A stretch of 64,000 bases of DNA from Rhodohalobacter sp. 614A (GTDB lineage Bacteria; Bacteroidota; Rhodothermia; Balneolales; Balneolaceae). The stretch lies in the NCBI RefSeq assembly GCF_021462415.1, contig NZ_JAKEDS010000002.1, forward strand, positions 1,116,001 through 1,180,000. Reading direction: 5' to 3'. Below are positions 1-64,000 of this stretch, piece after piece; position 1 is the stretch's first letter; each line of letters starts with the position of its first letter. Below the pieces are notes generated by a model, which worked only from the letters and a program-made list of their open reading frames with translations, ran no database searches and was not told where the DNA came from. The position numbers and the translations under genes were made by a program.

Positions 1-523
1 TCAGGTGCCACTCCGCTGCCCGGGTTGCATCAACAGCAAGATATGCGGCTGCCCGGTGATCGGTTTTGTGCCATTTTTGGTATCCCCATCCCGGCTCAAA
101 TGCAATAACTACATCTGGTTTTAAATCCCGGATGTGATATACCATTTGTTTTACCACTTCTTCTTGGTCGGCAAATTCCAGCATACCATCCGTATATCCC
201 AGGTTGATATAGTTCGATTCAGGAATACCCAATTCAGAGAGAGCCGCAACTTCTTCGTATCTTCTGATTTGCGCGAGGCGCATACGGGTCATATTACGAT
301 CGTATGTTCCAACATTTCCGGATGTTAACAACATTACATATACATCATTTCCATTTGCATTAAGAAGTGCGAGTGTACCGTGGCTACCCGAATCATCGTC
401 GGGATGCGCACCAATTAGCAAAATGGTTTTGCCTGTCCACTCCTCAACGGGGGTTTCCGGTTGTGCAAGAAGCAGCACCGGTAGCAAGAGAGTCATTAAG
501 GTCAAAGAAAGTTTTTTCATCAT
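1..523 (-). CDS. PIG-L (LmbE) family deacetylase, N-terminal part, cut by window edge
   Basis: The first 174 codons of a secreted PIG-L/LmbE-type zinc deacetylase; the gene continues beyond base 1. The start is the double ATG at 523. Residues 3-20 form a Sec signal peptide, with likely cleavage after LLLA. The family metal motif reads AHPDDD at residues 39-44 (usually AHPDDE), followed by SGSHGTL. Near the cut end the conserved KTDH motif supplies another expected metal-binding histidine. The family removes acetyl or similar N-acyl groups from sugars such as GlcNAc derivatives. A signal peptide suggests a periplasmic or outer-membrane role on glycans, but the substrate cannot be told from this part. 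Family assignment is secure; function is inferred. Confidence 0.85.
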   Translation of the reverse strand, partial: MMKKLSLTLMTLLLPVLLLAQPETPVEEWTGKTILLIGAHPDDDSGSHGTLALLNANGNDVYVMLLTSGNVGTYDRNMTRMRLAQIRRYEEVAALSELGIPESNYINLGYTDGMLEFADQEEVVKQMVYHIRDLKPDVVIAFEPGWGYQKWHKTDHRAAAYLAVDATRAAEWHL

Positions 524-846
524 GAATGTTAATTTGGTTAATAATAAGGAGCACCCGGCAGTAAATGTTGGGCATAACATATTACACTCATCCCGGTGAT
601 CATACTAAATAGACTATGCGCAAAGCGCTTACCCCCATTATTTTTTTAAATTAGATTTGAAAAGAATTTGTCCATAAAATTCTATCGCTAAATCGGTTGG
701 CCTAAGGATGATTTAAAGCTTTTTGGTTTGGGTTTTCAGATCATGTCAAATGATGTTTTATCTTTCTTTCCCTCAAGATATTTTTCTGCAATTGGTATTG
801 TAATCTCTCCTCAAACCTTCCTATATTTTATGCTTCATATTGAAAT
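524..846. other. Intergenic region between PIG-L gene and tRNA-Leu
   Basis: An AT-rich 323-base gap between a minus-strand gene and a plus-strand tRNA. It must hold the PIG-L promoter and the tRNA promoter. I see no ORF with recognisable coding content. Confidence 0.6.
798..829 (+). promoter_or_regulatory. Possible Bacteroidota-type promoter of tRNA-Leu
   Basis: TATATTTT at 822-829 resembles the Bacteroidota -7 element TAnnTTTG (7 of 8 positions). It lies 20 bases after ATTG at 798-801, a partial -33 element. Transcription would start a few bases before the tRNA at 847. This is a weak motif match in AT-rich sequence, not proof. Confidence 0.3.
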
Positions 847-930
847 GCCCGAGTGGCGGAATTGGTAGACGCGTGCGCTTCAGGTGCGTATGTCCTTACG
901 GACGTGGAGGTTCGAGTCCTCTCTCGGGTA
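847..930 (+). tRNA. tRNA-Leu (anticodon CAG)
   Basis: Class II tRNA of 84 bases. The acceptor arms GCCCGAG (847-853) and CTCGGGT (923-929) pair with a final G-U, and the discriminator is A930. The D-arm begins TGGCGGAATTGGTAGACGCG. The anticodon loop TTCAGGT carries CAG, reading CUG. A long variable arm (TGTCCTTACGGACG region) and a T-arm GAGGTTCGAGTCCTC complete the fold. CCA is not encoded. A strong terminator follows at once, so it is transcribed alone. Confidence 0.95.
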
Positions 931-934
931 CAAA

Positions 935-968
935 AACCTTGCGAGTCAATGACTTGCAAGGTTTTTTT
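935..968 (+). terminator. Rho-independent terminator of tRNA-Leu
   Basis: A 12-bp stem (AACCTTGCGAGT with ACTTGCAAGGTT, one G-U pair), a five-base loop CAATG and a run of seven T. It starts four bases after the tRNA. Confidence 0.85.
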
Positions 969-1082
969 GTTTTGTCCCTTCTTTAATAACTTTCCTCAAA
1001 TTTTACTAATTTGAACTAATTGATTGGAATCTTTCGTACTTCATATCTTCAAAACAGGGCTGTAACAAACCGTGAGAACACT

Positions 1083-1469
1083 ATGAAACACGCAAAATTA
1101 TTATTCCCAATTCTAGTTCTTCTCTTTGCGATTTCGGGATGCATAACCATGGAGACTACATCGCTTGGCCCAACCGACTCCCCCCCGGTTGCAGCCGATC
1201 AAGTATGGGTTTTCTTTAACGAGGATGAAATTGAGTATGACTTTACACGAGTTGCGCTTTTTCATCTTGAAGGGGATGCCGCCCGGCCCCAAGAGAGTAA
1301 GATGATCAAAAAAGCCAAAAAGAGAGCTGGCGAAATGGGAGAAAATGCTATTGTACTCAGAGATATACATGAACCGTCGGATGACACCGAAATAGCTTCA
1401 GAATTGCTGGGTAGCACGGCTGAACGACGCGAAGCCATTGTGGCTATTCGCATTCACGATGATGAGTAA
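1083..1469 (+). CDS. Small predicted lipoprotein
   Basis: 128 residues from ATG 1083; an upstream in-frame start at 1020 would place 21 residues before the signal peptide and is unlikely. Residues 1-19 are a lipoprotein signal ending in the lipobox AISGC (Cys20), so the product should be lipid-anchored in the cell envelope. The mature part is mostly acidic and hydrophilic; a KKAKKRAGEMGENAIVL stretch resembles the small bacterial lipoproteins that carry a KxxAxxxGANAVI-type helix, but I cannot name a family. It ends directly against the stop of the convergent DUF2520 gene with no spacer. No function is assigned. Confidence 0.75.
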   Translation: MKHAKLLFPILVLLFAISGCITMETTSLGPTDSPPVAADQVWVFFNEDEIEYDFTRVALFHLEGDAARPQESKMIKKAKKRAGEMGENAIVLRDIHEPSDDTEIASELLGSTAERREAIVAIRIHDDE

Positions 1470-2348
1470 TCAATCTGAAGAATTACTCAGTAACGTCTTT
1501 AATTGCTGTACCTGGTCCTGCGATAATTTCCCGGATGCTTCGGCAATTTTTAAAGCTTCAAGCCCAAGAGTTTTGTAAAGACTTTCCTGATCTTTCCTTT
1601 CCAGTTCTTTTAAATGGGTTTTCACAGACTCGCTGTCTCCTCTGGAAATCGGACCACTCAAAGCCTTTGCAGGACGTTTCTCAAAAATGTTTGTCACTGT
1701 TTGATGAAGTAACGTTTCGAGTGCATCAAAGCCATCATCCAGTTTTGCATCTTTCAATAAATTCTCCACACTAAACATCAGCGCTACAAAATAGTTGGAA
1801 GCCATTACCGCCGCGATATGCAAAATTCGTTTTTGCTGTTTATCAAGCAAAATGTATTTCGCTCCCATCTCTTCAATAATGGGTTGCAGTTTATCCCCGG
1901 CTTCTGGATCTCCCTGCAGGCTTATCGATATATTTTTAAAGCGATCACTCCCATCCCCTTTTCGAAACGTCTGGATTGGATGCATCGATACCACTTTTGC
2001 CCCTTTTTCTGAAAGAACACTCAACTCATCGGAAGTGAGATTTCCGGAACAGTGAACAACGATTTTATTCTCCCAGGATATTGGATGTTTGGAGAGATCA
2101 CCGGCAATTTTCAAAATGAGATCATCCGGAGCTGTTATAAAAATAAAATCCCCGGTTTCACTGTCTTTTTTTGGAATAAGTGAATGAATGGGGTAAAATT
2201 CTCCGGATTCATCAGAGTAAATCAAACCGCCTTTACTGTTCCATGTAGACCGAATTGTGTACCCGGCATCCCTGAAAAATGTATGAAGCGTTGAACCAAG
2301 AGCGCCGGTTCCAATAATCGTGACGGATGGTTTGGAAGATCCCATCAC
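1470..2348 (-). CDS. Rossmann-like / DUF2520 domain protein
   Basis: 292 residues. The N-terminal NAD(P)-binding Rossmann fold has VTIIGTGALGSTL at about residues 9-21. The C-terminal half from about residue 130 (MHPIQTF, then an all-helical region containing AAVMASNYFVALM) is the DUF2520 domain. The architecture resembles small dehydrogenases such as pyrroline-5-carboxylate reductase and 6-phosphogluconate dehydrogenase, but no substrate is established for the family. The start overlaps the upstream MEMO-like gene by four bases (ATGA), indicating coupled translation. It is the last gene of a three-gene minus-strand group. Family call is firm; reaction unknown. Confidence 0.85.
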   Translation of the reverse strand: MMGSSKPSVTIIGTGALGSTLHTFFRDAGYTIRSTWNSKGGLIYSDESGEFYPIHSLIPKKDSETGDFIFITAPDDLILKIAGDLSKHPISWENKIVVHCSGNLTSDELSVLSEKGAKVVSMHPIQTFRKGDGSDRFKNISISLQGDPEAGDKLQPIIEEMGAKYILLDKQQKRILHIAAVMASNYFVALMFSVENLLKDAKLDDGFDALETLLHQTVTNIFEKRPAKALSGPISRGDSESVKTHLKELERKDQESLYKTLGLEALKIAEASGKLSQDQVQQLKTLLSNSSD

Positions 2349-3091
2349 TCAAAAATCGGCTGATTTTGCATCACAGCATATCCTGAATGGATACTTTCGG
2401 AATCGGAATCGTTTTCAAACTGAATATTCAATCCCCATTTTTTCGCAACAAGCAACCCTGTGATAAACGATCCAATTCCCGTAATACTCGAAACGCCGCT
2501 ATTCAGATAATTCATCAACCCTGATTGATTATCTTTATCGAGAAATTCGGATATCTGGTCAATCTCATTTTTATCGGCGTGAGCCAGATCACAACAGCAT
2601 ACAAGCAAAGCATTTCGTGAAGGCAAGATTTCCTCCAAAGCCATTGCAAGCTCTTTAATGATGATCGAATTTTCGTCCGTAATCTGAATATGAGAAACAG
2701 TGAAATCATCCAGCACGCACTGAAGCATGACTAACTGGTGGTAAAGGCTGGCATCCTTTCCAAACGCATGATCATTAATAAAGAAGTCATCATCTTCGTC
2801 AGCAAAATCATTTCGTAAACGGTCGTTTGCTTCAACTACTCCGAGGTGAGTCTCAATTTTTTTGAAGGATGGCATCAACAGTTTTTTCTCTACAGATCCC
2901 GGGGTGGACTCTACAACGACAACGGTTTTAAAATCCTTCGATCCAATCTGGGAATAGGTTTTGCAGACGGCATCGAAATTGTCAGACGTAATTTTCTGAG
3001 GAGAAATGATGATTCTTGTTTGCTCCTGTTCTGAGGCATGCCGGTCTAAACCGGCTTTTATATTATCACGGCTTAGTGAGGTAATATCCAT
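2345..3091 (-). CDS. Divergent MEMO / AmmeMemoRadiSam protein B-like protein
   Basis: 248 residues. The order of elements matches the MEMO family (AmmeMemoRadiSam protein B): a hydrophobic strand at 25-31, a VVVVES strand near 57-62, DHAFGKDASLYHQLVMLQ where MEMO has its H..EHSLE..LPFLQ segment, and LLVCCCDLAHAD where MEMO has LLVASSDLSHY. The histidines that bind metal in MEMO proteins appear to be lost: PHAGY is replaced by ISPQK and the GPSH loop by ESTPGS. It may therefore be a non-metal, non-catalytic relative. It sits 12 bases after the phosphopantetheinyl transferase gene and overlaps the DUF2520 gene by four bases. The assignment rests on remote pattern resemblance. Confidence 0.55.
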   Translation of the reverse strand: MDITSLSRDNIKAGLDRHASEQEQTRIIISPQKITSDNFDAVCKTYSQIGSKDFKTVVVVESTPGSVEKKLLMPSFKKIETHLGVVEANDRLRNDFADEDDDFFINDHAFGKDASLYHQLVMLQCVLDDFTVSHIQITDENSIIIKELAMALEEILPSRNALLVCCCDLAHADKNEIDQISEFLDKDNQSGLMNYLNSGVSSITGIGSFITGLLVAKKWGLNIQFENDSDSESIHSGYAVMQNQPIFE

Positions 3092-3103
3092 AAAATGAGG
3101 TCT

Positions 3104-3712
3104 TTAGTGATCAGGAAACTTATGGTAGCAGACTGATATCCAATGATTTTTATGCTGAAAACTACAAATTTTTGCCCGTTTTCCATCATCAAATTCCACA
3201 TCAAAGAAACCCGGATCCTTCATTAAAATCCGTACGCTTTTCATCGGTTTTCGAAGTCCGGTACCAATCATTTTCAGTGCTGCTTCCTTGAGTGTCCATA
3301 CCTGAACCGGTTCCAGTTTCTCATAAAGGTCCGCTTTCTCATCAATGTGTTTCATGCGGTTAATTAAACGGTCGTGTACGTTTCGATGAATATTTTCCAT
3401 ATCACAACCCACGTTAAACTCAAACGAAATCGCACCGGCAACAGCATCTTTGGTATGAGAAAAGCTGACTGATACTTCTCTCCCTTCACAAATGGCTTTT
3501 GGTTTTTCATTTTTTTGAGTGAGAATCTGGATTTCTTCCTCCTCTAAAAATTCCACAGCCATATCCCTGATTAAATCTCTTCCGGATTGATTTTGAAGGA
3601 GATCCGAATCAACACCTTTCATTCCTGCTTCAAAGGACTCATAGGAAACATAAATATTCTTTGGCAGGCAGTTTATATCTAACCGAATTGGGTATAGTTT
3701 TTTTGATTTCAT
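3104..3712 (-). CDS. 4'-phosphopantetheinyl transferase superfamily protein (Sfp type)
   Basis: 202 residues. It would transfer the phosphopantetheine arm of coenzyme A to a serine of a carrier protein. The family signatures are visible: SFSHT at 83-87, GCDMENIH at 102-109 with the Mg-binding acids Asp104 and Glu106, and WTLKEAALK at 139-147 with the catalytic Lys142/Glu143 pair. The length fits Sfp/EntD-like enzymes and is longer than AcpS. It is the first gene of a minus-strand group with the MEMO-like and DUF2520 genes. No polyketide or peptide synthetase lies nearby, so it may serve fatty-acid ACP or another carrier protein. Confidence 0.85.
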   Translation of the reverse strand: MKSKKLYPIRLDINCLPKNIYVSYESFEAGMKGVDSDLLQNQSGRDLIRDMAVEFLEEEEIQILTQKNEKPKAICEGREVSVSFSHTKDAVAGAISFEFNVGCDMENIHRNVHDRLINRMKHIDEKADLYEKLEPVQVWTLKEAALKMIGTGLRKPMKSVRILMKDPGFFDVEFDDGKRAKICSFQHKNHWISVCYHKFPDH

Positions 3713-3805
3713 AAGGATTTGAAATCTACCAAATCCAAATTTCTTCTACTAATTACAATCACAGGCTTTATAGAAACAAGAATGCCACTTTCCATTAACT
3801 TTTCT

Positions 3806-3813
3806 TATCTTTT
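3806..3813 (+). promoter_or_regulatory. Possible -7 element before lysS
   Basis: TATCTTTT matches the Bacteroidota -7 motif TAnnTTTG at seven of eight positions and lies 40 bases before the lysS ATG. No clear -33 partner is seen, so this is tentative. Confidence 0.25.
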
Positions 3814-3852
3814 TAAGCTCGAAAAAATAATCATTGACAGAACAAAAAATTG

Positions 3853-5400
3853 ATGAGTAATACGGAATCATCGCTTAGTGAACAACACGAAATCAGACTC
3901 GAAAAACTTAATGAACTGCGGGATATGGGTATTAATCCCTATCCTTTCGAGTATGACGTCACTCACCACTCTGCTGATATTTTAAATAATGCTACTGAAT
4001 TCATCATTGAATCGTCCGATGATTCGGAAACCGATGAAGATAATGCCCCGCGCGTTTCTGTTGCCGGCCGGGTTACCACCCAGCGGGTGATGGGTAAAGC
4101 CTCCTTTTTTACACTTCAGGACTCCAGGGGAACCATCCAGGTTTATATCCGCCGGGATGATGTTGGCGTTGATGAATACAACAAGGTTTTTAAACGATTG
4201 GTTGATATTGGCGACTTCGTTGGAATTAAGGGATTTGTGTTCAAAACACGCACCGGCGAGACAACGATTCATGCCGAAGAATTTCATTTTCTTGGAAAAA
4301 CCGTTCGTCCTTTGCCCACTCCAAAAGAGGTGAAAAATGAGCAGGGAGAAACGGTTACCTACGATGCTTTTTCTGATAAGGAACTTCGATATCGTCAGCG
4401 ATACGTTGATTTGGTAGTAAATCCGGAGGTTCGAAAAGTTTTCCGACAGAGAACCCATATGGTTCAAACCATGCGCAATTTCATGAATGAGCGCGGATAT
4501 ATGGAAGTGGAAACTCCTATTCTTCAACCCATTTATGGTGGCGCTTCGGCACGTCCTTTTATCACTCACCACAATGCGCTGGATATGGATTTGTATCTGC
4601 GGATTGCCAATGAACTTTACCTCAAACGGCTCATTGTCGGCGGGTTTGATGGCGTGTATGAATTCTCAAAAGATTTCAGAAATGAAGGCCTTTCCCGTTT
4701 TCACAATCCCGAATTTACCCAGGTTGAGCTTTATGTAGCTTATAAAGATTACAACTGGATGATGGATTTCATGGAAGAGATGATCGAAAAAGTGGCTCTT
4801 GAACTTCACGGTTCCACCAAAGTGAAAGTTGGAGACAACGAAATTGATTTTAAACGTCCCTGGCCGCGAGTTCCGATGTATGAAGCCATTGCAAACGAAA
4901 CCGGCTTTGATCTTTCCGATAAATCCGAAGAAGAGATTCGCGGAATTGCCAAAGAGCTGAACATTGGTATTGAAGACGGCATGGGTAAAGGCAAACTTAT
5001 TGATGAGATTTTTGGCGATTATGTTGAATCGAAATTAATTCAGCCGACCTTCATCACCGACTATCCAATTGAAATGAGCCCGTTGGCCAAAAAACATCGT
5101 TCAAAAGAAGGACTTGTGGAGAGATTTGAAGCCATTTGTAATGGCAAAGAGATTGCAAATGCATTCTCTGAATTAAATGATCCGGTAGATCAGCGAGAGC
5201 GTTTTGAAGAGCAAGCACGTCTCCGAAGCGAAGGCGATGACGAAGCAATGACCGTTGATGAAGACTTCCTCCGGTCCATTGAATACGGCATGCCTCCAAC
5301 GGCCGGAATTGGTATTGGAATTGACCGTCTCGCGATGATTATGACTAATTCTGACTCCATTCGTGATGTGCTGTTTTTCCCACTGATGCGGCCAGAGTAA
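3853..5400 (+). CDS. lysS: Lysyl-tRNA synthetase, class II
   Basis: 515 residues from ATG 3853; a TTG at 3850 is in frame but less likely. It charges tRNA-Lys with lysine. An N-terminal helical segment leads into the OB-fold anticodon domain (about 65-160, [20 protein letters not shown]). The class II catalytic core follows with motif 2 [18 protein letters not shown] and motif 3 near the end, [18 protein letters not shown] and [15 protein letters not shown] are typical of LysRS. The length is normal. Upstream sequence lacks a Shine-Dalgarno, as is usual in this phylum. Confidence 0.97.
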
Positions 5401-5422
5401 AACGATACGGATTGTGAAAAAT

Positions 5423-5526
5423 GTCATTGCGAGCGGAGCCAAGCAATCTCTTGACTTTAATAAAATTTGGAGATTGCCGCATTCCATTCTCCCGACAGTC
5501 GTTGGGATCATTTCATTCGCAATGAC
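5423..5526. repeat. REP/MITE-like palindromic element (GTCATTGCGAG family)
   Basis: A 104-base element with ends GTCATTGCGA and TCGCAATGAC (10-bp inverted repeat) and inner arms GCAATCTC and GAGATTGC. It lies just after lysS. A related element occurs at 42053-42142 with the same GTCATTGCGAGnGGAGCC and GCAATC words. It has no coding capacity, and its hairpin could also act as a terminator or mRNA stabiliser for lysS. Confidence 0.75.
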
Positions 5527-5530
5527 TAAA

Positions 5531-5565
5531 CCTTAGACCTTAAGCCTTAAGCCTTAAGCCTTAAA
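5531..5565 (+). repeat. Tandem repeat, five CCTTAAG-like 7-base units
   Basis: Five head-to-tail 7-base units: CCTTAGA, three perfect CCTTAAG, CCTTAAA. The array ends five bases before the TTG start of the permease gene, where a ribosome site would be. Confidence 0.9.
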
Positions 5566-5570
5566 CCGCC

Positions 5571-6797
5571 TTGAAATTCACCCTTTACATCGCCGGAAAG
5601 TATTTTTGGAGCAAGAAGCGGGAGTCCCGTTTTCTTTCTTTTATCAAAATTATGGCGATTGGTGGTGTGGCGATTGGCTCGGCCGGGTTGTTGATTGCAC
5701 TTTCCATTGTTCACGGATTCAAATCCACAATCAACGAAAAAATTATAGGATTTGCTCCGCATGTTACTGTGAATACGTTCATGAATGATCCTCTCCTTCG
5801 GGCGGATACGCTTCAAACCTATTTGAGCGACTTTCCCGGTGTGGAGGAAGTTCAGCCGGTAGTGATGGGACAGGTTATGATTCAGTCCGCCGGAGGCGTA
5901 AGCGGAACGCTGATCAAAGGAGTTCCGGAATCCGGAGATGTGACGCATCTTAGAGATTATATTTTAGAAGGAGCTTATGATCTCTCTGTTCAGGAAAGTG
6001 ACTTGCCGGGATTGATTCTCGGCTTCGATCTTGCCAGAACCATTGGTGCCGAAGTGGGTGATAAAATCACCCTTTTTGCTCTGGAAGGATTGCCCACGCC
6101 GTTCAATACTCCTGAAATTCAGCAGTTTACTTTAACCGGAATCTATCAAACAGGCATTGCCCGTTTTGATGATAATTTTGCTCTCACTACTTCAGAACCG
6201 GTTCGCAAACTCTTCGGTTTCGATCCCCAGTATGCAAGTACTATGGAGATTAATGTCTCCGATCCGAATCAAATAGAACACATCTACGGTGAAATTCGCG
6301 ACGCCACTGAATTCCCATATGTCACCGAAAGCATTTACCAACGATATCGAAATATTTTTGCATGGATTGATCTTCAGGAAGAAACGATTCCGTTGGTTAT
6401 CAGTGTGATGGTTATTGTGGCGGCTTTCAATCTCATTGGAACCGTTTTGATGATGGTGCTTGAACGTGTTAAAGATATCGGAATTCTGAAAACCATAGGC
6501 GCCAAAAGCCGGGCGATTCGCCAGATTTTTCTTCTCGAAGGTTTATTTGTTGCACTCTCGGGATTGATTACCGGAATCGGGATTTCCTTATTGTTTTATT
6601 GGCTCCAGGTCACCTATCAAATCATTCCTCTTTCTGAAGAGAATTACTACATGAGTTACGCGCCGGTTGAACCTCATCTTCTGGATTTCATCATTGTTGG
6701 CGCCGTTACACTTCTTCTCTGTGCATTGGCTTCCTGGCTGCCGGCCCGAATTGCTGCTCAAACCGATCCGGTAAAAGTGCTTTCTTTTGGGAAGTAA
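5571..6797 (+). CDS. LolC/LolE-type ABC transporter permease (lipoprotein release)
   Basis: 408 residues, beginning with TTG at 5571; the next ATG (5651) would cut into the first membrane segment, and MKFTLYIAGKYFWSKKRES matches the usual N-terminus of these permeases. Four membrane segments in MacB/FtsX order are seen: one at about 28-50, then three after a large periplasmic loop (about 270-300, 318-345, 370-395). The segment NLIGTVLMMVLERVKDIGILKTIGA is the cytoplasmic coupling region that docks the ATPase. The family extracts lipoproteins from the inner membrane for delivery by LolA. No LolD ATPase gene is adjacent. Start context is odd: TTG directly behind a heptamer repeat. Confidence 0.88.
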   Translation: MKFTLYIAGKYFWSKKRESRFLSFIKIMAIGGVAIGSAGLLIALSIVHGFKSTINEKIIGFAPHVTVNTFMNDPLLRADTLQTYLSDFPGVEEVQPVVMGQVMIQSAGGVSGTLIKGVPESGDVTHLRDYILEGAYDLSVQESDLPGLILGFDLARTIGAEVGDKITLFALEGLPTPFNTPEIQQFTLTGIYQTGIARFDDNFALTTSEPVRKLFGFDPQYASTMEINVSDPNQIEHIYGEIRDATEFPYVTESIYQRYRNIFAWIDLQEETIPLVISVMVIVAAFNLIGTVLMMVLERVKDIGILKTIGAKSRAIRQIFLLEGLFVALSGLITGIGISLLFYWLQVTYQIIPLSEENYYMSYAPVEPHLLDFIIVGAVTLLLCALASWLPARIAAQTDPVKVLSFGK

Positions 6798-6813
6798 GAA
6801 AAGAATTCAGCCG

Positions 6814-9800
6814 CTACGTTGACCGAATATTGATCCGAATACTAAACCGGATATCATGTGTGGTGCGCTTGAATGTACCGGAGGATTTAGGCAAAATTTG
6901 GCTGAAAGCATATTCAAAATTGGCCTGAATGGTATTTGAAAAACGATAGCCCACAACTGCACTGGCATTGATTCTCGACTGCCCATAAATATTCCCCGGA
7001 TTAAATGAGTAGGCATCGGGATTCCGGTCAATTACACTGGCATCATTCTGTAATGCACCATCCAAATCGGCATCGAGCCGAAAACGCTGTTCGGTATCAT
7101 CAATTACACTTCCGTTCAACGTCAAGTCTACATTGCTTGCCGTTCGTCTCACAAAAGGAATTTTGAAGTTTCGAAGCGTATAGGCAATGGAAAACCGTAA
7201 TCCTTTGGAGAGGCGCTCAATTACCTGGCTGTTGGCTAACGACAAACTGGTGATGTTACTCGTTTCGTATCCAACCTGGGTTCTCAGGCCATTCAGCCAT
7301 GTAACGTTTAACTGAATCAGCGGAGCAAAACGCTTTTCAATGTTTACTGTAGACGGCTCAAACTCAAAACGCTCATCTTCAACCGTAAACACACCCACCC
7401 GCCGTGTGATCAGATCGCCGGGATTATTATTTAAATTCCAGCCGATTCTATACAAGCCTTCATAAGCATGCGTCAGTGTAGCCCGTTGCATTGATTGACC
7501 AATAAATGGAATCATATTCTCGATGCCCGTCCAGTTAATCCTCCAGTTGGGTAATGGAAAAACAGCAAAGTTTTTTTCTCCGACAGATCTGCCACTGCTC
7601 ATGTACGCATCCCGAAAATCACGGTGAAGAGCTACGGGATTCAGAAGTGTATTATCTCCCCCTCCCGGATCACGAATAATATTTTCGGTACTGCCCATTC
7701 CGTCAAAAGCCGTTTGAAGCTGATTTCGGAAGAGTTTTTCATATCCCGGACCAAAAGCCCAAATACTTGAACTAATATTTCCCGAAGCACTTTCAACCGA
7801 AGAAAATTCATTTTGTGGATTTAATGAAAGTGATTCCGAACGGCGGCGATCCCATTGGGTTTGCCAGTTCAAATCTACCGATACATTCTGAAGAGGATTC
7901 AGGCTTGCCGTTACGGTTACATTATCGGAGTATGTATTGTTTGTTGGTAACTGGATGGTGGAGACACCGTCAGGATTTGCAATCAGATTTCCCTGGCCAA
8001 TGCTTTCGAAAATCCCCAACCGATAACCAAGAGGCGGAGATGATTGATCTCCAAACATGTCGAAAAATTGTGAACTTCCGGCGTAACCACTTTGGGCAGA
8101 AGCTTTTGAGTTATTATAAGTTACGTCTATTGTCTCCAGGCTAAAAACTGCAAGAGCCGCCTTTCTACCAAAATACGCAAGGTGTTCTCCAAAACTGTAG
8201 GATGTTGTATCGGTCTCTGCTTCTCCAGTATTACGCCTTTCCGTCCTGGCTGCATCATCCGCTTCCACCGCATTTTGATAAAATGGAATCCGATCTAAAA
8301 GATTTTCAGTATCCATCCGCATAGTATGATCGAGCCGAAGATTATTAGAAATCCGTGCTCCCAGATCTGATCCAAAAGGTGAATTTTCCCAGCGGTATCC
8401 GCCCGAATATCTCGTATTATAAGACAGCCAATCCAGGAAATCAATCTGGTTAAACCGAGGCTGCCAACTGGCTGTGTAAAGTTCATTATAATTATTCCGT
8501 CTGGCCGCTTTATCTCCGGAAATCACATCCCTGAAAACGGACATGGACGGCAACGGATCAAAGGCTGTACTGTCAATTCCCGCCCTACTGGCCGACTCGG
8601 TAGCAATTCCCGTTAAATCAAAAATAGTTTGAGCCTGGATAGACGTAGAAATGGACCGGGTGAGGTTATATCCCAGACCGACATTTGTTGTGTATGTAAA
8701 ACTATGGGTCTGCTGAAGCGGTTGCTCCAGTTCTCCCGTCAGACGTCTTCGCTTTCGTTCTTCATAGGTTCGCTGAGTACCCACTGAAGCGGACAAATTC
8801 GTAGGCATATATCCCAATTGCAGACCAGATAAAACATTCAGAAGTGGTACATCCTGGATGAAATCAAACGGCCGGATGAATCGCACATTTCGCAGAGTTA
8901 ACGCGTATCGAAGGGAGCCGTTGAAATTCCAATTATCCTGAAAAGTATACTGTGGATTTCTGCTATCGGTAGTATTGTAAACATAATTCAGCGTGGTATT
9001 ATCAAGCAGAAGACGAGCTACATTATTTTGAGAATTTGTTTTGGATACATTCGACAAGTTGATTGCATAGGTATCGCTGAACGTTTCAATCTCCTTTTTT
9101 TGACGATCGATCAATAGGTTTTGCTGCTCTTCATCCAGATCTGTCCGCGACCGCACGGCATCTTCAAACTCGGAGAAACGAACGTCTCCCTGATTCGGAA
9201 GGTATTTGGGAATGGAAGATGATCGTCTTGCCGATAAATTAACGGGAATGTTCCATCCAAACCGTTCGGGTATAAAACTGTCGAGGTAAAACAGGGTATT
9301 CACATCATAAGCGAATTCGTTACTGACCCTTCTCTGGCCAAGGCGCGAATCCAGAGAGCCAAACCCCTGGGTCTGACGAGTGACATTTGCATTGACCGTT
9401 GCAAAGTCTGCAAGTTTAATGGTTGATTTTGCATTTGCCGCCCACCCTTTTTCGTTATCAAAACCAGACACACGAAGCTCATTAAGCCACATTTGGGCGT
9501 TCAAAACAGGTGTTCCATTACCGGATGGATTCTCCGGATCGAATGGATTTCGGATACCCATCCCAATTTCAGTGACCCTTCCAAGAGACGGATTCCCTTT
9601 GATCGCTACAACTGCTCCCGGAACTGCATTTTCAAGGATATCAGCCTGTTCATAGATTTCTGAAAAAGCACTGCCCTGTTCTTGGTCTCTCAATTGCTTG
9701 AGTTGATTGAAAGCAGAGAGAACAATATTCATGCTATTCTCATCATACATCCATACCTGGGCGGCCTCTTCTTCAAGCTGAGCATTATTCGCGGGATTAA

Positions 9801-12800
9801 ACTCCTCCTGAAACGGAAAGTTTGGGTCCGATGGAGTGACCGGTTGCCTGTACTCGTAATAGTTATTTTGCAAATCATTCCCGAAACGCATTACCAGTTC
9901 TGCATCTCCGCGATTATCATAACCCTCACCATGCACAAACATCCTCATGTTTGAATAATTAAGCATATCCAATCCTCCCGGATATACTCGTTTAATGAGC
10001 TGAACCGAACCCGGACCTAAGTTATTGACGTCCATAACAATAGACTGTTCATTTTGGAGAGATTGTAACTGTGAAGCCCTGTTTTCAGCCCGAATAGCTC
10101 CCTCGGGCTGGCGATATGGAAACGGTTTACGGTTTGAGTTCTCCTCGATGTTCAGTGAACTGATTCTCATCTCAGCATTTGGGTCGCTGGCATTATTGAT
10201 ATCCTCGTCCTGCCTCCACTGGCTACCCACAAATTCAAGGGTAGCAAAACGCATCGTAAATGGTTTTTCGTAGCCAGACATCCAAACCCGAATGTATGTG
10301 ATATTCTGAAAGTCATTGATATCCCCGAATTTTCTTTTGAACTCACTTAATGGAATTCGAACCTGGTACCAGCGGTCTTGCTGTCCGGAACCGGGGGGAT
10401 CGGTTATATCATTTATAAATGTTCCAGGGCTTCCGATCTCCAGTTTTGAGGGATCTGCAGGATTTAACTCTACTTCGTATTGGAAATAAGCATTCGTTAA
10501 AGAAACAGCCGACGGGTTGACCAAACCTTCTGTGTTGGGCCGATTTGTAATCGCTCTTTTATCACTTTGATCAATGGGCGTATTTCCATCATTATAGCCT
10601 AACAAACGATGGAATCGCTCATGAAGTGGTAAATCTTGCACTGCTTCCTCCCCATAAAAGAAGTAGTCATCATTGGATGGATCAGAAGCAATTTCTGCGA
10701 ATTGAGGACTGTTTGCGCCAAACTGCTCTCTCATTTGATTTACAAACTCCTCAAAAACCGTTTGTTCATTCAGGTTATTTACCCCGTTGGTATTGGGAAG
10801 GCCATCCAGCCCTACGTCTTCGAGTTCACGGTTTGTATTAGAAAACTGTCCTTCAGGCGGAGGCGGATTTGCCGGTATTGCAGATCTTGTATTCGATGGA
10901 TTATCTAAAATCAGAGTCTCTGGGTTCAGGGCCAGTCCATCCTCTGTATTCAGCTTTGTATTTGGAATCACATCTTCCGTCACCAGCCCAACATCAATGT
11001 ACATGGTTCCGTTATAATCCTCTATGGCGGCCCCGCCCTGCATCTCTCCATTTGGCAATATGGGCTGCACCCAAAATTCTAAAAACTCAATATTGTTCTG
11101 TGAAAAATCTTCCTGCCCCGCCGGGATAACTGCGGTCATTCCTCCCCACGTTTTCTCAGGATCCTCTTCTAAAAGAGTTCTTAAATTACTATTGTAATTA
11201 TATGGCCCTCTTGATGTTGGATTATAATGAACATCCAATGTTGTTATAATTTCTTCCTGTGGATTCTGTGTCTCCCGACCGGGAAAGACATCGGTTACTC
11301 TCACCGGTTCTGATTCAGCTGTAAATTCTACTCCATCTAATATGGAAGCTATATTTCGCGGTATGGTATACCAGGCAAACTGAGATCTCAAATCCGATCG
11401 CTCAATTCGGGATTGCGTGCTGGAAATCGGCATACCGGGAAAATCATCCTCTTCAAAAAAAGAAATATCGGCCTCGTATCCGGGAACGGCGGCGGGAGCA
11501 GAAGCCAGGTTCCATCGTGTAGCATTCAAGAGGCTGATTTTGATATTCGATCCCTCGAAATCATCAATAAATGCGAGGCCGTTTTCTTCATCATCAAAAA
11601 GTTCGTTATTACGAATGGCCTGGCTAACAGCACGGGTTTCTGCTACCCCGGGCCGCAGCTGAGCAAATTCACCACTAAAACTAACCTCGGAAGATTCCCT
11701 GGTTTGAAGAATCGGCAGGCTGTCAATAAACCGTGTAATAAAAGGCGCATCGAACTGAGCGTTTGCATCGAACCCGATAACGGCATTGTTGATGGGCTCA
11801 TCCCCCAGCCGGATCTTATCATCCAATGGACGCTCACTAAATCGAAAATAAGTACCGCCCAGTGTGATATTATCTGTAAAATTATATTCGGCCCGAAATC
11901 CGGTAAAGGTTTTCTGCTCGATGGATGTGAGCGACTGATTCTCATACTCAATCCGAATGTCCTGTCCGGGAGCAGTGTAGCGTTCATTCAGGATGGTGAT
12001 ACTCCCAAATGAGTAATCTACCTGGTAGTCAATATTTTCCTGAAGTTCTGTTCCGTTTGCATAGACACGTACGGATCCCTCCACAAGGGCAATTCCAAGA
12101 TTAAAGTTTTCCTGCACACCACCTCTTGAAGTCCCACGGAATTGATAAAAACTGTTCTTTGAACTCTGAGCCGCATTTCTCTGCCGCTCGGTATAGAGTT
12201 CTCTATATGATAAACGCTCAATATCCTCATCGGAAGCCGGTGAATCCTGCAATACTTCAGCAACTCTACTACCAAATGGTTCCAGATACGGAAAAATAAT
12301 CAGTCCGTTTTGCGGATCAAGAGTTCCGGTTCCAAGGTCAATCTGATTGTCGATCTGAAGAGCTCCCTGAGAATCCACCCGATCCAGGCCGAGATCCTGG
12401 AGCATTGTTACGCCCCGTCCGGGTAAACTCTCCCTGGCTATGTTATCTTCCGTATAGAGAAGCTCAATTTCAAGTGACTCACGGGTGATATTATTTACCC
12501 CCAACGAATAGATATTCCGCATCGTAAGCGGAAACAGGCTATTATCCGTAGACACATTTTTAGGACGAAGCATTTTCAGAAAAATCCGGTCGCCGCCGCC
12601 GCGATTAATTTCTCCTACTTCGATATTCTCGCCGTTACCTCCTTGATAATTAAAAGCCACCGCAAGTACCTCTCTCGAACCAAGAGCCCGCTGCAAGGAA
12701 ATATAGCCGGTTATTTTGTTGATGGTATAATCCACTCCCTCTTCAAGAAGAGTAAAATATCCTTCCTCGAAATTTCTGGAATCATCAATGTTTAAATCGG

Positions 12801-14103
12801 AAGCGGAAATTCCTGTTTGAGGATCGCGGTATTGGTCGAGAAGATTCTCTGAAAACGGATCAGCCCGATTATCAGGAGGAGCATAAGAATCGGCAGACAG
12901 CCGGTTCACACCCATATCAGCCAATGCCACGGCCAATTTCGATCCCTCTTCAGTCTGAATATTTTCACGAAGAATCCATACTTCAACATCCGCTATCTGG
13001 AGAGTCTGGGAAAGTTGCTGAGGATTCGCCATACTGGTTTCAAACTCCTGGCGAGTGTAAAAGTCCATGAAGAAGTGCTGATCATCGCTATAATCTGCCG
13101 GCCGAATCTCAATGGTTCTCTCCTGTGAACCGCCAGTAATGGTCTCCACATTACTCTCCCCATCCTGTTGAGAAACAACCGATGTAAATCGCAGCGATCC
13201 CATTTCTGCAACCGACTTAATTCCAAACAGGGCACCACTACCGCGAATCAGTGAATTGCCGGTGGTCAGCGATACATTCCCCATTTCAATACTTTTGATA
13301 ATCTCATCCTCATACCCTTCATAAACAATATTCAGGGTATTCTGATAATCCAGAGTGCGTTCGGTATCCCAGTCGGTTTGGATTGTAAGTTTGTCGCCAA
13401 TGGTTCCCTGGATATTCAACTGAAGATTTTGATCAAATGTTGGATCAACCCGCGTTTGTTGATCCCGCGGCAAATTCGGGTCTTCCGATTTCTGAACCGA
13501 TGCCCCCACATTCATCTGGGCAACACCATTCACCCTCAGGTTTACTTCCGGCTTGCCAAATATGGTGGTAAATGCAGATTGACGCCCACCGGGAACCTGT
13601 AAACTAAAATCGAGCAAACCTCGTCCTGTGCCCTCTCTTTGGCGCGCTTCACGAATAAGGAGCGACCAGTTTTGTTTCTTTGCATAAGCTTCGTGTTCTC
13701 TTACGAGCTGATCAAATGAATAAACAGACGGAACTCCCGAACGAAAACCACCGATTCGTTTCTCTATATAAAAATTGCCCTCATTCTGCCTTTCAATATA
13801 CACTTGTTCTTCCGGCAACGTTATGAAGTAGATCGTTGGAAGAGGACGCAAAAAGGGTTTGGCGGCAAAATTTCCGTATGTGGTTCGAAATGCCCTGCGT
13901 AACTTTTCGGTATTGGAACTATCTGCCGGTGAGTCGGAGACATACTCATCCCTTACCTCCTGAGCATCTGCAAAATCATTGCATAGCAGAAAGGCAAAAA
14001 AGGTTACCAACGTAATTTGAGAAAAACGACGTAAATCAAACACAGAGTTGATCAATTTTTTCCTGGCTTGAGACAACAATTTACAGCATAATTTTAACTG
14101 CAA
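6814..14103 (-). CDS. sprA: SprA, type IX secretion system outer-membrane translocon
   Basis: 2429 residues, near the length of known SprA proteins (about 2400). SprA is the giant 36-strand outer-membrane barrel through which T9SS cargo leaves the periplasm. Family segments are clear: VNLRVNGVAQMNVGAS (about 187-202), IQTDWDTERTLDYQNTLNIVY, EIIKSIEMGNVSL, GSGALFGIKS, and many barrel-like alternating strands to the end. A Sec signal (FSQITLVTFFAFLLCNDFADAQ) precedes the mature part. No ATG lies near the N-terminus in this frame; TTG at 14103, TTG at 14055 or GTG at 14043 are possible starts. At least three T9SS cargo proteins are encoded in this window. Confidence 0.95.
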   Translation of the reverse strand: MQLKLCCKLLSQARKKLINSVFDLRRFSQITLVTFFAFLLCNDFADAQEVRDEYVSDSPADSSNTEKLRRAFRTTYGNFAAKPFLRPLPTIYFITLPEEQVYIERQNEGNFYIEKRIGGFRSGVPSVYSFDQLVREHEAYAKKQNWSLLIREARQREGTGRGLLDFSLQVPGGRQSAFTTIFGKPEVNLRVNGVAQMNVGASVQKSEDPNLPRDQQTRVDPTFDQNLQLNIQGTIGDKLTIQTDWDTERTLDYQNTLNIVYEGYEDEIIKSIEMGNVSLTTGNSLIRGSGALFGIKSVAEMGSLRFTSVVSQQDGESNVETITGGSQERTIEIRPADYSDDQHFFMDFYTRQEFETSMANPQQLSQTLQIADVEVWILRENIQTEEGSKLAVALADMGVNRLSADSYAPPDNRADPFSENLLDQYRDPQTGISASDLNIDDSRNFEEGYFTLLEEGVDYTINKITGYISLQRALGSREVLAVAFNYQGGNGENIEVGEINRGGGDRIFLKMLRPKNVSTDNSLFPLTMRNIYSLGVNNITRESLEIELLYTEDNIARESLPGRGVTMLQDLGLDRVDSQGALQIDNQIDLGTGTLDPQNGLIIFPYLEPFGSRVAEVLQDSPASDEDIERLSYRELYTERQRNAAQSSKNSFYQFRGTSRGGVQENFNLGIALVEGSVRVYANGTELQENIDYQVDYSFGSITILNERYTAPGQDIRIEYENQSLTSIEQKTFTGFRAEYNFTDNITLGGTYFRFSERPLDDKIRLGDEPINNAVIGFDANAQFDAPFITRFIDSLPILQTRESSEVSFSGEFAQLRPGVAETRAVSQAIRNNELFDDEENGLAFIDDFEGSNIKISLLNATRWNLASAPAAVPGYEADISFFEEDDFPGMPISSTQSRIERSDLRSQFAWYTIPRNIASILDGVEFTAESEPVRVTDVFPGRETQNPQEEIITTLDVHYNPTSRGPYNYNSNLRTLLEEDPEKTWGGMTAVIPAGQEDFSQNNIEFLEFWVQPILPNGEMQGGAAIEDYNGTMYIDVGLVTEDVIPNTKLNTEDGLALNPETLILDNPSNTRSAIPANPPPPEGQFSNTNRELEDVGLDGLPNTNGVNNLNEQTVFEEFVNQMREQFGANSPQFAEIASDPSNDDYFFYGEEAVQDLPLHERFHRLLGYNDGNTPIDQSDKRAITNRPNTEGLVNPSAVSLTNAYFQYEVELNPADPSKLEIGSPGTFINDITDPPGSGQQDRWYQVRIPLSEFKRKFGDINDFQNITYIRVWMSGYEKPFTMRFATLEFVGSQWRQDEDINNASDPNAEMRISSLNIEENSNRKPFPYRQPEGAIRAENRASQLQSLQNEQSIVMDVNNLGPGSVQLIKRVYPGGLDMLNYSNMRMFVHGEGYDNRGDAELVMRFGNDLQNNYYEYRQPVTPSDPNFPFQEEFNPANNAQLEEEAAQVWMYDENSMNIVLSAFNQLKQLRDQEQGSAFSEIYEQADILENAVPGAVVAIKGNPSLGRVTEIGMGIRNPFDPENPSGNGTPVLNAQMWLNELRVSGFDNEKGWAANAKSTIKLADFATVNANVTRQTQGFGSLDSRLGQRRVSNEFAYDVNTLFYLDSFIPERFGWNIPVNLSARRSSSIPKYLPNQGDVRFSEFEDAVRSRTDLDEEQQNLLIDRQKKEIETFSDTYAINLSNVSKTNSQNNVARLLLDNTTLNYVYNTTDSRNPQYTFQDNWNFNGSLRYALTLRNVRFIRPFDFIQDVPLLNVLSGLQLGYMPTNLSASVGTQRTYEERKRRRLTGELEQPLQQTHSFTYTTNVGLGYNLTRSISTSIQAQTIFDLTGIATESASRAGIDSTAFDPLPSMSVFRDVISGDKAARRNNYNELYTASWQPRFNQIDFLDWLSYNTRYSGGYRWENSPFGSDLGARISNNLRLDHTMRMDTENLLDRIPFYQNAVEADDAARTERRNTGEAETDTTSYSFGEHLAYFGRKAALAVFSLETIDVTYNNSKASAQSGYAGSSQFFDMFGDQSSPPLGYRLGIFESIGQGNLIANPDGVSTIQLPTNNTYSDNVTVTASLNPLQNVSVDLNWQTQWDRRRSESLSLNPQNEFSSVESASGNISSSIWAFGPGYEKLFRNQLQTAFDGMGSTENIIRDPGGGDNTLLNPVALHRDFRDAYMSSGRSVGEKNFAVFPLPNWRINWTGIENMIPFIGQSMQRATLTHAYEGLYRIGWNLNNNPGDLITRRVGVFTVEDERFEFEPSTVNIEKRFAPLIQLNVTWLNGLRTQVGYETSNITSLSLANSQVIERLSKGLRFSIAYTLRNFKIPFVRRTASNVDLTLNGSVIDDTEQRFRLDADLDGALQNDASVIDRNPDAYSFNPGNIYGQSRINASAVVGYRFSNTIQANFEYAFSQILPKSSGTFKRTTHDIRFSIRINIRST

Positions 14104-14414
14104 TAGTCATAAAAATTCAAAAACGTCGTAGCGTTGCTGCGATAGGAGATTGTTGAGTGAAAAAGTTTAACCGAAATTCGGTGATGAATAATAAAGTATT
14201 ACATGAAATGTTGAAAGTATTATCCATACCAACTCTTTTTCCACATTTATTGAATCGTCATTCGTTTTATGAAGAGAGCCAGAAACCATACATTAAGTTT
14301 TCGTTGCATTCGAGAAGATACATATTTCAATGGGCAGGAGTCTCAAATTTCGGAGATCAACAGATCTATTAATTTTCTATTAGCTCATTCCACAAGGTCT
14401 TATATTCAGCAAGT
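14104..14414. other. Divergent intergenic region between sprA and lptF
   Basis: 311 bases with promoters needed for both directions. The only plus-strand open frame (14157-14372) has no recognisable features and its composition looks non-coding. I see no clear operator or RNA structure. Confidence 0.5.
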
Positions 14415-15836
14415 ATGTTAAATCATGTTCAAATAGATTTACTGAAGAAACACATCGGACCGTTTCTGTTCTGTTTCACAACGCTCATGTTTGTCTTGTT
14501 GATGCAGTTCCTGATTCTACACGTAGACAAACTTGTGGGAAAAGGTCTGCCCATGTCTATTATTATCGAATTGATTTTAAACAACCTGGCTTACATGGTT
14601 GTCTTGGCTGCTCCGATGGCTGTTTTGGTTTCAACGCTGATTGCATTTGGTCGCTTCTCAGAATGGAATGAACTGACGGCGGTACGTGCGGCGGGCATTA
14701 ACCCTATTAAGCTCATCACGCCGGTTCTTGCAGTGGGTTTTATTCTGTTTCTTTTTATGGGGTATTTTTCAAACTATGTTTTGCCGGAATCAAATCATAA
14801 AGCCCGTTCCCTCTTCATTGATATCCGAACTCAAAAACCCGCCTTCGACCTGAAACCTTCTACATTTTATAATGATATTGATGGCTACACTTTTCTGATC
14901 AAGGAGATCGATTCAGAAACAGATTCGTTATATGATGTTCGTGTTTTCCAGGATGAAACGGATAACAGGAACCGCGCGATTATCAATGCAGAAAGTGGAT
15001 GGCTGGAGAGTCCAAACGATGTGACCCTGTCGCTCTTTCTTTTAAATGGATCGTGGTTGCGTTTTATTCCCGGTAAAGACAACACCAGCGGAACCATTGA
15101 ACGAAGTACATTTAAGAAACACAGGATGACGTTTGATTTATCCGATCTCTCCTTCTCGCGTTCCAATCCTGAACAAAGAAGCCGAACGGACCGAACCATG
15201 AGTGCGCAAGCCATGCTTGCTGTTGTAGATTCATTAAATATTGAGAAGGAAAGTGAGATTGAAAAATTCAAGGATAATTTGTCTCAGAATGTAAGTTTGC
15301 CATTTCATTACGAGCCGGCCCGTGTATTTGAATTAAGCGAAGAAACTGCTCAGGATACGGTAAAACTATACACATCGGAATTTGTGGTTCTGAATGAGCT
15401 GCCCAATCCTACGGCACAGATGTCTTCACTAAACCGGGCCATTAGTGTTATGGATCGATACCGACCGGAACTTGAAAGCCTCAAAACAAATCTTGACTGG
15501 CGCAATTCCAGGATCTCGGAGTTCATGAGTGAAGTTCACAAGAAACTTTCGATTCCTTTTGCCTGTGTGATTTTTGTACTTGTGGGTGCTCCTATCGGAA
15601 TGTTAACCCGCCGCGGAAACCTGGGTTTTGCAGCCATCATCAGTTCAGTTTTATTGACAATTTATTTCCTGGCTGTGATCCAGGGAGAAAAGCTGGCCGA
15701 CCGAATGATGATCAGCCCTTTTATGGGAATGTGGGGAATCAATATTTTCTACCTGATTATGGGTATCTTGCTGACACTTCACGTCAGTTCATCCATACGA
15801 ATCACCAACTTATTCAGGAGAAATGAAAAAACTTGA
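14415..15836 (+). CDS. lptF: LptF/LptG family permease, first copy (LPS export)
   Basis: 473 residues. Membrane half of the LptB2FG ABC transporter that pulls lipopolysaccharide out of the inner membrane and feeds it to LptC/A/D. The N-terminal membrane bundle shows LLKKHIGPFLFCFTTLMFVLLMQF and WNELTAVRAAGINPIKL, the conserved coupling helix for LptB. A long periplasmic beta-jellyroll region (about 110-370) follows, then membrane segments at about 378-470 with FACVIFVLVGAPIGMLTRRG. It overlaps the next permease by 14 bases. Being the longer and first of the pair, it is called LptF; F and G could be swapped. Confidence 0.9.
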   Translation: MLNHVQIDLLKKHIGPFLFCFTTLMFVLLMQFLILHVDKLVGKGLPMSIIIELILNNLAYMVVLAAPMAVLVSTLIAFGRFSEWNELTAVRAAGINPIKLITPVLAVGFILFLFMGYFSNYVLPESNHKARSLFIDIRTQKPAFDLKPSTFYNDIDGYTFLIKEIDSETDSLYDVRVFQDETDNRNRAIINAESGWLESPNDVTLSLFLLNGSWLRFIPGKDNTSGTIERSTFKKHRMTFDLSDLSFSRSNPEQRSRTDRTMSAQAMLAVVDSLNIEKESEIEKFKDNLSQNVSLPFHYEPARVFELSEETAQDTVKLYTSEFVVLNELPNPTAQMSSLNRAISVMDRYRPELESLKTNLDWRNSRISEFMSEVHKKLSIPFACVIFVLVGAPIGMLTRRGNLGFAAIISSVLLTIYFLAVIQGEKLADRMMISPFMGMWGINIFYLIMGILLTLHVSSSIRITNLFRRNEKT

Positions 15837-16902
15837 TCGTTATATTTTCTTCCGGATTCTGCTCATCACGGTTTTCATGTTGGCTGTGCTGATTTTTATC
15901 TTTATCCTGATAGATTTTTCGGAAAATAGTGATGATTTTGCCGATAAAGGCGCTACGTTCGCTCAAATCTGGAATCAATATTACCTGAATTATATTCCGG
16001 AAATGACGCGGCTTGTCATACCTGTAGCTGTTTTTACAGCTTGCCTTTTCCTTACCGGACAAATGACGGAAAGATTGGAAATCATCGCGATTAAAGCATC
16101 GGGCATTAGTCTTTACAGGCTTGTGGTTCCCTATATTCTCATCGGAATTTTTCTTGCGGCTATTGTCAGTTATCTGGATGCTTATGTTATTCCCGAGGCC
16201 AATTCCGAGCGAATCGAATTCGAGCAGGAATTCCTGTCTAAGGGCAGCGAACGGATAGATCGCGGTGGTATTTTCCGCCAGGATTCAGACAGCACCATTC
16301 TCAATATCAATTTTTATGATCCCAATACAAACACTGGCTACCGGGTCTTCCTTACTGAATTTCGTGGAAATGAGATCTCAAGAATTACCCAGGCTCAGCG
16401 ATTAATTTGGGTAGATTCCACCTCCAACTGGATTACCGACCGGGCTGTAACAAGAGTGATGGAAGACAAAAAAGTGGAGGTTTTTAATACTGATCGTGAA
16501 GTGTTTGACATCAACATTTTGCCACGTGATCTGGCCCGCAGAACATCCGACATTTATCAACTGACCTATCCAAAAGCCTTTGCATATATTCGTTCCATCG
16601 AAAGAATCGGGGCCGGCGGAATTGACTTACCAAAAGTTCAACTTTACGGACGAATGGCCTACCCTTTTTCCATCATTGTGGTTTGTATTATCGGGTTTGC
16701 GCTCGCCGCTGACAAACGCAAAGGCGGTAAAGGATTTTACATAGCAGCCGGCCTCGCCATCAGTTTCATCTATCTTGTTTTGATGAAAGTAATCGAACCA
16801 TTCGGAGCAACCGGCACAGTTACCCCAATATTTGCGGCCGTCTTTCCTCACGCATTCTTTTTGATCGTGGGAATATTACTTATGCTATTAACCAGGAAAT
16901 AG
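15823..16902 (+). CDS. lptG: LptF/LptG family permease, second copy (LPS export)
   Basis: 359 residues, partner of the preceding permease in the LPS exporter. The start lies inside the end of lptF behind a rare clear Shine-Dalgarno (AGGAG, 15817-15821), so translation is coupled and gives paired subunits. It shows the family pattern: MKKLDRYIFFRILLITVFML at the N-terminus, RLEIIAIKASGISLYRL as the LptB contact helix, a periplasmic jellyroll (about 125-250), then GRMAYPFSIIVVCIIGFALA and two more helices. No lptB lies nearby. Confidence 0.9.
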   Translation: MKKLDRYIFFRILLITVFMLAVLIFIFILIDFSENSDDFADKGATFAQIWNQYYLNYIPEMTRLVIPVAVFTACLFLTGQMTERLEIIAIKASGISLYRLVVPYILIGIFLAAIVSYLDAYVIPEANSERIEFEQEFLSKGSERIDRGGIFRQDSDSTILNINFYDPNTNTGYRVFLTEFRGNEISRITQAQRLIWVDSTSNWITDRAVTRVMEDKKVEVFNTDREVFDINILPRDLARRTSDIYQLTYPKAFAYIRSIERIGAGGIDLPKVQLYGRMAYPFSIIVVCIIGFALAADKRKGGKGFYIAAGLAISFIYLVLMKVIEPFGATGTVTPIFAAVFPHAFFLIVGILLMLLTRK

Positions 16903-16923
16903 ATAAGCTTTGCGTTTGATGGC

Positions 16924-16950
16924 AACATGCGTTTTAAAAAAACACATGTT
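16924..16950. terminator. Possible bidirectional terminator between lptG and DUF3467 gene
   Basis: Inverted repeat AACATG-C-GTTTT-AAA-AAAAC-A-CATGTT lies between the convergent stops of the two genes. The A/T-rich inner arms could serve on either strand, but there is no separate T tract outside the stem. Confidence 0.35.
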
Positions 16951-16962
16951 ATGCATATCAAC

Positions 16963-17289
16963 TCAAGCCTCCGGTTTTGGCCCCCGATAGTTAAACGGCA
17001 TGTCAAACTTCTCCTTTGTAGCGATGGGCCCGTGTTCAGTCTCGTATTTTCGAATATTTTCATTCAGGGCGTTTGCAAGCCGTTTGGCATGATCGGGTGT
17101 TAATACCAGGCGTTTTACAACTTTCGCCTTTTTCACAGCCGGCATCATAGAAATAAAATCAAAAACAAACTCCGATGGCGAATGTGTGATCATCACCAAA
17201 TTGGAATACGTTCCTGTAGCCTCTTCATCTTTCAGTTCAATTTCTATGTTTTGTCCCTTTTTGGGTTTCTTTGGATTCATTGAGTCCAT
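16963..17289 (-). CDS. DUF3467 domain protein
   Basis: 108 residues. It carries the DUF3467 core: TYSNLVMITHSPSEFVFDF at about 27-45, a proline-rich short loop, then VVKRLVLTPDHAKRLANAL at about 58-76. The family is small, soluble and of unknown function, common in Bacteroidota. Starts at residue 1 or at Met4 are both possible. It is preceded, 21 bases upstream on the same strand, by the cystathionine beta-synthase-like gene, so the two may be co-transcribed. Confidence 0.85.
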   Translation of the reverse strand: MDSMNPKKPKKGQNIEIELKDEEATGTYSNLVMITHSPSEFVFDFISMMPAVKKAKVVKRLVLTPDHAKRLANALNENIRKYETEHGPIATKEKFDMPFNYRGPKPEA

Positions 17290-17310
17290 TTCTATAAAAT
17301 TTTTCTGTAA

Positions 17311-18312
17311 TTACTCGATATAATTATTCTCGCGCATCCAATCATCATTGTAGATTTTAGAGATATAGCGCGTTCCGCTGTCCGGGAGAATGATAACCAT
17401 TAGATCGGTGCTTTTCAGATTCTCTTTTTTTGCATATTCCAATGCCCCGAAAACGGCAGCTCCGCAAGATCCTCCTACAAATAAACCTTCTTGTGTAGCG
17501 AGGTTTCGGGTCATCAGAAACGCCTGTTTATCACTCACCTGCACAACATCATCAATATAGTCGAAATCAATATTTCCCGGGATGATATCTTCCCCAATCC
17601 CTTCCGTTTTGTAGGGATGGATAACATCTTTGTTGAACTCACCGGTTTCAAAATAGTGCTTGTATACCGATCCGAAACTGTCCAGTCCAATCACTTTGAT
17701 ATCGGGGTTTTTCTCTTTTAGAAATTTGGCTACTCCCGTGATGGTTCCTCCGGTTCCCATTCCGCACGCATAGTGTGTAATCTTGCCTTCGGTCTGTTCC
17801 CAAATTTCAGGCCCCGTGGTTTCATAGTGTGCCTGCGTGTTGCTTAAGTTTTCATACTGATTGGGATAGTACGAATTCGGAATTTCTTCACTAAGGCGCT
17901 TGGCAACCGAATAATAACTTTGGGGATCTTCCGGATCTACATCTGTAGGACAAACCTCCACTTTTGCACCCAATGCCCGAAGCAAATCAATTTTTTCTTT
18001 ACTCTGTTTATCAGTTGTGGTAAAAATACATTTGTATCCGCGAACGGCGGCCACAAGTGCCAGTCCCATCCCGGTATTTCCCGAGGTTCCTTCTATTATG
18101 GTTCCGCCCGGCTTAATCAATCCTTTTTCTTCAGCGTCATCAATCATTTTGATGGCAATTCTGTCTTTTACGCTTTGTCCGGGATTCAGGTATTCAACCT
18201 TTGCGGCGACAGTAGCTTTCACGTTTTCCGTCACTTTTCTTAACCGCACAAGGGGGGTATTGCCAATAGACTCAAGTATGGAATTCTGTATCATAAAGTA
18301 CTTCTGTTTCAT
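17311..18312 (-). CDS. Cystathionine beta-synthase / cysteine synthase family PLP enzyme
   Basis: 333 residues, a fold-type II PLP enzyme. SVKDR holds the Schiff-base lysine (Lys49); EGTSGNTGMGLAL is the substrate loop; GMGTGGTITG grips the PLP phosphate; VGGSCGAA near the end completes the cofactor site. Compared with CysK/CysM, the stretches EGIGEDIIP and LPDSGTRYISK and the ending WMRENNYIE resemble the catalytic part of cystathionine beta-synthase, but no regulatory CBS pair follows. It may condense serine with homocysteine or make cysteine. ATG at 18312 is used; ATG at 18294 is an equally likely start since family members often begin just before NSILESIGNTPL. Confidence 0.88.
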   Translation of the reverse strand: MKQKYFMIQNSILESIGNTPLVRLRKVTENVKATVAAKVEYLNPGQSVKDRIAIKMIDDAEEKGLIKPGGTIIEGTSGNTGMGLALVAAVRGYKCIFTTTDKQSKEKIDLLRALGAKVEVCPTDVDPEDPQSYYSVAKRLSEEIPNSYYPNQYENLSNTQAHYETTGPEIWEQTEGKITHYACGMGTGGTITGVAKFLKEKNPDIKVIGLDSFGSVYKHYFETGEFNKDVIHPYKTEGIGEDIIPGNIDFDYIDDVVQVSDKQAFLMTRNLATQEGLFVGGSCGAAVFGALEYAKKENLKSTDLMVIILPDSGTRYISKIYNDDWMRENNYIE

Positions 18313-18478
18313 CTGTATTATTTGAATGGAAATATAGCAATTTTTACCACCCTATTTCAGTTTTCATCCGGGCCGATTATCTCTTTGAAACTATATGGTT
18401 GAATCGAAATTTTTATTACACAATTCCGATTCATTCTGCTTACATTTTAGCTTTATTGCTCTCACGAATTAAATCTTC

Positions 18479-18754
18479 ATGTTTTTAGAACAAGAAAAAC
18501 CAAAAGACTATGACTGCGGATACAATCTCGACCTGATGATTGCCGCTATTCCCAGGATTGACGACATCGACGAACGCATTAAATATGCGAAGCGTGTTGT
18601 TGGCCTTATCAAACAAAGCCACCCCAACTGGGTTGAAGAAAACGGACAAAGTAAATTGGCTTGGGATTACTTTTTTGAGCTCGCCGATTACAACCCCAGA
18701 GATTACGACATCGAAAATCCGTTTGAAAACGGAACCGTTGATGATGCCGAATAG
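18479..18754 (+). CDS. Small DUF4290-like protein
   Basis: 91 residues, acidic and helical. The stretch DLMIAAIPRIDDIDERIKYAKRVVGLIKQ recalls the DUF4290 pattern of Bacteroidota (paired helices around IEDREERTKxAKxIV). HPNWVEENGQSKLAWDYFFELADYNP follows, with an acidic tail. There is no signal peptide. It stands alone between the divergent cysteine-synthase-like gene and menF and is followed by a hairpin. Being a real gene is likely from its codon pattern; the family link is tentative and the function unknown. Confidence 0.65.
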   Translation: MFLEQEKPKDYDCGYNLDLMIAAIPRIDDIDERIKYAKRVVGLIKQSHPNWVEENGQSKLAWDYFFELADYNPRDYDIENPFENGTVDDAE

Positions 18755-18778
18755 TTCTCGCTCTACTGATTAACTTTT

Positions 18779-18820
18779 TTGATATTTGCCTCAATAAAGG
18801 TTGAATATTGAGGATATCAA
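18779..18820 (+). terminator. Hairpin downstream of the DUF4290-like gene
   Basis: Arms TTGATAT (18779-18785) with ATATCAA (18814-18820) and CCTCAAT (18789-18795) with ATTGAGG (18807-18813), a three-base bulge on the left side, then ATTTTT. A reasonable terminator separating this gene from menF. Confidence 0.5.
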
Positions 18821-18837
18821 ATTTTTGGAATGATCAG

Positions 18838-18857
18838 TTTTCAATTTATATTGAAAA
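18838..18857 (+). promoter_or_regulatory. Second short hairpin upstream of menF
   Basis: TTTTCAAT and ATTGAAAA form a perfect 8-bp stem with loop TTAT, 26 bases before the menF ATG. It could be a second terminator, an operator or a leader hairpin; the sequence alone does not decide. Confidence 0.3.
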
Positions 18858-18882
18858 CACTGAATAGACGCTTTGACTGTTT

Positions 18883-20337
18883 ATGGATTTTGATAACTCG
18901 GAAAGCATTATTCCAACCACTTTTATAGAGTCGCTTGAGTCGCCTGCATTTACGGATTTTCTACGATCTGTAAACCAAAAGGAAGCTCCCCTTCTATCCA
19001 TTACACTGCCAATTGCCGGGATTGATCCGCTCGCAGCGCTTGAACTGAATCCCGATTACGATGAGAAGTTTTACTGGGCTCACCCCGTAAATTCTATTTC
19101 CATTTCAGCGGCGGGAAAAGTGCGGGAATTAAAAGCGACCGGGAAAAACCGGTTTGATGAGATTACTGAACAGACCGTTCAGATTAAGGATGAAATTCAG
19201 GCATATACGGCCATTCAGCACTCCATGGCCGGCCCTTTATTTCTGGGAGGTTATTCATTTAATGATCATAACATCGGGCAAGTTTGGAAAAAATTTGGTG
19301 CCGCGCGATTTGTACTTCCCGAATGGATGTTGGTTGAAATCGGTAATCTTCACCTTCTCACTCTTGCTATTGAAAAGGATAACCGACCGGCCGATGATAT
19401 CTACCAGGAAATTATTTCCAAAATTACGGATTTCATAAACCTTGCGGGACGATTACAACATTCTGAACAGGAAGAAAAAACGCAATCGAATATTCTTTGT
19501 ACTCTGCAAGAACCGGAAGACAGGAAACGCTGGTTCTCAAAAGTGGAGAAAGCCAAACATCTGATTCAACAGAAAAAGTTTGAAAAGATAGTACTGGCCC
19601 GATCGGTATCATTTCAGTCAAAACGGACGCTGGTGCCAACTGTGCTGGCGCATAAATTACGCCAGAAATATCCGGCCTGTTATAACTTTCTTATTCAGCG
19701 GGATCCTGAGACTTCATTTATCGGCGCTTCCCCCGAACGATTGGCGTCGTTCAATAATGGCGTATTCTTAACGGAAGGATTGGCCGGAAGTATCTCCCGG
19801 GGAAAAAGTGCCATGGAAGATGCATCACTTGCCCATACACTTTTAAATAGTTCGAAAGACCGTGAAGAACATCGCTTTGTGGTACAGGCAATTGATGACA
19901 ATCTGAAACCATTCAGCGATAAAGTGGACCATCCGAAACAGCCTCAGATTAAGAAATTACAGAATGTACAGCATCTGTTTACACCCATTCGGGCGTCCAT
20001 AAAAGAAGGCGTTGAAATCCACGAACTTGTACAGCAGCTTCATCCGACACCGGCTGTTGGCGGTTATCCCAGAGTAGATTCCGTCCCCTACATCCAGCAG
20101 ATTGAACAGATTGATCGGGGCTGGTACTCGGCTCCTGTGGGTTGGTTTAATTTGAAAGGATCCGGAGAATTTGCAGTAGCCATTCGCAGCGCTCTTCTAA
20201 ACAACAATAAAGCAGAACTTTTTGCCGGTTGCGGAATTGTCTCAGACTCAGACCCGGAAAAAGAATGGAAAGAGACATTGTTGAAATTTGTACCGTTGAT
20301 GGATGCCCTGAATCAGCTTGACAAGAATTATGAATGA
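18883..20337 (+). CDS. menF: Isochorismate synthase
   Basis: 484 residues. It converts chorismate to isochorismate, the first committed step of menaquinone synthesis. The C-terminal chorismate-binding domain (about 210-475) shows KIVLAR, SFIGASPERL, LTEGLAGSISRG and the signature HPTPAVGGYPR. The N-terminal part is the divergent region usual in MenF/EntC-type enzymes. The neighbours menD, menH and menB identify it as menaquinone-specific rather than siderophore-specific. Its stop overlaps the menD start by eight bases (ATGAATGA). Confidence 0.93.
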   Translation: MDFDNSESIIPTTFIESLESPAFTDFLRSVNQKEAPLLSITLPIAGIDPLAALELNPDYDEKFYWAHPVNSISISAAGKVRELKATGKNRFDEITEQTVQIKDEIQAYTAIQHSMAGPLFLGGYSFNDHNIGQVWKKFGAARFVLPEWMLVEIGNLHLLTLAIEKDNRPADDIYQEIISKITDFINLAGRLQHSEQEEKTQSNILCTLQEPEDRKRWFSKVEKAKHLIQQKKFEKIVLARSVSFQSKRTLVPTVLAHKLRQKYPACYNFLIQRDPETSFIGASPERLASFNNGVFLTEGLAGSISRGKSAMEDASLAHTLLNSSKDREEHRFVVQAIDDNLKPFSDKVDHPKQPQIKKLQNVQHLFTPIRASIKEGVEIHELVQQLHPTPAVGGYPRVDSVPYIQQIEQIDRGWYSAPVGWFNLKGSGEFAVAIRSALLNNNKAELFAGCGIVSDSDPEKEWKETLLKFVPLMDALNQLDKNYE

Positions 20338-22033
20338 ATCACTGACCTGGAGCCTGACGCTTCTCTCCTCTTTGTATGATTCAGGTGTTCGGCACGCCGT
20401 TATTTCTCCCGGTTCCCGTTCCACGCCTCTCACTCTTGCCGCATCCATTCACCCCGGCATTCAGAAAAAAGTTGTACTTGATGAACGGTCAGCGGCATTT
20501 ATTGCACTCGGAATAGGTAAGTCTACAGGATTTCCAGCCGTTTTGATTTGCACTTCCGGCACGGCAGTTACCAACTATTATCCGGCTGTTATTGAAGCGA
20601 AGGAATCCGGTGTGCCATTGATTGTCTTATCGGCAGACCGCCCGCCCAATCTCCGAAATCTTGGAAGTTCTCAAACCATTGACCAGTTGAAGATCTTTGG
20701 GAATCAAACGGTTTTCTTCCATGAAGCCGGAGAACCTTCGGGTGAAAAATCTGATCTGAAGAGAATCGCTTATGCGGGAAAACAGGCTATTGATTTTTCT
20801 ATCGACAGAGGCGGTGCGGCACATATCAATCTGGCATTTCGAAAGCCACTTGAACCGGATGTTGATTTCTTCAATCAGGAAAAGGAAAGGCTTTCAAAAT
20901 TTTCTTTTGATACAGAGCCTGAACGGTTTTCAAATGCGTGTGAGATTACACCGAATCAAAAAATACTGGACTTTATTGAGGCATCAGGAAAACCGTTGAT
21001 TATAGCTGGGCCGGCCAATCCGGCTCATGCTTTGACTCAACAAATTGATTCCATCTCCAATCATTTGAACGCACCGGTTCTTGCTGAGCCCGGAAGTCAG
21101 GTCAGCAATGAGCAAAAAAACCGGATCAATCATTTCGACCTGTTTACACGCGATCGGGAGATTCGTAAGAGCCTTCAACCGGATTTAATTCTTCGTTTTG
21201 GTGACCAGCCATTTTCAAGTTCTTTGCTTTGGATGTTGGAAGAATGGAATGATATTCCTGTAATTCATCTCTCGGCAAGAAAGAGTCCTCAGGATCATGC
21301 AATATCTGTTTCTCATACCATCTATTGTCAAAAAATTGACTCCATTAACCTGGATCGCATTCAGCCAAAAACCGAAATCGACTGGCTTGAAAAATGGCGC
21401 CGATATCAACAAAAAGCTGGTTCTATTTTACAACGTCGGGTAAGAAAAACGGATTCTCTAACCGACGGACATATTTTCAGTTACTTTTCAGAACAGCTTT
21501 TAAATGATTGGAATGTCATGTTATCCAACTCGCTCCCAGCCAGAGATATGTTGACCTTTGGTCACGTTCATCCGAATCAATTTGTTAATCGTGGAGCGGC
21601 GGGAATTGACGGTATTTTATCAACTGCAATTGGCATCCATTTCTCCTCAAACATTCCAACATGCTGCCTGATTGGGGATCTGGCATTCTTACATGACAGC
21701 AATGCGCTGTACACGCTTCAACAAGTAGAAGATCGCCCTTTTGTGGTCATTGTAGTTAACAATCAGGGCGGTAACATTTTCAAGATGCTGCCTGTTTACA
21801 GGAACGAAAAAAAAGCCGCGCCGGGGGAAATTTTTCAATCCTATTTTGAAACACCTCAGAAGACGGATATTTCCCATCTCGCAAAAGCTTCCGGGATCCA
21901 CTATCAAAAAATTGATTCTCTTTCTTCGCTGAATAAAGTAAAACTGGATGAATTTGAAGAGGCTACCATCATTGAATGTGTCACCGACAGGCAGGCCAGC
22001 ATGAATCTTCGAATTGGCCTCCTGACTTCGTAA
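20330..22033 (+). CDS. menD: SEPHCHC synthase (2-succinyl-5-enolpyruvyl-6-hydroxy-3-cyclohexene-1-carboxylate synthase)
   Basis: 567 residues from ATG 20330; an earlier TTG at 20318 lies deeper inside menF. A thiamine-diphosphate enzyme joining isochorismate and 2-oxoglutarate. VISPGSRSTPLTLA and DERSAAFIALGIGKSTG mark the N-terminal pyrimidine-binding domain, with the catalytic glutamate in the latter. The C-terminal ThDP-binding domain has GDLAFLHDSNAL and VVIVVNNQGGNIF. The length matches MenD. It overlaps menF by eight bases and is followed after two bases by menH. Confidence 0.96.
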   Translation: MNESLTWSLTLLSSLYDSGVRHAVISPGSRSTPLTLAASIHPGIQKKVVLDERSAAFIALGIGKSTGFPAVLICTSGTAVTNYYPAVIEAKESGVPLIVLSADRPPNLRNLGSSQTIDQLKIFGNQTVFFHEAGEPSGEKSDLKRIAYAGKQAIDFSIDRGGAAHINLAFRKPLEPDVDFFNQEKERLSKFSFDTEPERFSNACEITPNQKILDFIEASGKPLIIAGPANPAHALTQQIDSISNHLNAPVLAEPGSQVSNEQKNRINHFDLFTRDREIRKSLQPDLILRFGDQPFSSSLLWMLEEWNDIPVIHLSARKSPQDHAISVSHTIYCQKIDSINLDRIQPKTEIDWLEKWRRYQQKAGSILQRRVRKTDSLTDGHIFSYFSEQLLNDWNVMLSNSLPARDMLTFGHVHPNQFVNRGAAGIDGILSTAIGIHFSSNIPTCCLIGDLAFLHDSNALYTLQQVEDRPFVVIVVNNQGGNIFKMLPVYRNEKKAAPGEIFQSYFETPQKTDISHLAKASGIHYQKIDSLSSLNKVKLDEFEEATIIECVTDRQASMNLRIGLLTS

Positions 22034-22035
22034 AT

Positions 22036-22836
22036 ATGCAGTTTTACACAGATTCATTCTACTACCATGTAACTTTACATCAGTCCAAAAGCTCTCTCCC
22101 ATACCTTTTGATGCTTCATGGTTTTATGGGAAATAGCCACGTTTTTGACTCTTTGATGGATGAACTGAAATCGTTCTGCAATCCAATTACGATAGATTTG
22201 GCCGGTCATGGGCAAACACAATCGCCGACCGATCCTGATTTTTATACTGCTGATCGGCAAGTTCATCAGGTCACGTCAATTATCAGAAGATTGAATTTTG
22301 AGAATCTTTACCTATATGGATACAGCATGGGCGGGCGACTGGCTTTCCAGATTTTAGCATCACATTCCAAACTCTTTTCCGGGGCTTTTATCGAAAGCTC
22401 TCATTGTGGAATCCAATCAGATGAGGAACGGTTATCGCGTCAGATTTTGGATGAAAAACGCGCTCAACAGATTGAATCCGGCTTTGAAAATTTTATTGAA
22501 GATTGGATCAACTTGCCTCTTTTTCAGCACACACCTGAAAATCTAAAAGCTGTTTACGAGAATATTATGAAGCAACAAAATCCGGAACAACTGGCTGCAT
22601 CTCTTCGTGGATTTGGCGCTGGAATGATGCCAGAGATATGCGATCAGATTTCAAATCTCAACCTTCCATTAACTTTAATCGCCGGAGAACTGGATCACAA
22701 ATATGTGACTATAATGACAAAACTGTCCAGCCAATTTAAATCCGCTGATCTCCATATTGCCGAAAAAGCCGGACACAGAGTTCATACAGATCAACCCAAA
22801 AAACTCATTCAAATTTTAAAAAATACAATCACTTGA
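22036..22836 (+). CDS. menH: MenH-type alpha/beta hydrolase (SHCHC synthase)
   Basis: 266 residues from ATG 22036, two bases after the menD stop; an in-frame start at 21976 would overlap menD by 58 bases and is unlikely. An alpha/beta hydrolase with LMLHGFMGNSHVF (oxyanion loop, about 26-38), nucleophile elbow GYSMGG (Ser97) and catalytic His247 in KAGHRVHTD. By position it should be the 2-succinyl-6-hydroxy-2,4-cyclohexadiene-1-carboxylate synthase that eliminates pyruvate from the MenD product. Fold is certain; the specific reaction is inferred from the menFDH order. Confidence 0.88.
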   Translation: MQFYTDSFYYHVTLHQSKSSLPYLLMLHGFMGNSHVFDSLMDELKSFCNPITIDLAGHGQTQSPTDPDFYTADRQVHQVTSIIRRLNFENLYLYGYSMGGRLAFQILASHSKLFSGAFIESSHCGIQSDEERLSRQILDEKRAQQIESGFENFIEDWINLPLFQHTPENLKAVYENIMKQQNPEQLAASLRGFGAGMMPEICDQISNLNLPLTLIAGELDHKYVTIMTKLSSQFKSADLHIAEKAGHRVHTDQPKKLIQILKNTIT

Positions 22837-22914
22837 ATCTGAATCAGATTTCCTTTTCTATTCTTTTTACCTTTGAGCTAAAATCACCCCATTGAATCCA
22901 TAAACAGAGAAACC

Positions 22915-23748
22915 ATGGCAGACTGGAAAACAGTAAAAGATTTTGAAGATATCACCTATAAAAAAAGAGAAGGCGTTGCGCGGATTGCTTTTAATCGTCC
23001 CGAAGTGCGGAATGCTTTTCGGCCAAAAACTTTATTTGAACTTGAAGAAGCCTTCATCGATGCCCGTGAAGATACCTCGATCGGTGTGATATTACTTTCA
23101 GGCGAAGGACCTGCCAAGGATGGTGTTTTCTCTTTCTGTTCCGGTGGCGATCAAAAAGTACGCGGCGCACGTGGCTATGAAGGCGGCGATGGCGTTCAAC
23201 GGCTCAACGTTTTGGATATCCAACGCATCATTCGGTTTATGAGTAAAGTGGTCATCTGTGTGGTTCCGGGCTGGGCTGTCGGTGGCGGACACAGTCTGCA
23301 CGTTACCTGCGATCTCACCTTAGCCAGTAAAGAACACGCCATCTTTAAACAAACGGATGCCGATGTGGCCAGCTTCGACGGTGGGTTTGGATCAGCACTT
23401 CTCGCCCGGCAAGTAGGACAAAAACGCGCCCGTGAAATCTTTTTCCTCGGCCGAAATTATTCTGCACAAGAAGCATTTGAGATGGGAATGGTTAATGACG
23501 TGGTTCCTCACGATGAATTGGAAGAAACCGCATTTGAATGGGCTCAGGAAATTCTCGGAAAAAGTCCAACCGCCATTCGAATGATTAAATTTGCCTTCAA
23601 TTTAGTGGATGACGGAATTGTGGGACAGCAGGTATTCTCAGGTGAAGCAACCCGACTCGCTTACATGACCGAAGAAGCCAAAGAAGGACGCGATGCATTT
23701 CTCGAAAAACGAAAGCCGAATTGGGGCAAGTTTCCGTGGGTTGAATAA
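22915..23748 (+). CDS. menB: 1,4-dihydroxy-2-naphthoyl-CoA synthase
   Basis: 277 residues, a crotonase-fold enzyme that closes the second ring of the naphthoquinone from o-succinylbenzoyl-CoA. The MenB-specific stretches FCSGGDQKVRGARGYEG (about 76-92), PGWAVGGGHSLHVTCDLTLAS and DADVASFDGGFG (where MenB has GPKVGSFDGG) are present, as is the tail FLEKRKPNWGKFPW. It lies 78 bases after menH, so it may be co-transcribed. menA, menC and menE lie 23 kb away. Confidence 0.96.
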   Translation: MADWKTVKDFEDITYKKREGVARIAFNRPEVRNAFRPKTLFELEEAFIDAREDTSIGVILLSGEGPAKDGVFSFCSGGDQKVRGARGYEGGDGVQRLNVLDIQRIIRFMSKVVICVVPGWAVGGGHSLHVTCDLTLASKEHAIFKQTDADVASFDGGFGSALLARQVGQKRAREIFFLGRNYSAQEAFEMGMVNDVVPHDELEETAFEWAQEILGKSPTAIRMIKFAFNLVDDGIVGQQVFSGEATRLAYMTEEAKEGRDAFLEKRKPNWGKFPWVE

Positions 23749-23842
23749 ATCAAGATACTGGGTTCGAGAAGCAGTTTACAGATGGAGGTCTATTGAATGA
23801 CTTGAGTTATGTTTAGACTCATTTGATGATTTATTACAGCAT

Positions 23843-26800
23843 TTACTTCAGTACATCTGAAGGGTTCATTCCAAACTCTTTCTTGAAACTGGTGGAAAAA
23901 TATCCTGGATCCGGATAGCCAACAGCTAATGCTGCTTCGTGAACACTGAAACCTTTTACCTCTAAAAGTGTTTTTGCTTCATCTAACCGTACTTTCCTGA
24001 TAAAATCATTAAGACTGATTTCACTCACTTTCTTCCATTCGCGATACAAGGTTGATCGGCTTATAAATAGAGAGTCTGCCAGCAAATTGACACTCAAATG
24101 TGGATTGGATAACTGCCGATAAATAATCTCTCTCAAATTTATGACAAGTGGATCTTCCTCGCCCCTTCCATTTTCAAGCTGTTGATGTTTCAGTACGTCT
24201 TCCCTTCGAAGTACAGCTTCGATTTGGGATAGAAGTAACGAACTTTTAATGGGTTTGGTCAGGTAGATATCAGCTCCTGTAGAGAGGCCCAATTCTATAT
24301 CCACCTCCTGGTTTTTGGCAGAAAGAAAAATGACCGGCAGGTGTTTGTATCTCTCTTCATTACGAAGCAACGTAACAAATTCCAGCCCATTCATACCAGG
24401 CATCATGATATCCGAAATCACCAAGCTGATATTATTATCCCTTAAAATTTGAAGAGCTTCATGACCTTCTGCTGCCGTTTTAACTTGATAGTGAACAGAA
24501 ACAAGCGATTGAAGATAGTCCCTGTAATCACGGTTGTCTTCTACAATCAGGATATGGCTGGCATCGGGACTTACTGAGTTTGACTGGGTAATTTCGATAT
24601 TTTCCCGAAAGGCTTTTCCATTTTTGGGCAGCGTATTTATAAATGGTTCATGAATCACTGTATCCGTTTCATGGATGTGGTGAAATCCTTTTTTCAGGTG
24701 AATAATAAATTCAGTTCCTTCATCTTTTTTAGAAATCAGTTCCACCCTGCCGCTCATACGATCCACCAATCCTTTTACAAGATAAAGTCCAATCCCGGTT
24801 CCTTCAGCAGCTTTATCTCCATCAACCTGGTAGAGGTATTCAAATACATACTGTTGTTCTTTTTCATCAATCCCGATTCCTTCATCTTTAATACTTAGCA
24901 AGATCTCATTGTCGAATTCTCTGAGTGCCAAGTAGATTGAGGTACCCTTCGGAGAAAATCGAATAGCGTTGGATATAAGATTTATGACAATATGCTCCCA
25001 CGCTCCAGGATCAACATAAATGAAGTCTTCAATATCATCCGATTCGAAAATCAGTTCAATTTCTTCTATTTGCAGTTTGGACTGGAACTGTCCTGTAATT
25101 TGACGGGTAAGTTCCACAATGTTTACAGGACGGACGGTTAGCCGCATGGCATCCGAATTCAGTTTGGTGACATCTAAAATCTGGTCAACCAAATTCTGAA
25201 GTCTCTGCCCGTTGGTATACATTAATTCGAAGCGTTGTTGAACGATCTCATCAGAGATATCTTTCGGGTTCTCCATCAAGTCTTCCAGGGGACTGACAAT
25301 CAGCGAGAGCGGTGTTTTAAGTTCATGAGTGATGCCGGAAAAGAATCGCGATTTTTGTTCGGCAGCTTTTTGCAGTTCCAGGGTTTGCTGATTGACACGT
25401 TCCTGGAGTCTGCGCTCTCTAAATTCAAGTACCCGTGTTCTGTATTTGATTCCGCCCCACAGGGCAAGTAATCCAATGAGTCCGAGAAAAAGCTTGAACC
25501 ACACCGTTTCATAGAAAAAGTACGGAACGTTGATGAAGATGGTAGCCTCGGCAACATTTGTTGGATTACCGGTGCGATGTACTGAAACTTGAAACTCATG
25601 CCTTCCCGGAGGAATATTCGTTAACACGGCCAGCCGTCCCTCTGTGGCACTTTCCAAACCCTGGTTTACTCCTTCCAGTTTATACCAGAACTGCATTTGC
25701 TCCGGCGCCGAAAAGTTAGGTGCAGAAAATGAAATCCGGATGTTCCGCTCGCCCGAAGGGATTTCAAGTTCCGTATAGCCATAGGCTGAAAGAGTTCCAT
25801 TGGAGAACGAAATTTCTTCTATCAAGGGTTTGGACGGCGGCAGCATAAATTGTGAGGGATCAATCACGGCGATTCCATTTTGATTTGGAAACCATAATTT
25901 TTGATCGGATGACAAAAGCCCGGCGTTTTGAACACCGCCGTTGGCTTCGCGGTTGCTCATGCCGTCTTTTTCCGTAAATCCCATGACGGATAACTCTTCC
26001 AATTCTCTATCGGCATATCGGTTTAGCTCCTGTTTAGATATTCTCATGATTCCGCCGTTGGAACTGATCCACAAATGCTGGTCAGGAGATTCAATGATCC
26101 TGTGAAGCGAGTTATTGATCAAACCATCATCAACTGTAACGCTCTTGGTCGAAAGCAGGGTTTCATTTTCATCAAATATCAGCCGATTCAGTCCAATACT
26201 CTCGTTTGCAACCCAGATGGTATCAACGGATTGAATATAAATGTCTCGGATCGATGCACTATTCAACGCTCCGTTTTCATCCGAAAAATTTTGAATGGTT
26301 TCGCCCCTGACAATTGTCAGGCCGTGCTCCCTGGTACCAAAGTATAACGCTCCATTTTTGTCTTCCCGAATAATCCTCACTCCTTTAAATTTCTCTGCTT
26401 CAGCTGTATTGAAATAGGTGTATGTATTTTGATTTTTCACGATCAACGTATCATGAGAACCCATAAAAAGACGGTTTTGGCTGTCACGATACATGGCTTC
26501 AATTGTGACATCGGTTCCTGCAAGAGGTATCAGCTCTTCAACTTTTTCCCAGTCACTGTCGACAAATTTCCAAAGACCTTGTCCCCAGATACCGGCATAG
26601 ATTGTTCCATCTGTATCTTCGAAAATCAACCTGACTATACCGTTAAATAAACCGCTGTTCTCTCCTGTCCACTGTGTGATGTTGTTTCCGGCAATACGAT
26701 AAACCCCATTTTCGAAACTTCCGGCCCAGATCGTATCATCGGATGATTGAACCAACGAATAGATATTACTAAAGCCGGGAATATTGTCCGGCGAAATATT

Positions 26801-27865
26801 TGAGAAACGGCTTTTGCGAATATTGATAAGTCCATCCCGAACGGTTGAAATCCAAAGAGTTCCCTCTGTATCGACGATCGCAGACCTGATTTTTGGAGTA
26901 TCTATGGTGGTTTTTCCATCAATGATAATTTCATTATCCCCGAGCCGTATCTCTTCATTATTCTTCCCCTTAAAAACCTGGAATCGTCTGTAGGTTTCAT
27001 CAACCTTGTCAAATTGTGGCTGGATTTCAAGGAGCGTTTGGGAATCGGGGAATAACCGATAAAAACCTTTGGCAGTACTGACTATAAATGACCCGTTTTC
27101 TTCAGGAATCAAATCCCAGACAAATACCAACTTTTCATTCCAGGTATATTTCTGTTGAATCGCTTTCTCGGCAAAAGAAAATTGAAAGAAGCTTTTATTG
27201 CCCAGTAACCACACCGAACCGGGATCAAATTGTTTGATACGGATGGTCATTGATCTTTCGAATGAGAAATCTTCACTTTTTAAAAGAAGGTTAGTATTTC
27301 CGTTCCTCCATTGGATCAGCCCTTCGTTATTTACAATTAAAACGGAACCGTCCGATAGGGCCTGAACTCCCCATGACTGTTGTTCAAAAAGAGGAGACTC
27401 TATCTCTTCAAATGTTTGAGTTTCACGATTAAATTTTGCGAACCCTTTTGCAGTTATAATCCAAATCTGTCCGCCGGAATCGGTGGTTATCCAGTTGCGG
27501 TGCCCGTTAAATTCCCCCAGGATCTGACCGTATGTTTTAAAGGAGGCGCCCGTTTTTATAGTCAATGAGGCATCTTCGTGAGCCAGAAAAAGTTCATTCT
27601 GATCAGACAAAAACATTCCTCCCAATCTGTTGGAGTGTAAACCCTCCGTATTTGCGGATGTATAGACTTTGAATTCGTAACCGTCATACCGTGTCAGCCC
27701 GTCCAGAGAGGAGAACCAAAGAAACCCATCCTTATCCTGAATGATCTGGTTGATGGAGTTGACCGGAAGCCCGTCCTCTACCGTGTAATTCCGGATCAGG
27801 TACTCATCATCCAGTAAACCTGCACCCTGAAAAAGAAATGCTATTGCTATTAGGAAAAGAGTCAT
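23843..27865 (-). CDS. Hybrid two-component system sensor/regulator (HTCS), copy A
   Basis: 1340 residues from ATG 27865 (a TTG at 27889 is less likely). In order: signal/anchor 1-20; two-component-regulator beta-propeller repeats (about 30-690, many LWFSS/IWAGS-type blades); Y_Y_Y domain (about 700-770); one membrane segment (about 787-807); histidine kinase with FFSGITHELKTPLS (phospho-His near 848), NLISNAIRFSP, DEGIGID and GTGIGLYLVKGL; receiver domain with SDIMMPGMNG (Asp near 1150); AraC-type HTH in the last 90 residues. Such proteins sense a periplasmic ligand, often a glycan fragment, and regulate a nearby promoter directly. It faces, and probably controls, the PID-CTERM/T9SS gene pair. 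Confidence 0.95.
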   Translation of the reverse strand: MTLFLIAIAFLFQGAGLLDDEYLIRNYTVEDGLPVNSINQIIQDKDGFLWFSSLDGLTRYDGYEFKVYTSANTEGLHSNRLGGMFLSDQNELFLAHEDASLTIKTGASFKTYGQILGEFNGHRNWITTDSGGQIWIITAKGFAKFNRETQTFEEIESPLFEQQSWGVQALSDGSVLIVNNEGLIQWRNGNTNLLLKSEDFSFERSMTIRIKQFDPGSVWLLGNKSFFQFSFAEKAIQQKYTWNEKLVFVWDLIPEENGSFIVSTAKGFYRLFPDSQTLLEIQPQFDKVDETYRRFQVFKGKNNEEIRLGDNEIIIDGKTTIDTPKIRSAIVDTEGTLWISTVRDGLINIRKSRFSNISPDNIPGFSNIYSLVQSSDDTIWAGSFENGVYRIAGNNITQWTGENSGLFNGIVRLIFEDTDGTIYAGIWGQGLWKFVDSDWEKVEELIPLAGTDVTIEAMYRDSQNRLFMGSHDTLIVKNQNTYTYFNTAEAEKFKGVRIIREDKNGALYFGTREHGLTIVRGETIQNFSDENGALNSASIRDIYIQSVDTIWVANESIGLNRLIFDENETLLSTKSVTVDDGLINNSLHRIIESPDQHLWISSNGGIMRISKQELNRYADRELEELSVMGFTEKDGMSNREANGGVQNAGLLSSDQKLWFPNQNGIAVIDPSQFMLPPSKPLIEEISFSNGTLSAYGYTELEIPSGERNIRISFSAPNFSAPEQMQFWYKLEGVNQGLESATEGRLAVLTNIPPGRHEFQVSVHRTGNPTNVAEATIFINVPYFFYETVWFKLFLGLIGLLALWGGIKYRTRVLEFRERRLQERVNQQTLELQKAAEQKSRFFSGITHELKTPLSLIVSPLEDLMENPKDISDEIVQQRFELMYTNGQRLQNLVDQILDVTKLNSDAMRLTVRPVNIVELTRQITGQFQSKLQIEEIELIFESDDIEDFIYVDPGAWEHIVINLISNAIRFSPKGTSIYLALREFDNEILLSIKDEGIGIDEKEQQYVFEYLYQVDGDKAAEGTGIGLYLVKGLVDRMSGRVELISKKDEGTEFIIHLKKGFHHIHETDTVIHEPFINTLPKNGKAFRENIEITQSNSVSPDASHILIVEDNRDYRDYLQSLVSVHYQVKTAAEGHEALQILRDNNISLVISDIMMPGMNGLEFVTLLRNEERYKHLPVIFLSAKNQEVDIELGLSTGADIYLTKPIKSSLLLSQIEAVLRREDVLKHQQLENGRGEEDPLVINLREIIYRQLSNPHLSVNLLADSLFISRSTLYREWKKVSEISLNDFIRKVRLDEAKTLLEVKGFSVHEAALAVGYPDPGYFSTSFKKEFGMNPSDVLK

Positions 27866-27905
27866 AGGAAGGTTGGTTTGAGAGAGCAATCAGCAATAAT
27901 GACAC

Positions 27906-27950
27906 GATATTACAGATATCTGAACCGATTTCAAAGTTAGGCTTTTCTAT
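27906..27950. promoter_or_regulatory. Conserved block with inverted repeat, cassette A (candidate HTCS operator)
   Basis: GATAT-TACAG-ATATC (27906-27920), then seven bases, ATTTCAAAG (27928-27936), five bases, CTTTTCTAT (27942-27950). The same words at nearly the same spacing occur before the second HTCS (35103-35147), although the flanks differ. Conservation between paralogous divergent promoters suggests a binding site or core promoter. Confidence 0.55.
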
Positions 27951-28010
27951 TATTCGGCGTTGGCTGAACGCAAAAGACGATTTGAACGATAATCTATAAT
28001 TCCCGACTAC

Positions 28011-28208
28011 ATGAAGCATATTAAAGAAATCCTATTGGCAGGTTTTATTCTTGGCTGCCTGCCGATAACTGCCTGGGGCCAGGCTCCCCCTCCTCCACCT
28101 GCAAAACCCGAGCAAACTCCAATTGATGGAGGATTATTCTTATTAACTGCGGCAGGAGGAGGCTATGCAGTCACAAAACTTAAAAAGAGGAATTTGAGAA
28201 ATGAATGA
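28011..28208 (+). CDS. Small PID-CTERM-like protein
   Basis: 65 residues. Residues 5-24 are a signal peptide (cleavage near WGQ-A), then a short proline-rich linker (PPPPP), the motif TPIDGG (36-41), a hydrophobic segment (42-53) and a basic tail TKLKKRNLRNE. This matches the short C-terminal PID-CTERM sorting signal known in Bacteroidota, here forming nearly the whole mature protein. The gene overlaps the next start by eight bases (ATGAATGA), so it is translationally coupled to the large T9SS protein. A sorting enzyme is not seen in the window. Coding status is good; processing is inferred. Confidence 0.7.
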   Translation: MKHIKEILLAGFILGCLPITAWGQAPPPPPAKPEQTPIDGGLFLLTAAGGGYAVTKLKKRNLRNE

Positions 28209-30840
28209 ATTAATGCAGATCTCATGGATGAGGTTTATCAGCAAGTCTTTATTAAAACATCTGGGTGTTATGCTGCTAATTCTGGCATTTCCCACTATTG
28301 TAATGGCTCAAACCTATACAGTAAACTCGACAGGTGACGACGTTGACGCTAATCCTGGTAATGGTACGTGTGCAACTTCGGGTGGCGTTTGTACACTAAG
28401 GGCTGCTATGCAGGAGGCGGAGGCCGTATCGGGCAGACAGGACATTGTATTTCATTCAAGCGTAACCGGAACGATTCATTTGGAAGGTGCTCTTCCTGAT
28501 ATAACTACGGGAATGTCGATCATAGGCCCGGGTGCTGATGTGCTTACTCTTCGCCGCAGCGGCAGCGGGACCTATCGAATATTCCACATTATACAAAGGA
28601 ACATCACGATTAGCGGGTTGACCATTACAAATGGAAATGTGAGTAGAGGAGCCGCTATTTATAACAAAGGTAACCTCACGTTGCTTGAATCGGTTATTAC
28701 AGCAAACGCAGGAACCTATGGAGGTGGTATTGCCAATGAGAGCAGTTTACTTATTGAAAATAGTATAATTTCAAATAATACAGGAGGAAATGGAGCCGGT
28801 ATCTATAATGATAACGGAAATCTAACGATTAGAAATAGTGCGATTATAGATAATAAAGCCAATAACAGCGGCTCCAGCAATGGCGGGGGTATTACCAACA
28901 GGGATGAAGCAATTCTGACGATTGAAAACAGCACTATCAGCCGGAATTTAGCTGAAGGCTCTGGTGGCGGTATTTCTTCATATCTGTACAGTACAGTAAC
29001 GATAAAAAATAGTACGCTCACAGGAAATTCAAGTGGATACAGTCTTGGCGGTGCAAGCCTCGATACCGACCGGACCACAATAACGATTTATAATTCAGTC
29101 ATTGGCAACAGCCAGGAGGGTGATGAATGCGTGCTTGAACGCAACGATGGCCTCACCATTTCTTATTCACTCAATGAGGATGGCACATGTTTTGAGGGCG
29201 GTAGCAATGGCAACTTAACTGGCGATCCTGGCCTGGCAGATCTGGCCGATAACGGCGGCCTCACTCCTACCCATGCTCTTTTACCGGACAGCCCGCTTAT
29301 TGATGCCGGTGATCCATCCACCTCTTCCGGAGGGTTCCTGACAAATGGGAATGGCCCGATTGATCAGGCCGGTAATTCGCGATTTACAGGTGCAGCCATT
29401 GATATCGGTGCCTATGAATTTGACGGACTTTCCGTAAATCTGACCGGCGATGAAGGATTTCGAACATTTTCAGTTCCAGCTGAAACCAGACTTGACGACT
29501 TTTTAGAGCCTATCTGGACACAAGGGTTAACCGGTGCCGATCACAGTGGTGGTGATCCGAATGTGTGGGTATGGAATAATGATTATAGCGGAAATGACAT
29601 CAATGGATGGGAGCTGCCATCAAATTTAGAAGAAACACTACAACCCGGTGAGGGAATGTTGGTTTATGTCTTTGAAGATGATGAGTACGAAACCGACGGC
29701 TCCTGGCCCAAAACACTTTCGGTCAGTGGATCGCCGGAAGACCTTCCCTTCTCCTTTGACAGCAATCTGAATACAACCTCAAATGGGTTTACTCTTCTCG
29801 GCAACCCGGGGGTTTCAAGTATCGATTGGGATGATATGAACAGATCGGGGGTGGCGAATGCTGTGTATGTGTGGGATCCTTCTGCTGGTGCCGACGGACA
29901 ATGGATTTCTTATGCAAACGGTTCAGGGGATCTGACCGGAGGTATTATCCGCCCTTTCCAGGGATTTCTTGTGCAGAACACCAATAGCAATCCGTCATTA
30001 GAAATATCAAACTACACGACAAATCGCGGAGAGTTTTATGGAAAACAAAAATCGGAGAGTGAACCACTGGCGATTCGTTTTCAACTGGAAGGAGAAGGGT
30101 TAAGCAGTTCTGCATGGGTTTACTTTAGTGAAGACGGTTGGATGGAAAACGACCCGGGAGATGCTCTCAAGCTGCAGCCACTTACTTCAGAATATGCTCT
30201 TTTGTCTACCACTTCTTCTGATGGAATATTGATGGACATCAACCATCTTCCTTTTCAAAGCACCTCTGTCATAGAACTCCCTTTAAATTTAGAAGTAACA
30301 AAAAACGGAAATTTCACTCTTAATGTCACCAAATTTAATCTGCCGGAAGGATGGTCTGCTTTTCTCACGGATCAACATACCGGAACACGGCTTAACCTGT
30401 TTCAAGACTCCAAATATACTTTTGAAATGAAAAGCTCATTCAAACAGATAAATGAGAAAGCAGTACAGAAACCGGGTGTGCTTCTTAAACAGGTCAAAAA
30501 AGTTAAAATTAATGGAGGTGATTCACGATTTATGCTTAACCTCACACCCGAAAATGTCACTACTGGAACTCTTCCCGATGTGTTTATGCTGTCCCAAAAC
30601 TATCCAAACCCATTCAACCCAACTACATTGATTAGCTACCAGTTACCTGTAAATAGTGAGGTTCGGTTGGACGTGTATGACATGCTGGGACGAAATGTAG
30701 CCACGCTGGTCAGCGGCCAGGTTTCGGCCGGACGGCACACCGTCAATTTTGATGCAAGCAATTTATCCAGCGGTATTTACCTGTACCGGTTGCAGGCGGG
30801 TGGCCAAATCATCACGAAAAAATTAACAGTGATCAAGTAA
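28201..30840 (+). CDS. T9SS-sorted surface protein with beta-helix repeats, cassette A
   Basis: 879 residues. Signal peptide to about residue 36 (VMAQ). CTLRAAMQEAEA (64-75) is the CSLREA-type motif that opens many secreted beta-helix proteins. Residues about 90-400 are parallel beta-helix repeats rich in GGGI and SxNT turns, closing with DIGAYEFDG. About 415-800 is a module beginning VNLTGDEGFRTFSVP with WTQGL, shared with two other proteins here. The last 85 residues are the T9SS type A sorting domain (QNYPNPFNPTT to KKLTVIK). It would be exported by SprA and anchored at the surface. Alternative ATGs exist at 28213 and 28228. The ligand or substrate is unknown. Confidence 0.9.
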   Translation: MNELMQISWMRFISKSLLKHLGVMLLILAFPTIVMAQTYTVNSTGDDVDANPGNGTCATSGGVCTLRAAMQEAEAVSGRQDIVFHSSVTGTIHLEGALPDITTGMSIIGPGADVLTLRRSGSGTYRIFHIIQRNITISGLTITNGNVSRGAAIYNKGNLTLLESVITANAGTYGGGIANESSLLIENSIISNNTGGNGAGIYNDNGNLTIRNSAIIDNKANNSGSSNGGGITNRDEAILTIENSTISRNLAEGSGGGISSYLYSTVTIKNSTLTGNSSGYSLGGASLDTDRTTITIYNSVIGNSQEGDECVLERNDGLTISYSLNEDGTCFEGGSNGNLTGDPGLADLADNGGLTPTHALLPDSPLIDAGDPSTSSGGFLTNGNGPIDQAGNSRFTGAAIDIGAYEFDGLSVNLTGDEGFRTFSVPAETRLDDFLEPIWTQGLTGADHSGGDPNVWVWNNDYSGNDINGWELPSNLEETLQPGEGMLVYVFEDDEYETDGSWPKTLSVSGSPEDLPFSFDSNLNTTSNGFTLLGNPGVSSIDWDDMNRSGVANAVYVWDPSAGADGQWISYANGSGDLTGGIIRPFQGFLVQNTNSNPSLEISNYTTNRGEFYGKQKSESEPLAIRFQLEGEGLSSSAWVYFSEDGWMENDPGDALKLQPLTSEYALLSTTSSDGILMDINHLPFQSTSVIELPLNLEVTKNGNFTLNVTKFNLPEGWSAFLTDQHTGTRLNLFQDSKYTFEMKSSFKQINEKAVQKPGVLLKQVKKVKINGGDSRFMLNLTPENVTTGTLPDVFMLSQNYPNPFNPTTLISYQLPVNSEVRLDVYDMLGRNVATLVSGQVSAGRHTVNFDASNLSSGIYLYRLQAGGQIITKKLTVIK

Positions 30841-30878
30841 TGAAGGAACCAACGTTCGGAGATTACGCCAAACACTTT
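30592..30878 (+). repeat. Near-identical 3' cassette, copy 1 (T9SS domain plus downstream DNA)
   Basis: About 279 bases align to 41772-42050 with 18 differences by my count, covering the sorting-domain codons and 30 bases past the stop (TGAAGGAACCAACGTTCGGA). Similarity extends in weaker form to about 30918. The upstream gene bodies are far more diverged. Confidence 0.85.
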
Positions 30879-30920
30879 TTGATAAGCACAAACCACTTTG
30901 CCAAAACCATTTTTAAAGCA

Positions 30921-30984
30921 AATCTTTGAGAATATAACTGGCCGAATTCTTTGTCCCCGGGTCAGCATTTCTGAGGTTACAATC
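30921..30984 (-). pseudogene. Eroded fragment of the HAD-IIA hydrolase gene
   Basis: GAGAATATAACTGGCCGAAT and the following GTCCCC match 42848-42878 inside the intact HAD gene. Then CAGCATT-CTGAGGTTACAATC matches 42928-42949 after skipping about 46 bases. The order and strand are the same as in the intact gene, which also follows a T9SS gene with the same 3' cassette. This is a relic of a duplication or recombination that included the HAD gene. Confidence 0.75.
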
Positions 30985-31038
30985 CCATCGGGTGAGTCAC
31001 CAAGTTTTTAGGTTATCATCCGATGACTGACAATTTAC

Positions 31039-34000
31039 TTAGCTTATAACCTCTGAAGGACTGACGCCAAACTCTTTCTTAAAACTGGTAGAAAAGTAGT
31101 TTGCATCGGCATAACCAACAGCGGCGGCGGCTTCCTGCACGTTAAAATTCTTCTCATTCAGCAAAATTTTTGCTTCTTTAAGCCGCACTTTTTTGATGAA
31201 ATCATTCAGGCTGATATCGCTGATTTCGCCCCATTTCTTGTAAAGAGTCGTGCGACTCATAAATAAAGTCTCACTCAACATATTTATATTCAGGGAAGGG
31301 TTCCCCAACTGCCGGTACACAATTTCTCTGATATTTTTTTCCAATTCGCTTTCACTCTTTTCTATCTCACTCAATTTACCGGACTGAAGGATTTTCTCCC
31401 GTCTCAATACAGCCGCAACCTGCGAAAGAAGAAGTTTATTTTGAATAGGCTTTGTGAGATAAATATCGGCTCCCGTTGAGAGGCCTCTTTCCATATCAAT
31501 CTCGGTACTTTTTGCTGATAAGAAAATTACAGGAAGATGCTTGTAGGTATCTTCTTTTCTGAGATTTGAGACAAATTCCAGTCCGTTCATTCCGGGCATC
31601 ATCACATCAGAAATAACCAGGTCGGGATCCAATTTTTTAAGCTTTGTAAGAGCTTCGGAGCCATCGGCGGCAACATTCACTTCATAGTGTTGAGACAAGG
31701 TAGATTGAAGATATTCACGAAAGTCGGCATTGTCTTCCACCACAAGAATTTTTTGAGCACGATTATTTTTAACCTGCCTGGAAGTCTCATTCCTTTCTGT
31801 TTTGTGAGTCTTTATTTCGGGTTCTGTAAGTACAAACGGCTCGTGAATGATTGTATCTGATTTTTCAAAATGACCGAAGCCTTTTCTTAATAAAACACAG
31901 AACTCTGCACCCTCTCCTTTTTTTGAATCCACCTTGATGGTTCCTTTCATTCGCTCCACCAATCCCTTTACAAGATATAACCCGATTCCTGTTCCTCCTG
32001 CAGCATTCGCCCCTTCTGCTTGATAGAGATATTCAAAAATCTTGTCGGCATCCTTCTTATCAATTCCAATTCCTTCATCTTTTAACGAGAAAAATACCTG
32101 GTTTGCCTCGCTGGAAATTTTTACCTGAATGGTTGAATCTTTGGGAGAAAACCGGATCGCATTGCTCATCAGGTTAATTACAATACGCTCCCACGCATCT
32201 GTGTCTACGTAGATCGTTTCATCAACAGAACCAGATTCAAAAACCAGTTTGATGCCTTCCTGTTCCAGTTTTGAATAAAACTGCCCGATAATCTTTTGGG
32301 TGAGCTCTGTGAAACGAACCGGACGAAGAGTCAATTTAATAGCATCGGAATTGAGCTTGGTTACATCCAGAATCTGGTCTACAAGATTTTTCAGTTGGAC
32401 TCCATTCCGCTGCATCATACTTATTCTGTTTTGGACGGTGCTCCAGTTGTCCGGTTTTGGATTCTCAGCAAAATCATCAAGAGGCCCAAGAATAAGGGAA
32501 AGCGGCGTTTTCAGCTCATGTGTAATGCCGGAAAAAAATCGTGATTTTTGGTCAGCAGCTTCTTTTAAAGCAATTGTCTGTTGGTCTACCCGTGCCTGGA
32601 GCTTTTGCTCCCGCTGCCTTAAAATTCGGGTTCTGTATTTGACGCCACCGAAGATCAGAAGAAACCCGAACAAACCTGTCAAAGCATAAAACCATGGAGT
32701 TTCATAAAAGTAATAGGGAACATTGATCAGAATCGAAGCCTGGGCGGCATCTGTGCTTCGTTCCAGCCGATAGGCCATTACCTGAAATGTATGTATGCCG
32801 GGCGGGATATTGGTAAAAACAGCTTCCCTGCTTAAATCTCCGTTTTCCCAGTCGGTGTTTACTCCCTGAAGCTTATATCTGAAATGAATACGATCGGGGG
32901 TTGAAAAATTAGGTGCCGAAAATTTAATTCTCAAGTTTCTGTCATCCGCATCTACCTCAACATTTGTTTGATTCTCAATGAAAAGCGTTGTGTCGGCTAA
33001 GGCAATCTGTTCAATAACGGGTTTTGGATTTGGCAGGGAATTTTCCTGAGCAATTTTTAGCGGATCAATAATTGTAATCCCTTTTTGATTGGGGAACCAG
33101 AGTTTTTGATCCTGTGTTAAAAGTCCGGCTGTCTGGACCCCGCCATTTGCCTCCCTGTTAATCATTCCATTTCTTTCATTGAACCCTAAAAGAGAGAGGC
33201 TGTTAATTTCTCCATCTGCATAGCGGTTCAACTCATCCAGAGATATACGCATGATTCCCCCATTGGTACTAATCCAAAGGTGGTGGTCGGGAGTTTCAAT
33301 AATCCTGTGAATCGAGTTTTTAATCAACCCGTCCTGTTCAGTGACGGATTTTACCGAAATTGTATCATCTCTCTTAAAAACGACCCGATTCAATCCGAGG
33401 TTTTCTGTCCCCACCCAAAGCGTGTCCCCCGACTGGATAAAAATATCCCGAATAAAGTTACTGGTTAGCCCACTATTTGTATTTAAAAAGTGTTGAAATG
33501 AACCGTCTTTCAGCCTTGTAAATCCATTGCCATTTGTCCCGAAAAATAAACTACCATCTTTGTCTTCCCGGATTACACGAACACTATGAAAGGCAAGAGT
33601 ATCGGTATCATCAAAAAAACGGTAGGCTTCGTTTTCGCGAACCACCATACGTTCACTGTTTCCAATCAGCAACCGGCCGGCCCGGTCTCGATGCATCGCT
33701 TCTACCGTTATATCATCCCCCACCAAATCAGAAAATGGTTCAACTTCTTCCCAGTTATTATGACTGTACTCCCAAAGTCCGTCTCTCCACATACCTGCGT
33801 AGAGTTTGCTATCAGCATCTTCAAACAAAAACCGACATATATTGGCTGTCAGGTTGCTGTTATCCATATTCCAGTTTTCGGTACTTTCTTCCTTTATTCT
33901 GTATATACCGTTTGAAAAACTTCCCGCCCATTTAGATCCGTCAGATGACTCTATAACCGGGTAAATATTTTCGAAGCCTTGAATCTGACTGGAAGTAATG

Positions 34001-35067
34001 TTCAAAAAATCACTCCTTCGAATTTGAAAAACTCCGTTTCGGATTGTTGAAATCCAAAGAGACCCCTCACTATCGATAAAGCCGGACTGGATTCCATCCG
34101 TTTGCAATACCCTTTTCCCGTCGATGATTACCTGTTTATCTCCCAACCGTATCTCCTCGCCGGCAGCGCCTCTGAAAACAAGATTAATTCGCTCTATAGA
34201 CGTCTTAAACTCCGGTTGAAGTTTAATCAGCTCTTCGGTTTGAGGATTTAAAGAATAGAAACCAGTTGAACTATTCAGGATATATGTACCATCCGGATCA
34301 GAATGAAGATTCCAGGCAGCAAATTGTTCTTCCTGTTGATAGTGTACATTATCGATAGTGGACCCGGAAATTGAAAAACGAAAGATGCCATCGCCGCCTA
34401 ACAGCCAAATTTCACCGGGAGAAAATTCTATTACCTGAAGTATGTCTTTGAACGGAAAGGGGGATAATTCATTTTCCAATAGTAATGATGCCCGGTTATT
34501 TTTCCAGAGAACAAGGCCATTTTCGTTAATGACGAAAATCCCACCGCTATCAGGGGAGCCAAGAGTCCATGTATTTTCCTGAAGAAGTTGTTCGTCCGGT
34601 GATTCAAAGGACTGTGTTTCCCTGTTGAACACCGCAATGCCCTGTGTGGTGGCAATCCATATTTCTCCGTTATTGGCTTCGATAATTCGAAGTGCATTTC
34701 CTTTAAAGTCCCCAAATGCTTCGGCAAATGTTGTAAAGGTTGATCCGGCTTTTCGCATAATCATACCTTCGGCAAGAATCATCCAGATTTCATTTTCACG
34801 GGTCTTGATCATACCGGCAATACGGTTCGAAACCATTCCTTTGGTATTGCCTGAATTGAATACGTAGAAATCATACCCATCATACCGGATCAATCCGTCG
34901 AGGGTAGAAAACCACAGGTAGCCATCATCATCCTGAAGAATTCGGTTCACAGAATTTACTGACAACCCATCTTCTACAGTAAAATTCTTCACCAAATATT
35001 CCTCGCTCTGGAGTGCTGGAAATCCCTGTAAAAAAAGAGAGAAAAAAAGTACTACAAAAGCCATCAT
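31039..35067 (-). CDS. Hybrid two-component system sensor/regulator (HTCS), copy B
   Basis: 1342 residues, a full-length paralogue of the 23843-27865 protein with the same order: signal/anchor, propeller repeats (about 30-690), Y_Y_Y domain (700-770), membrane segment near 790-810, kinase with FFSGITHELKTPLS (His near 847), NLMSNAIRFSP, DEGIGIDKK and GTGIGLYLVKGL, receiver with SDVMMPGMNG (Asp near 1153), and an AraC HTH ending in VGYADANYFSTSFKKEFG. Phospho-acceptor residues are intact. The paralogues are clearly diverged in the sensor half and closer in the output half. It faces the 2267-residue T9SS gene, its likely target. Confidence 0.95.
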   Translation of the reverse strand: MMAFVVLFFSLFLQGFPALQSEEYLVKNFTVEDGLSVNSVNRILQDDDGYLWFSTLDGLIRYDGYDFYVFNSGNTKGMVSNRIAGMIKTRENEIWMILAEGMIMRKAGSTFTTFAEAFGDFKGNALRIIEANNGEIWIATTQGIAVFNRETQSFESPDEQLLQENTWTLGSPDSGGIFVINENGLVLWKNNRASLLLENELSPFPFKDILQVIEFSPGEIWLLGGDGIFRFSISGSTIDNVHYQQEEQFAAWNLHSDPDGTYILNSSTGFYSLNPQTEELIKLQPEFKTSIERINLVFRGAAGEEIRLGDKQVIIDGKRVLQTDGIQSGFIDSEGSLWISTIRNGVFQIRRSDFLNITSSQIQGFENIYPVIESSDGSKWAGSFSNGIYRIKEESTENWNMDNSNLTANICRFLFEDADSKLYAGMWRDGLWEYSHNNWEEVEPFSDLVGDDITVEAMHRDRAGRLLIGNSERMVVRENEAYRFFDDTDTLAFHSVRVIREDKDGSLFFGTNGNGFTRLKDGSFQHFLNTNSGLTSNFIRDIFIQSGDTLWVGTENLGLNRVVFKRDDTISVKSVTEQDGLIKNSIHRIIETPDHHLWISTNGGIMRISLDELNRYADGEINSLSLLGFNERNGMINREANGGVQTAGLLTQDQKLWFPNQKGITIIDPLKIAQENSLPNPKPVIEQIALADTTLFIENQTNVEVDADDRNLRIKFSAPNFSTPDRIHFRYKLQGVNTDWENGDLSREAVFTNIPPGIHTFQVMAYRLERSTDAAQASILINVPYYFYETPWFYALTGLFGFLLIFGGVKYRTRILRQREQKLQARVDQQTIALKEAADQKSRFFSGITHELKTPLSLILGPLDDFAENPKPDNWSTVQNRISMMQRNGVQLKNLVDQILDVTKLNSDAIKLTLRPVRFTELTQKIIGQFYSKLEQEGIKLVFESGSVDETIYVDTDAWERIVINLMSNAIRFSPKDSTIQVKISSEANQVFFSLKDEGIGIDKKDADKIFEYLYQAEGANAAGGTGIGLYLVKGLVERMKGTIKVDSKKGEGAEFCVLLRKGFGHFEKSDTIIHEPFVLTEPEIKTHKTERNETSRQVKNNRAQKILVVEDNADFREYLQSTLSQHYEVNVAADGSEALTKLKKLDPDLVISDVMMPGMNGLEFVSNLRKEDTYKHLPVIFLSAKSTEIDMERGLSTGADIYLTKPIQNKLLLSQVAAVLRREKILQSGKLSEIEKSESELEKNIREIVYRQLGNPSLNINMLSETLFMSRTTLYKKWGEISDISLNDFIKKVRLKEAKILLNEKNFNVQEAAAAVGYADANYFSTSFKKEFGVSPSEVIS

Positions 35068-35102
35068 AGTTGTAAAAGGAGGTTTAACCCTTGATTGCGG
35101 AC

Positions 35103-35147
35103 GATATTAAAGATATCCCGAATAATTTCAAAGACATCTTTTCCTAT
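35103..35147. promoter_or_regulatory. Conserved block with inverted repeat, cassette B (candidate HTCS operator)
   Basis: GATAT-TAAAG-ATATC (35103-35117), seven bases, ATTTCAAAG (35125-35133), four bases, CTTTTCCTAT (35138-35147). It is the counterpart of the block at 27906-27950. It lies 36 bases from the HTCS start and 100 from the T9SS gene start. Confidence 0.55.
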
Positions 35148-35216
35148 CCTTTGTGCCTGTAGATCTTCGGTCTCTTACATCCTAATCTTTAACAATTCAA
35201 TTAATAACGTATAGGT

Positions 35217-38200
35217 ATGATTCATTTTAAGCCTAATTCATCAATGGGTAGATTTTTTCTTTTTGGGGGTAAAAAACGAATGTCCGGTATTGTTCTATTT
35301 CTGGCTCTTACTATGATGGGTATCGCCACTGTACAAGCTCAGACTATTCGCTATGTAAAGGAAGGTGGCACAGGAAATGGTTCCAGTTGGGCCAATGCAA
35401 GTGGTGATATCCAGAGGATGCTTGATGACTCTTTTGCAGATGATGAAGTTTGGGTTGCGGGCGGAACGTATAAACCAGTGCGGCCTATTTCAAATCGCCC
35501 CGGTCCCAACGATCCGACCAACAGAGATAATTCCTTTTTTATACGATCCAATGCAAAACTTTATGGGGGATTCGCCGGGAATGAAAGTTCCCTGAGTGAA
35601 CGGGATTTAAGCATAAAGGAGAATGAGACCATTTTAAGCGGAGATATTGATGGAGATGGAATAACGGATAGCCAAAATTCCCATCATGTGGTTGTTATTG
35701 TAAGTGGGAGCTTAGATGGTTTTACCGTAACAGGCGGATATGCCAACGGAAGCGGCAGTGTTGACCCCAATGGAAGTACTGCTGAGATAGGGAAAAATCA
35801 GGGAGGGGGTATTTATATCGTAAACAATGGAAATACCCACCTGTCCAACCTAAAAGTTGTAAATAATTATGCCTACTTCTACGGTGGAGGAATCGTGGCA
35901 AAAGCGGATCAGGATGAAAGTAATACCCTGCCTCTTTATCTGACAAATGTAGTGATTAGCGGAAATGAAGTTAACAGGCAAGGCAGCGCGTTATCTATAG
36001 TTCGAAGAACAGATGCGGTCTTAACCAACGTTACAATCAGCGGAAATAATGTGGTGTCGAATGATGTGGATCATTCGGCGATATATGTTACCAGTTATTC
36101 CAAAGTAACCCTTCGAAACAGTATTATTTATGGAAACAGCAATCATTCCACTATTGATGCAACGAATTCCTCCTCCGAAAGTGAATCTTTTAATAGCCTG
36201 ATTGAAGGCTCCTCCAGCACAGCAAATGGAAATATTGCCAGCACGGATCCATTATTTGTTAATGCCCCGGAAGCAAATACCGCTCCCTTCTTCAATGGAG
36301 ATTACCGGTTTTTTGATGGAAGTGCAGTATTAGGTGCCGGAAATAATTCGGTCTTTAATTCCGGAGCAACACCAGACCTGTCTCATATTGACAAGGATAT
36401 TTCCGGGAATGATCGCATCCAAAATGGAACGGTTGATCTTGGGGCCCATGAAGGATCATTAGCAGTGCCGGTAGTAACCAATAATAATGACAGCGGACCG
36501 GGCTCCCTTCGATTTGTAATCGAAAATACATTCGATGGAAGTATAATCACATTTGATGAATCTCTGAACGATGAGTGGATTTACCTAACCAGCGGACAAA
36601 TTTCGATTGACACTCCACTCACGCTGGATGCAAGCAACCTGTCTGATGGAATTATTATTAGCGGAAATGATAATAGCCGTGTTTTTGCAATTGAGTCAGG
36701 AACAGAAGTTACATTTCGCTCCCTCTCCATTACAGATGGCAGTGCCAGCAGCGCCGCCGGAATTAGAAATTCCGGGGATCTTACACTTGAAAATGTAACT
36801 GTATTTGGAAACTCGACAACGGGAAATCTTGGCAGTGGAGGAGGTATTATGAATAACGGATTTTCTTCCCGCTTAACTCTTCAAAGCAGTACTATTTCGG
36901 GAAATAGTGCCCCCGGCGGAGACGGTAATGGTGGTGGAATTTATAATGAAGGTTCACTTACAGTTCAAAACAGTACGGTTTCGAACAATAGTGCCGGAGC
37001 TTCTGGCGGAGGTATTTTAAGCTTAGGCGGATCAAGCCAACTTAATTTAATAAACAGCGTAATTGCCAATTCGGAAGGAGGCGATTGTTTAACATCAGGG
37101 AGTTTGTCGGAAGAGAATAGTTTTGTTGGAGATGGATCGTGCAGTGCTACGTATAGCGGAGATCCCATGTTAAATTCGCTGATGTATAATGGTGGACCTA
37201 CGATGAATCATCTGCCAATAGTCGGCTCCCCCCTTCTCGATGCAGGAAGTTGCAGCAATACTTCGACTGATCAGCGGGGTTTTAACCGACCTATTGATTT
37301 AGACTTCATTGCCAATGCCAACAACGGTTGTGACATAGGTTCTGTTGAAGCGACCGCAGACGAAATTCCCTTAGGCGAAGTTATCCAGCCCGAAAGTGGA
37401 ATTTTGTATGTGGATAAAAATGTTTCCGGCGGAAATGAAAACGGCAGTTCATGGGCCAATGCTATTCCCGAGTTAAGGACAGCACTGCAATGGGCCGGCG
37501 ATAACTGGAACTCCGGGACATTACAAATCTGGGTGGCAGACGGTGCTTATACACCCACCGACGATTCCAACCGCAGCGCTTCTTTCCAGCTTATAAATGG
37601 TGTAGAAATTTATGGCGGGTTTGATGCCACGGAAGATGAACTCTCCGGCCGCGACTGGCAGGCCAACGAAACCATATTAAGCGGGAATATTGATGGTGAC
37701 ATTCCCTCAACCAATAACAGCTATCACGTAGTGAACGGTACCGGTGCGAATAATACCGCCGTGCTCGATGGTTTTACGGTGACCGGTGGAAATGCTGACG
37801 GTTCTAATCCTCACTATGGCGGTGGCGGTATTTTTATCTATAACAGTTCTCAAAGCGGCTCACCTACTCTTGCTAATTTGCGGATTACAGAAAATGAGGC
37901 AAGTAATATCGGTGGAGGGATATACAGCTATAACTCATCCTACACATTGTTCAATGTAGAAATCAGTGAAAATACGGCACGTTTCGGTGGTGGAATCTAC
38001 CTGACAGTTGGACATCCAAAGTTTCTCAATGTAGGTATCTATAATAATTCAGCCGATAATGATGGTGGCGGAATCAATAGTACCGATGATATAACATTGA
38101 CCAATGTAACCATCAATAACAATTCAGCCGATGGAGATGGCGGCGGCTTCTATAACACGGGAAATGCCGACATCCAAAATTCTATTCTATGGGGCAATAC

Positions 38201-41200
38201 GGCAGATGGTGATGAAGATCAGATATATACCGATACTTTTTATGGTACTGTTCCAACATATACAAACAGCTTAGTAGAAGACATCGACCTGACCGATACA
38301 GGCATCGGCAATTTAGACGGTACTGCCTATACAGCCGCCCTGGTTTTTGCCAACTTTTCCGGCGGCGATTATAGCCTCGCTGCGGGCAGCAACGCCATCA
38401 ATAATGGCGATAACCTGCTCTATACCGATGCCGGTGGTGACCTTCAAGAAGACAACGATCTTACAGGTAATCCGCGCCTGGATGCCGCTATCATTGATAT
38501 GGGAGCCTATGAATTCCAGGGAGCCAGCGAACCCATCACACCAAACGGAAGTATTCTCTATGTTGATAAAAATGTAAATACCGAAGCATCCGGCTATGAT
38601 GGAGCCGGAAATTCGTGGGCCAATGCACTAGCGGAACTGAGTACTGCCATTAACTGGGCAACCAATAGTTGGGATGAGGGAACACTGCAAATCTGGGTAG
38701 CTGAAGGAATTTACAAACCTACGCCAAATGCAGATCAGTCAATCTCTTTTTATCTGCTGAACAATGTTGAGATATATGGTGGATTTTCCGGTGAAGAAAC
38801 GGCTCTGGAAAATCGGGATTGGGAAAATAACGCAACGATCTTAAGCGGAGATCTTGACGGAAATGATGATGAAGAAATCATCACCAACCCAACAACCCAA
38901 ATCCGGGGAAACAATAGCTACCATGTGGTAAATGGAAGTAATTCTGATGAAACGGCTGTCCTGGACGGATTTATCATAACCGCAGGATATTCAAATGGGC
39001 CCGAGCCCAGAGACGATGATGGAGCCGGGATCTTTAACGATGCAGGCAGCCCGACCCTGAGAAATTTAATCATTCAGGGAAACCGGGCCAGTCGATATGG
39101 TGCTGGAGTTGTAAACTGGGAAAATAGCAATCCTTATCTGACGAATATTAAGATAGAGATGAATTACGCAAGTAGTTCTGGTGGCGGCGTTTACAATAAT
39201 AACAGTAATCCGGTTTTTGATAACGTCATCTTCCGGGAAAATGTCACTGCCACCAGTGGTGGCGGAATGTACAGCCAGAACAGCAGTAGCCCTGTAATCA
39301 CAAATAGTGCATTTGTCGGGAATACAGCCAGAGGCGGATTTGGAACCGGAATCTTTGGTGGTGGTGGAATGTACCTGGCCTCAGGATCCCCGATCCTTAC
39401 AAACATTCTGTTTAGCGGAAACAGGGCAACTGATAACTTTGGCAGAGGCGGCGGTTTGCTCAACGGCGCCACAAGCCCGATTCTCACCAATGTAACCTTT
39501 AGTGGAAACATTGCATATTCGGGAGGCGCCATGTTTAACAATACCAGCTCAAGTAATGCAATCGTACGAAACTCCATCTTTTGGGATAACGAAGATGATA
39601 CCGGAATCGGAACTCCAACCTCCTCCTTTTACAACTTAAATGGAGCTACGGTCGCATTTAGCTACAGCCTTGTTGAAGGACATGATCCCGAAGGTGATGG
39701 AAACCTGGATGGAACCGACTCCGGGAACAATCCGCTCTTTGTTACTTCGATTGATCCGGACGATGCTCCAACAACCGCCGGAGATTTTCGTCTTCAGGAA
39801 ACGTCTCCTGTAATTAGCGGGGGAAGCAATAGTTTCTTTGATTCGGGACAAACACCTGATATTTCTTCTATCTCCACAGATCTGGACGGAAATACCCGTG
39901 TAAATAACACCGTTGACATGGGCGCTTATGAATTTCAGGGGGATCTGATTGTTTTACCGGAAACCGTTGTTCTGACCTCGCCCCTTGATGAAGCTGTAAA
40001 TACAACTATCAAACCGGAGTTTATTTGGGAATCACTTGAGAGTGCAGATGAATATCATTTGCAGGTATCAGAGAATTCAAATTTGTCGAGCCCAATCATT
40101 GATCAAACCGAATTGGAAGAAAACAGTTTCCAGCCTGCAAATGATCTTGATTACTCTACTACGTACTACTGGCGCGTTCGGGGTATCAACCCGGGAGGAA
40201 CAGGTGAATGGAGTGAGGTCTTTACCTTTACAACTTTATCGCTGCCCGAAGCGGCTGATCAACGGCTGTTGGTTAGCAATGCGGAAAGCTACCTGTTCTC
40301 CGGGCTTGATTTTGGTGTTTCAAATGAAGACTACTCAATCAAAATCATTTCACTTCCTGATGAAGGGGCGCTCCAATTCAATGAAACTTCAATTACACAA
40401 GGGCAAGTAATTTTAGTAGCAGATATTAATGAAGATTTACTTCTATGGCTGACACCTGCCAATCAATACGGATACCAATTTACTTCTTTTGAATTTTCCA
40501 TCATCGATGATAATGAACTGGAAAGTGCAAACTCCTATACAATAACGATTGACCTTGCAGCCCGGAGCGTCGCTATTACCGGCAGTGAAGGGTGGCGGTT
40601 TCTCGGAAATCCATCGGATGGAGACAGTTATGACGATCTTCTCTCACCTGTTTGGACCCAGGGAATAAGCGGGTCTGATTCACCGGGATCAAGTTTTGCC
40701 AACGTACGGAATATCGACCAGGACGAGTACGAATGGGAAATTCCTGAAGATCTGAATCATACAACAGAATCTAGTCAGCCATTTATCGTCTATGTATATG
40801 GTGATGATGATAATGACGGAAATGACGAAGGTTTTCCAAAAATGCTGACCAGTGGAGAAAACTGGCTACCGTTGGATGGAAGCTTCTCTTTTGACGGACT
40901 GGCTTATAATGAAACGGCGGCCAATCCCGGCAACTTCTACCTGCTGGCCAATCCACACCCCATTGCACTGGACTTTTGTGAGATGTTTGATGAGTCCTCC
41001 ACCGATATTGCCAATAATATCGACCTGTGGGATCCGACAGCCAATAGCGGCAACGGAGATTACATAAACCTGAGCTGTTCGGTTGGAGAAGTTTTAATTG
41101 CTCCATTCCAGGCCTTTTGGGTACGAACAACCGGAGAAAATCCGCAGATCAACCTGACGGAAGAAACCTATAGCAGCGAAACAACTGGCGGATACTTTAA

Positions 41201-42020
41201 ACAAAACCAACAACCTGAAAACCGGTTCATGATATCACTGAACGTGACCGGAACCGATGAGGTCTTTTCCAATCAAACCCGTATTGTTTTTTCTGAAGAT
41301 GGAACGACGGATTTAGACCCCACCGATGGTTTAAAGAGAACTCCCGAAGGACTCGCTTCCCAGTGGCTGGCTTTCTACTCGATTGATGAAGATCAACGAA
41401 ATTACAGTCTTCAGAATCTCCCGCTTGAGATCGATGAAAAAGTTCGTATTCCATTAGACCTTCAAACGACCGAGTCCGGCAAATTTACGATGAATTGGAC
41501 TCTCCCGGAATCTCATATCTTCAATGGCCGTTACTTCCTTCGGGACAACCAGACCATGGATGTGATCGAATTAAATAAAGGATCAAACTATCATTTTACA
41601 GTTTCACAAGATCAAGCGAAAAGCGTACATTCAGAAAATCGTTGGCAACAAATCAACTCAAAACTCGCGGCCCAAAACACACAACCTGAACCCCGTTTTG
41701 AACTCTTAATCACCCAATCCGGTGTGGATGGGCTGAGCGAACTCGGCGCGGTTCCTGACGACTTTGAGCTATCCCAAAACTATCCAAATCCATTCAACCC
41801 AACTACATTGATTAGCTACCGGCTGCCTGTAAATAGTGAGGTTCGGTTAGATGTATATGACATGCTGGGACGAAATGTAGCCACGCTGGTCAGCGGCCAG
41901 GTTTCGGCCGGGCGACACACCGTCAATTTTGATGCAAGCAATTTATCCAGCGGTATTTACCTGTACCGGTTGCAGGCGGGCAGTCAAATTATCACAAAGA
42001 AATTAACAGTGCTCAAATAA
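35217..42020 (+). CDS. Giant T9SS-sorted beta-helix surface protein, cassette B
   Basis: 2267 residues. Signal peptide to about residue 42 (TVQAQ). Three choice-of-anchor/beta-helix units start with related sequences near residues 45, 728 and 1112 (YVKEGGTGNGSSWANA; YVDKNVSGGNENGSSWANA; YVDKNVNTEASGYDG). Each carries parallel beta-helix repeats and ends in a D-[ILM]-G-[AS]-x-E motif. A fibronectin-III-like domain (about 1585-1675, TYYWRVRGINPGGTGEW) and the shared EGWR/WTQG module (about 1780-2160) follow, then the T9SS sorting domain (about 2180-2267). Large repeats suggest an adhesin or glycan-binding surface protein; no catalytic motif was recognised. The HTCS opposite is its likely regulator. 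Confidence 0.9.
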   Translation: MIHFKPNSSMGRFFLFGGKKRMSGIVLFLALTMMGIATVQAQTIRYVKEGGTGNGSSWANASGDIQRMLDDSFADDEVWVAGGTYKPVRPISNRPGPNDPTNRDNSFFIRSNAKLYGGFAGNESSLSERDLSIKENETILSGDIDGDGITDSQNSHHVVVIVSGSLDGFTVTGGYANGSGSVDPNGSTAEIGKNQGGGIYIVNNGNTHLSNLKVVNNYAYFYGGGIVAKADQDESNTLPLYLTNVVISGNEVNRQGSALSIVRRTDAVLTNVTISGNNVVSNDVDHSAIYVTSYSKVTLRNSIIYGNSNHSTIDATNSSSESESFNSLIEGSSSTANGNIASTDPLFVNAPEANTAPFFNGDYRFFDGSAVLGAGNNSVFNSGATPDLSHIDKDISGNDRIQNGTVDLGAHEGSLAVPVVTNNNDSGPGSLRFVIENTFDGSIITFDESLNDEWIYLTSGQISIDTPLTLDASNLSDGIIISGNDNSRVFAIESGTEVTFRSLSITDGSASSAAGIRNSGDLTLENVTVFGNSTTGNLGSGGGIMNNGFSSRLTLQSSTISGNSAPGGDGNGGGIYNEGSLTVQNSTVSNNSAGASGGGILSLGGSSQLNLINSVIANSEGGDCLTSGSLSEENSFVGDGSCSATYSGDPMLNSLMYNGGPTMNHLPIVGSPLLDAGSCSNTSTDQRGFNRPIDLDFIANANNGCDIGSVEATADEIPLGEVIQPESGILYVDKNVSGGNENGSSWANAIPELRTALQWAGDNWNSGTLQIWVADGAYTPTDDSNRSASFQLINGVEIYGGFDATEDELSGRDWQANETILSGNIDGDIPSTNNSYHVVNGTGANNTAVLDGFTVTGGNADGSNPHYGGGGIFIYNSSQSGSPTLANLRITENEASNIGGGIYSYNSSYTLFNVEISENTARFGGGIYLTVGHPKFLNVGIYNNSADNDGGGINSTDDITLTNVTINNNSADGDGGGFYNTGNADIQNSILWGNTADGDEDQIYTDTFYGTVPTYTNSLVEDIDLTDTGIGNLDGTAYTAALVFANFSGGDYSLAAGSNAINNGDNLLYTDAGGDLQEDNDLTGNPRLDAAIIDMGAYEFQGASEPITPNGSILYVDKNVNTEASGYDGAGNSWANALAELSTAINWATNSWDEGTLQIWVAEGIYKPTPNADQSISFYLLNNVEIYGGFSGEETALENRDWENNATILSGDLDGNDDEEIITNPTTQIRGNNSYHVVNGSNSDETAVLDGFIITAGYSNGPEPRDDDGAGIFNDAGSPTLRNLIIQGNRASRYGAGVVNWENSNPYLTNIKIEMNYASSSGGGVYNNNSNPVFDNVIFRENVTATSGGGMYSQNSSSPVITNSAFVGNTARGGFGTGIFGGGGMYLASGSPILTNILFSGNRATDNFGRGGGLLNGATSPILTNVTFSGNIAYSGGAMFNNTSSSNAIVRNSIFWDNEDDTGIGTPTSSFYNLNGATVAFSYSLVEGHDPEGDGNLDGTDSGNNPLFVTSIDPDDAPTTAGDFRLQETSPVISGGSNSFFDSGQTPDISSISTDLDGNTRVNNTVDMGAYEFQGDLIVLPETVVLTSPLDEAVNTTIKPEFIWESLESADEYHLQVSENSNLSSPIIDQTELEENSFQPANDLDYSTTYYWRVRGINPGGTGEWSEVFTFTTLSLPEAADQRLLVSNAESYLFSGLDFGVSNEDYSIKIISLPDEGALQFNETSITQGQVILVADINEDLLLWLTPANQYGYQFTSFEFSIIDDNELESANSYTITIDLAARSVAITGSEGWRFLGNPSDGDSYDDLLSPVWTQGISGSDSPGSSFANVRNIDQDEYEWEIPEDLNHTTESSQPFIVYVYGDDDNDGNDEGFPKMLTSGENWLPLDGSFSFDGLAYNETAANPGNFYLLANPHPIALDFCEMFDESSTDIANNIDLWDPTANSGNGDYINLSCSVGEVLIAPFQAFWVRTTGENPQINLTEETYSSETTGGYFKQNQQPENRFMISLNVTGTDEVFSNQTRIVFSEDGTTDLDPTDGLKRTPEGLASQWLAFYSIDEDQRNYSLQNLPLEIDEKVRIPLDLQTTESGKFTMNWTLPESHIFNGRYFLRDNQTMDVIELNKGSNYHFTVSQDQAKSVHSENRWQQINSKLAAQNTQPEPRFELLITQSGVDGLSELGAVPDDFELSQNYPNPFNPTTLISYRLPVNSEVRLDVYDMLGRNVATLVSGQVSAGRHTVNFDASNLSSGIYLYRLQAGSQIITKKLTVLK

Positions 42021-42052
42021 TGAAGGAACCAACGTTCGGAGATTATGCCAAA
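41772..42052 (+). repeat. Near-identical 3' cassette, copy 2
   Basis: Partner of 30592-30878. The match continues after the REP-like insertion at 42053-42142 (AACACTTT at 42143-42150), which shows that the insertion came after the copies separated. Confidence 0.85.
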
Positions 42053-42142
42053 TGCATCCCTTCGGGACTTCACTCCGCTCGCAATGACAGATTCATGTTG
42101 CTTTCGTCATTGCGAGGGAGCCTGTGACCGCGGCAATCCCCA
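42053..42142. repeat. REP/MITE-like insertion (GTCATTGCGAG family)
   Basis: About 90 bases present here but absent at the matching place in copy 1 (between 30872 and 30873). It holds the palindrome CTCCGCTCGCAATGAC ... GTCATTGCGAGGGAG and the GCGGCAATCCC word, as in the element at 5423-5526. It has no coding content. Confidence 0.75.
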
Positions 42143-42213
42143 AACACTTTCGGTAATCACAAACCGCTTTAACAAAACCAAAAACCATTTTTAAAAAAGA
42201 TCAAAGATCTATC

Positions 42214-42336
42214 ATGAACAACGATAAACACCAAGACACCAATCAAACCCGAATCTGGCAATCACCGGAAATAACAACGCTTCCTATCCGAAACACCGAA
42301 CAACTTCAGCCACCGAACCAGGGACAGCAATCGTAA
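42214..42336 (+). CDS. 40-residue peptide ORF with leader-like W-x2-P-x-I pattern
   Basis: ATG 42214 to TAA 42336 encodes 40 residues, hydrophilic and rich in Gln, Asn and Thr, with no signal peptide. Its middle, IWQSPEITTLPIRNTEQ, fits the W/Y-x2-P-x-[IL]-x(7)-T pattern seen in leader peptides of some lasso-type and related RiPP precursors and in many small unannotated Bacteroidota proteins. The stop directly abuts the stop of the convergent HAD gene. No cyclase, B-protein or PqqD-like gene was found nearby, so the RiPP idea is speculative. It may be co-transcribed behind the giant T9SS gene. It may also not be expressed. Confidence 0.4.
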   Translation: MNNDKHQDTNQTRIWQSPEITTLPIRNTEQLQPPNQGQQS

Positions 42337-43185
42337 TCATTCCAAAATGGAATCGGCTATAAAATCGGGAATAATACCTGAAGAATTGATTTTGCTCTCC
42401 ACGTTTTGAGCACGCGTGTTTCCTGAAAGAACCAACAGAGTTTTCAATCCAAATTTATTGCCCCCAAGAATATCCGTATGTAACGTATCCCCTACCATCA
42501 GGATGTCTCCTTTTTCATAATGGCCGCTGTTATTGAGTTCGTCATATGCGTACATGAACATCTGCGAGTCGGGTTTTCCAAACCGGATAAATTTCTGATT
42601 GAGGACGGATTCCACAAGTCTTGAAATTCCTCCAATGGCTACAGCTACATCGTTGTTTGAAATAGGATAGTATTTGTCGGAATTGGCAACGATGATCGGT
42701 AAATTATTACGCCGCAGGAAATTGACGGTTTTATTGATATCTCTGTTCCAGTCAAATCCTTCATCGTCCAAAAAAACAAAGGCAGAAATATCCCGGCTGT
42801 TCTCAAGATCAATGTCGGCAACAGGTACGGCTTCTAATCCAAATTTCAGAATATAACTGGCCGAATTTTCCGTCCCCAGATAGGCAATTTTTCCGGTTCT
42901 GATTTTTAGCTCCAAAAATTGCCGGGCCAGCATTCCCGAGGTTACAATCTCCTCTTCTTTTAAACCTTTTAATCCAAGTTTTTCAAAGACTTCTACTTGC
43001 TGCTGCTGGCTTCGGGAAGCGTCGTTCGTAAGTACCCGCAAGGCAATTCCCTGGTCACGGATAAATTCTATCGATTCCTGCACCCCGGAAATGAGTCCCT
43101 GGTGGTTTTTGAGTACTCCATAGGAATCCAGGAATACGGCTTTAAAATTTTTAACGGTTGATTTAAATGAAACTTTATTAATCAC
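42337..43185 (-). CDS. HAD-IIA family hydrolase (TIGR01459-like)
   Basis: 282 residues. Motif I is FLDSYGVL with nucleophile Asp20; the usual second Asp is Tyr22, as in the HAD-IIA subgroup whose motif reads DxWGVL or similar. Motif II VLTNDAS (about 56), motif III GKPDSQMF with Lys, and motif IV MVGDTLHTDILGG are intact. The family dephosphorylates small molecules such as sugar or nucleotide phosphates. It is the last gene of a tight minus-strand operon (six bases after the APH-like gene). A dead fragment of it lies at 30921-30984. The substrate is unknown. Confidence 0.85.
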   Translation of the reverse strand: MINKVSFKSTVKNFKAVFLDSYGVLKNHQGLISGVQESIEFIRDQGIALRVLTNDASRSQQQQVEVFEKLGLKGLKEEEIVTSGMLARQFLELKIRTGKIAYLGTENSASYILKFGLEAVPVADIDLENSRDISAFVFLDDEGFDWNRDINKTVNFLRRNNLPIIVANSDKYYPISNNDVAVAIGGISRLVESVLNQKFIRFGKPDSQMFMYAYDELNNSGHYEKGDILMVGDTLHTDILGGNKFGLKTLLVLSGNTRAQNVESKINSSGIIPDFIADSILE

Positions 43186-43191
43186 TTTACT

Positions 43192-44235
43192 CTAAATATT
43201 TAATGCTTTCAATAACGGTTCAGGATCAAACCGTTGGTCGATGTTTGGGAGATGTTCGTTATAGACTTCCTGTTGCAGGCGGGTGGCAAAAATTTCGTGA
43301 AAAAAGTACCTCCCATATTTTACGACATAATTGAGAAGGAAGAAACGATAAGTCTCCTTTAAAAATCGAATTTCTACTTCTCTAAGTGGATAAACCTCAT
43401 GATATGCCTGCAAAAACAGGACAAAGCGCTCTTCCATCAACCGGTCAATCTCGTAACTGAATACGGTCTTGTCTCCTACTTGTGAGACAACCCGGCTGAA
43501 AAAGTAAAAATCCATCATGCGAGAGCTCATTCGAAACCAGTCATAATCCCAACGGGAAAAAAGATCCAGCTGAGGGGTAACGGAAAAGTTGCCGATATTC
43601 CAGTCCACAAATACGGGTATGGTTGGAAGATTCTGGCCGCCAAGTTCATTCATATTCTCAAGGAACAGATGACATTGCTCCCTGATCAAATCAATATGCA
43701 TGCGGTGCTCGTGCTGGCCGTCTTTCGTTTTTAAAATGGCAAGCAGATGATTGATATCCAGTTCCAGCGTTTTTGATGACGGCGGCAATGTATTTTTAAT
43801 GCTATGGCACGCTTTGTGAAATTGGGCAAAAGACCGGGCAAGTTTCTGTATCTGGTTTTCAGTAAGCTTTTTGGGGAGCTTCTTTTTGATTTGAATCGGC
43901 CTGTAAAAAACTACCCATGCATCAATAAATTCACCTTTGTGCCGGTGGATAAAAAGTGAATTTCCTTTGATCAGAGATCTCGCCAGAACATTTTCGAACG
44001 GAGCCGGAAGATTGTTTGCCAGCGAATTGATAATGCTGTGATCTTCAACAAAGTGCTCAAATTTCCCGAAATAGGACAGCTTGGCAATAATTATGTTATC
44101 ATCAGCAAATTTAATTCTATAAACATGATTGGTGGAAACTTTTGCACTGATGTCGATAATACTCGCAATTTCCTTGCTGTTGTCATAACTCTCGACGGCC
44201 TCCCTGACAATGGAGTTAAAATCTATTCGTAGCAT
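43192..44235 (-). CDS. APH/choline-kinase-like phosphotransferase
   Basis: 347 residues with the aminoglycoside-phosphotransferase fold. IIIAKLSY (about 48-55) carries the ATP-binding lysine. The catalytic loop reads PVFVDWNIGNF (207-217): Asp211 and Asn216 are kept but the usual His two positions before the Asp is Val209. RWDYDWFR (228-235) holds the metal-binding Asp in the place of the DxD motif. It is probably a kinase for a small polar molecule such as an amino alcohol. It lies nine bases after the glutamine-synthetase-like gene and six before the HAD gene, so ligase, kinase and phosphatase are made together. Confidence 0.75.
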   Translation of the reverse strand: MLRIDFNSIVREAVESYDNSKEIASIIDISAKVSTNHVYRIKFADDNIIIAKLSYFGKFEHFVEDHSIINSLANNLPAPFENVLARSLIKGNSLFIHRHKGEFIDAWVVFYRPIQIKKKLPKKLTENQIQKLARSFAQFHKACHSIKNTLPPSSKTLELDINHLLAILKTKDGQHEHRMHIDLIREQCHLFLENMNELGGQNLPTIPVFVDWNIGNFSVTPQLDLFSRWDYDWFRMSSRMMDFYFFSRVVSQVGDKTVFSYEIDRLMEERFVLFLQAYHEVYPLREVEIRFLKETYRFFLLNYVVKYGRYFFHEIFATRLQQEVYNEHLPNIDQRFDPEPLLKALNI

Positions 44236-44244
44236 AAAATGGGG

Positions 44245-45600
44245 TTAAATAATTTCAAAATATCGTTGCAGTTCCCAGTTGGTAACTTGTTTGGAATACT
44301 GATCCCACTCCCATTCACGGGTTTTTATAAAGTGGTCGGTAAACGCCTCGCCAAATAACTCTTTTGGCACATCTGATGATTTCATGGCATCTGTAGCTTC
44401 TTTGAGCGTTTTCGGTAACGCTTTGTTTCCACTCTGTGTATACTCATTTCCTTTTGTTGGAGAGATATCAAGGCTCAAATTATTTTTGATTCCATATAAC
44501 CCGGATGCCAGGGCCGCTGCCATCGCCAGATACGGGTTGATATCTGCACCGGGCACACGTGTTTCCAACCGGGTGGATGTTTTGCCTGCCGGTATCGCCC
44601 GCAGGGCTGTCGTCCGGTTTTCAATTCCCCAGCTTACGGTAGTTGACGCCCAGGAGCCGGCAACAAATCGCTTATAGCTATTTACCGTTGGAGCATACAT
44701 CGGAAGAATATGAGGCAAACAATAGAGCTGGCCGGCAATGTATTGTTCGAGAAGTTTGCTTAAATGAAGATCACCTGAAGCATCATAAAACAGATTCATT
44801 TCTCCGTTTTTATCCCACAGGCTTTGATGAATATGGCCACTGCAACCCGGCAGGTTGATATTCCACTTCGCCATAAAACTGGCAATAATATCATGACGGT
44901 AAGCAATCTCCTTCACTCCTGTTTTGAACAAAATACTTCTGTCAGCCGCTTCTAAAACATCCGTGTATTCAATAGCAGCTTCATAAACGCCATCCCCGGT
45001 TTCTGTGTGTAATCCTTCAAGGGGCACTTCAAAAGCACGAAGTTGATCAAAAAGGTCGTTGAAATACTCCGATTCAAGTGAGGACCTGAGAATCGAATAC
45101 CCGAACATTCCGGGCGTGAGCGGTGTTGGGTTTTGATGATCTTTCTCTTTCAGACTCTGAGGGGTCTCGCGGAAATTGAACCACTCATATTCATTTGAAA
45201 ATTTTGGCTGGAAACCAAGCTCCTTACACTTAGCAGAGATTCTTTTTAGAAGTGAGCGGGGACAAACTTCAGACAACTCTTCATCATTTTGAAAATCTCC
45301 AAGGAAAAAAGGAATGTTGTTATTCCAGGGAATTTTACGAAATGTAGACAGGTCAATCGTAGCCAAAGAATCAGGATAGCCGGTATGCCACCCGGTAACT
45401 TTTGAATTGTCGTAGACAGCATCGTTTGCATCCCAGCCGAACACAACATTACAGAACCCGATGTTATCGTCCAAAGATTTGATAAACTTATCCTTTGAAA
45501 TCGATTTGCCTCTCAAAATCCCATCCATATCTGCTACAGCAAATTTTACCTGTTCGCTGTCGTGTTCTTTAACGGCTTTGATGATTTCTTCTCGGGTCAT
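44245..45600 (-). CDS. Glutamine-synthetase-superfamily ligase (PuuA/GlnA3-like)
   Basis: 451 residues from ATG 45600 (a TTG at 45612 is less likely). The glutamine-synthetase catalytic barrel is present: EYEWFNF supplies the first metal-binding glutamates, HTETGDGVYEAAI the next, GCSGHIHQSLW the ATP/metal loop, NSYKRF and NRTTALRAIP the substrate loop, and TRLETRVPGADINPYLA the C-terminal motif. It lacks the features of dodecameric GSI used for nitrogen assimilation and resembles gamma-glutamyl-amine ligases such as PuuA. It should join glutamate to an amine with ATP. It is first in the operon with the APH-like kinase and HAD phosphatase. The substrate is inferred only by family. Confidence 0.85.
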   Translation of the reverse strand: MTREEIIKAVKEHDSEQVKFAVADMDGILRGKSISKDKFIKSLDDNIGFCNVVFGWDANDAVYDNSKVTGWHTGYPDSLATIDLSTFRKIPWNNNIPFFLGDFQNDEELSEVCPRSLLKRISAKCKELGFQPKFSNEYEWFNFRETPQSLKEKDHQNPTPLTPGMFGYSILRSSLESEYFNDLFDQLRAFEVPLEGLHTETGDGVYEAAIEYTDVLEAADRSILFKTGVKEIAYRHDIIASFMAKWNINLPGCSGHIHQSLWDKNGEMNLFYDASGDLHLSKLLEQYIAGQLYCLPHILPMYAPTVNSYKRFVAGSWASTTVSWGIENRTTALRAIPAGKTSTRLETRVPGADINPYLAMAAALASGLYGIKNNLSLDISPTKGNEYTQSGNKALPKTLKEATDAMKSSDVPKELFGEAFTDHFIKTREWEWDQYSKQVTNWELQRYFEII

Positions 45601-45751
45601 CGGTAAACGCAACCAATACTTTTTTAGATTATAGATTTATAAAATCGCAAGTAGCAGACTTACTTCAAAGAAGTATTTAACCGGATTTTTTGATAAGCAT
45701 TTTCAGAATGTTCCTGAGCTATCCGGATCTTCATCCCTCAAAATAAATACA

Positions 45752-45786
45752 TAAAAAAACCCCGCCTCTTTTGGGAAGCGGGGTTT
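45752..45786 (-). terminator. Terminator of the GSII gene
   Basis: Nine-bp stem AAACCCCGC / GCGGGGTTT with a 12-base loop, followed on the minus strand by a T run (T at 45759-45753). It lies 24 bases after the GSII stop. Confidence 0.85.
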
Positions 45787-45810
45787 AGGTATTTCAAAAT
45801 TAACAGTGGA

Positions 45811-46821
45811 TTAAAGCGCCGAATGAACGGTTTTGATAATTCGTGCACCCACTTTATACGGATCTGCGTTGGAAGCAGGTCGTCGATCTTCAAGTCGTCC
45901 TTTCCATCCGTTTTCAACAGTACCTACTGGAATTCGGATTGAAGCGCCACGGTCAGATACGCCATAGCTGAACATATCGATTGACTGCGTTTCATGTTTT
46001 CCAGTCAGACGTTGGTCGTTGTCAGCACCGTAAACTGCAATATGTTCCTGGATGTACTTGCCAAAAGCTTCGCACACTTTTGTCATCAATTCTTCGCCGC
46101 CTTCATCCCGCATAGCACCGTTAGAGAAGTTCGCATGCATACCAGAACCGTTCCAGTCAGTGTCGCCAAGTGGCTTCGGATGCCAGTCAACAGCAACGCC
46201 GTACTTACGGGCTGTTCTTTCAATCAGGTATCGGCCAATCCAGATCTCATCGCCTGCACGGGCGGCACCTTTTGCAAAAATTTGAAATTCCCACTGTCCG
46301 GCAGCAACTTCGCCATTCGTACCTTCAACATTCAAGCCGGCTTCGAGGCAAATGTCGAGGTGTTCATCAATGATCTCTCTACCGAATTCGGCTCTTGCGC
46401 CAACACCGCAGTAGTATGGTCCCTGTGGTGCAGGATATCCGCCTTCGGGAAATCCTAATGGCAGATTCGTTGCAGGATCCACCAGGAAATATTCTTGTTC
46501 GTACCCAAACCAGAAATCTTCATCTTCTTCGTCAATTGTTGCCCGGCCATTGGTTTCATGTGGAGTTCCGTCTGCATTCAGAACCTCAGTCATAATGAGG
46601 TAGCCATTTTTAACATCCGGATCCGGGAAAATTGCAACCGGCTTTAAAAGGCAGTCTGAAGAATTACCGGCAGCTTGTTCAGTAGAGCTACCATCGAAAG
46701 ACCACATTGAAACATCTTCAAGTTTTCCGCTAAAATCATGTTCGATTTTTGTTTTACTTCTTAAAGATTGGGTTGGCTTGTAGCCATCAAGCCAAATATA
46801 TTCAAGTTTGGAATACGCCAT
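45811..46821 (-). CDS. glnII: Glutamine synthetase, type II (GSII)
   Basis: 336 residues, the short GSII form typical of eukaryotes and some bacteria. It makes glutamine from glutamate, ammonia and ATP. The hallmark segments are all visible: LEYIWLDG near the N-terminus, WSFDGSSTEQA, DFWFGYEQEYFL, GVGARAEFGREI, NGEVAAGQWEFQI, WNGSGMHANFS, RLTGKHET and GVSDRGASIRIP. Length is normal. It has its own terminator and a long AT-rich upstream region, so it is probably regulated separately from the neighbouring ligase operon. Confidence 0.95.
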   Translation of the reverse strand: MAYSKLEYIWLDGYKPTQSLRSKTKIEHDFSGKLEDVSMWSFDGSSTEQAAGNSSDCLLKPVAIFPDPDVKNGYLIMTEVLNADGTPHETNGRATIDEEDEDFWFGYEQEYFLVDPATNLPLGFPEGGYPAPQGPYYCGVGARAEFGREIIDEHLDICLEAGLNVEGTNGEVAAGQWEFQIFAKGAARAGDEIWIGRYLIERTARKYGVAVDWHPKPLGDTDWNGSGMHANFSNGAMRDEGGEELMTKVCEAFGKYIQEHIAVYGADNDQRLTGKHETQSIDMFSYGVSDRGASIRIPVGTVENGWKGRLEDRRPASNADPYKVGARIIKTVHSAL

Positions 46822-47193
46822 ATGAGTTGAGTTATTTTATGATGGTTTACGAGTTAGAATTTGTTTGTACAGGCTTATTAAACTTTTAATATTTTTTTGA
46901 TCATATGCTATGAGACAAATGCCTGTCTTAAATTCGAGATTAATAACAAATAGCTGGTAAGATATTCACTACATTTTTCATAATAAAGTTTTTTAGTCAA
47001 AAAAATATCAACAGTTAACTAAAGTTCAATAAACACTCATTAACTTAAATTTTTTAAAGTAAAAGCGCTTTCTTTTTTCTTTTAATAAAATACAAGCAAA
47101 TAAATCATCTAATTACCGAAGTTTTTTAGGCAAGCCTATATTCAGTAATTTCATAGACATAAATTATCCACACGTTATAAACAGATTGGCTCA
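46822..47193. other. Divergent AT-rich intergenic region between glnII and menA
   Basis: 372 bases without a coding frame. It must hold promoters for glnII and for menA. It is strikingly AT-rich, with many poly-T and poly-A runs. I found no clear inverted-repeat operator or riboswitch. Confidence 0.5.
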
Positions 47194-48078
47194 TTGAAGA
47201 AATCAAAATTTATTATCTGGTTGCGCGCAGCCCGTCCCCAGACCCTCGCAGCATCCCTTGTACCTATTATGATCGGCGCATCTCTCGCATGGAATTATGA
47301 TCAATTTCGTATCGATAGTACCGTTGTTGCCCTGATTTGCGCACTGCTTATTCAAATCGGAACCAACTTCGCAAATGACTATTACGATTTTGTGAAAGGC
47401 GCCGACACAGATGAACGTATCGGCTTTGAACGCGCCACCGCACTTGGGCTGGTTTCTCCAAAGGCGATGTTGACCGCAACCATTGTAACAATGGCTCTCG
47501 CCTTTATTATTGGCTTGTACCTGGTGTGGATTGGCGGCTGGATCATTCTGCTCATCGGCATTCTCTCTCTCCTCTTCGGAGTTCTGTATACGGGCGGCCC
47601 CTATCCACTTGGTTATAATGGTTTGGGTGATATTTTTGTCTTCATTTTCTTTGGCATTATTGCAGTTATGGGAACTTATTACGTGAATGCCCTGGAATGG
47701 AGTGAACAGTCATTGCTTGCTTCACTGCCTGTTGGCGCGCTTTGCGTAAACATTTTGGTTGTAAATAATTTGAGGGATATCCACCAGGACAAACTCTCCG
47801 GAAAAAAAACGCTTGGTGTTCTCTTTGGCGAAGATACTCTGAAGATAGAATATTTGGTTCTCCTCTTTATTGCCTACCTGGTTCCGATAATTTTTTATCA
47901 TTTTTATGATTACAGTATCTGGATTATACTACCTTATCTGTCACTGCCACTTGGCTGGCAGCTCATCAAAAAAATCTGGTATCATGGGGATAAAAGAGAG
48001 CTGAATAAAACACTGGAACGAACGGCCCAATTTATGATCCTCTTTGGATTACTTTTTTCAATCGGAATTGTACTGTAA
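47194..48078 (+). CDS. menA: 1,4-dihydroxy-2-naphthoate polyprenyltransferase
   Basis: 294 residues starting with TTG at 47194 (MKKSKFIIWLRAARPQTL); no ATG fits. An integral membrane UbiA-family prenyltransferase that attaches the isoprenoid tail to DHNA. The first Asp-rich motif NDYYDFVKGADTDER (61-75) binds the Mg-diphosphate. The second motif is NNLRDIHQDKLSGKKTLG near residue 190. GPYPLGYNGLGDIFVFIFFG is typical of MenA. Eight to nine membrane segments are expected. It is followed after two bases by menC and then menE. Confidence 0.95.
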   Translation: MKKSKFIIWLRAARPQTLAASLVPIMIGASLAWNYDQFRIDSTVVALICALLIQIGTNFANDYYDFVKGADTDERIGFERATALGLVSPKAMLTATIVTMALAFIIGLYLVWIGGWIILLIGILSLLFGVLYTGGPYPLGYNGLGDIFVFIFFGIIAVMGTYYVNALEWSEQSLLASLPVGALCVNILVVNNLRDIHQDKLSGKKTLGVLFGEDTLKIEYLVLLFIAYLVPIIFYHFYDYSIWIILPYLSLPLGWQLIKKIWYHGDKRELNKTLERTAQFMILFGLLFSIGIVL

Positions 48079-48080
48079 AT

Positions 48081-49166
48081 ATGCTTCAACTATTTGAATA
48101 TGAACTCCCTTTTCGCTCTCCATTTAAAACCGGTTCTGCGACTTTTAAAACCAGAAAGGGAATTCTTATTCATTATGAAAAAAATGACGTTGATCTTGTA
48201 GCAGAAGCAGCTCCGCTCCCGGGATTTTCTGAAGAATCGTACGAGGATGTAAAACACGTTTTAGTCAATCAAAAAAAGTTTATTCAGGACTTTCTTGAAA
48301 GTGATCTTACACTTGATCATATCCGTGATTTGGCCGAAAATCCTGATTTAAAATACCCATCAATCCAGTTTCCTTTAAGTTATTTGTCCCTTTCCCTTTT
48401 GGCCGAAAAGAAGGGCAAAACGATCTATGATTTATTCAGAACCATTCCGGCGAATGCCATTCAGGTGAATGATGTAATTGGCTATTCCTCCATCGAAAAA
48501 ATGGAAGAAAACCTTGAACAATCTGTTCTGAATGGTTTCAAGTGCATCAAAATCAAAGCCAAACATCCTGTTGATAAACTCGCTTCTCTCCTTTCACGGA
48601 TTCAAAAAAAATATCCTTCTGTTCATTTTCGTCTCGATGCCAATCAATCCTGGCCGGTTTCATCTATCGAAAAGAATTGCGGACTGCTCCGGAATCTTCA
48701 TATCGAATATATAGAGGAACCCACGCACGTGGAGGATCTTCAGAACCTGAAGCAGCTTCAAAAGAATTGTTCCGTCCCCCTAGCCCTGGATGAGTCTGTA
48801 TCATCCATCAAAAACCTGAAATTTGTCTTAAAAAATCACCCTGAAATCTTTGTAATCATCAAACCCATGCTTTTGGGAAATATTTTAAAAATATATGAAA
48901 CAATTTTAGAGTTTCGGGGTAGCTGTAAATATATAGTGTGTACAACAGCACTTGAATCCAGTATTGGTCGCTCTATGGTTGCAACCACAACTTCACTACT
49001 AGGTGATCAAAATCTGAGTCATGGTCTGAACACCGGACATCTTTTTGCCAATGATTTGCTGCCGGATCTTGAGATTAAAAACGGATCGCTGAAACATCAT
49101 CAATATAAACACCGGACCAAATCCTTTAAAAGCATCAAAACCACGCATCTTAAAAAATTGGGATAG
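48081..49166 (+). CDS. menC: o-succinylbenzoate synthase
   Basis: 361 residues, enolase superfamily. It dehydrates SHCHC to o-succinylbenzoate. The acid/base lysine lies in CIKIKAKHP (about 155-163). Metal ligands lie in RLDANQSW (Asp), YIEEPT (Glu) and ALDES (Asp), followed by IIKPMLLG with the second lysine. Though the sequence is divergent within MenC, the order of these motifs and the position between menA and menE make the call firm. The start lies two bases after menA and the stop five before menE. Confidence 0.92.
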   Translation: MLQLFEYELPFRSPFKTGSATFKTRKGILIHYEKNDVDLVAEAAPLPGFSEESYEDVKHVLVNQKKFIQDFLESDLTLDHIRDLAENPDLKYPSIQFPLSYLSLSLLAEKKGKTIYDLFRTIPANAIQVNDVIGYSSIEKMEENLEQSVLNGFKCIKIKAKHPVDKLASLLSRIQKKYPSVHFRLDANQSWPVSSIEKNCGLLRNLHIEYIEEPTHVEDLQNLKQLQKNCSVPLALDESVSSIKNLKFVLKNHPEIFVIIKPMLLGNILKIYETILEFRGSCKYIVCTTALESSIGRSMVATTTSLLGDQNLSHGLNTGHLFANDLLPDLEIKNGSLKHHQYKHRTKSFKSIKTTHLKKLG

Positions 49167-49171
49167 TCAGT

Positions 49172-50659
49172 ATGAACAGGAGCAATTACAATGTTCCGCA
49201 ATTTGAGTTACCTGCCGGCCGCCTAACATTTCTATCGACCGAGAATGAAAATTATACTTATCAAAATCTGTATGGGTTTTCTACCCAAATCCAGCATCAA
49301 TTAAATGAGATAGATACCGGCGATTCCAAACCGATTTTAATCATTTCCGACAGCACACCAGAAACCGTTTTTCTGATGGCTGCCTGTTTCTTGTTGAAGA
49401 TACCCATCCTTCCCCTTCACCCGGAAACCAGCAGCAATGAATTGGAAAAAATCCTGGAACAGATTCAGCCCGCAGCCATCTTTTCACAGAACTACGAGGT
49501 TGCCAATCACCTTTCAGACATTCCAAATCTGACCATAGAAAAGGAGATGCTTCAAGTAACGGAAGGCTCTGATACAACGCTTTTTTCTTTTGAGGAGCCC
49601 GAAGAGATTGCTGGGTATTTCCTTACATCCGGGGCAACGGGAACGGCTAAAATTGTTCCGGCAAAACGACGGCAAATCTTATTTGCGTCTTCTTCATCTG
49701 CTAAAAATTTCAAACCACACAACAATAAATACTGGCTGCTTTGTCTGCCGCTTAATCATGTGGGGGGAATTAATGTGATTTACAGATCGCTCCTTTATCA
49801 TTCTGCAGTTTACCTGATGTCTACTTTTGATGTGCCGAAAATTCGTGAACTGTTGAATCATAAAGAGAATTTTGAGGTAGCCTCTATGGTACCCACGATG
49901 CTTGTCCAGTTGATGGAGGATTCCTTTTTCAGAGTCCATTTCAATTTCAAAGCAATTTTGCTTGGCGGCGGCCCCATTTCCATGGATTTGATCAACCAGT
50001 CACTCACACGGGGACTCCCGATTGTTTGCAGTTACGGAATGACGGAAACATGCGCACAGATTGCAGCTAACCCGATGCTTCAGCCGAGCGGAATGTATAT
50101 TCCCAAGAAAAGCGTGGGAGCTATTTTTGAACCCAATGAAATTGAGATCCGGAATGACAACCAACAATCACTGCCCTACAATGAATCAGGCCACATCTGG
50201 CTAAAAGGCCCTCAAATCTTTGACGGTTATTTAGACGAATCGATCAACGAAGATTTTTTTGATGAGAAAGGCTGGTTTTATACCGGTGATTATGGACATA
50301 TCAACCGGAAAGGACAATTGTTTATTGAGAACCGGCGCACGGACCTGATTATTACCGGCGGCGAAAATGTAAATCCTGTGGAAATTGAAGAGATCTTAAA
50401 CTCTTTCAAAAGTATCAGAGAGTCTGCCGTTGTGGGAATTCCCGATAAAAAATGGGGACAAAAAGTAACGGCATTCCTGGTTCTCGAAAATGGAAATGGT
50501 GACCTGGATAAAAAGGAAATTGAGCAGGGTTTAAAAGAATCACTCCGGGGATTTAAAATCCCGAAAGAGTTCATCATTATTGATAAACTTCCAAAAACGG
50601 CCACTTATAAAATCAAGCGAACGAAATTAATCGAACTCTACAAAAGATCGCAGAATTAA
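49172..50659 (+). CDS. menE: o-succinylbenzoate-CoA ligase
   Basis: 495 residues, an ANL-superfamily adenylate-forming enzyme activating o-succinylbenzoate with CoA for MenB. AMP-binding motif YFLTSGATGTAKIVPA (about 148-163), YGMTETCAQIA near 288, GWFYTGDYGHINRKG and RRTDLIITGGENVNPVEIE for the hinge, and KTATYKIKR near the end with the catalytic lysine. The position behind menC fixes the specificity within this large superfamily. Confidence 0.93.
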   Translation: MNRSNYNVPQFELPAGRLTFLSTENENYTYQNLYGFSTQIQHQLNEIDTGDSKPILIISDSTPETVFLMAACFLLKIPILPLHPETSSNELEKILEQIQPAAIFSQNYEVANHLSDIPNLTIEKEMLQVTEGSDTTLFSFEEPEEIAGYFLTSGATGTAKIVPAKRRQILFASSSSAKNFKPHNNKYWLLCLPLNHVGGINVIYRSLLYHSAVYLMSTFDVPKIRELLNHKENFEVASMVPTMLVQLMEDSFFRVHFNFKAILLGGGPISMDLINQSLTRGLPIVCSYGMTETCAQIAANPMLQPSGMYIPKKSVGAIFEPNEIEIRNDNQQSLPYNESGHIWLKGPQIFDGYLDESINEDFFDEKGWFYTGDYGHINRKGQLFIENRRTDLIITGGENVNPVEIEEILNSFKSIRESAVVGIPDKKWGQKVTAFLVLENGNGDLDKKEIEQGLKESLRGFKIPKEFIIIDKLPKTATYKIKRTKLIELYKRSQN

Positions 50660-50745
50660 GTGCCCTTTAGAAATTCATCGATGGGTTACTGTCTGTAATT
50701 TTCTTTGAGATCAACCAACGGTCGCGATCTTCAATCGGGCGTTCA

Positions 50746-51741
50746 TTATTCAGCGAACTCTTTATTGTAATTGTACCGGTTCCGATATGCCAGGGGCGAA
50801 ATTCCTGTAAACTTTCTAAAGACTTCCCGAAAAGCTTTTGCATCCGAATACCCCACATCGTACATCACTTCATTAATGGTTTTACGGCTGGTTTCAAAAG
50901 CTTTCTTGGCGGCTTCTATTTTTACCCGTTGCGAATATTCAAAGGGTGTATTCCCGGTCGCTTTGATGAACCTTCTGTCGAAAGTTCGCCGGCTGACTGC
51001 AAATTTCGATGATAATTCTTCGACCGCTATGATTTCGTCTGATTTGTTTTCGATCACTTCCTGGGCTTCCATAATCATTTCGTCCCCGTGTGTCTTCTGC
51101 GGAGTAAAAATGCTGAAAGAAGACTGGCTGTTTCGGTCGATTTCGATCTGGAAGATCTTGGCGCAATAAATAGCCGTTTGCCGCCCGTAATATTTTTCCA
51201 CGAGATAAATAATCAGGTTCAGAAATGAATAGGCCCCGCCGTTTGTATAAATGCCCTGTTCATCTGTAATCAGCTTCTCTTCCTGAAGATTCACTTCCGG
51301 GAACATACTTCTGAATTTTCCGGCCGCCGACCAATGAGTAGAGCAGCTCTTTCCATTCAGGATGCCTGAGGAAGCCAGCAAAAATGCACCGGTACAAATG
51401 CTTGCCACTTCCGCTCCTTCTTTATACTGCTTTTCCACCCAGTCAATGATTTTTTCGTTGCCACCCACTGCTTTTTCAAAACTGCGAACAAGCGACGGGA
51501 TAATGATGAGGTCCGTTTTTTTGATGGTTGAGAGATCCGTTTGAGGCTTTACGGTAAACAACCCATCGTACACCTGGGCTTGTTGTGAAATGCCCGCCAG
51601 CTCAATACTGAAAAGTTTTTTCTTGCCGGATTTTTCGCGGTGTGCATTGGCCCGTACAAAAATCTCATACGATCCTACGATACTGGCAATGGTACTCAGG
51701 TTGCTTTGTCCGTCGGGGACGATGATGGTAAGACGTTTCAT
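50746..51741 (-). CDS. GlxA-family transcriptional regulator (DJ-1/PfpI domain plus AraC HTH)
   Basis: 331 residues. Residues 1-190 form a DJ-1/PfpI-like domain with the nucleophile-elbow cysteine in ASICTGAFLLASSG (Cys116). Residues about 225-320 are an AraC-type double HTH (EELSSKFAVSRRTFDRRF and NEVMYDVGYSDAKAFREVFRKFTG). The PfpI half of such regulators is usually a ligand sensor and not a protease. It is divergent to the SRPBCC-DinB-SRPBCC genes with a 138-base gap and may regulate them. The ligand is unknown. Confidence 0.92.
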   Translation of the reverse strand: MKRLTIIVPDGQSNLSTIASIVGSYEIFVRANAHREKSGKKKLFSIELAGISQQAQVYDGLFTVKPQTDLSTIKKTDLIIIPSLVRSFEKAVGGNEKIIDWVEKQYKEGAEVASICTGAFLLASSGILNGKSCSTHWSAAGKFRSMFPEVNLQEEKLITDEQGIYTNGGAYSFLNLIIYLVEKYYGRQTAIYCAKIFQIEIDRNSQSSFSIFTPQKTHGDEMIMEAQEVIENKSDEIIAVEELSSKFAVSRRTFDRRFIKATGNTPFEYSQRVKIEAAKKAFETSRKTINEVMYDVGYSDAKAFREVFRKFTGISPLAYRNRYNYNKEFAE

Positions 51742-51879
51742 TTTTTCCGGTAGTATAGAATATTTTCATTGTCCAAATCAACCCGTCATAAAGTCTATTT
51801 CACACCCTTTCAAAATGCTTTTCGGTCAGTATTATTGTCATGCAGAGTGACAACCACACAACATTGAAACGCGCAAATA

Positions 51880-52380
51880 ATGAAAACGAACGCACCAGAT
51901 TTCACCGCTTCTTTTACAGTAAAAAAGTCTCCTTCAGAAGTATTCCGGGCCATCATGAATGTTCGCGCCTGGTGGTCGGAAGAAATTGACGGTCCGACAG
52001 ATAAACTGAATAAACCGTTTTTCTATCACTATAAAGATGTTCATCTGTGCAAATTGGAACTCATTGAGAAGATTCCAGATCAAAAGGTGGTGTACCATGT
52101 GCTGGAGAACGAGTTTAGTTTCACGAAAGACAAAACCGAGTGGGTGGATACAAAACTAATCTTTGAGATTTCTACAGAGGCTGAGCAGACACATGTGCAA
52201 TTTACACATCAGGGGTTGGTTCCCGAATATGAATGTTACCAGGTATGCCGCGACGGCTGGACGAATTTCATTCAGACCAGTTTGTACAACCTGATAACCA
52301 AAGGAGCAGGACAGCCCAATCCCAAAGAAGGCGGCTTCAATAAGCAACTGGTTGAGAAGTGGAAGCTGAAATCAAACTAA
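51880..52380 (+). CDS. SRPBCC (AHSA1-like) domain protein, first copy
   Basis: 166 residues. The START/Bet v1-like fold of the AHSA1 type is seen from the opening SFTVKKSPSEVFRAIMNVRAWW and the later strand ETHVQFTHQGLVPEYECY-like stretch (VQFTHQGLVPEYECY) with final helix WTNFIQTSLYNLI. Members are small soluble ligand-binding proteins, often found beside ArsR- or AraC-type regulators. It shares its whole layout with the gene at 52948-53406. First of three genes opposite a GlxA-type regulator. The ligand is unknown. Confidence 0.88.
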   Translation: MKTNAPDFTASFTVKKSPSEVFRAIMNVRAWWSEEIDGPTDKLNKPFFYHYKDVHLCKLELIEKIPDQKVVYHVLENEFSFTKDKTEWVDTKLIFEISTEAEQTHVQFTHQGLVPEYECYQVCRDGWTNFIQTSLYNLITKGAGQPNPKEGGFNKQLVEKWKLKSN

Positions 52381-52445
52381 AAAGTGAAAGCGCGATGCGG
52401 CCCGTTTAGGCGGGTTGAAAATCAACCATCCATCATAACTTTAAC

Positions 52446-52907
52446 ATGAAAACTATGCCGATGACTAAAGACATTTTACTCCAATTGTTAGAACAAAGCC
52501 GTATGGATTGTTTTAGAGTCTTAAAAGACATCCATGCAGAAAATGCATCCTTTCGTTTAACGGAACAAACGGCTTCCGCCGGATTTATTTACCGCCATAT
52601 TGGTGAAACGACGAATGTGATCGGCCAGTTTTTTGGCTACGAAACAGACGTGGAAGGCACAACGATTGGACAAACAGACACCGGAAAACCCTATGATCCT
52701 GACACAAGCCGCAAACTTTTTGAGCAAGGGTATGCCACTTTGAAAATGTTAGTGAACGAAACATCCGACCAGGCCTGGCTGGAAGAAATAGACACGCCTT
52801 GGTTTGGCACACTCTCCCGAATTCAACTTTTTTCAATCACCCTTTTCCACAATTCGCATCACTGCGGGCAGATTGCCTCGGCCATTTTGAAAGGAAAGAA
52901 ATTTTGA
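52446..52907 (+). CDS. DinB family protein
   Basis: 153 residues from ATG 52446 (Met6 is an alternative). A four-helix DinB fold with the three metal-site histidines: His near 56 (FIYRHIGE) and HNSHHCGQ close to the C-terminus. DinB-like proteins are metal-dependent, often thiol transferases; a specific thiol is not indicated. It lies between two SRPBCC paralogues with gaps of 65 and 40 bases, so the three are probably one transcript. Confidence 0.85.
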   Translation: MKTMPMTKDILLQLLEQSRMDCFRVLKDIHAENASFRLTEQTASAGFIYRHIGETTNVIGQFFGYETDVEGTTIGQTDTGKPYDPDTSRKLFEQGYATLKMLVNETSDQAWLEEIDTPWFGTLSRIQLFSITLFHNSHHCGQIASAILKGKKF

Positions 52908-52947
52908 TTGCAACCCTGAAACAACCCGAATCCATTCAAACCAAACA

Positions 52948-53406
52948 ATGATGGACACATCAGATTTTAAACATACGTTGATAACCGACCGGTCTCCCCA
53001 GGAAGTGTTCCAAGCTATTCTAAACGTTCGCAAATGGTGGACGGGCTATTATGGCGAAAAGTTTTCCGGCGATACAAAAAACCTGAATGATGAATTTACC
53101 TTTCATGCCGCGGATGGCGTTCATTACAGCAGGCAAAAACTGGTGGAAGTCATCCCCGGCAAAAAAATCGTTTGGCTGATTACAGACAGTACGCTGAGCT
53201 TTGTTGAAAAAACAGACGAATGGATCGGCACAACAGTAATTTTCGACATTTCAACAACGGGAAACAAAACCAGGCTTGTTTTCACACACCAGGGTTTGAC
53301 GCCCCAAACAGAATGTTACAATTCCTGCGCTCCGTCGTGGACCCGGTATTTGGAAAACAAGTTACTTCCCTTGATTAATGAGCGCAGCCATTCGACAGGT
53401 TCATAA
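52948..53406 (+). CDS. SRPBCC (AHSA1-like) domain protein, second copy
   Basis: 152 residues, starting at a double ATG. A paralogue of the 51880-52380 protein: SPQEVFQAILNVRKWWTGYYGEKF at the N-terminus and VFTHQGLTPQTECYNSCAPSWTRYL near the end correspond closely. It probably arose by local duplication around the DinB gene. It is convergent with the restriction-modification gene, with a 120-base gap. The ligand is unknown. Confidence 0.88.
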   Translation: MMDTSDFKHTLITDRSPQEVFQAILNVRKWWTGYYGEKFSGDTKNLNDEFTFHAADGVHYSRQKLVEVIPGKKIVWLITDSTLSFVEKTDEWIGTTVIFDISTTGNKTRLVFTHQGLTPQTECYNSCAPSWTRYLENKLLPLINERSHSTGS

Positions 53407-53526
53407 TCACAACTTTTGGCGGGAGCAGGGTTCTCTGCCAAACCCGCTTGCATGACCCAGCCATTTCCAAAACAATGATTGTATTTGAGGCAGCGGATGA
53501 TCGTTGGCTGATCATGGATTGGATAC

Positions 53527-56500
53527 TCATCCCACACTTCCCTCCACGATTTCAATCTCCTCCTCACTCAATCCATACAACTCATACACCAGCCGGTCTA
53601 TTTCCGCTTCCAGTTTGCCGGTGTCGGCTTCGGGGTTTTGTTTTTTGGTGATGAGGATTTCGTCCACGAGTGTGGTAAGTTTTTCTGATTTTTTTGGAAC
53701 TGGAAAATCTTTTAAAAACACATAACTGGGCTCATAATAATCCCCTCTTAGTTTGGGGAGAATTAAGTCGTACAAAAAATAAACAAGAGTACTGTTCATG
53801 TAACCCAAAAGAAATTTATCATCTAAACTGATGATAAAGCACTTTTGGTTTGTATACTTGTTTTCATCGTCATAGGTATATTCTGGCTGCTTACATATAT
53901 TTGGATAAATAATCTTTGGCTTCTCAAACTCTTCATAATAATCGACTGCATCCTGAATTTCATACCATTTATAACTTCCCGGTTTTCTTCCTGGCCATTC
54001 GCTGCCTGGAATATCCTTGGGGCGGGGTTTCAGCTGTTCTTTAAATCCTTCTAAATATTTTTTAACGGCCGGGTACTTATCAATTTCAATTCCTCGTCTT
54101 GTAAAAATCAGATAGTTTTCGGGCTCGGGGACCTGATATCGTTTAATATCCCGCCCTGCCAAAAAGGGTTTTATCAATTCCGCACTGGATGCATCTTCAG
54201 CGATCAACCGGTCTTTCGTTTCCTCGTCAATCACAAAAGCTTTATTCAATCCGGTTTTAATGCCATAAAATATTTTCCCTTCTACATATTCACCCAATGG
54301 AGTTCCTGCCTCTTTGAGTTTTTCAAGCAATCGTTGAGTTTCTATCGGCACCAACGACCAGCCTTCTTCACTCAATTTGGTTGCATCTACTTCAAAGCCA
54401 TTTTCCTCTTCCAGAACCTCAAAATTTTCTACAGGCAAACTTTCCACTTCAAATGCTTTGAACACCGTTGGATGGTCGGTTTTCCTGATTTCCAGCAAAC
54501 AGGGATAGGTTGTGGCTTCTTCAAAAACGGGCAGGTCTCCAAAATCGGTGATGGCCGTAATTTGTCTTTGCTGCATCCACGTTCTCAACGGTTTGCCGTA
54601 ATTCGCCCGCATCCATTTATTCGCCACGATATAATGGAAGTAGCCGTTTTCCCGAAGTAATTTCACGCCCTGTTCTATGAAATAAGCATACAAATCCGCA
54701 GTTCCGGCATATACATCAAAATGGGTTTTTAAAAAGGGTTTTAAATCGCCCAACGCTTCCTGCCGCACATACGGCGGATTCCCAATCACCACATCAAACC
54801 CAACAAATGTACCGTCTTTATCCAGCACTTCCGGGAATTCGAAACGCCATTCAAAGGCTTCGCGGTAAAAAGCCCCGGCTTCTTCCCCGGCTTTTTCTTC
54901 TTCCAGTCTGGCTACTTTTTTCTGCTGTTTTTTGAGTTCTTTTTTGGTGGCTTTTCCTTCTCCGAACAGGTCTTCGTTCTGCATCAACTCCAGCTTTCCG
55001 CGGGCGTTACTCAGCTTTTTGTTGATGGGTTTATTGTTGAGCAGGCTTTCGCTGTATTCGGCTTTAATGTCGTCAATGAGTTTTTCCAGGCGCTGTTTCT
55101 CATTGCGGACACGCGTTTCGCGGTAGCTGCGCACAGCCTGTTTGTAATCTTCCAGCGAGTGCTCGCTTTTCTTGAAGATGGAACTGAGATCTTCATCCAG
55201 CCCAAACCGGCTCACCAGCGAATTCCCCGGTTTTATGTTGATATCAATATTGGGAAGGACTTCCAGTTCGGAGTATTCACCCTCACCCAGTCCACCCTCT
55301 CTCCCGCCAGCGGGCGAGGGGAGATCTTTTTCATTCGTTTTTGAATGTGTATTAATCTCTTTACCCGTTCTTTCTCCCTGAGGGTGAGGGTCAAAATGAG
55401 GGCCCGGGCGATAATACGCATGTTTCAGCAGTTCAATCCACAACCGCAGCCGGCAGATTTTCACTGAATTGGGATTGATATCCACCCCAAACAAACAGTT
55501 TTCGATCAGGAATTTCTTTTCGTGGAAGAGCGCCATTTGTACACGCTGGCGGTCACTTCCCGCCGGTTTACGGGTTACCTTCCCGTCTTTCCATTCGTGC
55601 TTCAGCTTGTACTCAAACAGTTCACCTTCGTGCTCAATAGCCAGTTCATCGTTTTCCACCTCAATATCCAGGTATGGAATGCGCTTGCCTTCCGGGTCGC
55701 ACAAAATCTTCAACTCCGACTTGATCGCAATCAGCTCATTCAGGCAGGAAACCAGAAAATGTCCCGATCCCACGGCCGGGTCACAAATGGTGATGGAATT
55801 AATGATGTCATTGGCTTGCCGGATGGAAATGTCTCGTCCGATGCGGTTGGAGATGTCGGTGAGGGTGAGTTTGTCGCCCTCACCCAATTCACCCTCTCCC
55901 CGCCCTTCGGGCACCCCGCTCCCACTGGGAGAGGGAAGTTTTTGAGAATGTGTTTTATCAGAAACATATGACTGAATCGTTTCCAGAACGTTTACAGTAT
56001 TATTTTGAACCTCCTCATTTTTAAATCTTACGATTTGAAGGTTCATTTCCTTTAAAATTTTCTCCCGCTCCTGATCGGATATCTGCTGTTTTTCTTCATT
56101 ATGATATCTGCCATCCAGTTCTATGGCAAGTTTTGCCTCATGGCAATAAAAATCGATAACAAAACCCTCTTTGATCGGATGCTGCCGTCTGAATTTTAGC
56201 CCCATCTGTTTATTCCGCAACAATTGCCAAAGCATCTCCTCAGCCGGCGTCTGGTTTTTGCGAAGGTATCTCGCATTTTCCAGCAGCGACTCAGGAAGCT
56301 TTGCTCTCGGCGTTTCAGAAGACATCCCGCGCTCGAAATCACTCCCTTTTCCCTCGGGGAGAGGGGTTGGGGAGAGGGCCTCTGCAAACTTATCAATCAC
56401 CGCTTTCCGCAAGGTTTCCCGCGCCATATACTCGGTGATAAACCCGGGTGTAAAAAACGAACCGTCTTTGTAACCGTTGATCTTCTCAAAAATAAGTCCA

Positions 56501-57933
56501 AGCACCGAAGCGTTGATCAGCGTTTTGTCTTCAGTTTGAATGCCGCCCGAACTTTCCGCGCTGAAATTATAGGCATCGAGAAACCGAAGGAGATAATCGA
56601 GGGTATTTAATGGGCCTTCGGGAGGGCGGGTTGCCTTCTTCAATATACTTTGAGAATAAAGCCCGAGAGACGCTTTGTCATTCAGCCCGGAAATCTGGAT
56701 AGTGGTTTTTTCGAGTTTTGTGGAATCAAACAGCGAGGAATTCAAATATGGAATATGCCCAAACTGTTCTTGCACAGATCGCGGCCTTTCCTCATTACGA
56801 AGAGCAAGAACCCTGAAGAAAAGTTTATTTAGCTCATCATACTCATCAATGGTATTAAAACTGAGAAACTTAAATTTGTCATCATCATTATGGTAGGAAA
56901 GCAGCTGGGCTTCCATAAGTTTTAAAAAGAGAATACGGTTCATCCATGTAATCACCAGCTCAAGCGCCACACCAAAAAGCTGATCATTTTCATCTCCGCC
57001 ATACTGAGTCCGGGCATCCCGAACCTCATTCATGTGCTGGTCATACCGTAAAATTTCGATAGTATTTTCTATCAGCGACCCGCTTTCTCTTTCATTTTCC
57101 GGCAGTCTTTGAATGAGCCGGCTCCCCTTCTCTTTTACTTCCTGCAGGCCAAGGATATGCAGAAATTCATTATAAAATCGTTTATCGAGCGAGTTGCTGT
57201 CATTGGCAAACGGTTTCTTCACCAAATGCTCCGGAGAAAAAAGCTTGTAGAGCGGAATCAGTTTTTTATCATCATCTTCCGAGGCCGGAGCTGCCAGTTT
57301 TGCTTTGTAATCCTTCAGGTTCAGATAAATTCCATTCAGGTTGGCATCAGAAGCCGCAATAAATTCCCTGAATTTGCCGTACAAAAAATCGGTATTGGAA
57401 GAGACTTTCTGGTCATTTTTCCAGTTTCGAAAGGTTTTAATCAGTGACTTTTTGGAGTAAAAATTCCGTTCGATCTCCTGGGCATCAAAGAAAAAGAACT
57501 CCGTATAATTGGTGATGACAACTTGTTTGATGTCTTCATTGCCACCCTCCCGTTCCTCAAAATAATAGAGAAGTGCTTCGTGAAGAGCTTTGGCGTTGCC
57601 ATTCTCTTGGGTGATCATCTCACGGGTATTTCCCGGTTTTTTCGCTTCAATGAGCACTTCCAGGATAGAGGATTTTGTTTTCCCGGAATAAATCCCCAGA
57701 TCCACCCGATTGCTGGTGTTTACCAACCGTTCTTCTTTATTGTAAAAACTGTTTTGCAGAAAATCCCGGAGGTACCCTTTCAGGTGTTCTTCGCTCTCTC
57801 CTTCGGCATGACTCAAACTTTTTAGGTACGCGGTCGCCTCTTCTTTAAAATGATCCAGGTCTGCCCGTTTAATAGTGACCTTTAAATATGCCTTATTGAT
57901 CCCCTGCCGAACAGTTGTTGTATGTAGATTCAT
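53527..57933 (-). CDS. Type IIG-like restriction-modification protein (Eco57I-type methylase) with two in-frame insertions
   Basis: 1468 residues, larger than usual for the family. N-terminal PD-(D/E)xK nuclease signature: VDLGIYSG (Asp78) and LIEAKK (Glu96, Lys98). Methylase motif I is CDPAVGSGHFLVS (about 718-730); catalytic motif IV is NPPY (about 1050), typical of N6-adenine methyltransferases. A coiled-coil-like stretch lies near 930-1010 and a TaqI-type target-recognition region follows to the end. Two segments do not belong to the family: residues about 519-686 (a DUF559 nuclease between palindromic ends) and about 848-884 (a short palindromic element). The frame stays open through both. 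No partner restriction or specificity genes are adjacent, so it is a single-protein defence system. Confidence 0.88.
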   Translation of the reverse strand: MNLHTTTVRQGINKAYLKVTIKRADLDHFKEEATAYLKSLSHAEGESEEHLKGYLRDFLQNSFYNKEERLVNTSNRVDLGIYSGKTKSSILEVLIEAKKPGNTREMITQENGNAKALHEALLYYFEEREGGNEDIKQVVITNYTEFFFFDAQEIERNFYSKKSLIKTFRNWKNDQKVSSNTDFLYGKFREFIAASDANLNGIYLNLKDYKAKLAAPASEDDDKKLIPLYKLFSPEHLVKKPFANDSNSLDKRFYNEFLHILGLQEVKEKGSRLIQRLPENERESGSLIENTIEILRYDQHMNEVRDARTQYGGDENDQLFGVALELVITWMNRILFLKLMEAQLLSYHNDDDKFKFLSFNTIDEYDELNKLFFRVLALRNEERPRSVQEQFGHIPYLNSSLFDSTKLEKTTIQISGLNDKASLGLYSQSILKKATRPPEGPLNTLDYLLRFLDAYNFSAESSGGIQTEDKTLINASVLGLIFEKINGYKDGSFFTPGFITEYMARETLRKAVIDKFAEALSPTPLPEGKGSDFERGMSSETPRAKLPESLLENARYLRKNQTPAEEMLWQLLRNKQMGLKFRRQHPIKEGFVIDFYCHEAKLAIELDGRYHNEEKQQISDQEREKILKEMNLQIVRFKNEEVQNNTVNVLETIQSYVSDKTHSQKLPSPSGSGVPEGRGEGELGEGDKLTLTDISNRIGRDISIRQANDIINSITICDPAVGSGHFLVSCLNELIAIKSELKILCDPEGKRIPYLDIEVENDELAIEHEGELFEYKLKHEWKDGKVTRKPAGSDRQRVQMALFHEKKFLIENCLFGVDINPNSVKICRLRLWIELLKHAYYRPGPHFDPHPQGERTGKEINTHSKTNEKDLPSPAGGREGGLGEGEYSELEVLPNIDINIKPGNSLVSRFGLDEDLSSIFKKSEHSLEDYKQAVRSYRETRVRNEKQRLEKLIDDIKAEYSESLLNNKPINKKLSNARGKLELMQNEDLFGEGKATKKELKKQQKKVARLEEEKAGEEAGAFYREAFEWRFEFPEVLDKDGTFVGFDVVIGNPPYVRQEALGDLKPFLKTHFDVYAGTADLYAYFIEQGVKLLRENGYFHYIVANKWMRANYGKPLRTWMQQRQITAITDFGDLPVFEEATTYPCLLEIRKTDHPTVFKAFEVESLPVENFEVLEEENGFEVDATKLSEEGWSLVPIETQRLLEKLKEAGTPLGEYVEGKIFYGIKTGLNKAFVIDEETKDRLIAEDASSAELIKPFLAGRDIKRYQVPEPENYLIFTRRGIEIDKYPAVKKYLEGFKEQLKPRPKDIPGSEWPGRKPGSYKWYEIQDAVDYYEEFEKPKIIYPNICKQPEYTYDDENKYTNQKCFIISLDDKFLLGYMNSTLVYFLYDLILPKLRGDYYEPSYVFLKDFPVPKKSEKLTTLVDEILITKKQNPEADTGKLEAEIDRLVYELYGLSEEEIEIVEGSVG
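55280..55390. mobile_element. Small palindrome-ended element inserted in frame in the RM gene
   Basis: 111 bases between CCCTCACCC (55280-55288) and its exact inverted copy GGGTGAGGG (55382-55390), with TCA directly repeated on both sides. It adds 37 codons (in frame) between the HAYYRPG and YSELEVLPNIDIN stretches. Its left end (CCCTCACCCAGTCCACCCTC) matches that of the DUF559 element in the same gene. It translates to a Gly/Glu/Pro-rich linker. Confidence 0.7.
55877..56378 (-). mobile_element. DUF559-nuclease element inserted in frame in the RM gene
   Basis: About 502-504 bases bounded by imperfect inverted repeats: CCCTCACCCAATTCACCCTC at 55877 and, read inward on the minus strand from 56378, CCCTCTCCCCAACCCCTCTC. 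Inside, on the same strand and frame as the host gene, is a DUF559/Vsr-like PD-(D/E)xK endonuclease domain of about 115 residues: NARYLRKNQTPAEEMLWQLL, LKFRRQHPI, FVIDFYC, LAIELDGRYH. The ends are translated as low-complexity linkers (LSPTPLPEGKGS and GELGEGD). The host frame continues on both sides. Confidence 0.75.
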
Positions 57934-58553
57934 TCTTACATTCTTTAATTCACATGGATTATAGGAAAAGAGGATGTGATATTAAAGAAGGAGTTTACCC
58001 GCCATTTTTACGTTGATATTCGCGGGAAGAAAAACCGTTCCGGATCAGTGATAAGTTACCTTTTTCAGCCATTCATCTCCCTTGGAGCATCCTTGTATTA
58101 TCCTTGGTACACCTTTGGTGAAACCCAATGCTAAGCCAGTCCAGTTGGCAGCCAGTAGAAACCGGGAATCAAACGAATATAAAGAGGAGTCTTTCCCGGC
58201 ATGTGAGCCCTGTTCATACATTTTTGAAAGGCCCGTTTTTCACACCAAAAAGGCGACCGAATTGCAAAGCTACTCTCCCTTGTCGAAAAAAATTAGAATC
58301 AATTAATTAAATAATTTAAATATTAGATCGCATTTCGTACATTTATGTCTTCTATCCATACATGGGGACTCATAACAAGTAACGAAGTATATAAGATGTT
58401 GCACAGGTGTGTGTTAGCTTACCGTGTCAGCCGCCTTATTCTTCCTCTTTGATTTACTCATTATTGTAGTGCGTCCGTTGCTCGTGGAAAGATCTATTAG
58501 TACCAGGCATTAAATCATTACACGTGCAATTGAAGAGCGCAGACGGCTAAAAT
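57934..58553. other. Intergenic region between RM gene and sulfotransferase
   Basis: 620 bases. The open frame at 58082-58306 shows no family features and reads as non-coding. It contains the RM promoter on the minus strand and the promoter of the sulfotransferase operon. The last bases (58543-58554) read ACGGCTAAAATA, repeated before the gene at 63107. Confidence 0.5.
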
Positions 58554-59396
58554 ATGCAGACGACATTCCATTTTATATCCGGATTGCCACGATCGGGATC
58601 TACCCTTTTGTCCGGTATTTTGCAGCAAAACCCGGATTTCCACGCCGGCATGACGAGCCCCGTTGCCACGCTTATTCACGGTGTTTTAGAACAAATGGGA
58701 GCCGGTTCAGAATTTTACTCTCATTTTAATGAAGAAAAACGGCGGCGGATTTTTAAGGCCATCATCGATGCCTATTACGAAGATGTTTCCAGGCCCGTTA
58801 TTTTTGATACCAACCGCATCTGGACGGCCAGGCTTCATCAGCTCACAGAAATTTATGATGATTTTAAAGTGATCTGCTTAGTCCGCAATCCCGCATGGAT
58901 TATGGACAGTTTTGAAAAAGTATACCGCAAAAATCCGTTTGATTACAGCAAGATGTTTACGGCTGCAAACCGGGCTACCATCTACTCCCGGTGCGAAAGC
59001 CTGATGAGCGGCGTGACGGGACTGGCCATGACGGCCCTCAAAGAGGCTTTTTACGGTGAATACTCTGAGCAACTGCTGCTGGTGGAGTATGATCTGCTTG
59101 CACAGCATCCCGAAAATACCATGAAGCTGATCTACCGTTTTCTGGGCCGGGATTATTACGATCACGATTTTGACAATGTAGAGTACTCCCATGATGAATT
59201 TGATCAAAGCCTGGGCGTGAAAGGCCTGCACACTGTTCAGCGAAAAGTAGAATTTAAACCGCGGCGAACTATCCTTCCGCCCGACCTTTTCCAGAAATAC
59301 AGCGACCTGGCATTCTGGCGGGATACGTCCGGTTCCGCGGCAAGTGTCATCGCTCCCAAAAGCAATAACAGTCTTCAACCAAATCACACTACATGA
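58554..59396 (+). CDS. Sulfotransferase family protein
   Basis: 280 residues. The PAPS 5'-phosphosulfate loop is at the N-terminus, SGLPRSGSTLLSG (9-21), and the 3'-phosphate site region is VICLVRNPAWIMDSF near residue 107. The rest follows the P-loop sulfotransferase layout with LIYRFLGRDYY near 192. It would transfer sulfate from PAPS to an alcohol or amine, perhaps on a glycan or small molecule. The start overlaps the upstream repeat word ACGGCTAAAATA. Its stop overlaps the start of the DUF4347/T9SS gene by four bases (ATGA), so the two are coupled and probably act together. Confidence 0.88.
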   Translation: MQTTFHFISGLPRSGSTLLSGILQQNPDFHAGMTSPVATLIHGVLEQMGAGSEFYSHFNEEKRRRIFKAIIDAYYEDVSRPVIFDTNRIWTARLHQLTEIYDDFKVICLVRNPAWIMDSFEKVYRKNPFDYSKMFTAANRATIYSRCESLMSGVTGLAMTALKEAFYGEYSEQLLLVEYDLLAQHPENTMKLIYRFLGRDYYDHDFDNVEYSHDEFDQSLGVKGLHTVQRKVEFKPRRTILPPDLFQKYSDLAFWRDTSGSAASVIAPKSNNSLQPNHTT

Positions 59397-62300
59397 TACG
59401 ACGAGATACCATCAAAAAAGCCGGAACAACCTTCGCACAGCTGGCACTGTCGATGACGGCACTTTCCGGCGGGGCTCATTCCTATTACCGAATACAGCGG
59501 GGATCGTACACTCCGGGCAAAGAGATCGTGGCTCAGCTTAATGCCAAACCTTTGTCGGCCACAGCCATTAAAAACAGCGACTGGCTGAAAAATCGTACGC
59601 AGGAAATTGCCACGCATACCGGCAGTCTTGAGATTCAAAAAGCTCAGCAAACCCGCGAGCTGATTATTGTGGACCGAGCTGTTCAGGATACGGATGTGAT
59701 TTTCAAACAGTCCCGCCCCGGCGTGGATATCGTGGAAGTGCCGGCCGGTTCCGACGGAATGGTAGAGCTGATGAAGATCCTCTCTAATTACAGCAATCTG
59801 GATGCCGTTCATATTGTATCTCATGCGGAAGCCGGTGCCATTTATATTGGCGGGCAGCGCATTGACCGAAGCGAACTGGAAGAAGACATGGCGGGTTTTG
59901 CGGCGATTAATCACGCCATCCGTGAAGGCGGCGACCTGCTTCTGTACGGCTGCGACCTGGCACAGGATACGGCCGGCGAGGAGTTCCTCGAAATTATCAG
60001 GAACAATACCCATGCGGATGTGGCTGCTTCATCCGACCTGACCGGAAATGCCGAATTTGGCGGCAACTGGGACCTGGAAATTCAAAAAGGTGACATTGAG
60101 GCCAAACCACTGGCTGAATCTATTGCCATGAACGATTTTACCGGAACCTTACAGTTCAGCGGAACCCTGGCCCTTGGAGGCATATCCCCCGGTTATGCCA
60201 ATATCAAAAGTTATACGATCCCCACAACCAGCTATGTATTTACAGTGGCTTCCGGGGATGACGGATCCAAAGACTTATATAATTATAATTCCGGTTATGT
60301 GTATATCTCCACCGGCGACTCCCAACAGACATATAGCACTTTCTATTTTGGCGGGAATGAAACCTTTGATCTGAGCTCTATTTATGTGTACCAGGGATTT
60401 GGAGCACCCTCAAAAACCATCACCATTGAATCCGACAAAGGGGGCCTTCAGAACTCGTCTTCAACGGTAGCGGCTTCCAGCGGAACAACGATCAATGTGA
60501 GTGGGTCCCAGTGGGAGGATATCACAAAAGTTACCATCCGCTATAGCGACAATACTATTATGCACTGGGTAAAAATCGATAATATCGCTATCACAAATTT
60601 GCAGGCTTCGAATAACGGCCCAACCGATATCTCATTAAGTTCATCGAGTATCAACCAAAGTTTTACAGGAGCAGGAGCGGTAGTCGGCAGCCTTTCTACA
60701 ACAGATGCCGATGGAAGCGATACTCATACCTACTCATTAGTATCGAACGGGGCATCGGACTCGGGCACGTGCAGTACCGGAGGAGATGCCGACAACGCCA
60801 GCTTCCAGGTCGATAATGTCAATGATGATTTTGAAACGGCAGGCAGCCTTGCAGCCGGTACGTATAATGTGTGTATTGAAACCGACGATGGTACAAGCTC
60901 TTACCAGGAATCATTCGGAATTACGGTAAACGATAACGTACCCCCGTCATACCAAAATTCAACTCCGTCGTTATCGGGTACCACCGGAACTCAAACCACT
61001 CTTACCGTTCAGCTCGATGAAATCGGTGTTGCTTACTATGTGGTATTGGCAAACGGAGCCACCGCACCTTTCGCTGTTCATATACGAAACGGAACAGATC
61101 GGTATGGCAGTCCGGCACCATTCAGCGGGAATTTTAACATTACATCCGCCAGCCAGGATTTTACGGAAGATATAACAGGCCTGAACCCGGGTACTTCCTA
61201 TGATGTGTGGATAATGAGTGAGGATCTGATTCCCAACCTTGGCAGTACTGTAAAACTCGATCTTACAACCTCAACTACGATTGCAAGTTTAACCACCACA
61301 CCCGAAGCTGATGTCACAGCCACCAGTGCCACATTGGGCGGGCAAGTGACGGACGAGGGCGGGATTTCGGTAACCGAAAGCGGCATTGTATGGGGAACGG
61401 CTACAGAGCCGGACGTGGATAATGACAATGTGGTCCCCATGAGTTCGGGAACCAGCACTTTCAGTGAGTCCGTAGATTTGCTTCCCTTCGGAACCACGAT
61501 TTATTATCGCGCCTACGCCACCAACAGTGAAGGCACGGGCTATGGTGATGAAGAATCCTTTACTACCGGCGGTACTGTAAATGTAAACCTGACCGGCACC
61601 GAAGGCTGGCGATTATTGTCCATCCCCGATGATGTGGCCTTGAATACATTCTTAGATCCCATCTGGACCCAAGGCGTTACAGATGGCGGAGATACCGATT
61701 TCGGTACGCCCAACGTCTATACCTGGAGTACCGACACTCTTGGCAATGACTCTGCCGACTGGGTACCGGTCACCGACCTGACTAATACTACACCGCCCGC
61801 CGGCCACGGATTCCTGGTACAGGTGTATGCCGATGATGATTACAACAACGGTACCTCTAACGAGTTTCCTCAAACCCTCAGTGTGACCGGCACCGAATAT
61901 GCCTCCGGTATCTCTCCAACCATGAACTCCAATGCCAACGGATGGACGGTTCTGGGCAATCCCTTTGCTTCTCCCATTGATTTTGATGATCTGTCGAAAG
62001 CCAATTTATCGTCCACGGCATATGTATGGGATCCCAATAGTGATGTCGGCGATGGCGGCCAGGCCGGGCAATCTTCCGGCAGTTGGAAAACATGGAATGG
62101 CACCTCGGGAGATCTGACAGACGGACGCATTGCTCCGTTCCAGGGCTTTATGGTGGAGAATACCTCGGCCGGGTCATCGGTTAGTTTTACCCAGTCTGAT
62201 AAGGTGTCCACCGCTACCACCCTTTTGGGAAAACAGGACGAACAACCTTCTCCGTTTGTTCGATTAGAACTGCAAGGCAACGGCATGAAAAACTCTGCCT

Positions 62301-62998
62301 GGCTGGAATTTGCCTCTGAAGGCTCGACAGACAAAACCGACGGCGACGCCTGGGAACTGACCCCGCTCTCAGAAAACTACGCAATGCTGGCCACAAAAAA
62401 AGACAATGGCTCGCTGGTTGACATCGGCCGCTACCCGCAGGACGGAGAACTGAACATTTCGCTGATGACTGAGGCGACCCAGCCCGGCTCGTATGCCATT
62501 ACCGTTACCGATATCGAAGCACCCGGCCAGACGCTGTACCTGAATGATATTCAAACCGGCGAAAGCATTCCCCTGAAAACAGGGACCCGGTATGAATTCC
62601 TCATCATACAAGCCGCCAAGGCTCCGGCCGATCCGTTTGCCCTACTACAAACCGGACTTCAAAAGCAAACAAGCGGGGAGCACCGGTTTGTGATCAGCTC
62701 CTCTGCGTTGGAGAACCCAGGCACCGAAACACCCCGGCAATTCACCCTGGAGCAAAACTACCCGAACCCGTTCAACCCGGTTACAGTGATCAATTATCAA
62801 TTACCCGTAAACAGTGAGGTACGCTTGGAAATCTTTGACATGGCCGGGCGGCAGATCACCACCCTGGTGAATACCCGGCAGACCGCAGGTACTTACTCGG
62901 TTAACTTCGATGGATCAAATCTTTCCAGCGGGGTGTACATGTACCGGCTGGAAGCCTCAGGCATCTCACTCACTAAAAAACTAACTCTCATCAAATAA
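59393..62998 (+). CDS. DUF4347 domain surface protein with T9SS sorting domain
   Basis: 1201 residues. The N-terminus MIRRDTIKKAGTTFAQLAL looks like a signal with a twin-arginine-like RR. Residues about 88-245 are a DUF4347 domain: AVHIVSHAEAG (His140, His144), LLLYGCDLAQDTAG (Cys187), DVAASSDLTGNAEFGGNWDLE. The His/Cys pattern recalls clan-CD (caspase/gingipain-like) peptidases; proteolysis is not shown. Cadherin/fibronectin-like modules follow (about 410-720, including GTATEPDVDN), then the shared EGWR/WTQG module (about 735-1100) and the T9SS type A sorting domain (last 85 residues). It should be secreted through SprA. It is translationally coupled to a sulfotransferase. Confidence 0.88.
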   Translation: MIRRDTIKKAGTTFAQLALSMTALSGGAHSYYRIQRGSYTPGKEIVAQLNAKPLSATAIKNSDWLKNRTQEIATHTGSLEIQKAQQTRELIIVDRAVQDTDVIFKQSRPGVDIVEVPAGSDGMVELMKILSNYSNLDAVHIVSHAEAGAIYIGGQRIDRSELEEDMAGFAAINHAIREGGDLLLYGCDLAQDTAGEEFLEIIRNNTHADVAASSDLTGNAEFGGNWDLEIQKGDIEAKPLAESIAMNDFTGTLQFSGTLALGGISPGYANIKSYTIPTTSYVFTVASGDDGSKDLYNYNSGYVYISTGDSQQTYSTFYFGGNETFDLSSIYVYQGFGAPSKTITIESDKGGLQNSSSTVAASSGTTINVSGSQWEDITKVTIRYSDNTIMHWVKIDNIAITNLQASNNGPTDISLSSSSINQSFTGAGAVVGSLSTTDADGSDTHTYSLVSNGASDSGTCSTGGDADNASFQVDNVNDDFETAGSLAAGTYNVCIETDDGTSSYQESFGITVNDNVPPSYQNSTPSLSGTTGTQTTLTVQLDEIGVAYYVVLANGATAPFAVHIRNGTDRYGSPAPFSGNFNITSASQDFTEDITGLNPGTSYDVWIMSEDLIPNLGSTVKLDLTTSTTIASLTTTPEADVTATSATLGGQVTDEGGISVTESGIVWGTATEPDVDNDNVVPMSSGTSTFSESVDLLPFGTTIYYRAYATNSEGTGYGDEESFTTGGTVNVNLTGTEGWRLLSIPDDVALNTFLDPIWTQGVTDGGDTDFGTPNVYTWSTDTLGNDSADWVPVTDLTNTTPPAGHGFLVQVYADDDYNNGTSNEFPQTLSVTGTEYASGISPTMNSNANGWTVLGNPFASPIDFDDLSKANLSSTAYVWDPNSDVGDGGQAGQSSGSWKTWNGTSGDLTDGRIAPFQGFMVENTSAGSSVSFTQSDKVSTATTLLGKQDEQPSPFVRLELQGNGMKNSAWLEFASEGSTDKTDGDAWELTPLSENYAMLATKKDNGSLVDIGRYPQDGELNISLMTEATQPGSYAITVTDIEAPGQTLYLNDIQTGESIPLKTGTRYEFLIIQAAKAPADPFALLQTGLQKQTSGEHRFVISSSALENPGTETPRQFTLEQNYPNPFNPVTVINYQLPVNSEVRLEIFDMAGRQITTLVNTRQTAGTYSVNFDGSNLSSGVYMYRLEASGISLTKKLTLIK

Positions 62999-63106
62999 CC
63001 CATTTTTTTAACAAATAACATTCACTCTACAGCCACTGTATGACTATTTCAATCGAGACTGGAATATAAACTGATTGACCCGGCATACGGCTAAAATACC
63101 ATCCCT

Positions 63107-64000
63107 ATGAAAACATTTGGTTTATATTCCCTGTTTCTCTCTTTTTTTATTCTCTTCTTTTTGTCTCTGACGATTCAGGAAGCAATCGCTCAATGTACAG
63201 AAGGAAATACAAATACCGGATCAACACAAACAGCTACAGGTATGGGCGGTCAGAGCTTTGTAGCCTGTGAGTCGGGTATACTTCAAAATGTACAGATAAT
63301 CATTGGAGGGGGTGGCACTCCTGATCAACAGGTGGATGTAACTATCTACGAGGGAGATGGAACATCGGGAACCGTTTTAGGGACCGTTACCGGTGCGACC
63401 GTTTCTCAGTCTTCTACCCTGAGTGACTTTCAAATCATTGATCTTTCAGGTGAAAATATCTCTCTAACGGGAGGAAATACGTATACGTTTGAAACATCCT
63501 CCTTATCCAACATTCTATACCAACCAACAGGAAGTTATGAAGACGGACAAATGTATTTTAATGGTGGGGTACAATCTACATTGGATTTAGTTTTCCAGGT
63601 AAATATTGGTGCATCTGCATCTTCCGATGTGTTCTGGAACGATGATTTTGAAGACCCCACGAGCCCTTCAAGTGGACTACGTACCCCCTCTAACAATGGA
63701 GGCACAACTTCAGCTTATTTTAAGCGAACCGATGGTTCAGATATCGATTTAACTACCATTTCAGATGGTCCTTATTTAAATAAGGAAGGTACTTATTTTT
63801 GGGCAGGAGAAGATCATGATGGTCCATTCGGTAACCCCGAGCAATCCATTGTATGGTCAGGGATTGATATTTCAGGAAAAAGTAATATTTCGTTTAAGGG
63901 CTTGTTTGCAGCAAACAGTGAAAGTGCCGGTTGGGAAAATAATAACTTAGATATAGACCCGAATTTTACTCACGCCGATTATATCATTATTGAATACAGT
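63107..64000 (+). CDS. Secreted protein, N-terminal part, cut by window edge
   Basis: 298 codons open from ATG 63107 to the last base; the gene continues. Signal peptide residues 1-28 (LFLSFFILFFLSLTIQEAIAQ). Residues about 30-165 form a beta-rich region with VDVTIYEGDGTSGTVLGTV, resembling lectin-like or jellyroll modules. A second unit starting VFWNDDFEDPT at about 175 resembles the opening of choice-of-anchor domains in T9SS cargo. It follows the DUF4347 gene by 108 bases. A T9SS sorting domain would be expected at the unseen C-terminus. No family is assigned. Confidence 0.75.
   Translation, partial: MKTFGLYSLFLSFFILFFLSLTIQEAIAQCTEGNTNTGSTQTATGMGGQSFVACESGILQNVQIIIGGGGTPDQQVDVTIYEGDGTSGTVLGTVTGATVSQSSTLSDFQIIDLSGENISLTGGNTYTFETSSLSNILYQPTGSYEDGQMYFNGGVQSTLDLVFQVNIGASASSDVFWNDDFEDPTSPSSGLRTPSNNGGTTSAYFKRTDGSDIDLTTISDGPYLNKEGTYFWAGEDHDGPFGNPEQSIVWSGIDISGKSNISFKGLFAANSESAGWENNNLDIDPNFTHADYIIIEYS

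Follow-up and report, generated by a model that had tools for sequence, protein, structure and literature searches.

Inteins and mobile introns are thought to require splicing for the invasion of conserved genes, and I-Bth0305I is the homing endonuclease of a mobile phage intron. The EDxHD family of homing endonucleases, in which I-Bth0305I is included, has been described (PMC3943268). Rickettsia palindromic elements (RPE) are insertions of another kind, palindromes of ~100-150 bp that are found in frame in unrelated metabolic genes and are tolerated there (PMC10969869). A DUF559 protein of Caulobacter acts as a Vsr-like enzyme (PMC12907096). The window, by which is meant the whole 64-kb stretch of DNA analyzed here, holds an Eco57I-type restriction-modification (RM) gene with two in-frame inserts, of which one, element A, encodes a DUF559 nuclease and the other, element B, does not. 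We consider element A, with a probability of about 0.6, to be a copy of a mobile, selfish, non-splicing, homing-like element that lives as a tethered domain of its host protein. The features on which the argument turns are these:

53527..57933, minus strand: host gene, encoding an Eco57I-type RM protein of 1468 aa, inserts included (open frame and Pfam; Pfam domains DUF7149, DUF7814, Eco57I and TaqI_C)
55876..56379, minus strand: element A, an in-frame insert of 504 bp (168 codons) with inverted GC-rich ends and a DUF559 nuclease (segment missing from homologues)
56355..56379, minus strand: left (upstream) terminal inverted repeat of element A, translated ALSPTPLPEG
55966..56283, minus strand: DUF559 (Vsr-like PD-(D/E)XK) nuclease domain of element A, aa 551-656 (Pfam and Foldseek)
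55876..55902, minus strand: right (downstream) terminal inverted repeat of element A, translated GEGELGEG
55280..55390, minus strand: element B, a nuclease-less palindromic insert of 37 codons in the same host gene

Anatomy of the host gene and its two inserts

The host frame is open across all 1468 aa, element A included, and the length of element A is divisible by three. Pfam places DUF559 (PF04480; 103.6 bits against a curated cut-off of 20.6, E 6.8e-30) between DUF7149/DUF7814 and Eco57I. In other Bacteroidota, genes homologous to the host gene align with it over residues 1-519, 700-847 and 886-1468, that is, minus the element A segment, which is missing from the aligned host relatives except L086 and L089; in G092, the closest host relative over the element A region (82% identical), the site is empty. 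The open frame, the Pfam match and the homologues without the segment together bear out the preliminary description of a DUF559 element in frame within an RM gene. That the segment might be a regular domain, the outcome which that description held up against itself, is contradicted by most RM relatives, the closest among them.

Element A starts with GCCCTCTCCCCAACCCCTCTCCCCG and ends with an imperfect inverse of GCCCTCTCCCCAACCCCTCTCCCCG, both ends being GC-rich and ~25 bp long. The ends pair as GCCCTCTCCCCA-AC-CCCTCTCCCCG against GCCCTCACCCAATTCACCCTCTCCCCG (local score 15), a pairing that was matched by one of 3000 random pairs drawn from the window; GGGAGAGGG occurs at four sites in the 64 kb, against 0.27 expected, and all four lie inside element A. 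These repeat ends are present where the preliminary description had quoted them and are translated, as it said, into Pro/Gly/Glu linkers. The AlphaFold2 model (mean pLDDT 58, a low overall confidence) gives 70-84 for the DUF559 part and 23-48 for both linkers; element A would then be a nuclease domain with a flexible tether at either end.

Element B had been overlooked. Its right end aligns with the right end of element A over 37 columns (score 23), and its loop holds other small proline-rich inserts in G167, G065 and G070, the first of which is from the same genus as the window genome (Balneolaceae). Elements A and B fit the Rickettsia palindromic element type: they are palindromic, they lie in frame and they keep the host open.

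In the window's own genome DUF559 matches number only three and palindromes are few, which precludes any copy-number argument there. That genome has one further DUF559 gene, which is unflanked, and a search of it for the exact hairpin pattern gave no match, the repeats being degenerate. A decayed DUF559 fragment of 41 aa (L003:1501-1775; own genome C1, ~411610-411890) adjoins an intact CCCTCACCCCACCCCCTCTCCC palindrome, and is a dying copy.

Spread among hosts and tolerance by host proteins

The survey covered 394 Bacteroidota genomes, many of them MAGs, and 80 named loci; named isolates are among the hosts, such as Cyclobacterium plantarum GBPx2 (RM gene) and Stagnimonas aquatica THS-13 (MetH). 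DUF559 matches at E<=1e-15 were found in 161 of the 394 genomes; of the ~160 best matches that were listed, about 50 fall in frames of 290-1484 aa. One build recurs, in which DUF559 has a translated palindrome on either side and the whole is embedded in host sequence. Hosts confirmed by Pfam in the Bacteroidota survey are MetH, LeuRS (two sites), HsdR, HemF, RecG, UvrD-like helicases, IcmF, an M23 peptidase, HsdM, a type ISP enzyme, an N4/N6 methylase, HisF and HemD. A scan of named genomes, with hosts again identified by Pfam, added HrpA (Sideroxydans), MnmE (Runella zeae DSM 19591), MetRS, ValRS, chorismate synthase (AroC), an Lhr-like helicase, S-adenosylhomocysteinase (SAHH) and two additional MetH sites. 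In-frame DUF559 elements occur in at least five phyla (Bacteroidota, Balneolota, Chloroflexota, Pseudomonadota and Spirochaetota). What the preliminary description called an intein-free way to live inside a gene recurs in about 20 unrelated host proteins. In HemF, HisF, HemD and ArgB the domain lies at one end of the protein, and mere read-through could have produced these fusions.

Words of the palindrome, picked for counting after some loci had been seen, reach ~12 per kb up to 150 bp from in-frame DUF559 domains, against 0.1-0.3 per kb at a distance of 1-1.5 kb. They are also concentrated, less strongly, beside stand-alone DUF559 genes. Other DUF559 genes very often bear these flanks, the constant lack of which the preliminary description would have read as a sign that repeats and nuclease are unrelated. 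The plasmid search returned stand-alone DUF559 genes only. Viral contigs yielded three distant relatives only, which gives no support to phages as carriers. Among open-access papers, to which the literature search extended, none on DUF559 as an in-frame element was found.

Several further loci deserve a place here. In several Balneolaceae HemF has DUF559 fused in frame at its N-terminus, and an ArgB-like protein of Chitinophagaceae has the same arrangement (L104, L107, L110, L113 and L225, L233, L265); read-through at the start codon may have given rise to these joins. A DNA methylase gene (L040:1082-4450, in G106) carries a DUF559 element and about four small translated palindromes in one frame, and an HsdS-like gene adjoining an occupied HsdR (L041:5802-7061, in G132) has the short palindrome-like peptide RPQPSHNPSQREGN in frame. 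Dispersed MITE-like palindromes of ~140 bp, mostly intergenic and of the CCTCACCCCAACCCCTCTCC family, occur in G275 (L186-L193) and in G022 and G104 (L194-L200).

Hosts tolerate the insert. LeuRS gave one match per genome (in two pieces where interrupted) in 148 of 148 genomes, and in G029, G053 and G103 the sole LeuRS copy found is the interrupted one. At the same loop, nuclease-less L-R elements are present in G099 and G363 and the same-genus G214, G261 and G379 are empty. In L154, L177 and L179 the loop is occupied by another translated repeat, SKVESQKSKVES, whose DNA is of the GTCGAAAGTCAAAA type; the LeuRS loop is a general hot spot for coding repeats. In the MetH model, once the insert is skipped, both halves of the host fit onto E. 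coli MetH (Z 19.4, 223 residues, rmsd 4.5), and the insert itself matches 3hrl (Z 13.5). A tolerant loop and flexible linkers would thus allow even essential single-copy enzymes to carry the element.

Selection on the element and its descent

Among 17 MetH inserts from Flavobacteriaceae-type genomes, identity at fourfold sites is 0.90 in the terminal repeats, far above the 0.35 of the DUF559 part and the 0.34 of the host (permutation p<=5e-5), so that the ends, translated though they are, are preserved at the DNA level or restored there time and again. With the repeats included, the MetH inserts have a median pS of 0.61 and a median pN of 0.23, the changes in the nuclease being mostly silent. 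The core residues E22, D51, E62, D64, H68 and D77 are invariant in 15 inserts, and may include counterparts of the E-D-x-H-D active-site set of the EDxHD homing endonucleases. Such constraint at the level of both DNA and protein, over saturated distances, most simply points to a mobile element.

The nuclease matches I-Bth0305I (3r3p) in a profile comparison (E 2.3e-6), and Foldseek aligns it with the catalytic domain of that enzyme (probability 1.00, TM 0.76) and also with 3hrl. Against a homing-like reading, the nuclease is only ~110 aa long, with no added DNA-binding part.

The DUF559 tree contains a 24-row clade (100/96) that consists of in-frame inserts only, with no stand-alone members. 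Inserts cluster by host site (25 label changes, where the minimum is 21 and shuffled labels give 44.6), with some host switches; for example, an M23 peptidase copy lies within the MetH group and a UvrD copy within the LeuRS group. A 131-row DUF559 tree agrees (44 label changes against 77 when shuffled) and suggests separate invasions of RM site A in Balneolaceae and in Cyclobacteriaceae. Vertical descent followed by loss could account for part of the same-site clustering. The insert is present in about 18 of the 148 MetH genes of genus g32; on the host tree its presence and absence amount to 10 changes, nine of them forced by well-supported branches. Host and insert trees conflict for L322 (AU p 0.016 and 0.00035, for a grouping chosen after the trees had been seen), but, against a homing-like reading, no co-conversion gradient was seen beside that discordant MetH insert. 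That the nuclease drives spread like a homing enzyme, as the preliminary description surmised, we still infer, now with the support of same-site clustering, of presence and absence within a genus and of the likeness of the nuclease to the catalytic domain of a homing endonuclease.

In the DUF559 tree no genome has near-identical copies at two of its sites, hence no recent burst, a further point against the homing-like reading. At the MetH, IcmF and LeuRS junctions no target-site duplication was recognized, the empty relatives being not close enough; junctions differ by a few codons and several host codons are missing, which again counts against homing-like insertion. An ATAGAA repeat beside the G099 LeuRS element was considered as a target-site duplication and dropped, since it is natural in that loop.

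Mechanism, rivals and relation to known systems

We infer cleavage, its target, copying by repair and the lack of splicing, which would go together as follows. The element consists of a stop-free frame, encoding a DUF559 nuclease of the Vsr/EDxHD kind, between GC-rich terminal inverted repeats of ~25 bp that can each fold into a hairpin as well. The whole would be translated with its host and not spliced, its Pro/Gly/Glu linkers projecting from a tolerant loop. The nuclease would make or provoke a break at the element-free allele, or at palindromic ends, and repair would copy the element in, usually at the corresponding loop of a homologue and occasionally in a new gene. Loss of the nuclease would leave short palindromic inserts such as element B.

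The main rival, which we regard as unlikely, gives the nuclease a transposon-like role on the repeat ends: in a cut-and-paste or copy-and-paste transposon DUF559 would act on the terminal repeats as a transposase does, inserts of the element B type would be MITEs and recurrence in the same loop would reflect tolerance only. Terminal inverted repeats conserved as DNA speak for such a transposon, as do element B and the nuclease-less L-R elements of the LeuRS loop in two genomes, with three species of the genus empty. But the nucleases cluster by host site and not at random, no target-site duplication has been seen, and we know of no PD-(D/E)XK enzyme that transposes such an element alone. Moreover, G022 has 23 palindromes of this kind and no DUF559 match at E<=1e-15; being abundant there, they can persist, and perhaps move, without DUF559, and something else may move them. 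The palindrome count per genome does not track the presence of DUF559, which argues against DUF559 as the sole mover of palindromes.

It is improbable that the association is one of passive hitch-hiking, in which a Vsr-like repair gene came to lie between dispersed palindromes, was moved by ordinary recombination and was kept where harmless. Palindromes do occur without DUF559, and in some genomes mostly between genes, and the Vsr-like activity of the Caulobacter protein (PMC12907096) would suit a repair gene. Yet a pure clade of in-frame inserts, together with constraint on the ends as DNA and on the nuclease as protein over saturated divergence, argues that the element is selected as a unit. 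That the DUF559 segment is a useful nuclease module of an RM defense enzyme has very little probability: hosts in the RM-type clade are often restriction-modification genes, but most RM relatives do without the segment, its presence is patchy within one genus, and the same element is found in MetH, tRNA synthetases and chorismate synthase, enzymes to which a nuclease is of no obvious use. An intein or intron, excised before the host protein works, is scarcely credible although the hosts (conserved enzymes, helicases, synthetases) are of the types that inteins favor, for Pfam results on the window's host protein and the surveyed hosts include no Hint or intein domain, Rfam gave no credible match and no intron family for the window insert, the 17 MetH inserts share no conserved junction nucleophile and the frame is always open.

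The favored reading is the homing-like element tolerated as a tethered domain. Whether it is a mobile-element class of its own, with a homing-type nuclease and inverted ends conserved as DNA, always translated in essential proteins, non-splicing, spread over several phyla, yielding nuclease-less in-frame palindromes and reshaping loops, is a tentative proposal to which we would give slightly less than an even chance. It is apparently a little-noticed selfish kind that survives without being cut out, and that appears to invade conserved genes (sole LeuRS copies, MetH, RecG and other core enzymes) by tolerance. Three matters become testable: the spread of a homing enzyme without splicing, how bacterial proteins came by their palindromic peptide insertions, and whether many of the enzymes that databases list as 'DUF559-containing' are merely parasite-occupied. 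The elements also supply natural domain-insertion sites that leave essential enzymes functional.

With the EDxHD homing endonucleases such as I-Bth0305I, inteins and mobile introns, the element shares a related nuclease core, insertion in conserved genes, recurrence at the same site, patchy distribution and purifying selection on the nuclease. It differs from them in having no intron or intein to hide it, in a nuclease that stays in the host protein and in ends that are inverted repeats. REP elements with their RAYT genes, and bacterial MITEs, likewise tie GC-rich hairpin repeats to the gene for a DNA-cutting enzyme and have nuclease-less copies, but the copies described here lie in frame within coding sequence, and DUF559 we take to be a PD-(D/E)XK-type nuclease, not an HUH tyrosine transposase as for RAYT. 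The stand-alone DUF559/Vsr-like proteins (3hrl; Caulobacter VsrA) belong to the same domain family, whereas the in-frame forms are lineages of their own in the 131-row tree. With Rickettsia palindromic elements, finally, the likeness is that of in-frame palindromic inserts, and element B and the L-R inserts of LeuRS are of this type; compared by description, the two differ in that PMC10969869 does not mention a nuclease and that the elements found here extend over five phyla.

Follow-up and report, generated by a model that had tools for sequence, protein, structure and literature searches.

A 111-bp palindromic insert in a restriction–modification gene is probably a decayed relative of boxC-type repeats that accompany DUF559 nucleases

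A palindromic insert of 111 bp in a type IIG-like restriction–modification (RM) gene is best explained, with a probability of roughly 0.6, as an old, partly decayed and nuclease-less copy of a mobile element of the boxC/PIT/triplex kind, the nuclease-bearing form of which would be a DUF559 gene lying between two such palindromes. Alignment with related genes supports an insertion of the 111 bp into a linker of the RM gene, where they sit in a loop of the enzyme that tolerates insertions, and, judged by sequence, they appear to be a decayed relative of the boxC/PIT/'triplex motif' repeats. E. coli has been known to contain these repeats since the 1990s, but how they spread has, to our knowledge, not been explained. 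The repeat family itself is familiar, and what is new here is the link of boxC-type repeats to DUF559; in the open-access literature we found neither this link nor in-frame insertions of this kind in core enzymes, and an earlier account in print is possible. The relevant features of the window (the whole 64-kb stretch of DNA that was analysed) are as follows:

53527..57933, minus strand: host gene of 1468 aa with DUF7149, DUF7814, Eco57I methylase and TaqI_C, a type IIG-like RM enzyme
55280..55390, no strand assigned: palindromic insert of 111 bp, encoding host residues ~848-885
55280..55288, plus strand: left terminal 9-mer CCCTCACCC, located by exact-match search of the window
55382..55390, minus strand: right terminal 9-mer GGGTGAGGG, an exact inverted copy of CCCTCACCC, located by the same search
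55295..55320, no strand assigned: imperfect hairpin CCCTCTCTCCC-GCCAGC-GGGCGAGGG inside the 111-bp insert, which fails the exact boxC consensus
55877..56378, minus strand: companion DUF559 element of 502 bp in the same gene, with similar ends
55966..56286, minus strand: DUF559 nuclease domain (PF04480, E 6.8e-30)
55877..55935, no strand assigned: palindromic end of the DUF559 element, 3' in the coding sense
56350..56378, no strand assigned: palindromic end of the DUF559 element, 5' in the coding sense

The original prediction had described 111 bases bounded by CCCTCACCC and its perfect inverted copy GGGTGAGGG, with a left end agreeing with that of the DUF559 element, and both statements were borne out: the bounds are exact at 55280-55390, the three exact occurrences of CCCTCACCC in the 64-kb window are the two insert ends and the DUF559-element end at 55877, and the left ends of the two elements are 79% identical over 39 nt without gaps (family D2). 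The insert had also been said to add exactly 37 codons, which is right for its length (111 = 37 x 3) and for its reading frame, the 1468-aa frame staying open throughout, whereas the protein as a whole has grown by about 40 residues, its linker measuring 48 aa as against the 8 aa of the empty linkers in L060, L032, L035 and L063. When host residues 698-1205 were modelled with AlphaFold2 (20 sequences, mean pLDDT 69), residues 846-885 fell below a pLDDT of 50, a stretch that corresponds to the insert (848-885) and two residues upstream; as evidence for disorder this is weak, because the insert is covered by no close homologue. Folded as a single strand, the 111 bp do only moderately better than shuffled sequences (z -2.1; 6/200 shuffles equally good), and the copy is therefore regarded as degenerate. 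This degeneracy and modest z score, together with the mild enrichment of CCCTCACCC with at most one mismatch in the window (16 occurrences vs 9.5 expected; 2/100 shuffles reach 16), would suit an ordinary linker in which GC-rich, low-complexity palindromes arose by chance and no mobile element was ever involved. Such an origin is nevertheless very improbable in view of the exact terminal inverted 9-mers, the 39-nt similarity to the DUF559-element end, the existence of empty relatives and the entry of the same palindrome class into the linker on separate branches.

Empty sites in relatives, the first check that had been proposed, were readily found. Among 30 aligned host proteins, the query included, in which the linker between ELLKxAYY and LEVLPNIDIN was compared, 18 have an empty linker of 5-9 residues and 12 a longer one. 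Five of the 12 long linkers contain GC palindromes of the same class, one contains a complete DUF559 (L074) and six contain other sequence, some of it repeat-like. The five palindromic solos are those of the window, Algoriphagus (L059), G019 (L030), the cyanobacterium Roseofilum (L069) and a Flavobacteriales MAG (L077), and in a host tree of the 30 rows, built by a quick method and without the inserts, they need five changes, at least four of which are forced by starred branches. In L062, L066 and L073, the matching linker was seen to carry a RHAELDTESS-type insert, a GACAGGGCATGCCCTGTC palindrome and a GGAACCC tandem, and on account of these other repeat-like inserts the linker is considered a general insertion hot spot. 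The 111-bp form itself was nowhere seen to move; in the genome of the window (G000; 4.69 Mb, 99% complete, with the Balneolaceae Gracilimonas, Fodinibius and Balneola among its relatives), the tight end pattern occurs twice, both times within the host RM gene, the two copies being the 111 bp and the DUF559 element.

TCA is present on either side of the 111-bp insert, as had been noted, and the repeat as such stands; its reading as a 3-base target duplication does not. Among 18 comparable solo copies, one has a direct 3-bp flank repeat and six have inverted flanks, so that the TCA is not taken as a target duplication, and filled sites in MetH, described below, replace linker codons instead; a 3-bp target duplication was rejected on these grounds. 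The same data bear on the idea of a MITE-like insert that depends on a conventional DDE or HUH transposase unrelated to DUF559, DUF559 itself being merely another passenger or target. The small size of the insert, the TCA on both sides and its terminal inverted repeats would fit, and RAYT transposases do move REP repeats. However, the duplication is absent in 17/18 solos and in MetH, and what lies between the palindromes in the cases read is DUF559 and no transposase gene, which makes a passenger of this type unlikely. As for a MITE of the DUF559 element, the 111 bp and that element do share terminal inverted repeats, if imperfect ones (39 nt, 79%).

In the available text of Holder et al. 2015 (PMC4666352), the consensus of the boxC/PIT/TM_ECO intrastrand-triplex repeats is given as CCCTCNCCC-N3-6-GGGNGAGGG-N3-GGGNGAGGG, with 23 copies in K-12, occurrence in >260 genomes and a location that in E. 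coli is always intergenic; paired copies in K-12 span about 85-129 bp end to end (Table 1), and mobility functions nearby were, according to that text, never found. The 111 bp are like these repeats in their 9-mer blocks (CCCTCNCCC / GGGNGAGGG) and in the order of hairpin plus third block, the hairpin at 55295..55320 and the left 9-mer resembling the boxC/triplex-motif layout of third-strand block, spacer and hairpin. They are unlike them in being degenerate, in their tie to DUF559 and in lying in frame within a gene, inside the open frame of 1468 aa, whereas E. coli boxC is described as intergenic. In the right half of the 111 bp, one arm is longer by a 2-nt insertion and the spacer measures 6 nt, and the exact consensus has 0 matches in G000, even with second spacers of 3-6; because the copies in the window do not match this pattern exactly, we treat the 111 bp as a degenerate relative and not as a strict boxC member. 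The related genome G019 does contain the exact consensus, at the DUF559 element of the homologous host gene. Another relative, G005, has a crisp solo form, the palindrome CCCTCTCCCCCAACCCCTCTCCC-GC-GGGAGAGGGGCGAAGGGGTGAGGG of ~50 bp with 44 arm matches genome-wide, and many near-identical ~50-bp solos stand at separate places, mostly without an adjoining DUF559. Intergenic solos of this genome (L206-L224) were observed within a longer repeat (TTTCG..CGAAA, then GACCGTT / CTCTTGGCACAGACC).

The companion element carries DUF559 at residues 551-656 of the 1468-aa host protein, as placed by profile search, and the structure model of this domain (pLDDT 84) has its best Foldseek matches in 3hrl (E 5e-6) and the homing nuclease I-Bth0305I (3r3p, E 3e-4). 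DUF559 is also found at the corresponding host site in L030 and L059, while in L035/L226 (genome G017) a solo palindrome of ~49 bp with CGA on either side stands at the DUF559 site of the host gene; a search of G017 gave no DUF559 match. In a Lunatimonas homologue of the host gene (L065:3418-3741), DUF559 occupies yet another site, the third, which is close to the N-terminus. In G000, DUF559 occurs at three places, one of which is a fragment adjoining another such repeat. The fragmentary DUF559 with a CCCTCACCCCACCCCCTCTCCCG end at L232 (G000:C1:410400-413400) appears to be a decaying second element of this genome.

In a rival history of the insert, a full DUF559 element stood in the linker, a deletion between its palindromic ends removed the nuclease, and the short form never moved itself. 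The repeat family and the nuclease partner are here the same as in the best explanation and only the final step is different, and the full DUF559 element in the same linker of L074 makes it a near-equal alternative, possible if somewhat short of even odds. It would agree with the shrinkage of E. coli boxC pairs by deletion between arms and with the L035 solo, which stands where three relatives have DUF559, but the AT-rich sequence inside the 111 bp shows no significant similarity to the coding sequence of the DUF559 body (102/2000 shuffles and 10/140 window pieces score as high), and the scattered near-identical solos of G005 would need many full insertions.

The association of palindromes with DUF559 was analysed in a larger set of loci (101 given, 99 with a match), of which 71 were kept after duplicates and short flanks had been dropped. 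In 41/71 loci (about 3.6 expected) the left and right flanks, compared as inverted repeats, score higher than the 95th percentile of mismatched pairs, and in 18/71 higher than the 99th, with 30/71 staying at or below the 95th percentile. In 66 of the 71 loci, perfect GC-rich hairpins were counted, with 99 of them within 350 bp of DUF559, in 49/66 loci, vs five at 700-1050 bp, in 4/66 loci (Wilcoxon p 1.5e-9), a comparison of near and far windows of the same loci that is biased in that near windows are more often intergenic. A hairpin is present on both sides of DUF559 in 30/71 loci and on neither in 17/66. That these hairpins are terminators is spoken against by the window, which contains 0 perfect GC-rich 8-bp hairpins over its whole 64 kb, and by the cases in which DUF559 is in frame within another gene.

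At the level of genomes, the exact triplex motif occurs in 24/394 members of the phylum, and DUF559 is present in 23 of these 24 vs 198/370 genomes without the motif (Fisher p 1.9e-5); counted by genus, the figures are 20/21 vs 89/149 (p 0.001). Among the matches listed in motif genomes, the exact motif lies within 82 bp of DUF559 in nine of 19 places, four of which (G134, G298, G348 and G394) have motifs on both sides. With a looser pattern, applied to 98 close relatives, DUF559 is present in 11/15 pattern genomes vs 40/83 others, a difference that is not significant (p 0.09). The expectation that short repeats track with DUF559 was thus supported for the exact motif and by position (49/66 vs 4/66 loci), but not for the looser pattern. 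Common occurrence of the short form without DUF559, which had been named as a refutation, was largely not seen: for the exact motif it is limited to 1/24 genomes (G433), whereas for the looser pattern it extends to 4/15 (G017, G061, G069 and G081). On a Synechocystis B12 plasmid (L279:1328-3852), a DUF559 gene with palindromes on its flanks comes after a short DUF1156 gene, which it may split. Segments with transposase and DUF559 are recombination hotspots in Legionella (excerpt of PMC12308824).

Of 40 loci picked from listings (27 of them for long frames), 37 contain DUF559, in 27 cases within frames >600 aa; these counts give no estimate of frequency because the loci were picked for length. 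According to NCBIfam and Pfam, the 27 hosts are MetH (8), LeuRS (6), HsdR (4), IcmF (2), RecB/AddA-like proteins (2), type ISP RM enzymes (2), other methylase-type proteins (2) and a homologue of the window's own host gene (L331). The linkers flanking DUF559 in these hosts are PSPxxGxGxGE-like, the frames stay open and the insertions, as far as can be read from the genes, are apparently unspliced. In MetH (L323, L325, L327, L328, L330, L333, L334 and L350), DUF559 lies in frame just before the VKGDVHDIGKNIV region, which is presumably B12-binding. The LeuRS cases in frame are L319, L321, L329, L354, L355 and L356; short PSPxxGxG-like stretches were observed in further linkers of the same LeuRS in L329 and L319.

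Filled and empty alleles of one host could be compared in the genus of G389, in which 115 of 121 genomes have a MetH match. Of the best 30 loci among these matches, 11 have a complete DUF559, one is cut off and 18 are empty, filled alleles being over-represented since the 30 loci are the best matches to a filled query. The MetH element has ends of another flavour (GCCCCCCAGCCCCCGAAGGGGGAG and its near inverse), and the filled alleles are without about eight linker codons that are present in the empty ones, with no duplication. On the MetH tree the filled/empty label needs two changes, and the G389 allele (L357) nests among empty alleles on starred branches. The flanks of this allele share about 90% identity with the nearest empties and, for the most part, 60-90% with other filled alleles; against the empties, identity drops to 66-76% over the 30 bp preceding the element and to 75-82% over the 30 bp that follow it. 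By these alignments, G389 MetH is one clear gain of the DUF559 form, with a short stretch replaced.

A mechanism can be proposed in which DUF559, with its EDxHD homing-nuclease (I-Bth0305I) fold, would nick or cut near a hairpin or an empty site and the element would be copied in by break repair, a few codons being replaced and no target duplication being made. Short copies might then arise either in trans or from full elements whose nuclease has been deleted, and those surviving selection would be only the in-frame, stop-free copies in tolerant loops. That the nuclease mobilised the 111 bp, as originally suggested, is one possibility; nuclease loss in place fits as well, and the many separate G005 solos speak for movement of short forms. 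More tentatively, and with a likelihood that we would place below one half, DUF559 with triplex-type palindromes may constitute unrecognised, unspliced in-frame homing elements inside working and even essential enzymes (LeuRS), and the boxC/PIT/triplex repeats, including those of K-12 (ycjD, boxC), may be their nuclease-less miniatures, the 111 bp being one such. If true, a small nuclease can inhabit housekeeping enzymes, apparently without splicing, and PSPxxGxGxGE protein stretches can be footprints of mobile DNA and not functional linkers. The tie to DUF559 may also explain the spread of the long-unexplained boxC/PIT/triplex repeats.

In K-12 MG1655 (L285:5041-5828), the DUF559 gene is ycjD, and boxC/TM_ECO no. 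9 lies between ycjD and fabI, the gene that we take to be envM. With ycjD beside boxC, K-12 is a strain in which the link between DUF559 and the repeat can be tested, and a partner nuclease would make the spread of boxC a testable question there. For boxC, Holder et al. cite the envM sequence paper (excerpt of PMC4666352). A sapF-ycjD-fabI query was covered to at least 80% in 3363/5426 E. coli genomes, and two E. coli strains without ycjD have an efflux operon at that site instead (cf. excerpt of PMC12817139). When three E. coli boxC pairs were aligned, the variation consisted of deletion between arms or loss of the region; E. coli accordingly failed as a clean empty-site test, with arm-to-arm deletion or a missing region and no clean insertion at the three loci. 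A match on an E. coli plasmid was rejected as evidence of hopping, as it turned out to be a flgF-flgG stretch that the plasmid carries.

Several known systems can be compared with the arrangement described here. In REP/RAYT systems, short palindromes flank a small nuclease-type gene and occur in many solo copies, and the RAYTs are HUH tyrosine transposases. The DUF559 system is similar in having palindromes around a small nuclease-type gene, plus solos, but DUF559 is a PD-(D/E)XK/Vsr-like nuclease, unlike the HUH-type RAYT; YcjD has been placed with PD-(D/E)XK and Vsr, and a YcjD profile detects Vsr (excerpt of PMC1189080). The CCCTCTCCCXX(X)GGGAGAGGG palindromes of Enterobacter sp. 638, present in 100 copies, have the same hairpin core and are interpreted as terminators in the accessible part of PMC2869309, unlike the reading preferred here. 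The Rickettsia palindromic elements, ~150-bp palindromes in frame in unrelated protein genes and apparently tolerated, may be likened to the 111 bp by description, both being in-frame palindromes in protein genes with empty orthologues; they differ in their hosts, and no partner nuclease is named in the available text of PMC10969869. The DUF559 form itself can be set beside intein-borne or free-standing homing nucleases and the EDxHD homing endonucleases, a family in which one DUF559 gene has been placed (excerpt of PMC9403480). It is like them in its fold match (3r3p), its empty and filled MetH alleles and its lack of target duplication, and a predicted homing-family fold is combined with gain into an empty MetH background in one case. 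It differs in that no intron or intein was identified around it and that the nuclease frame lies inside the host frame, between linkers encoded by the palindromes.
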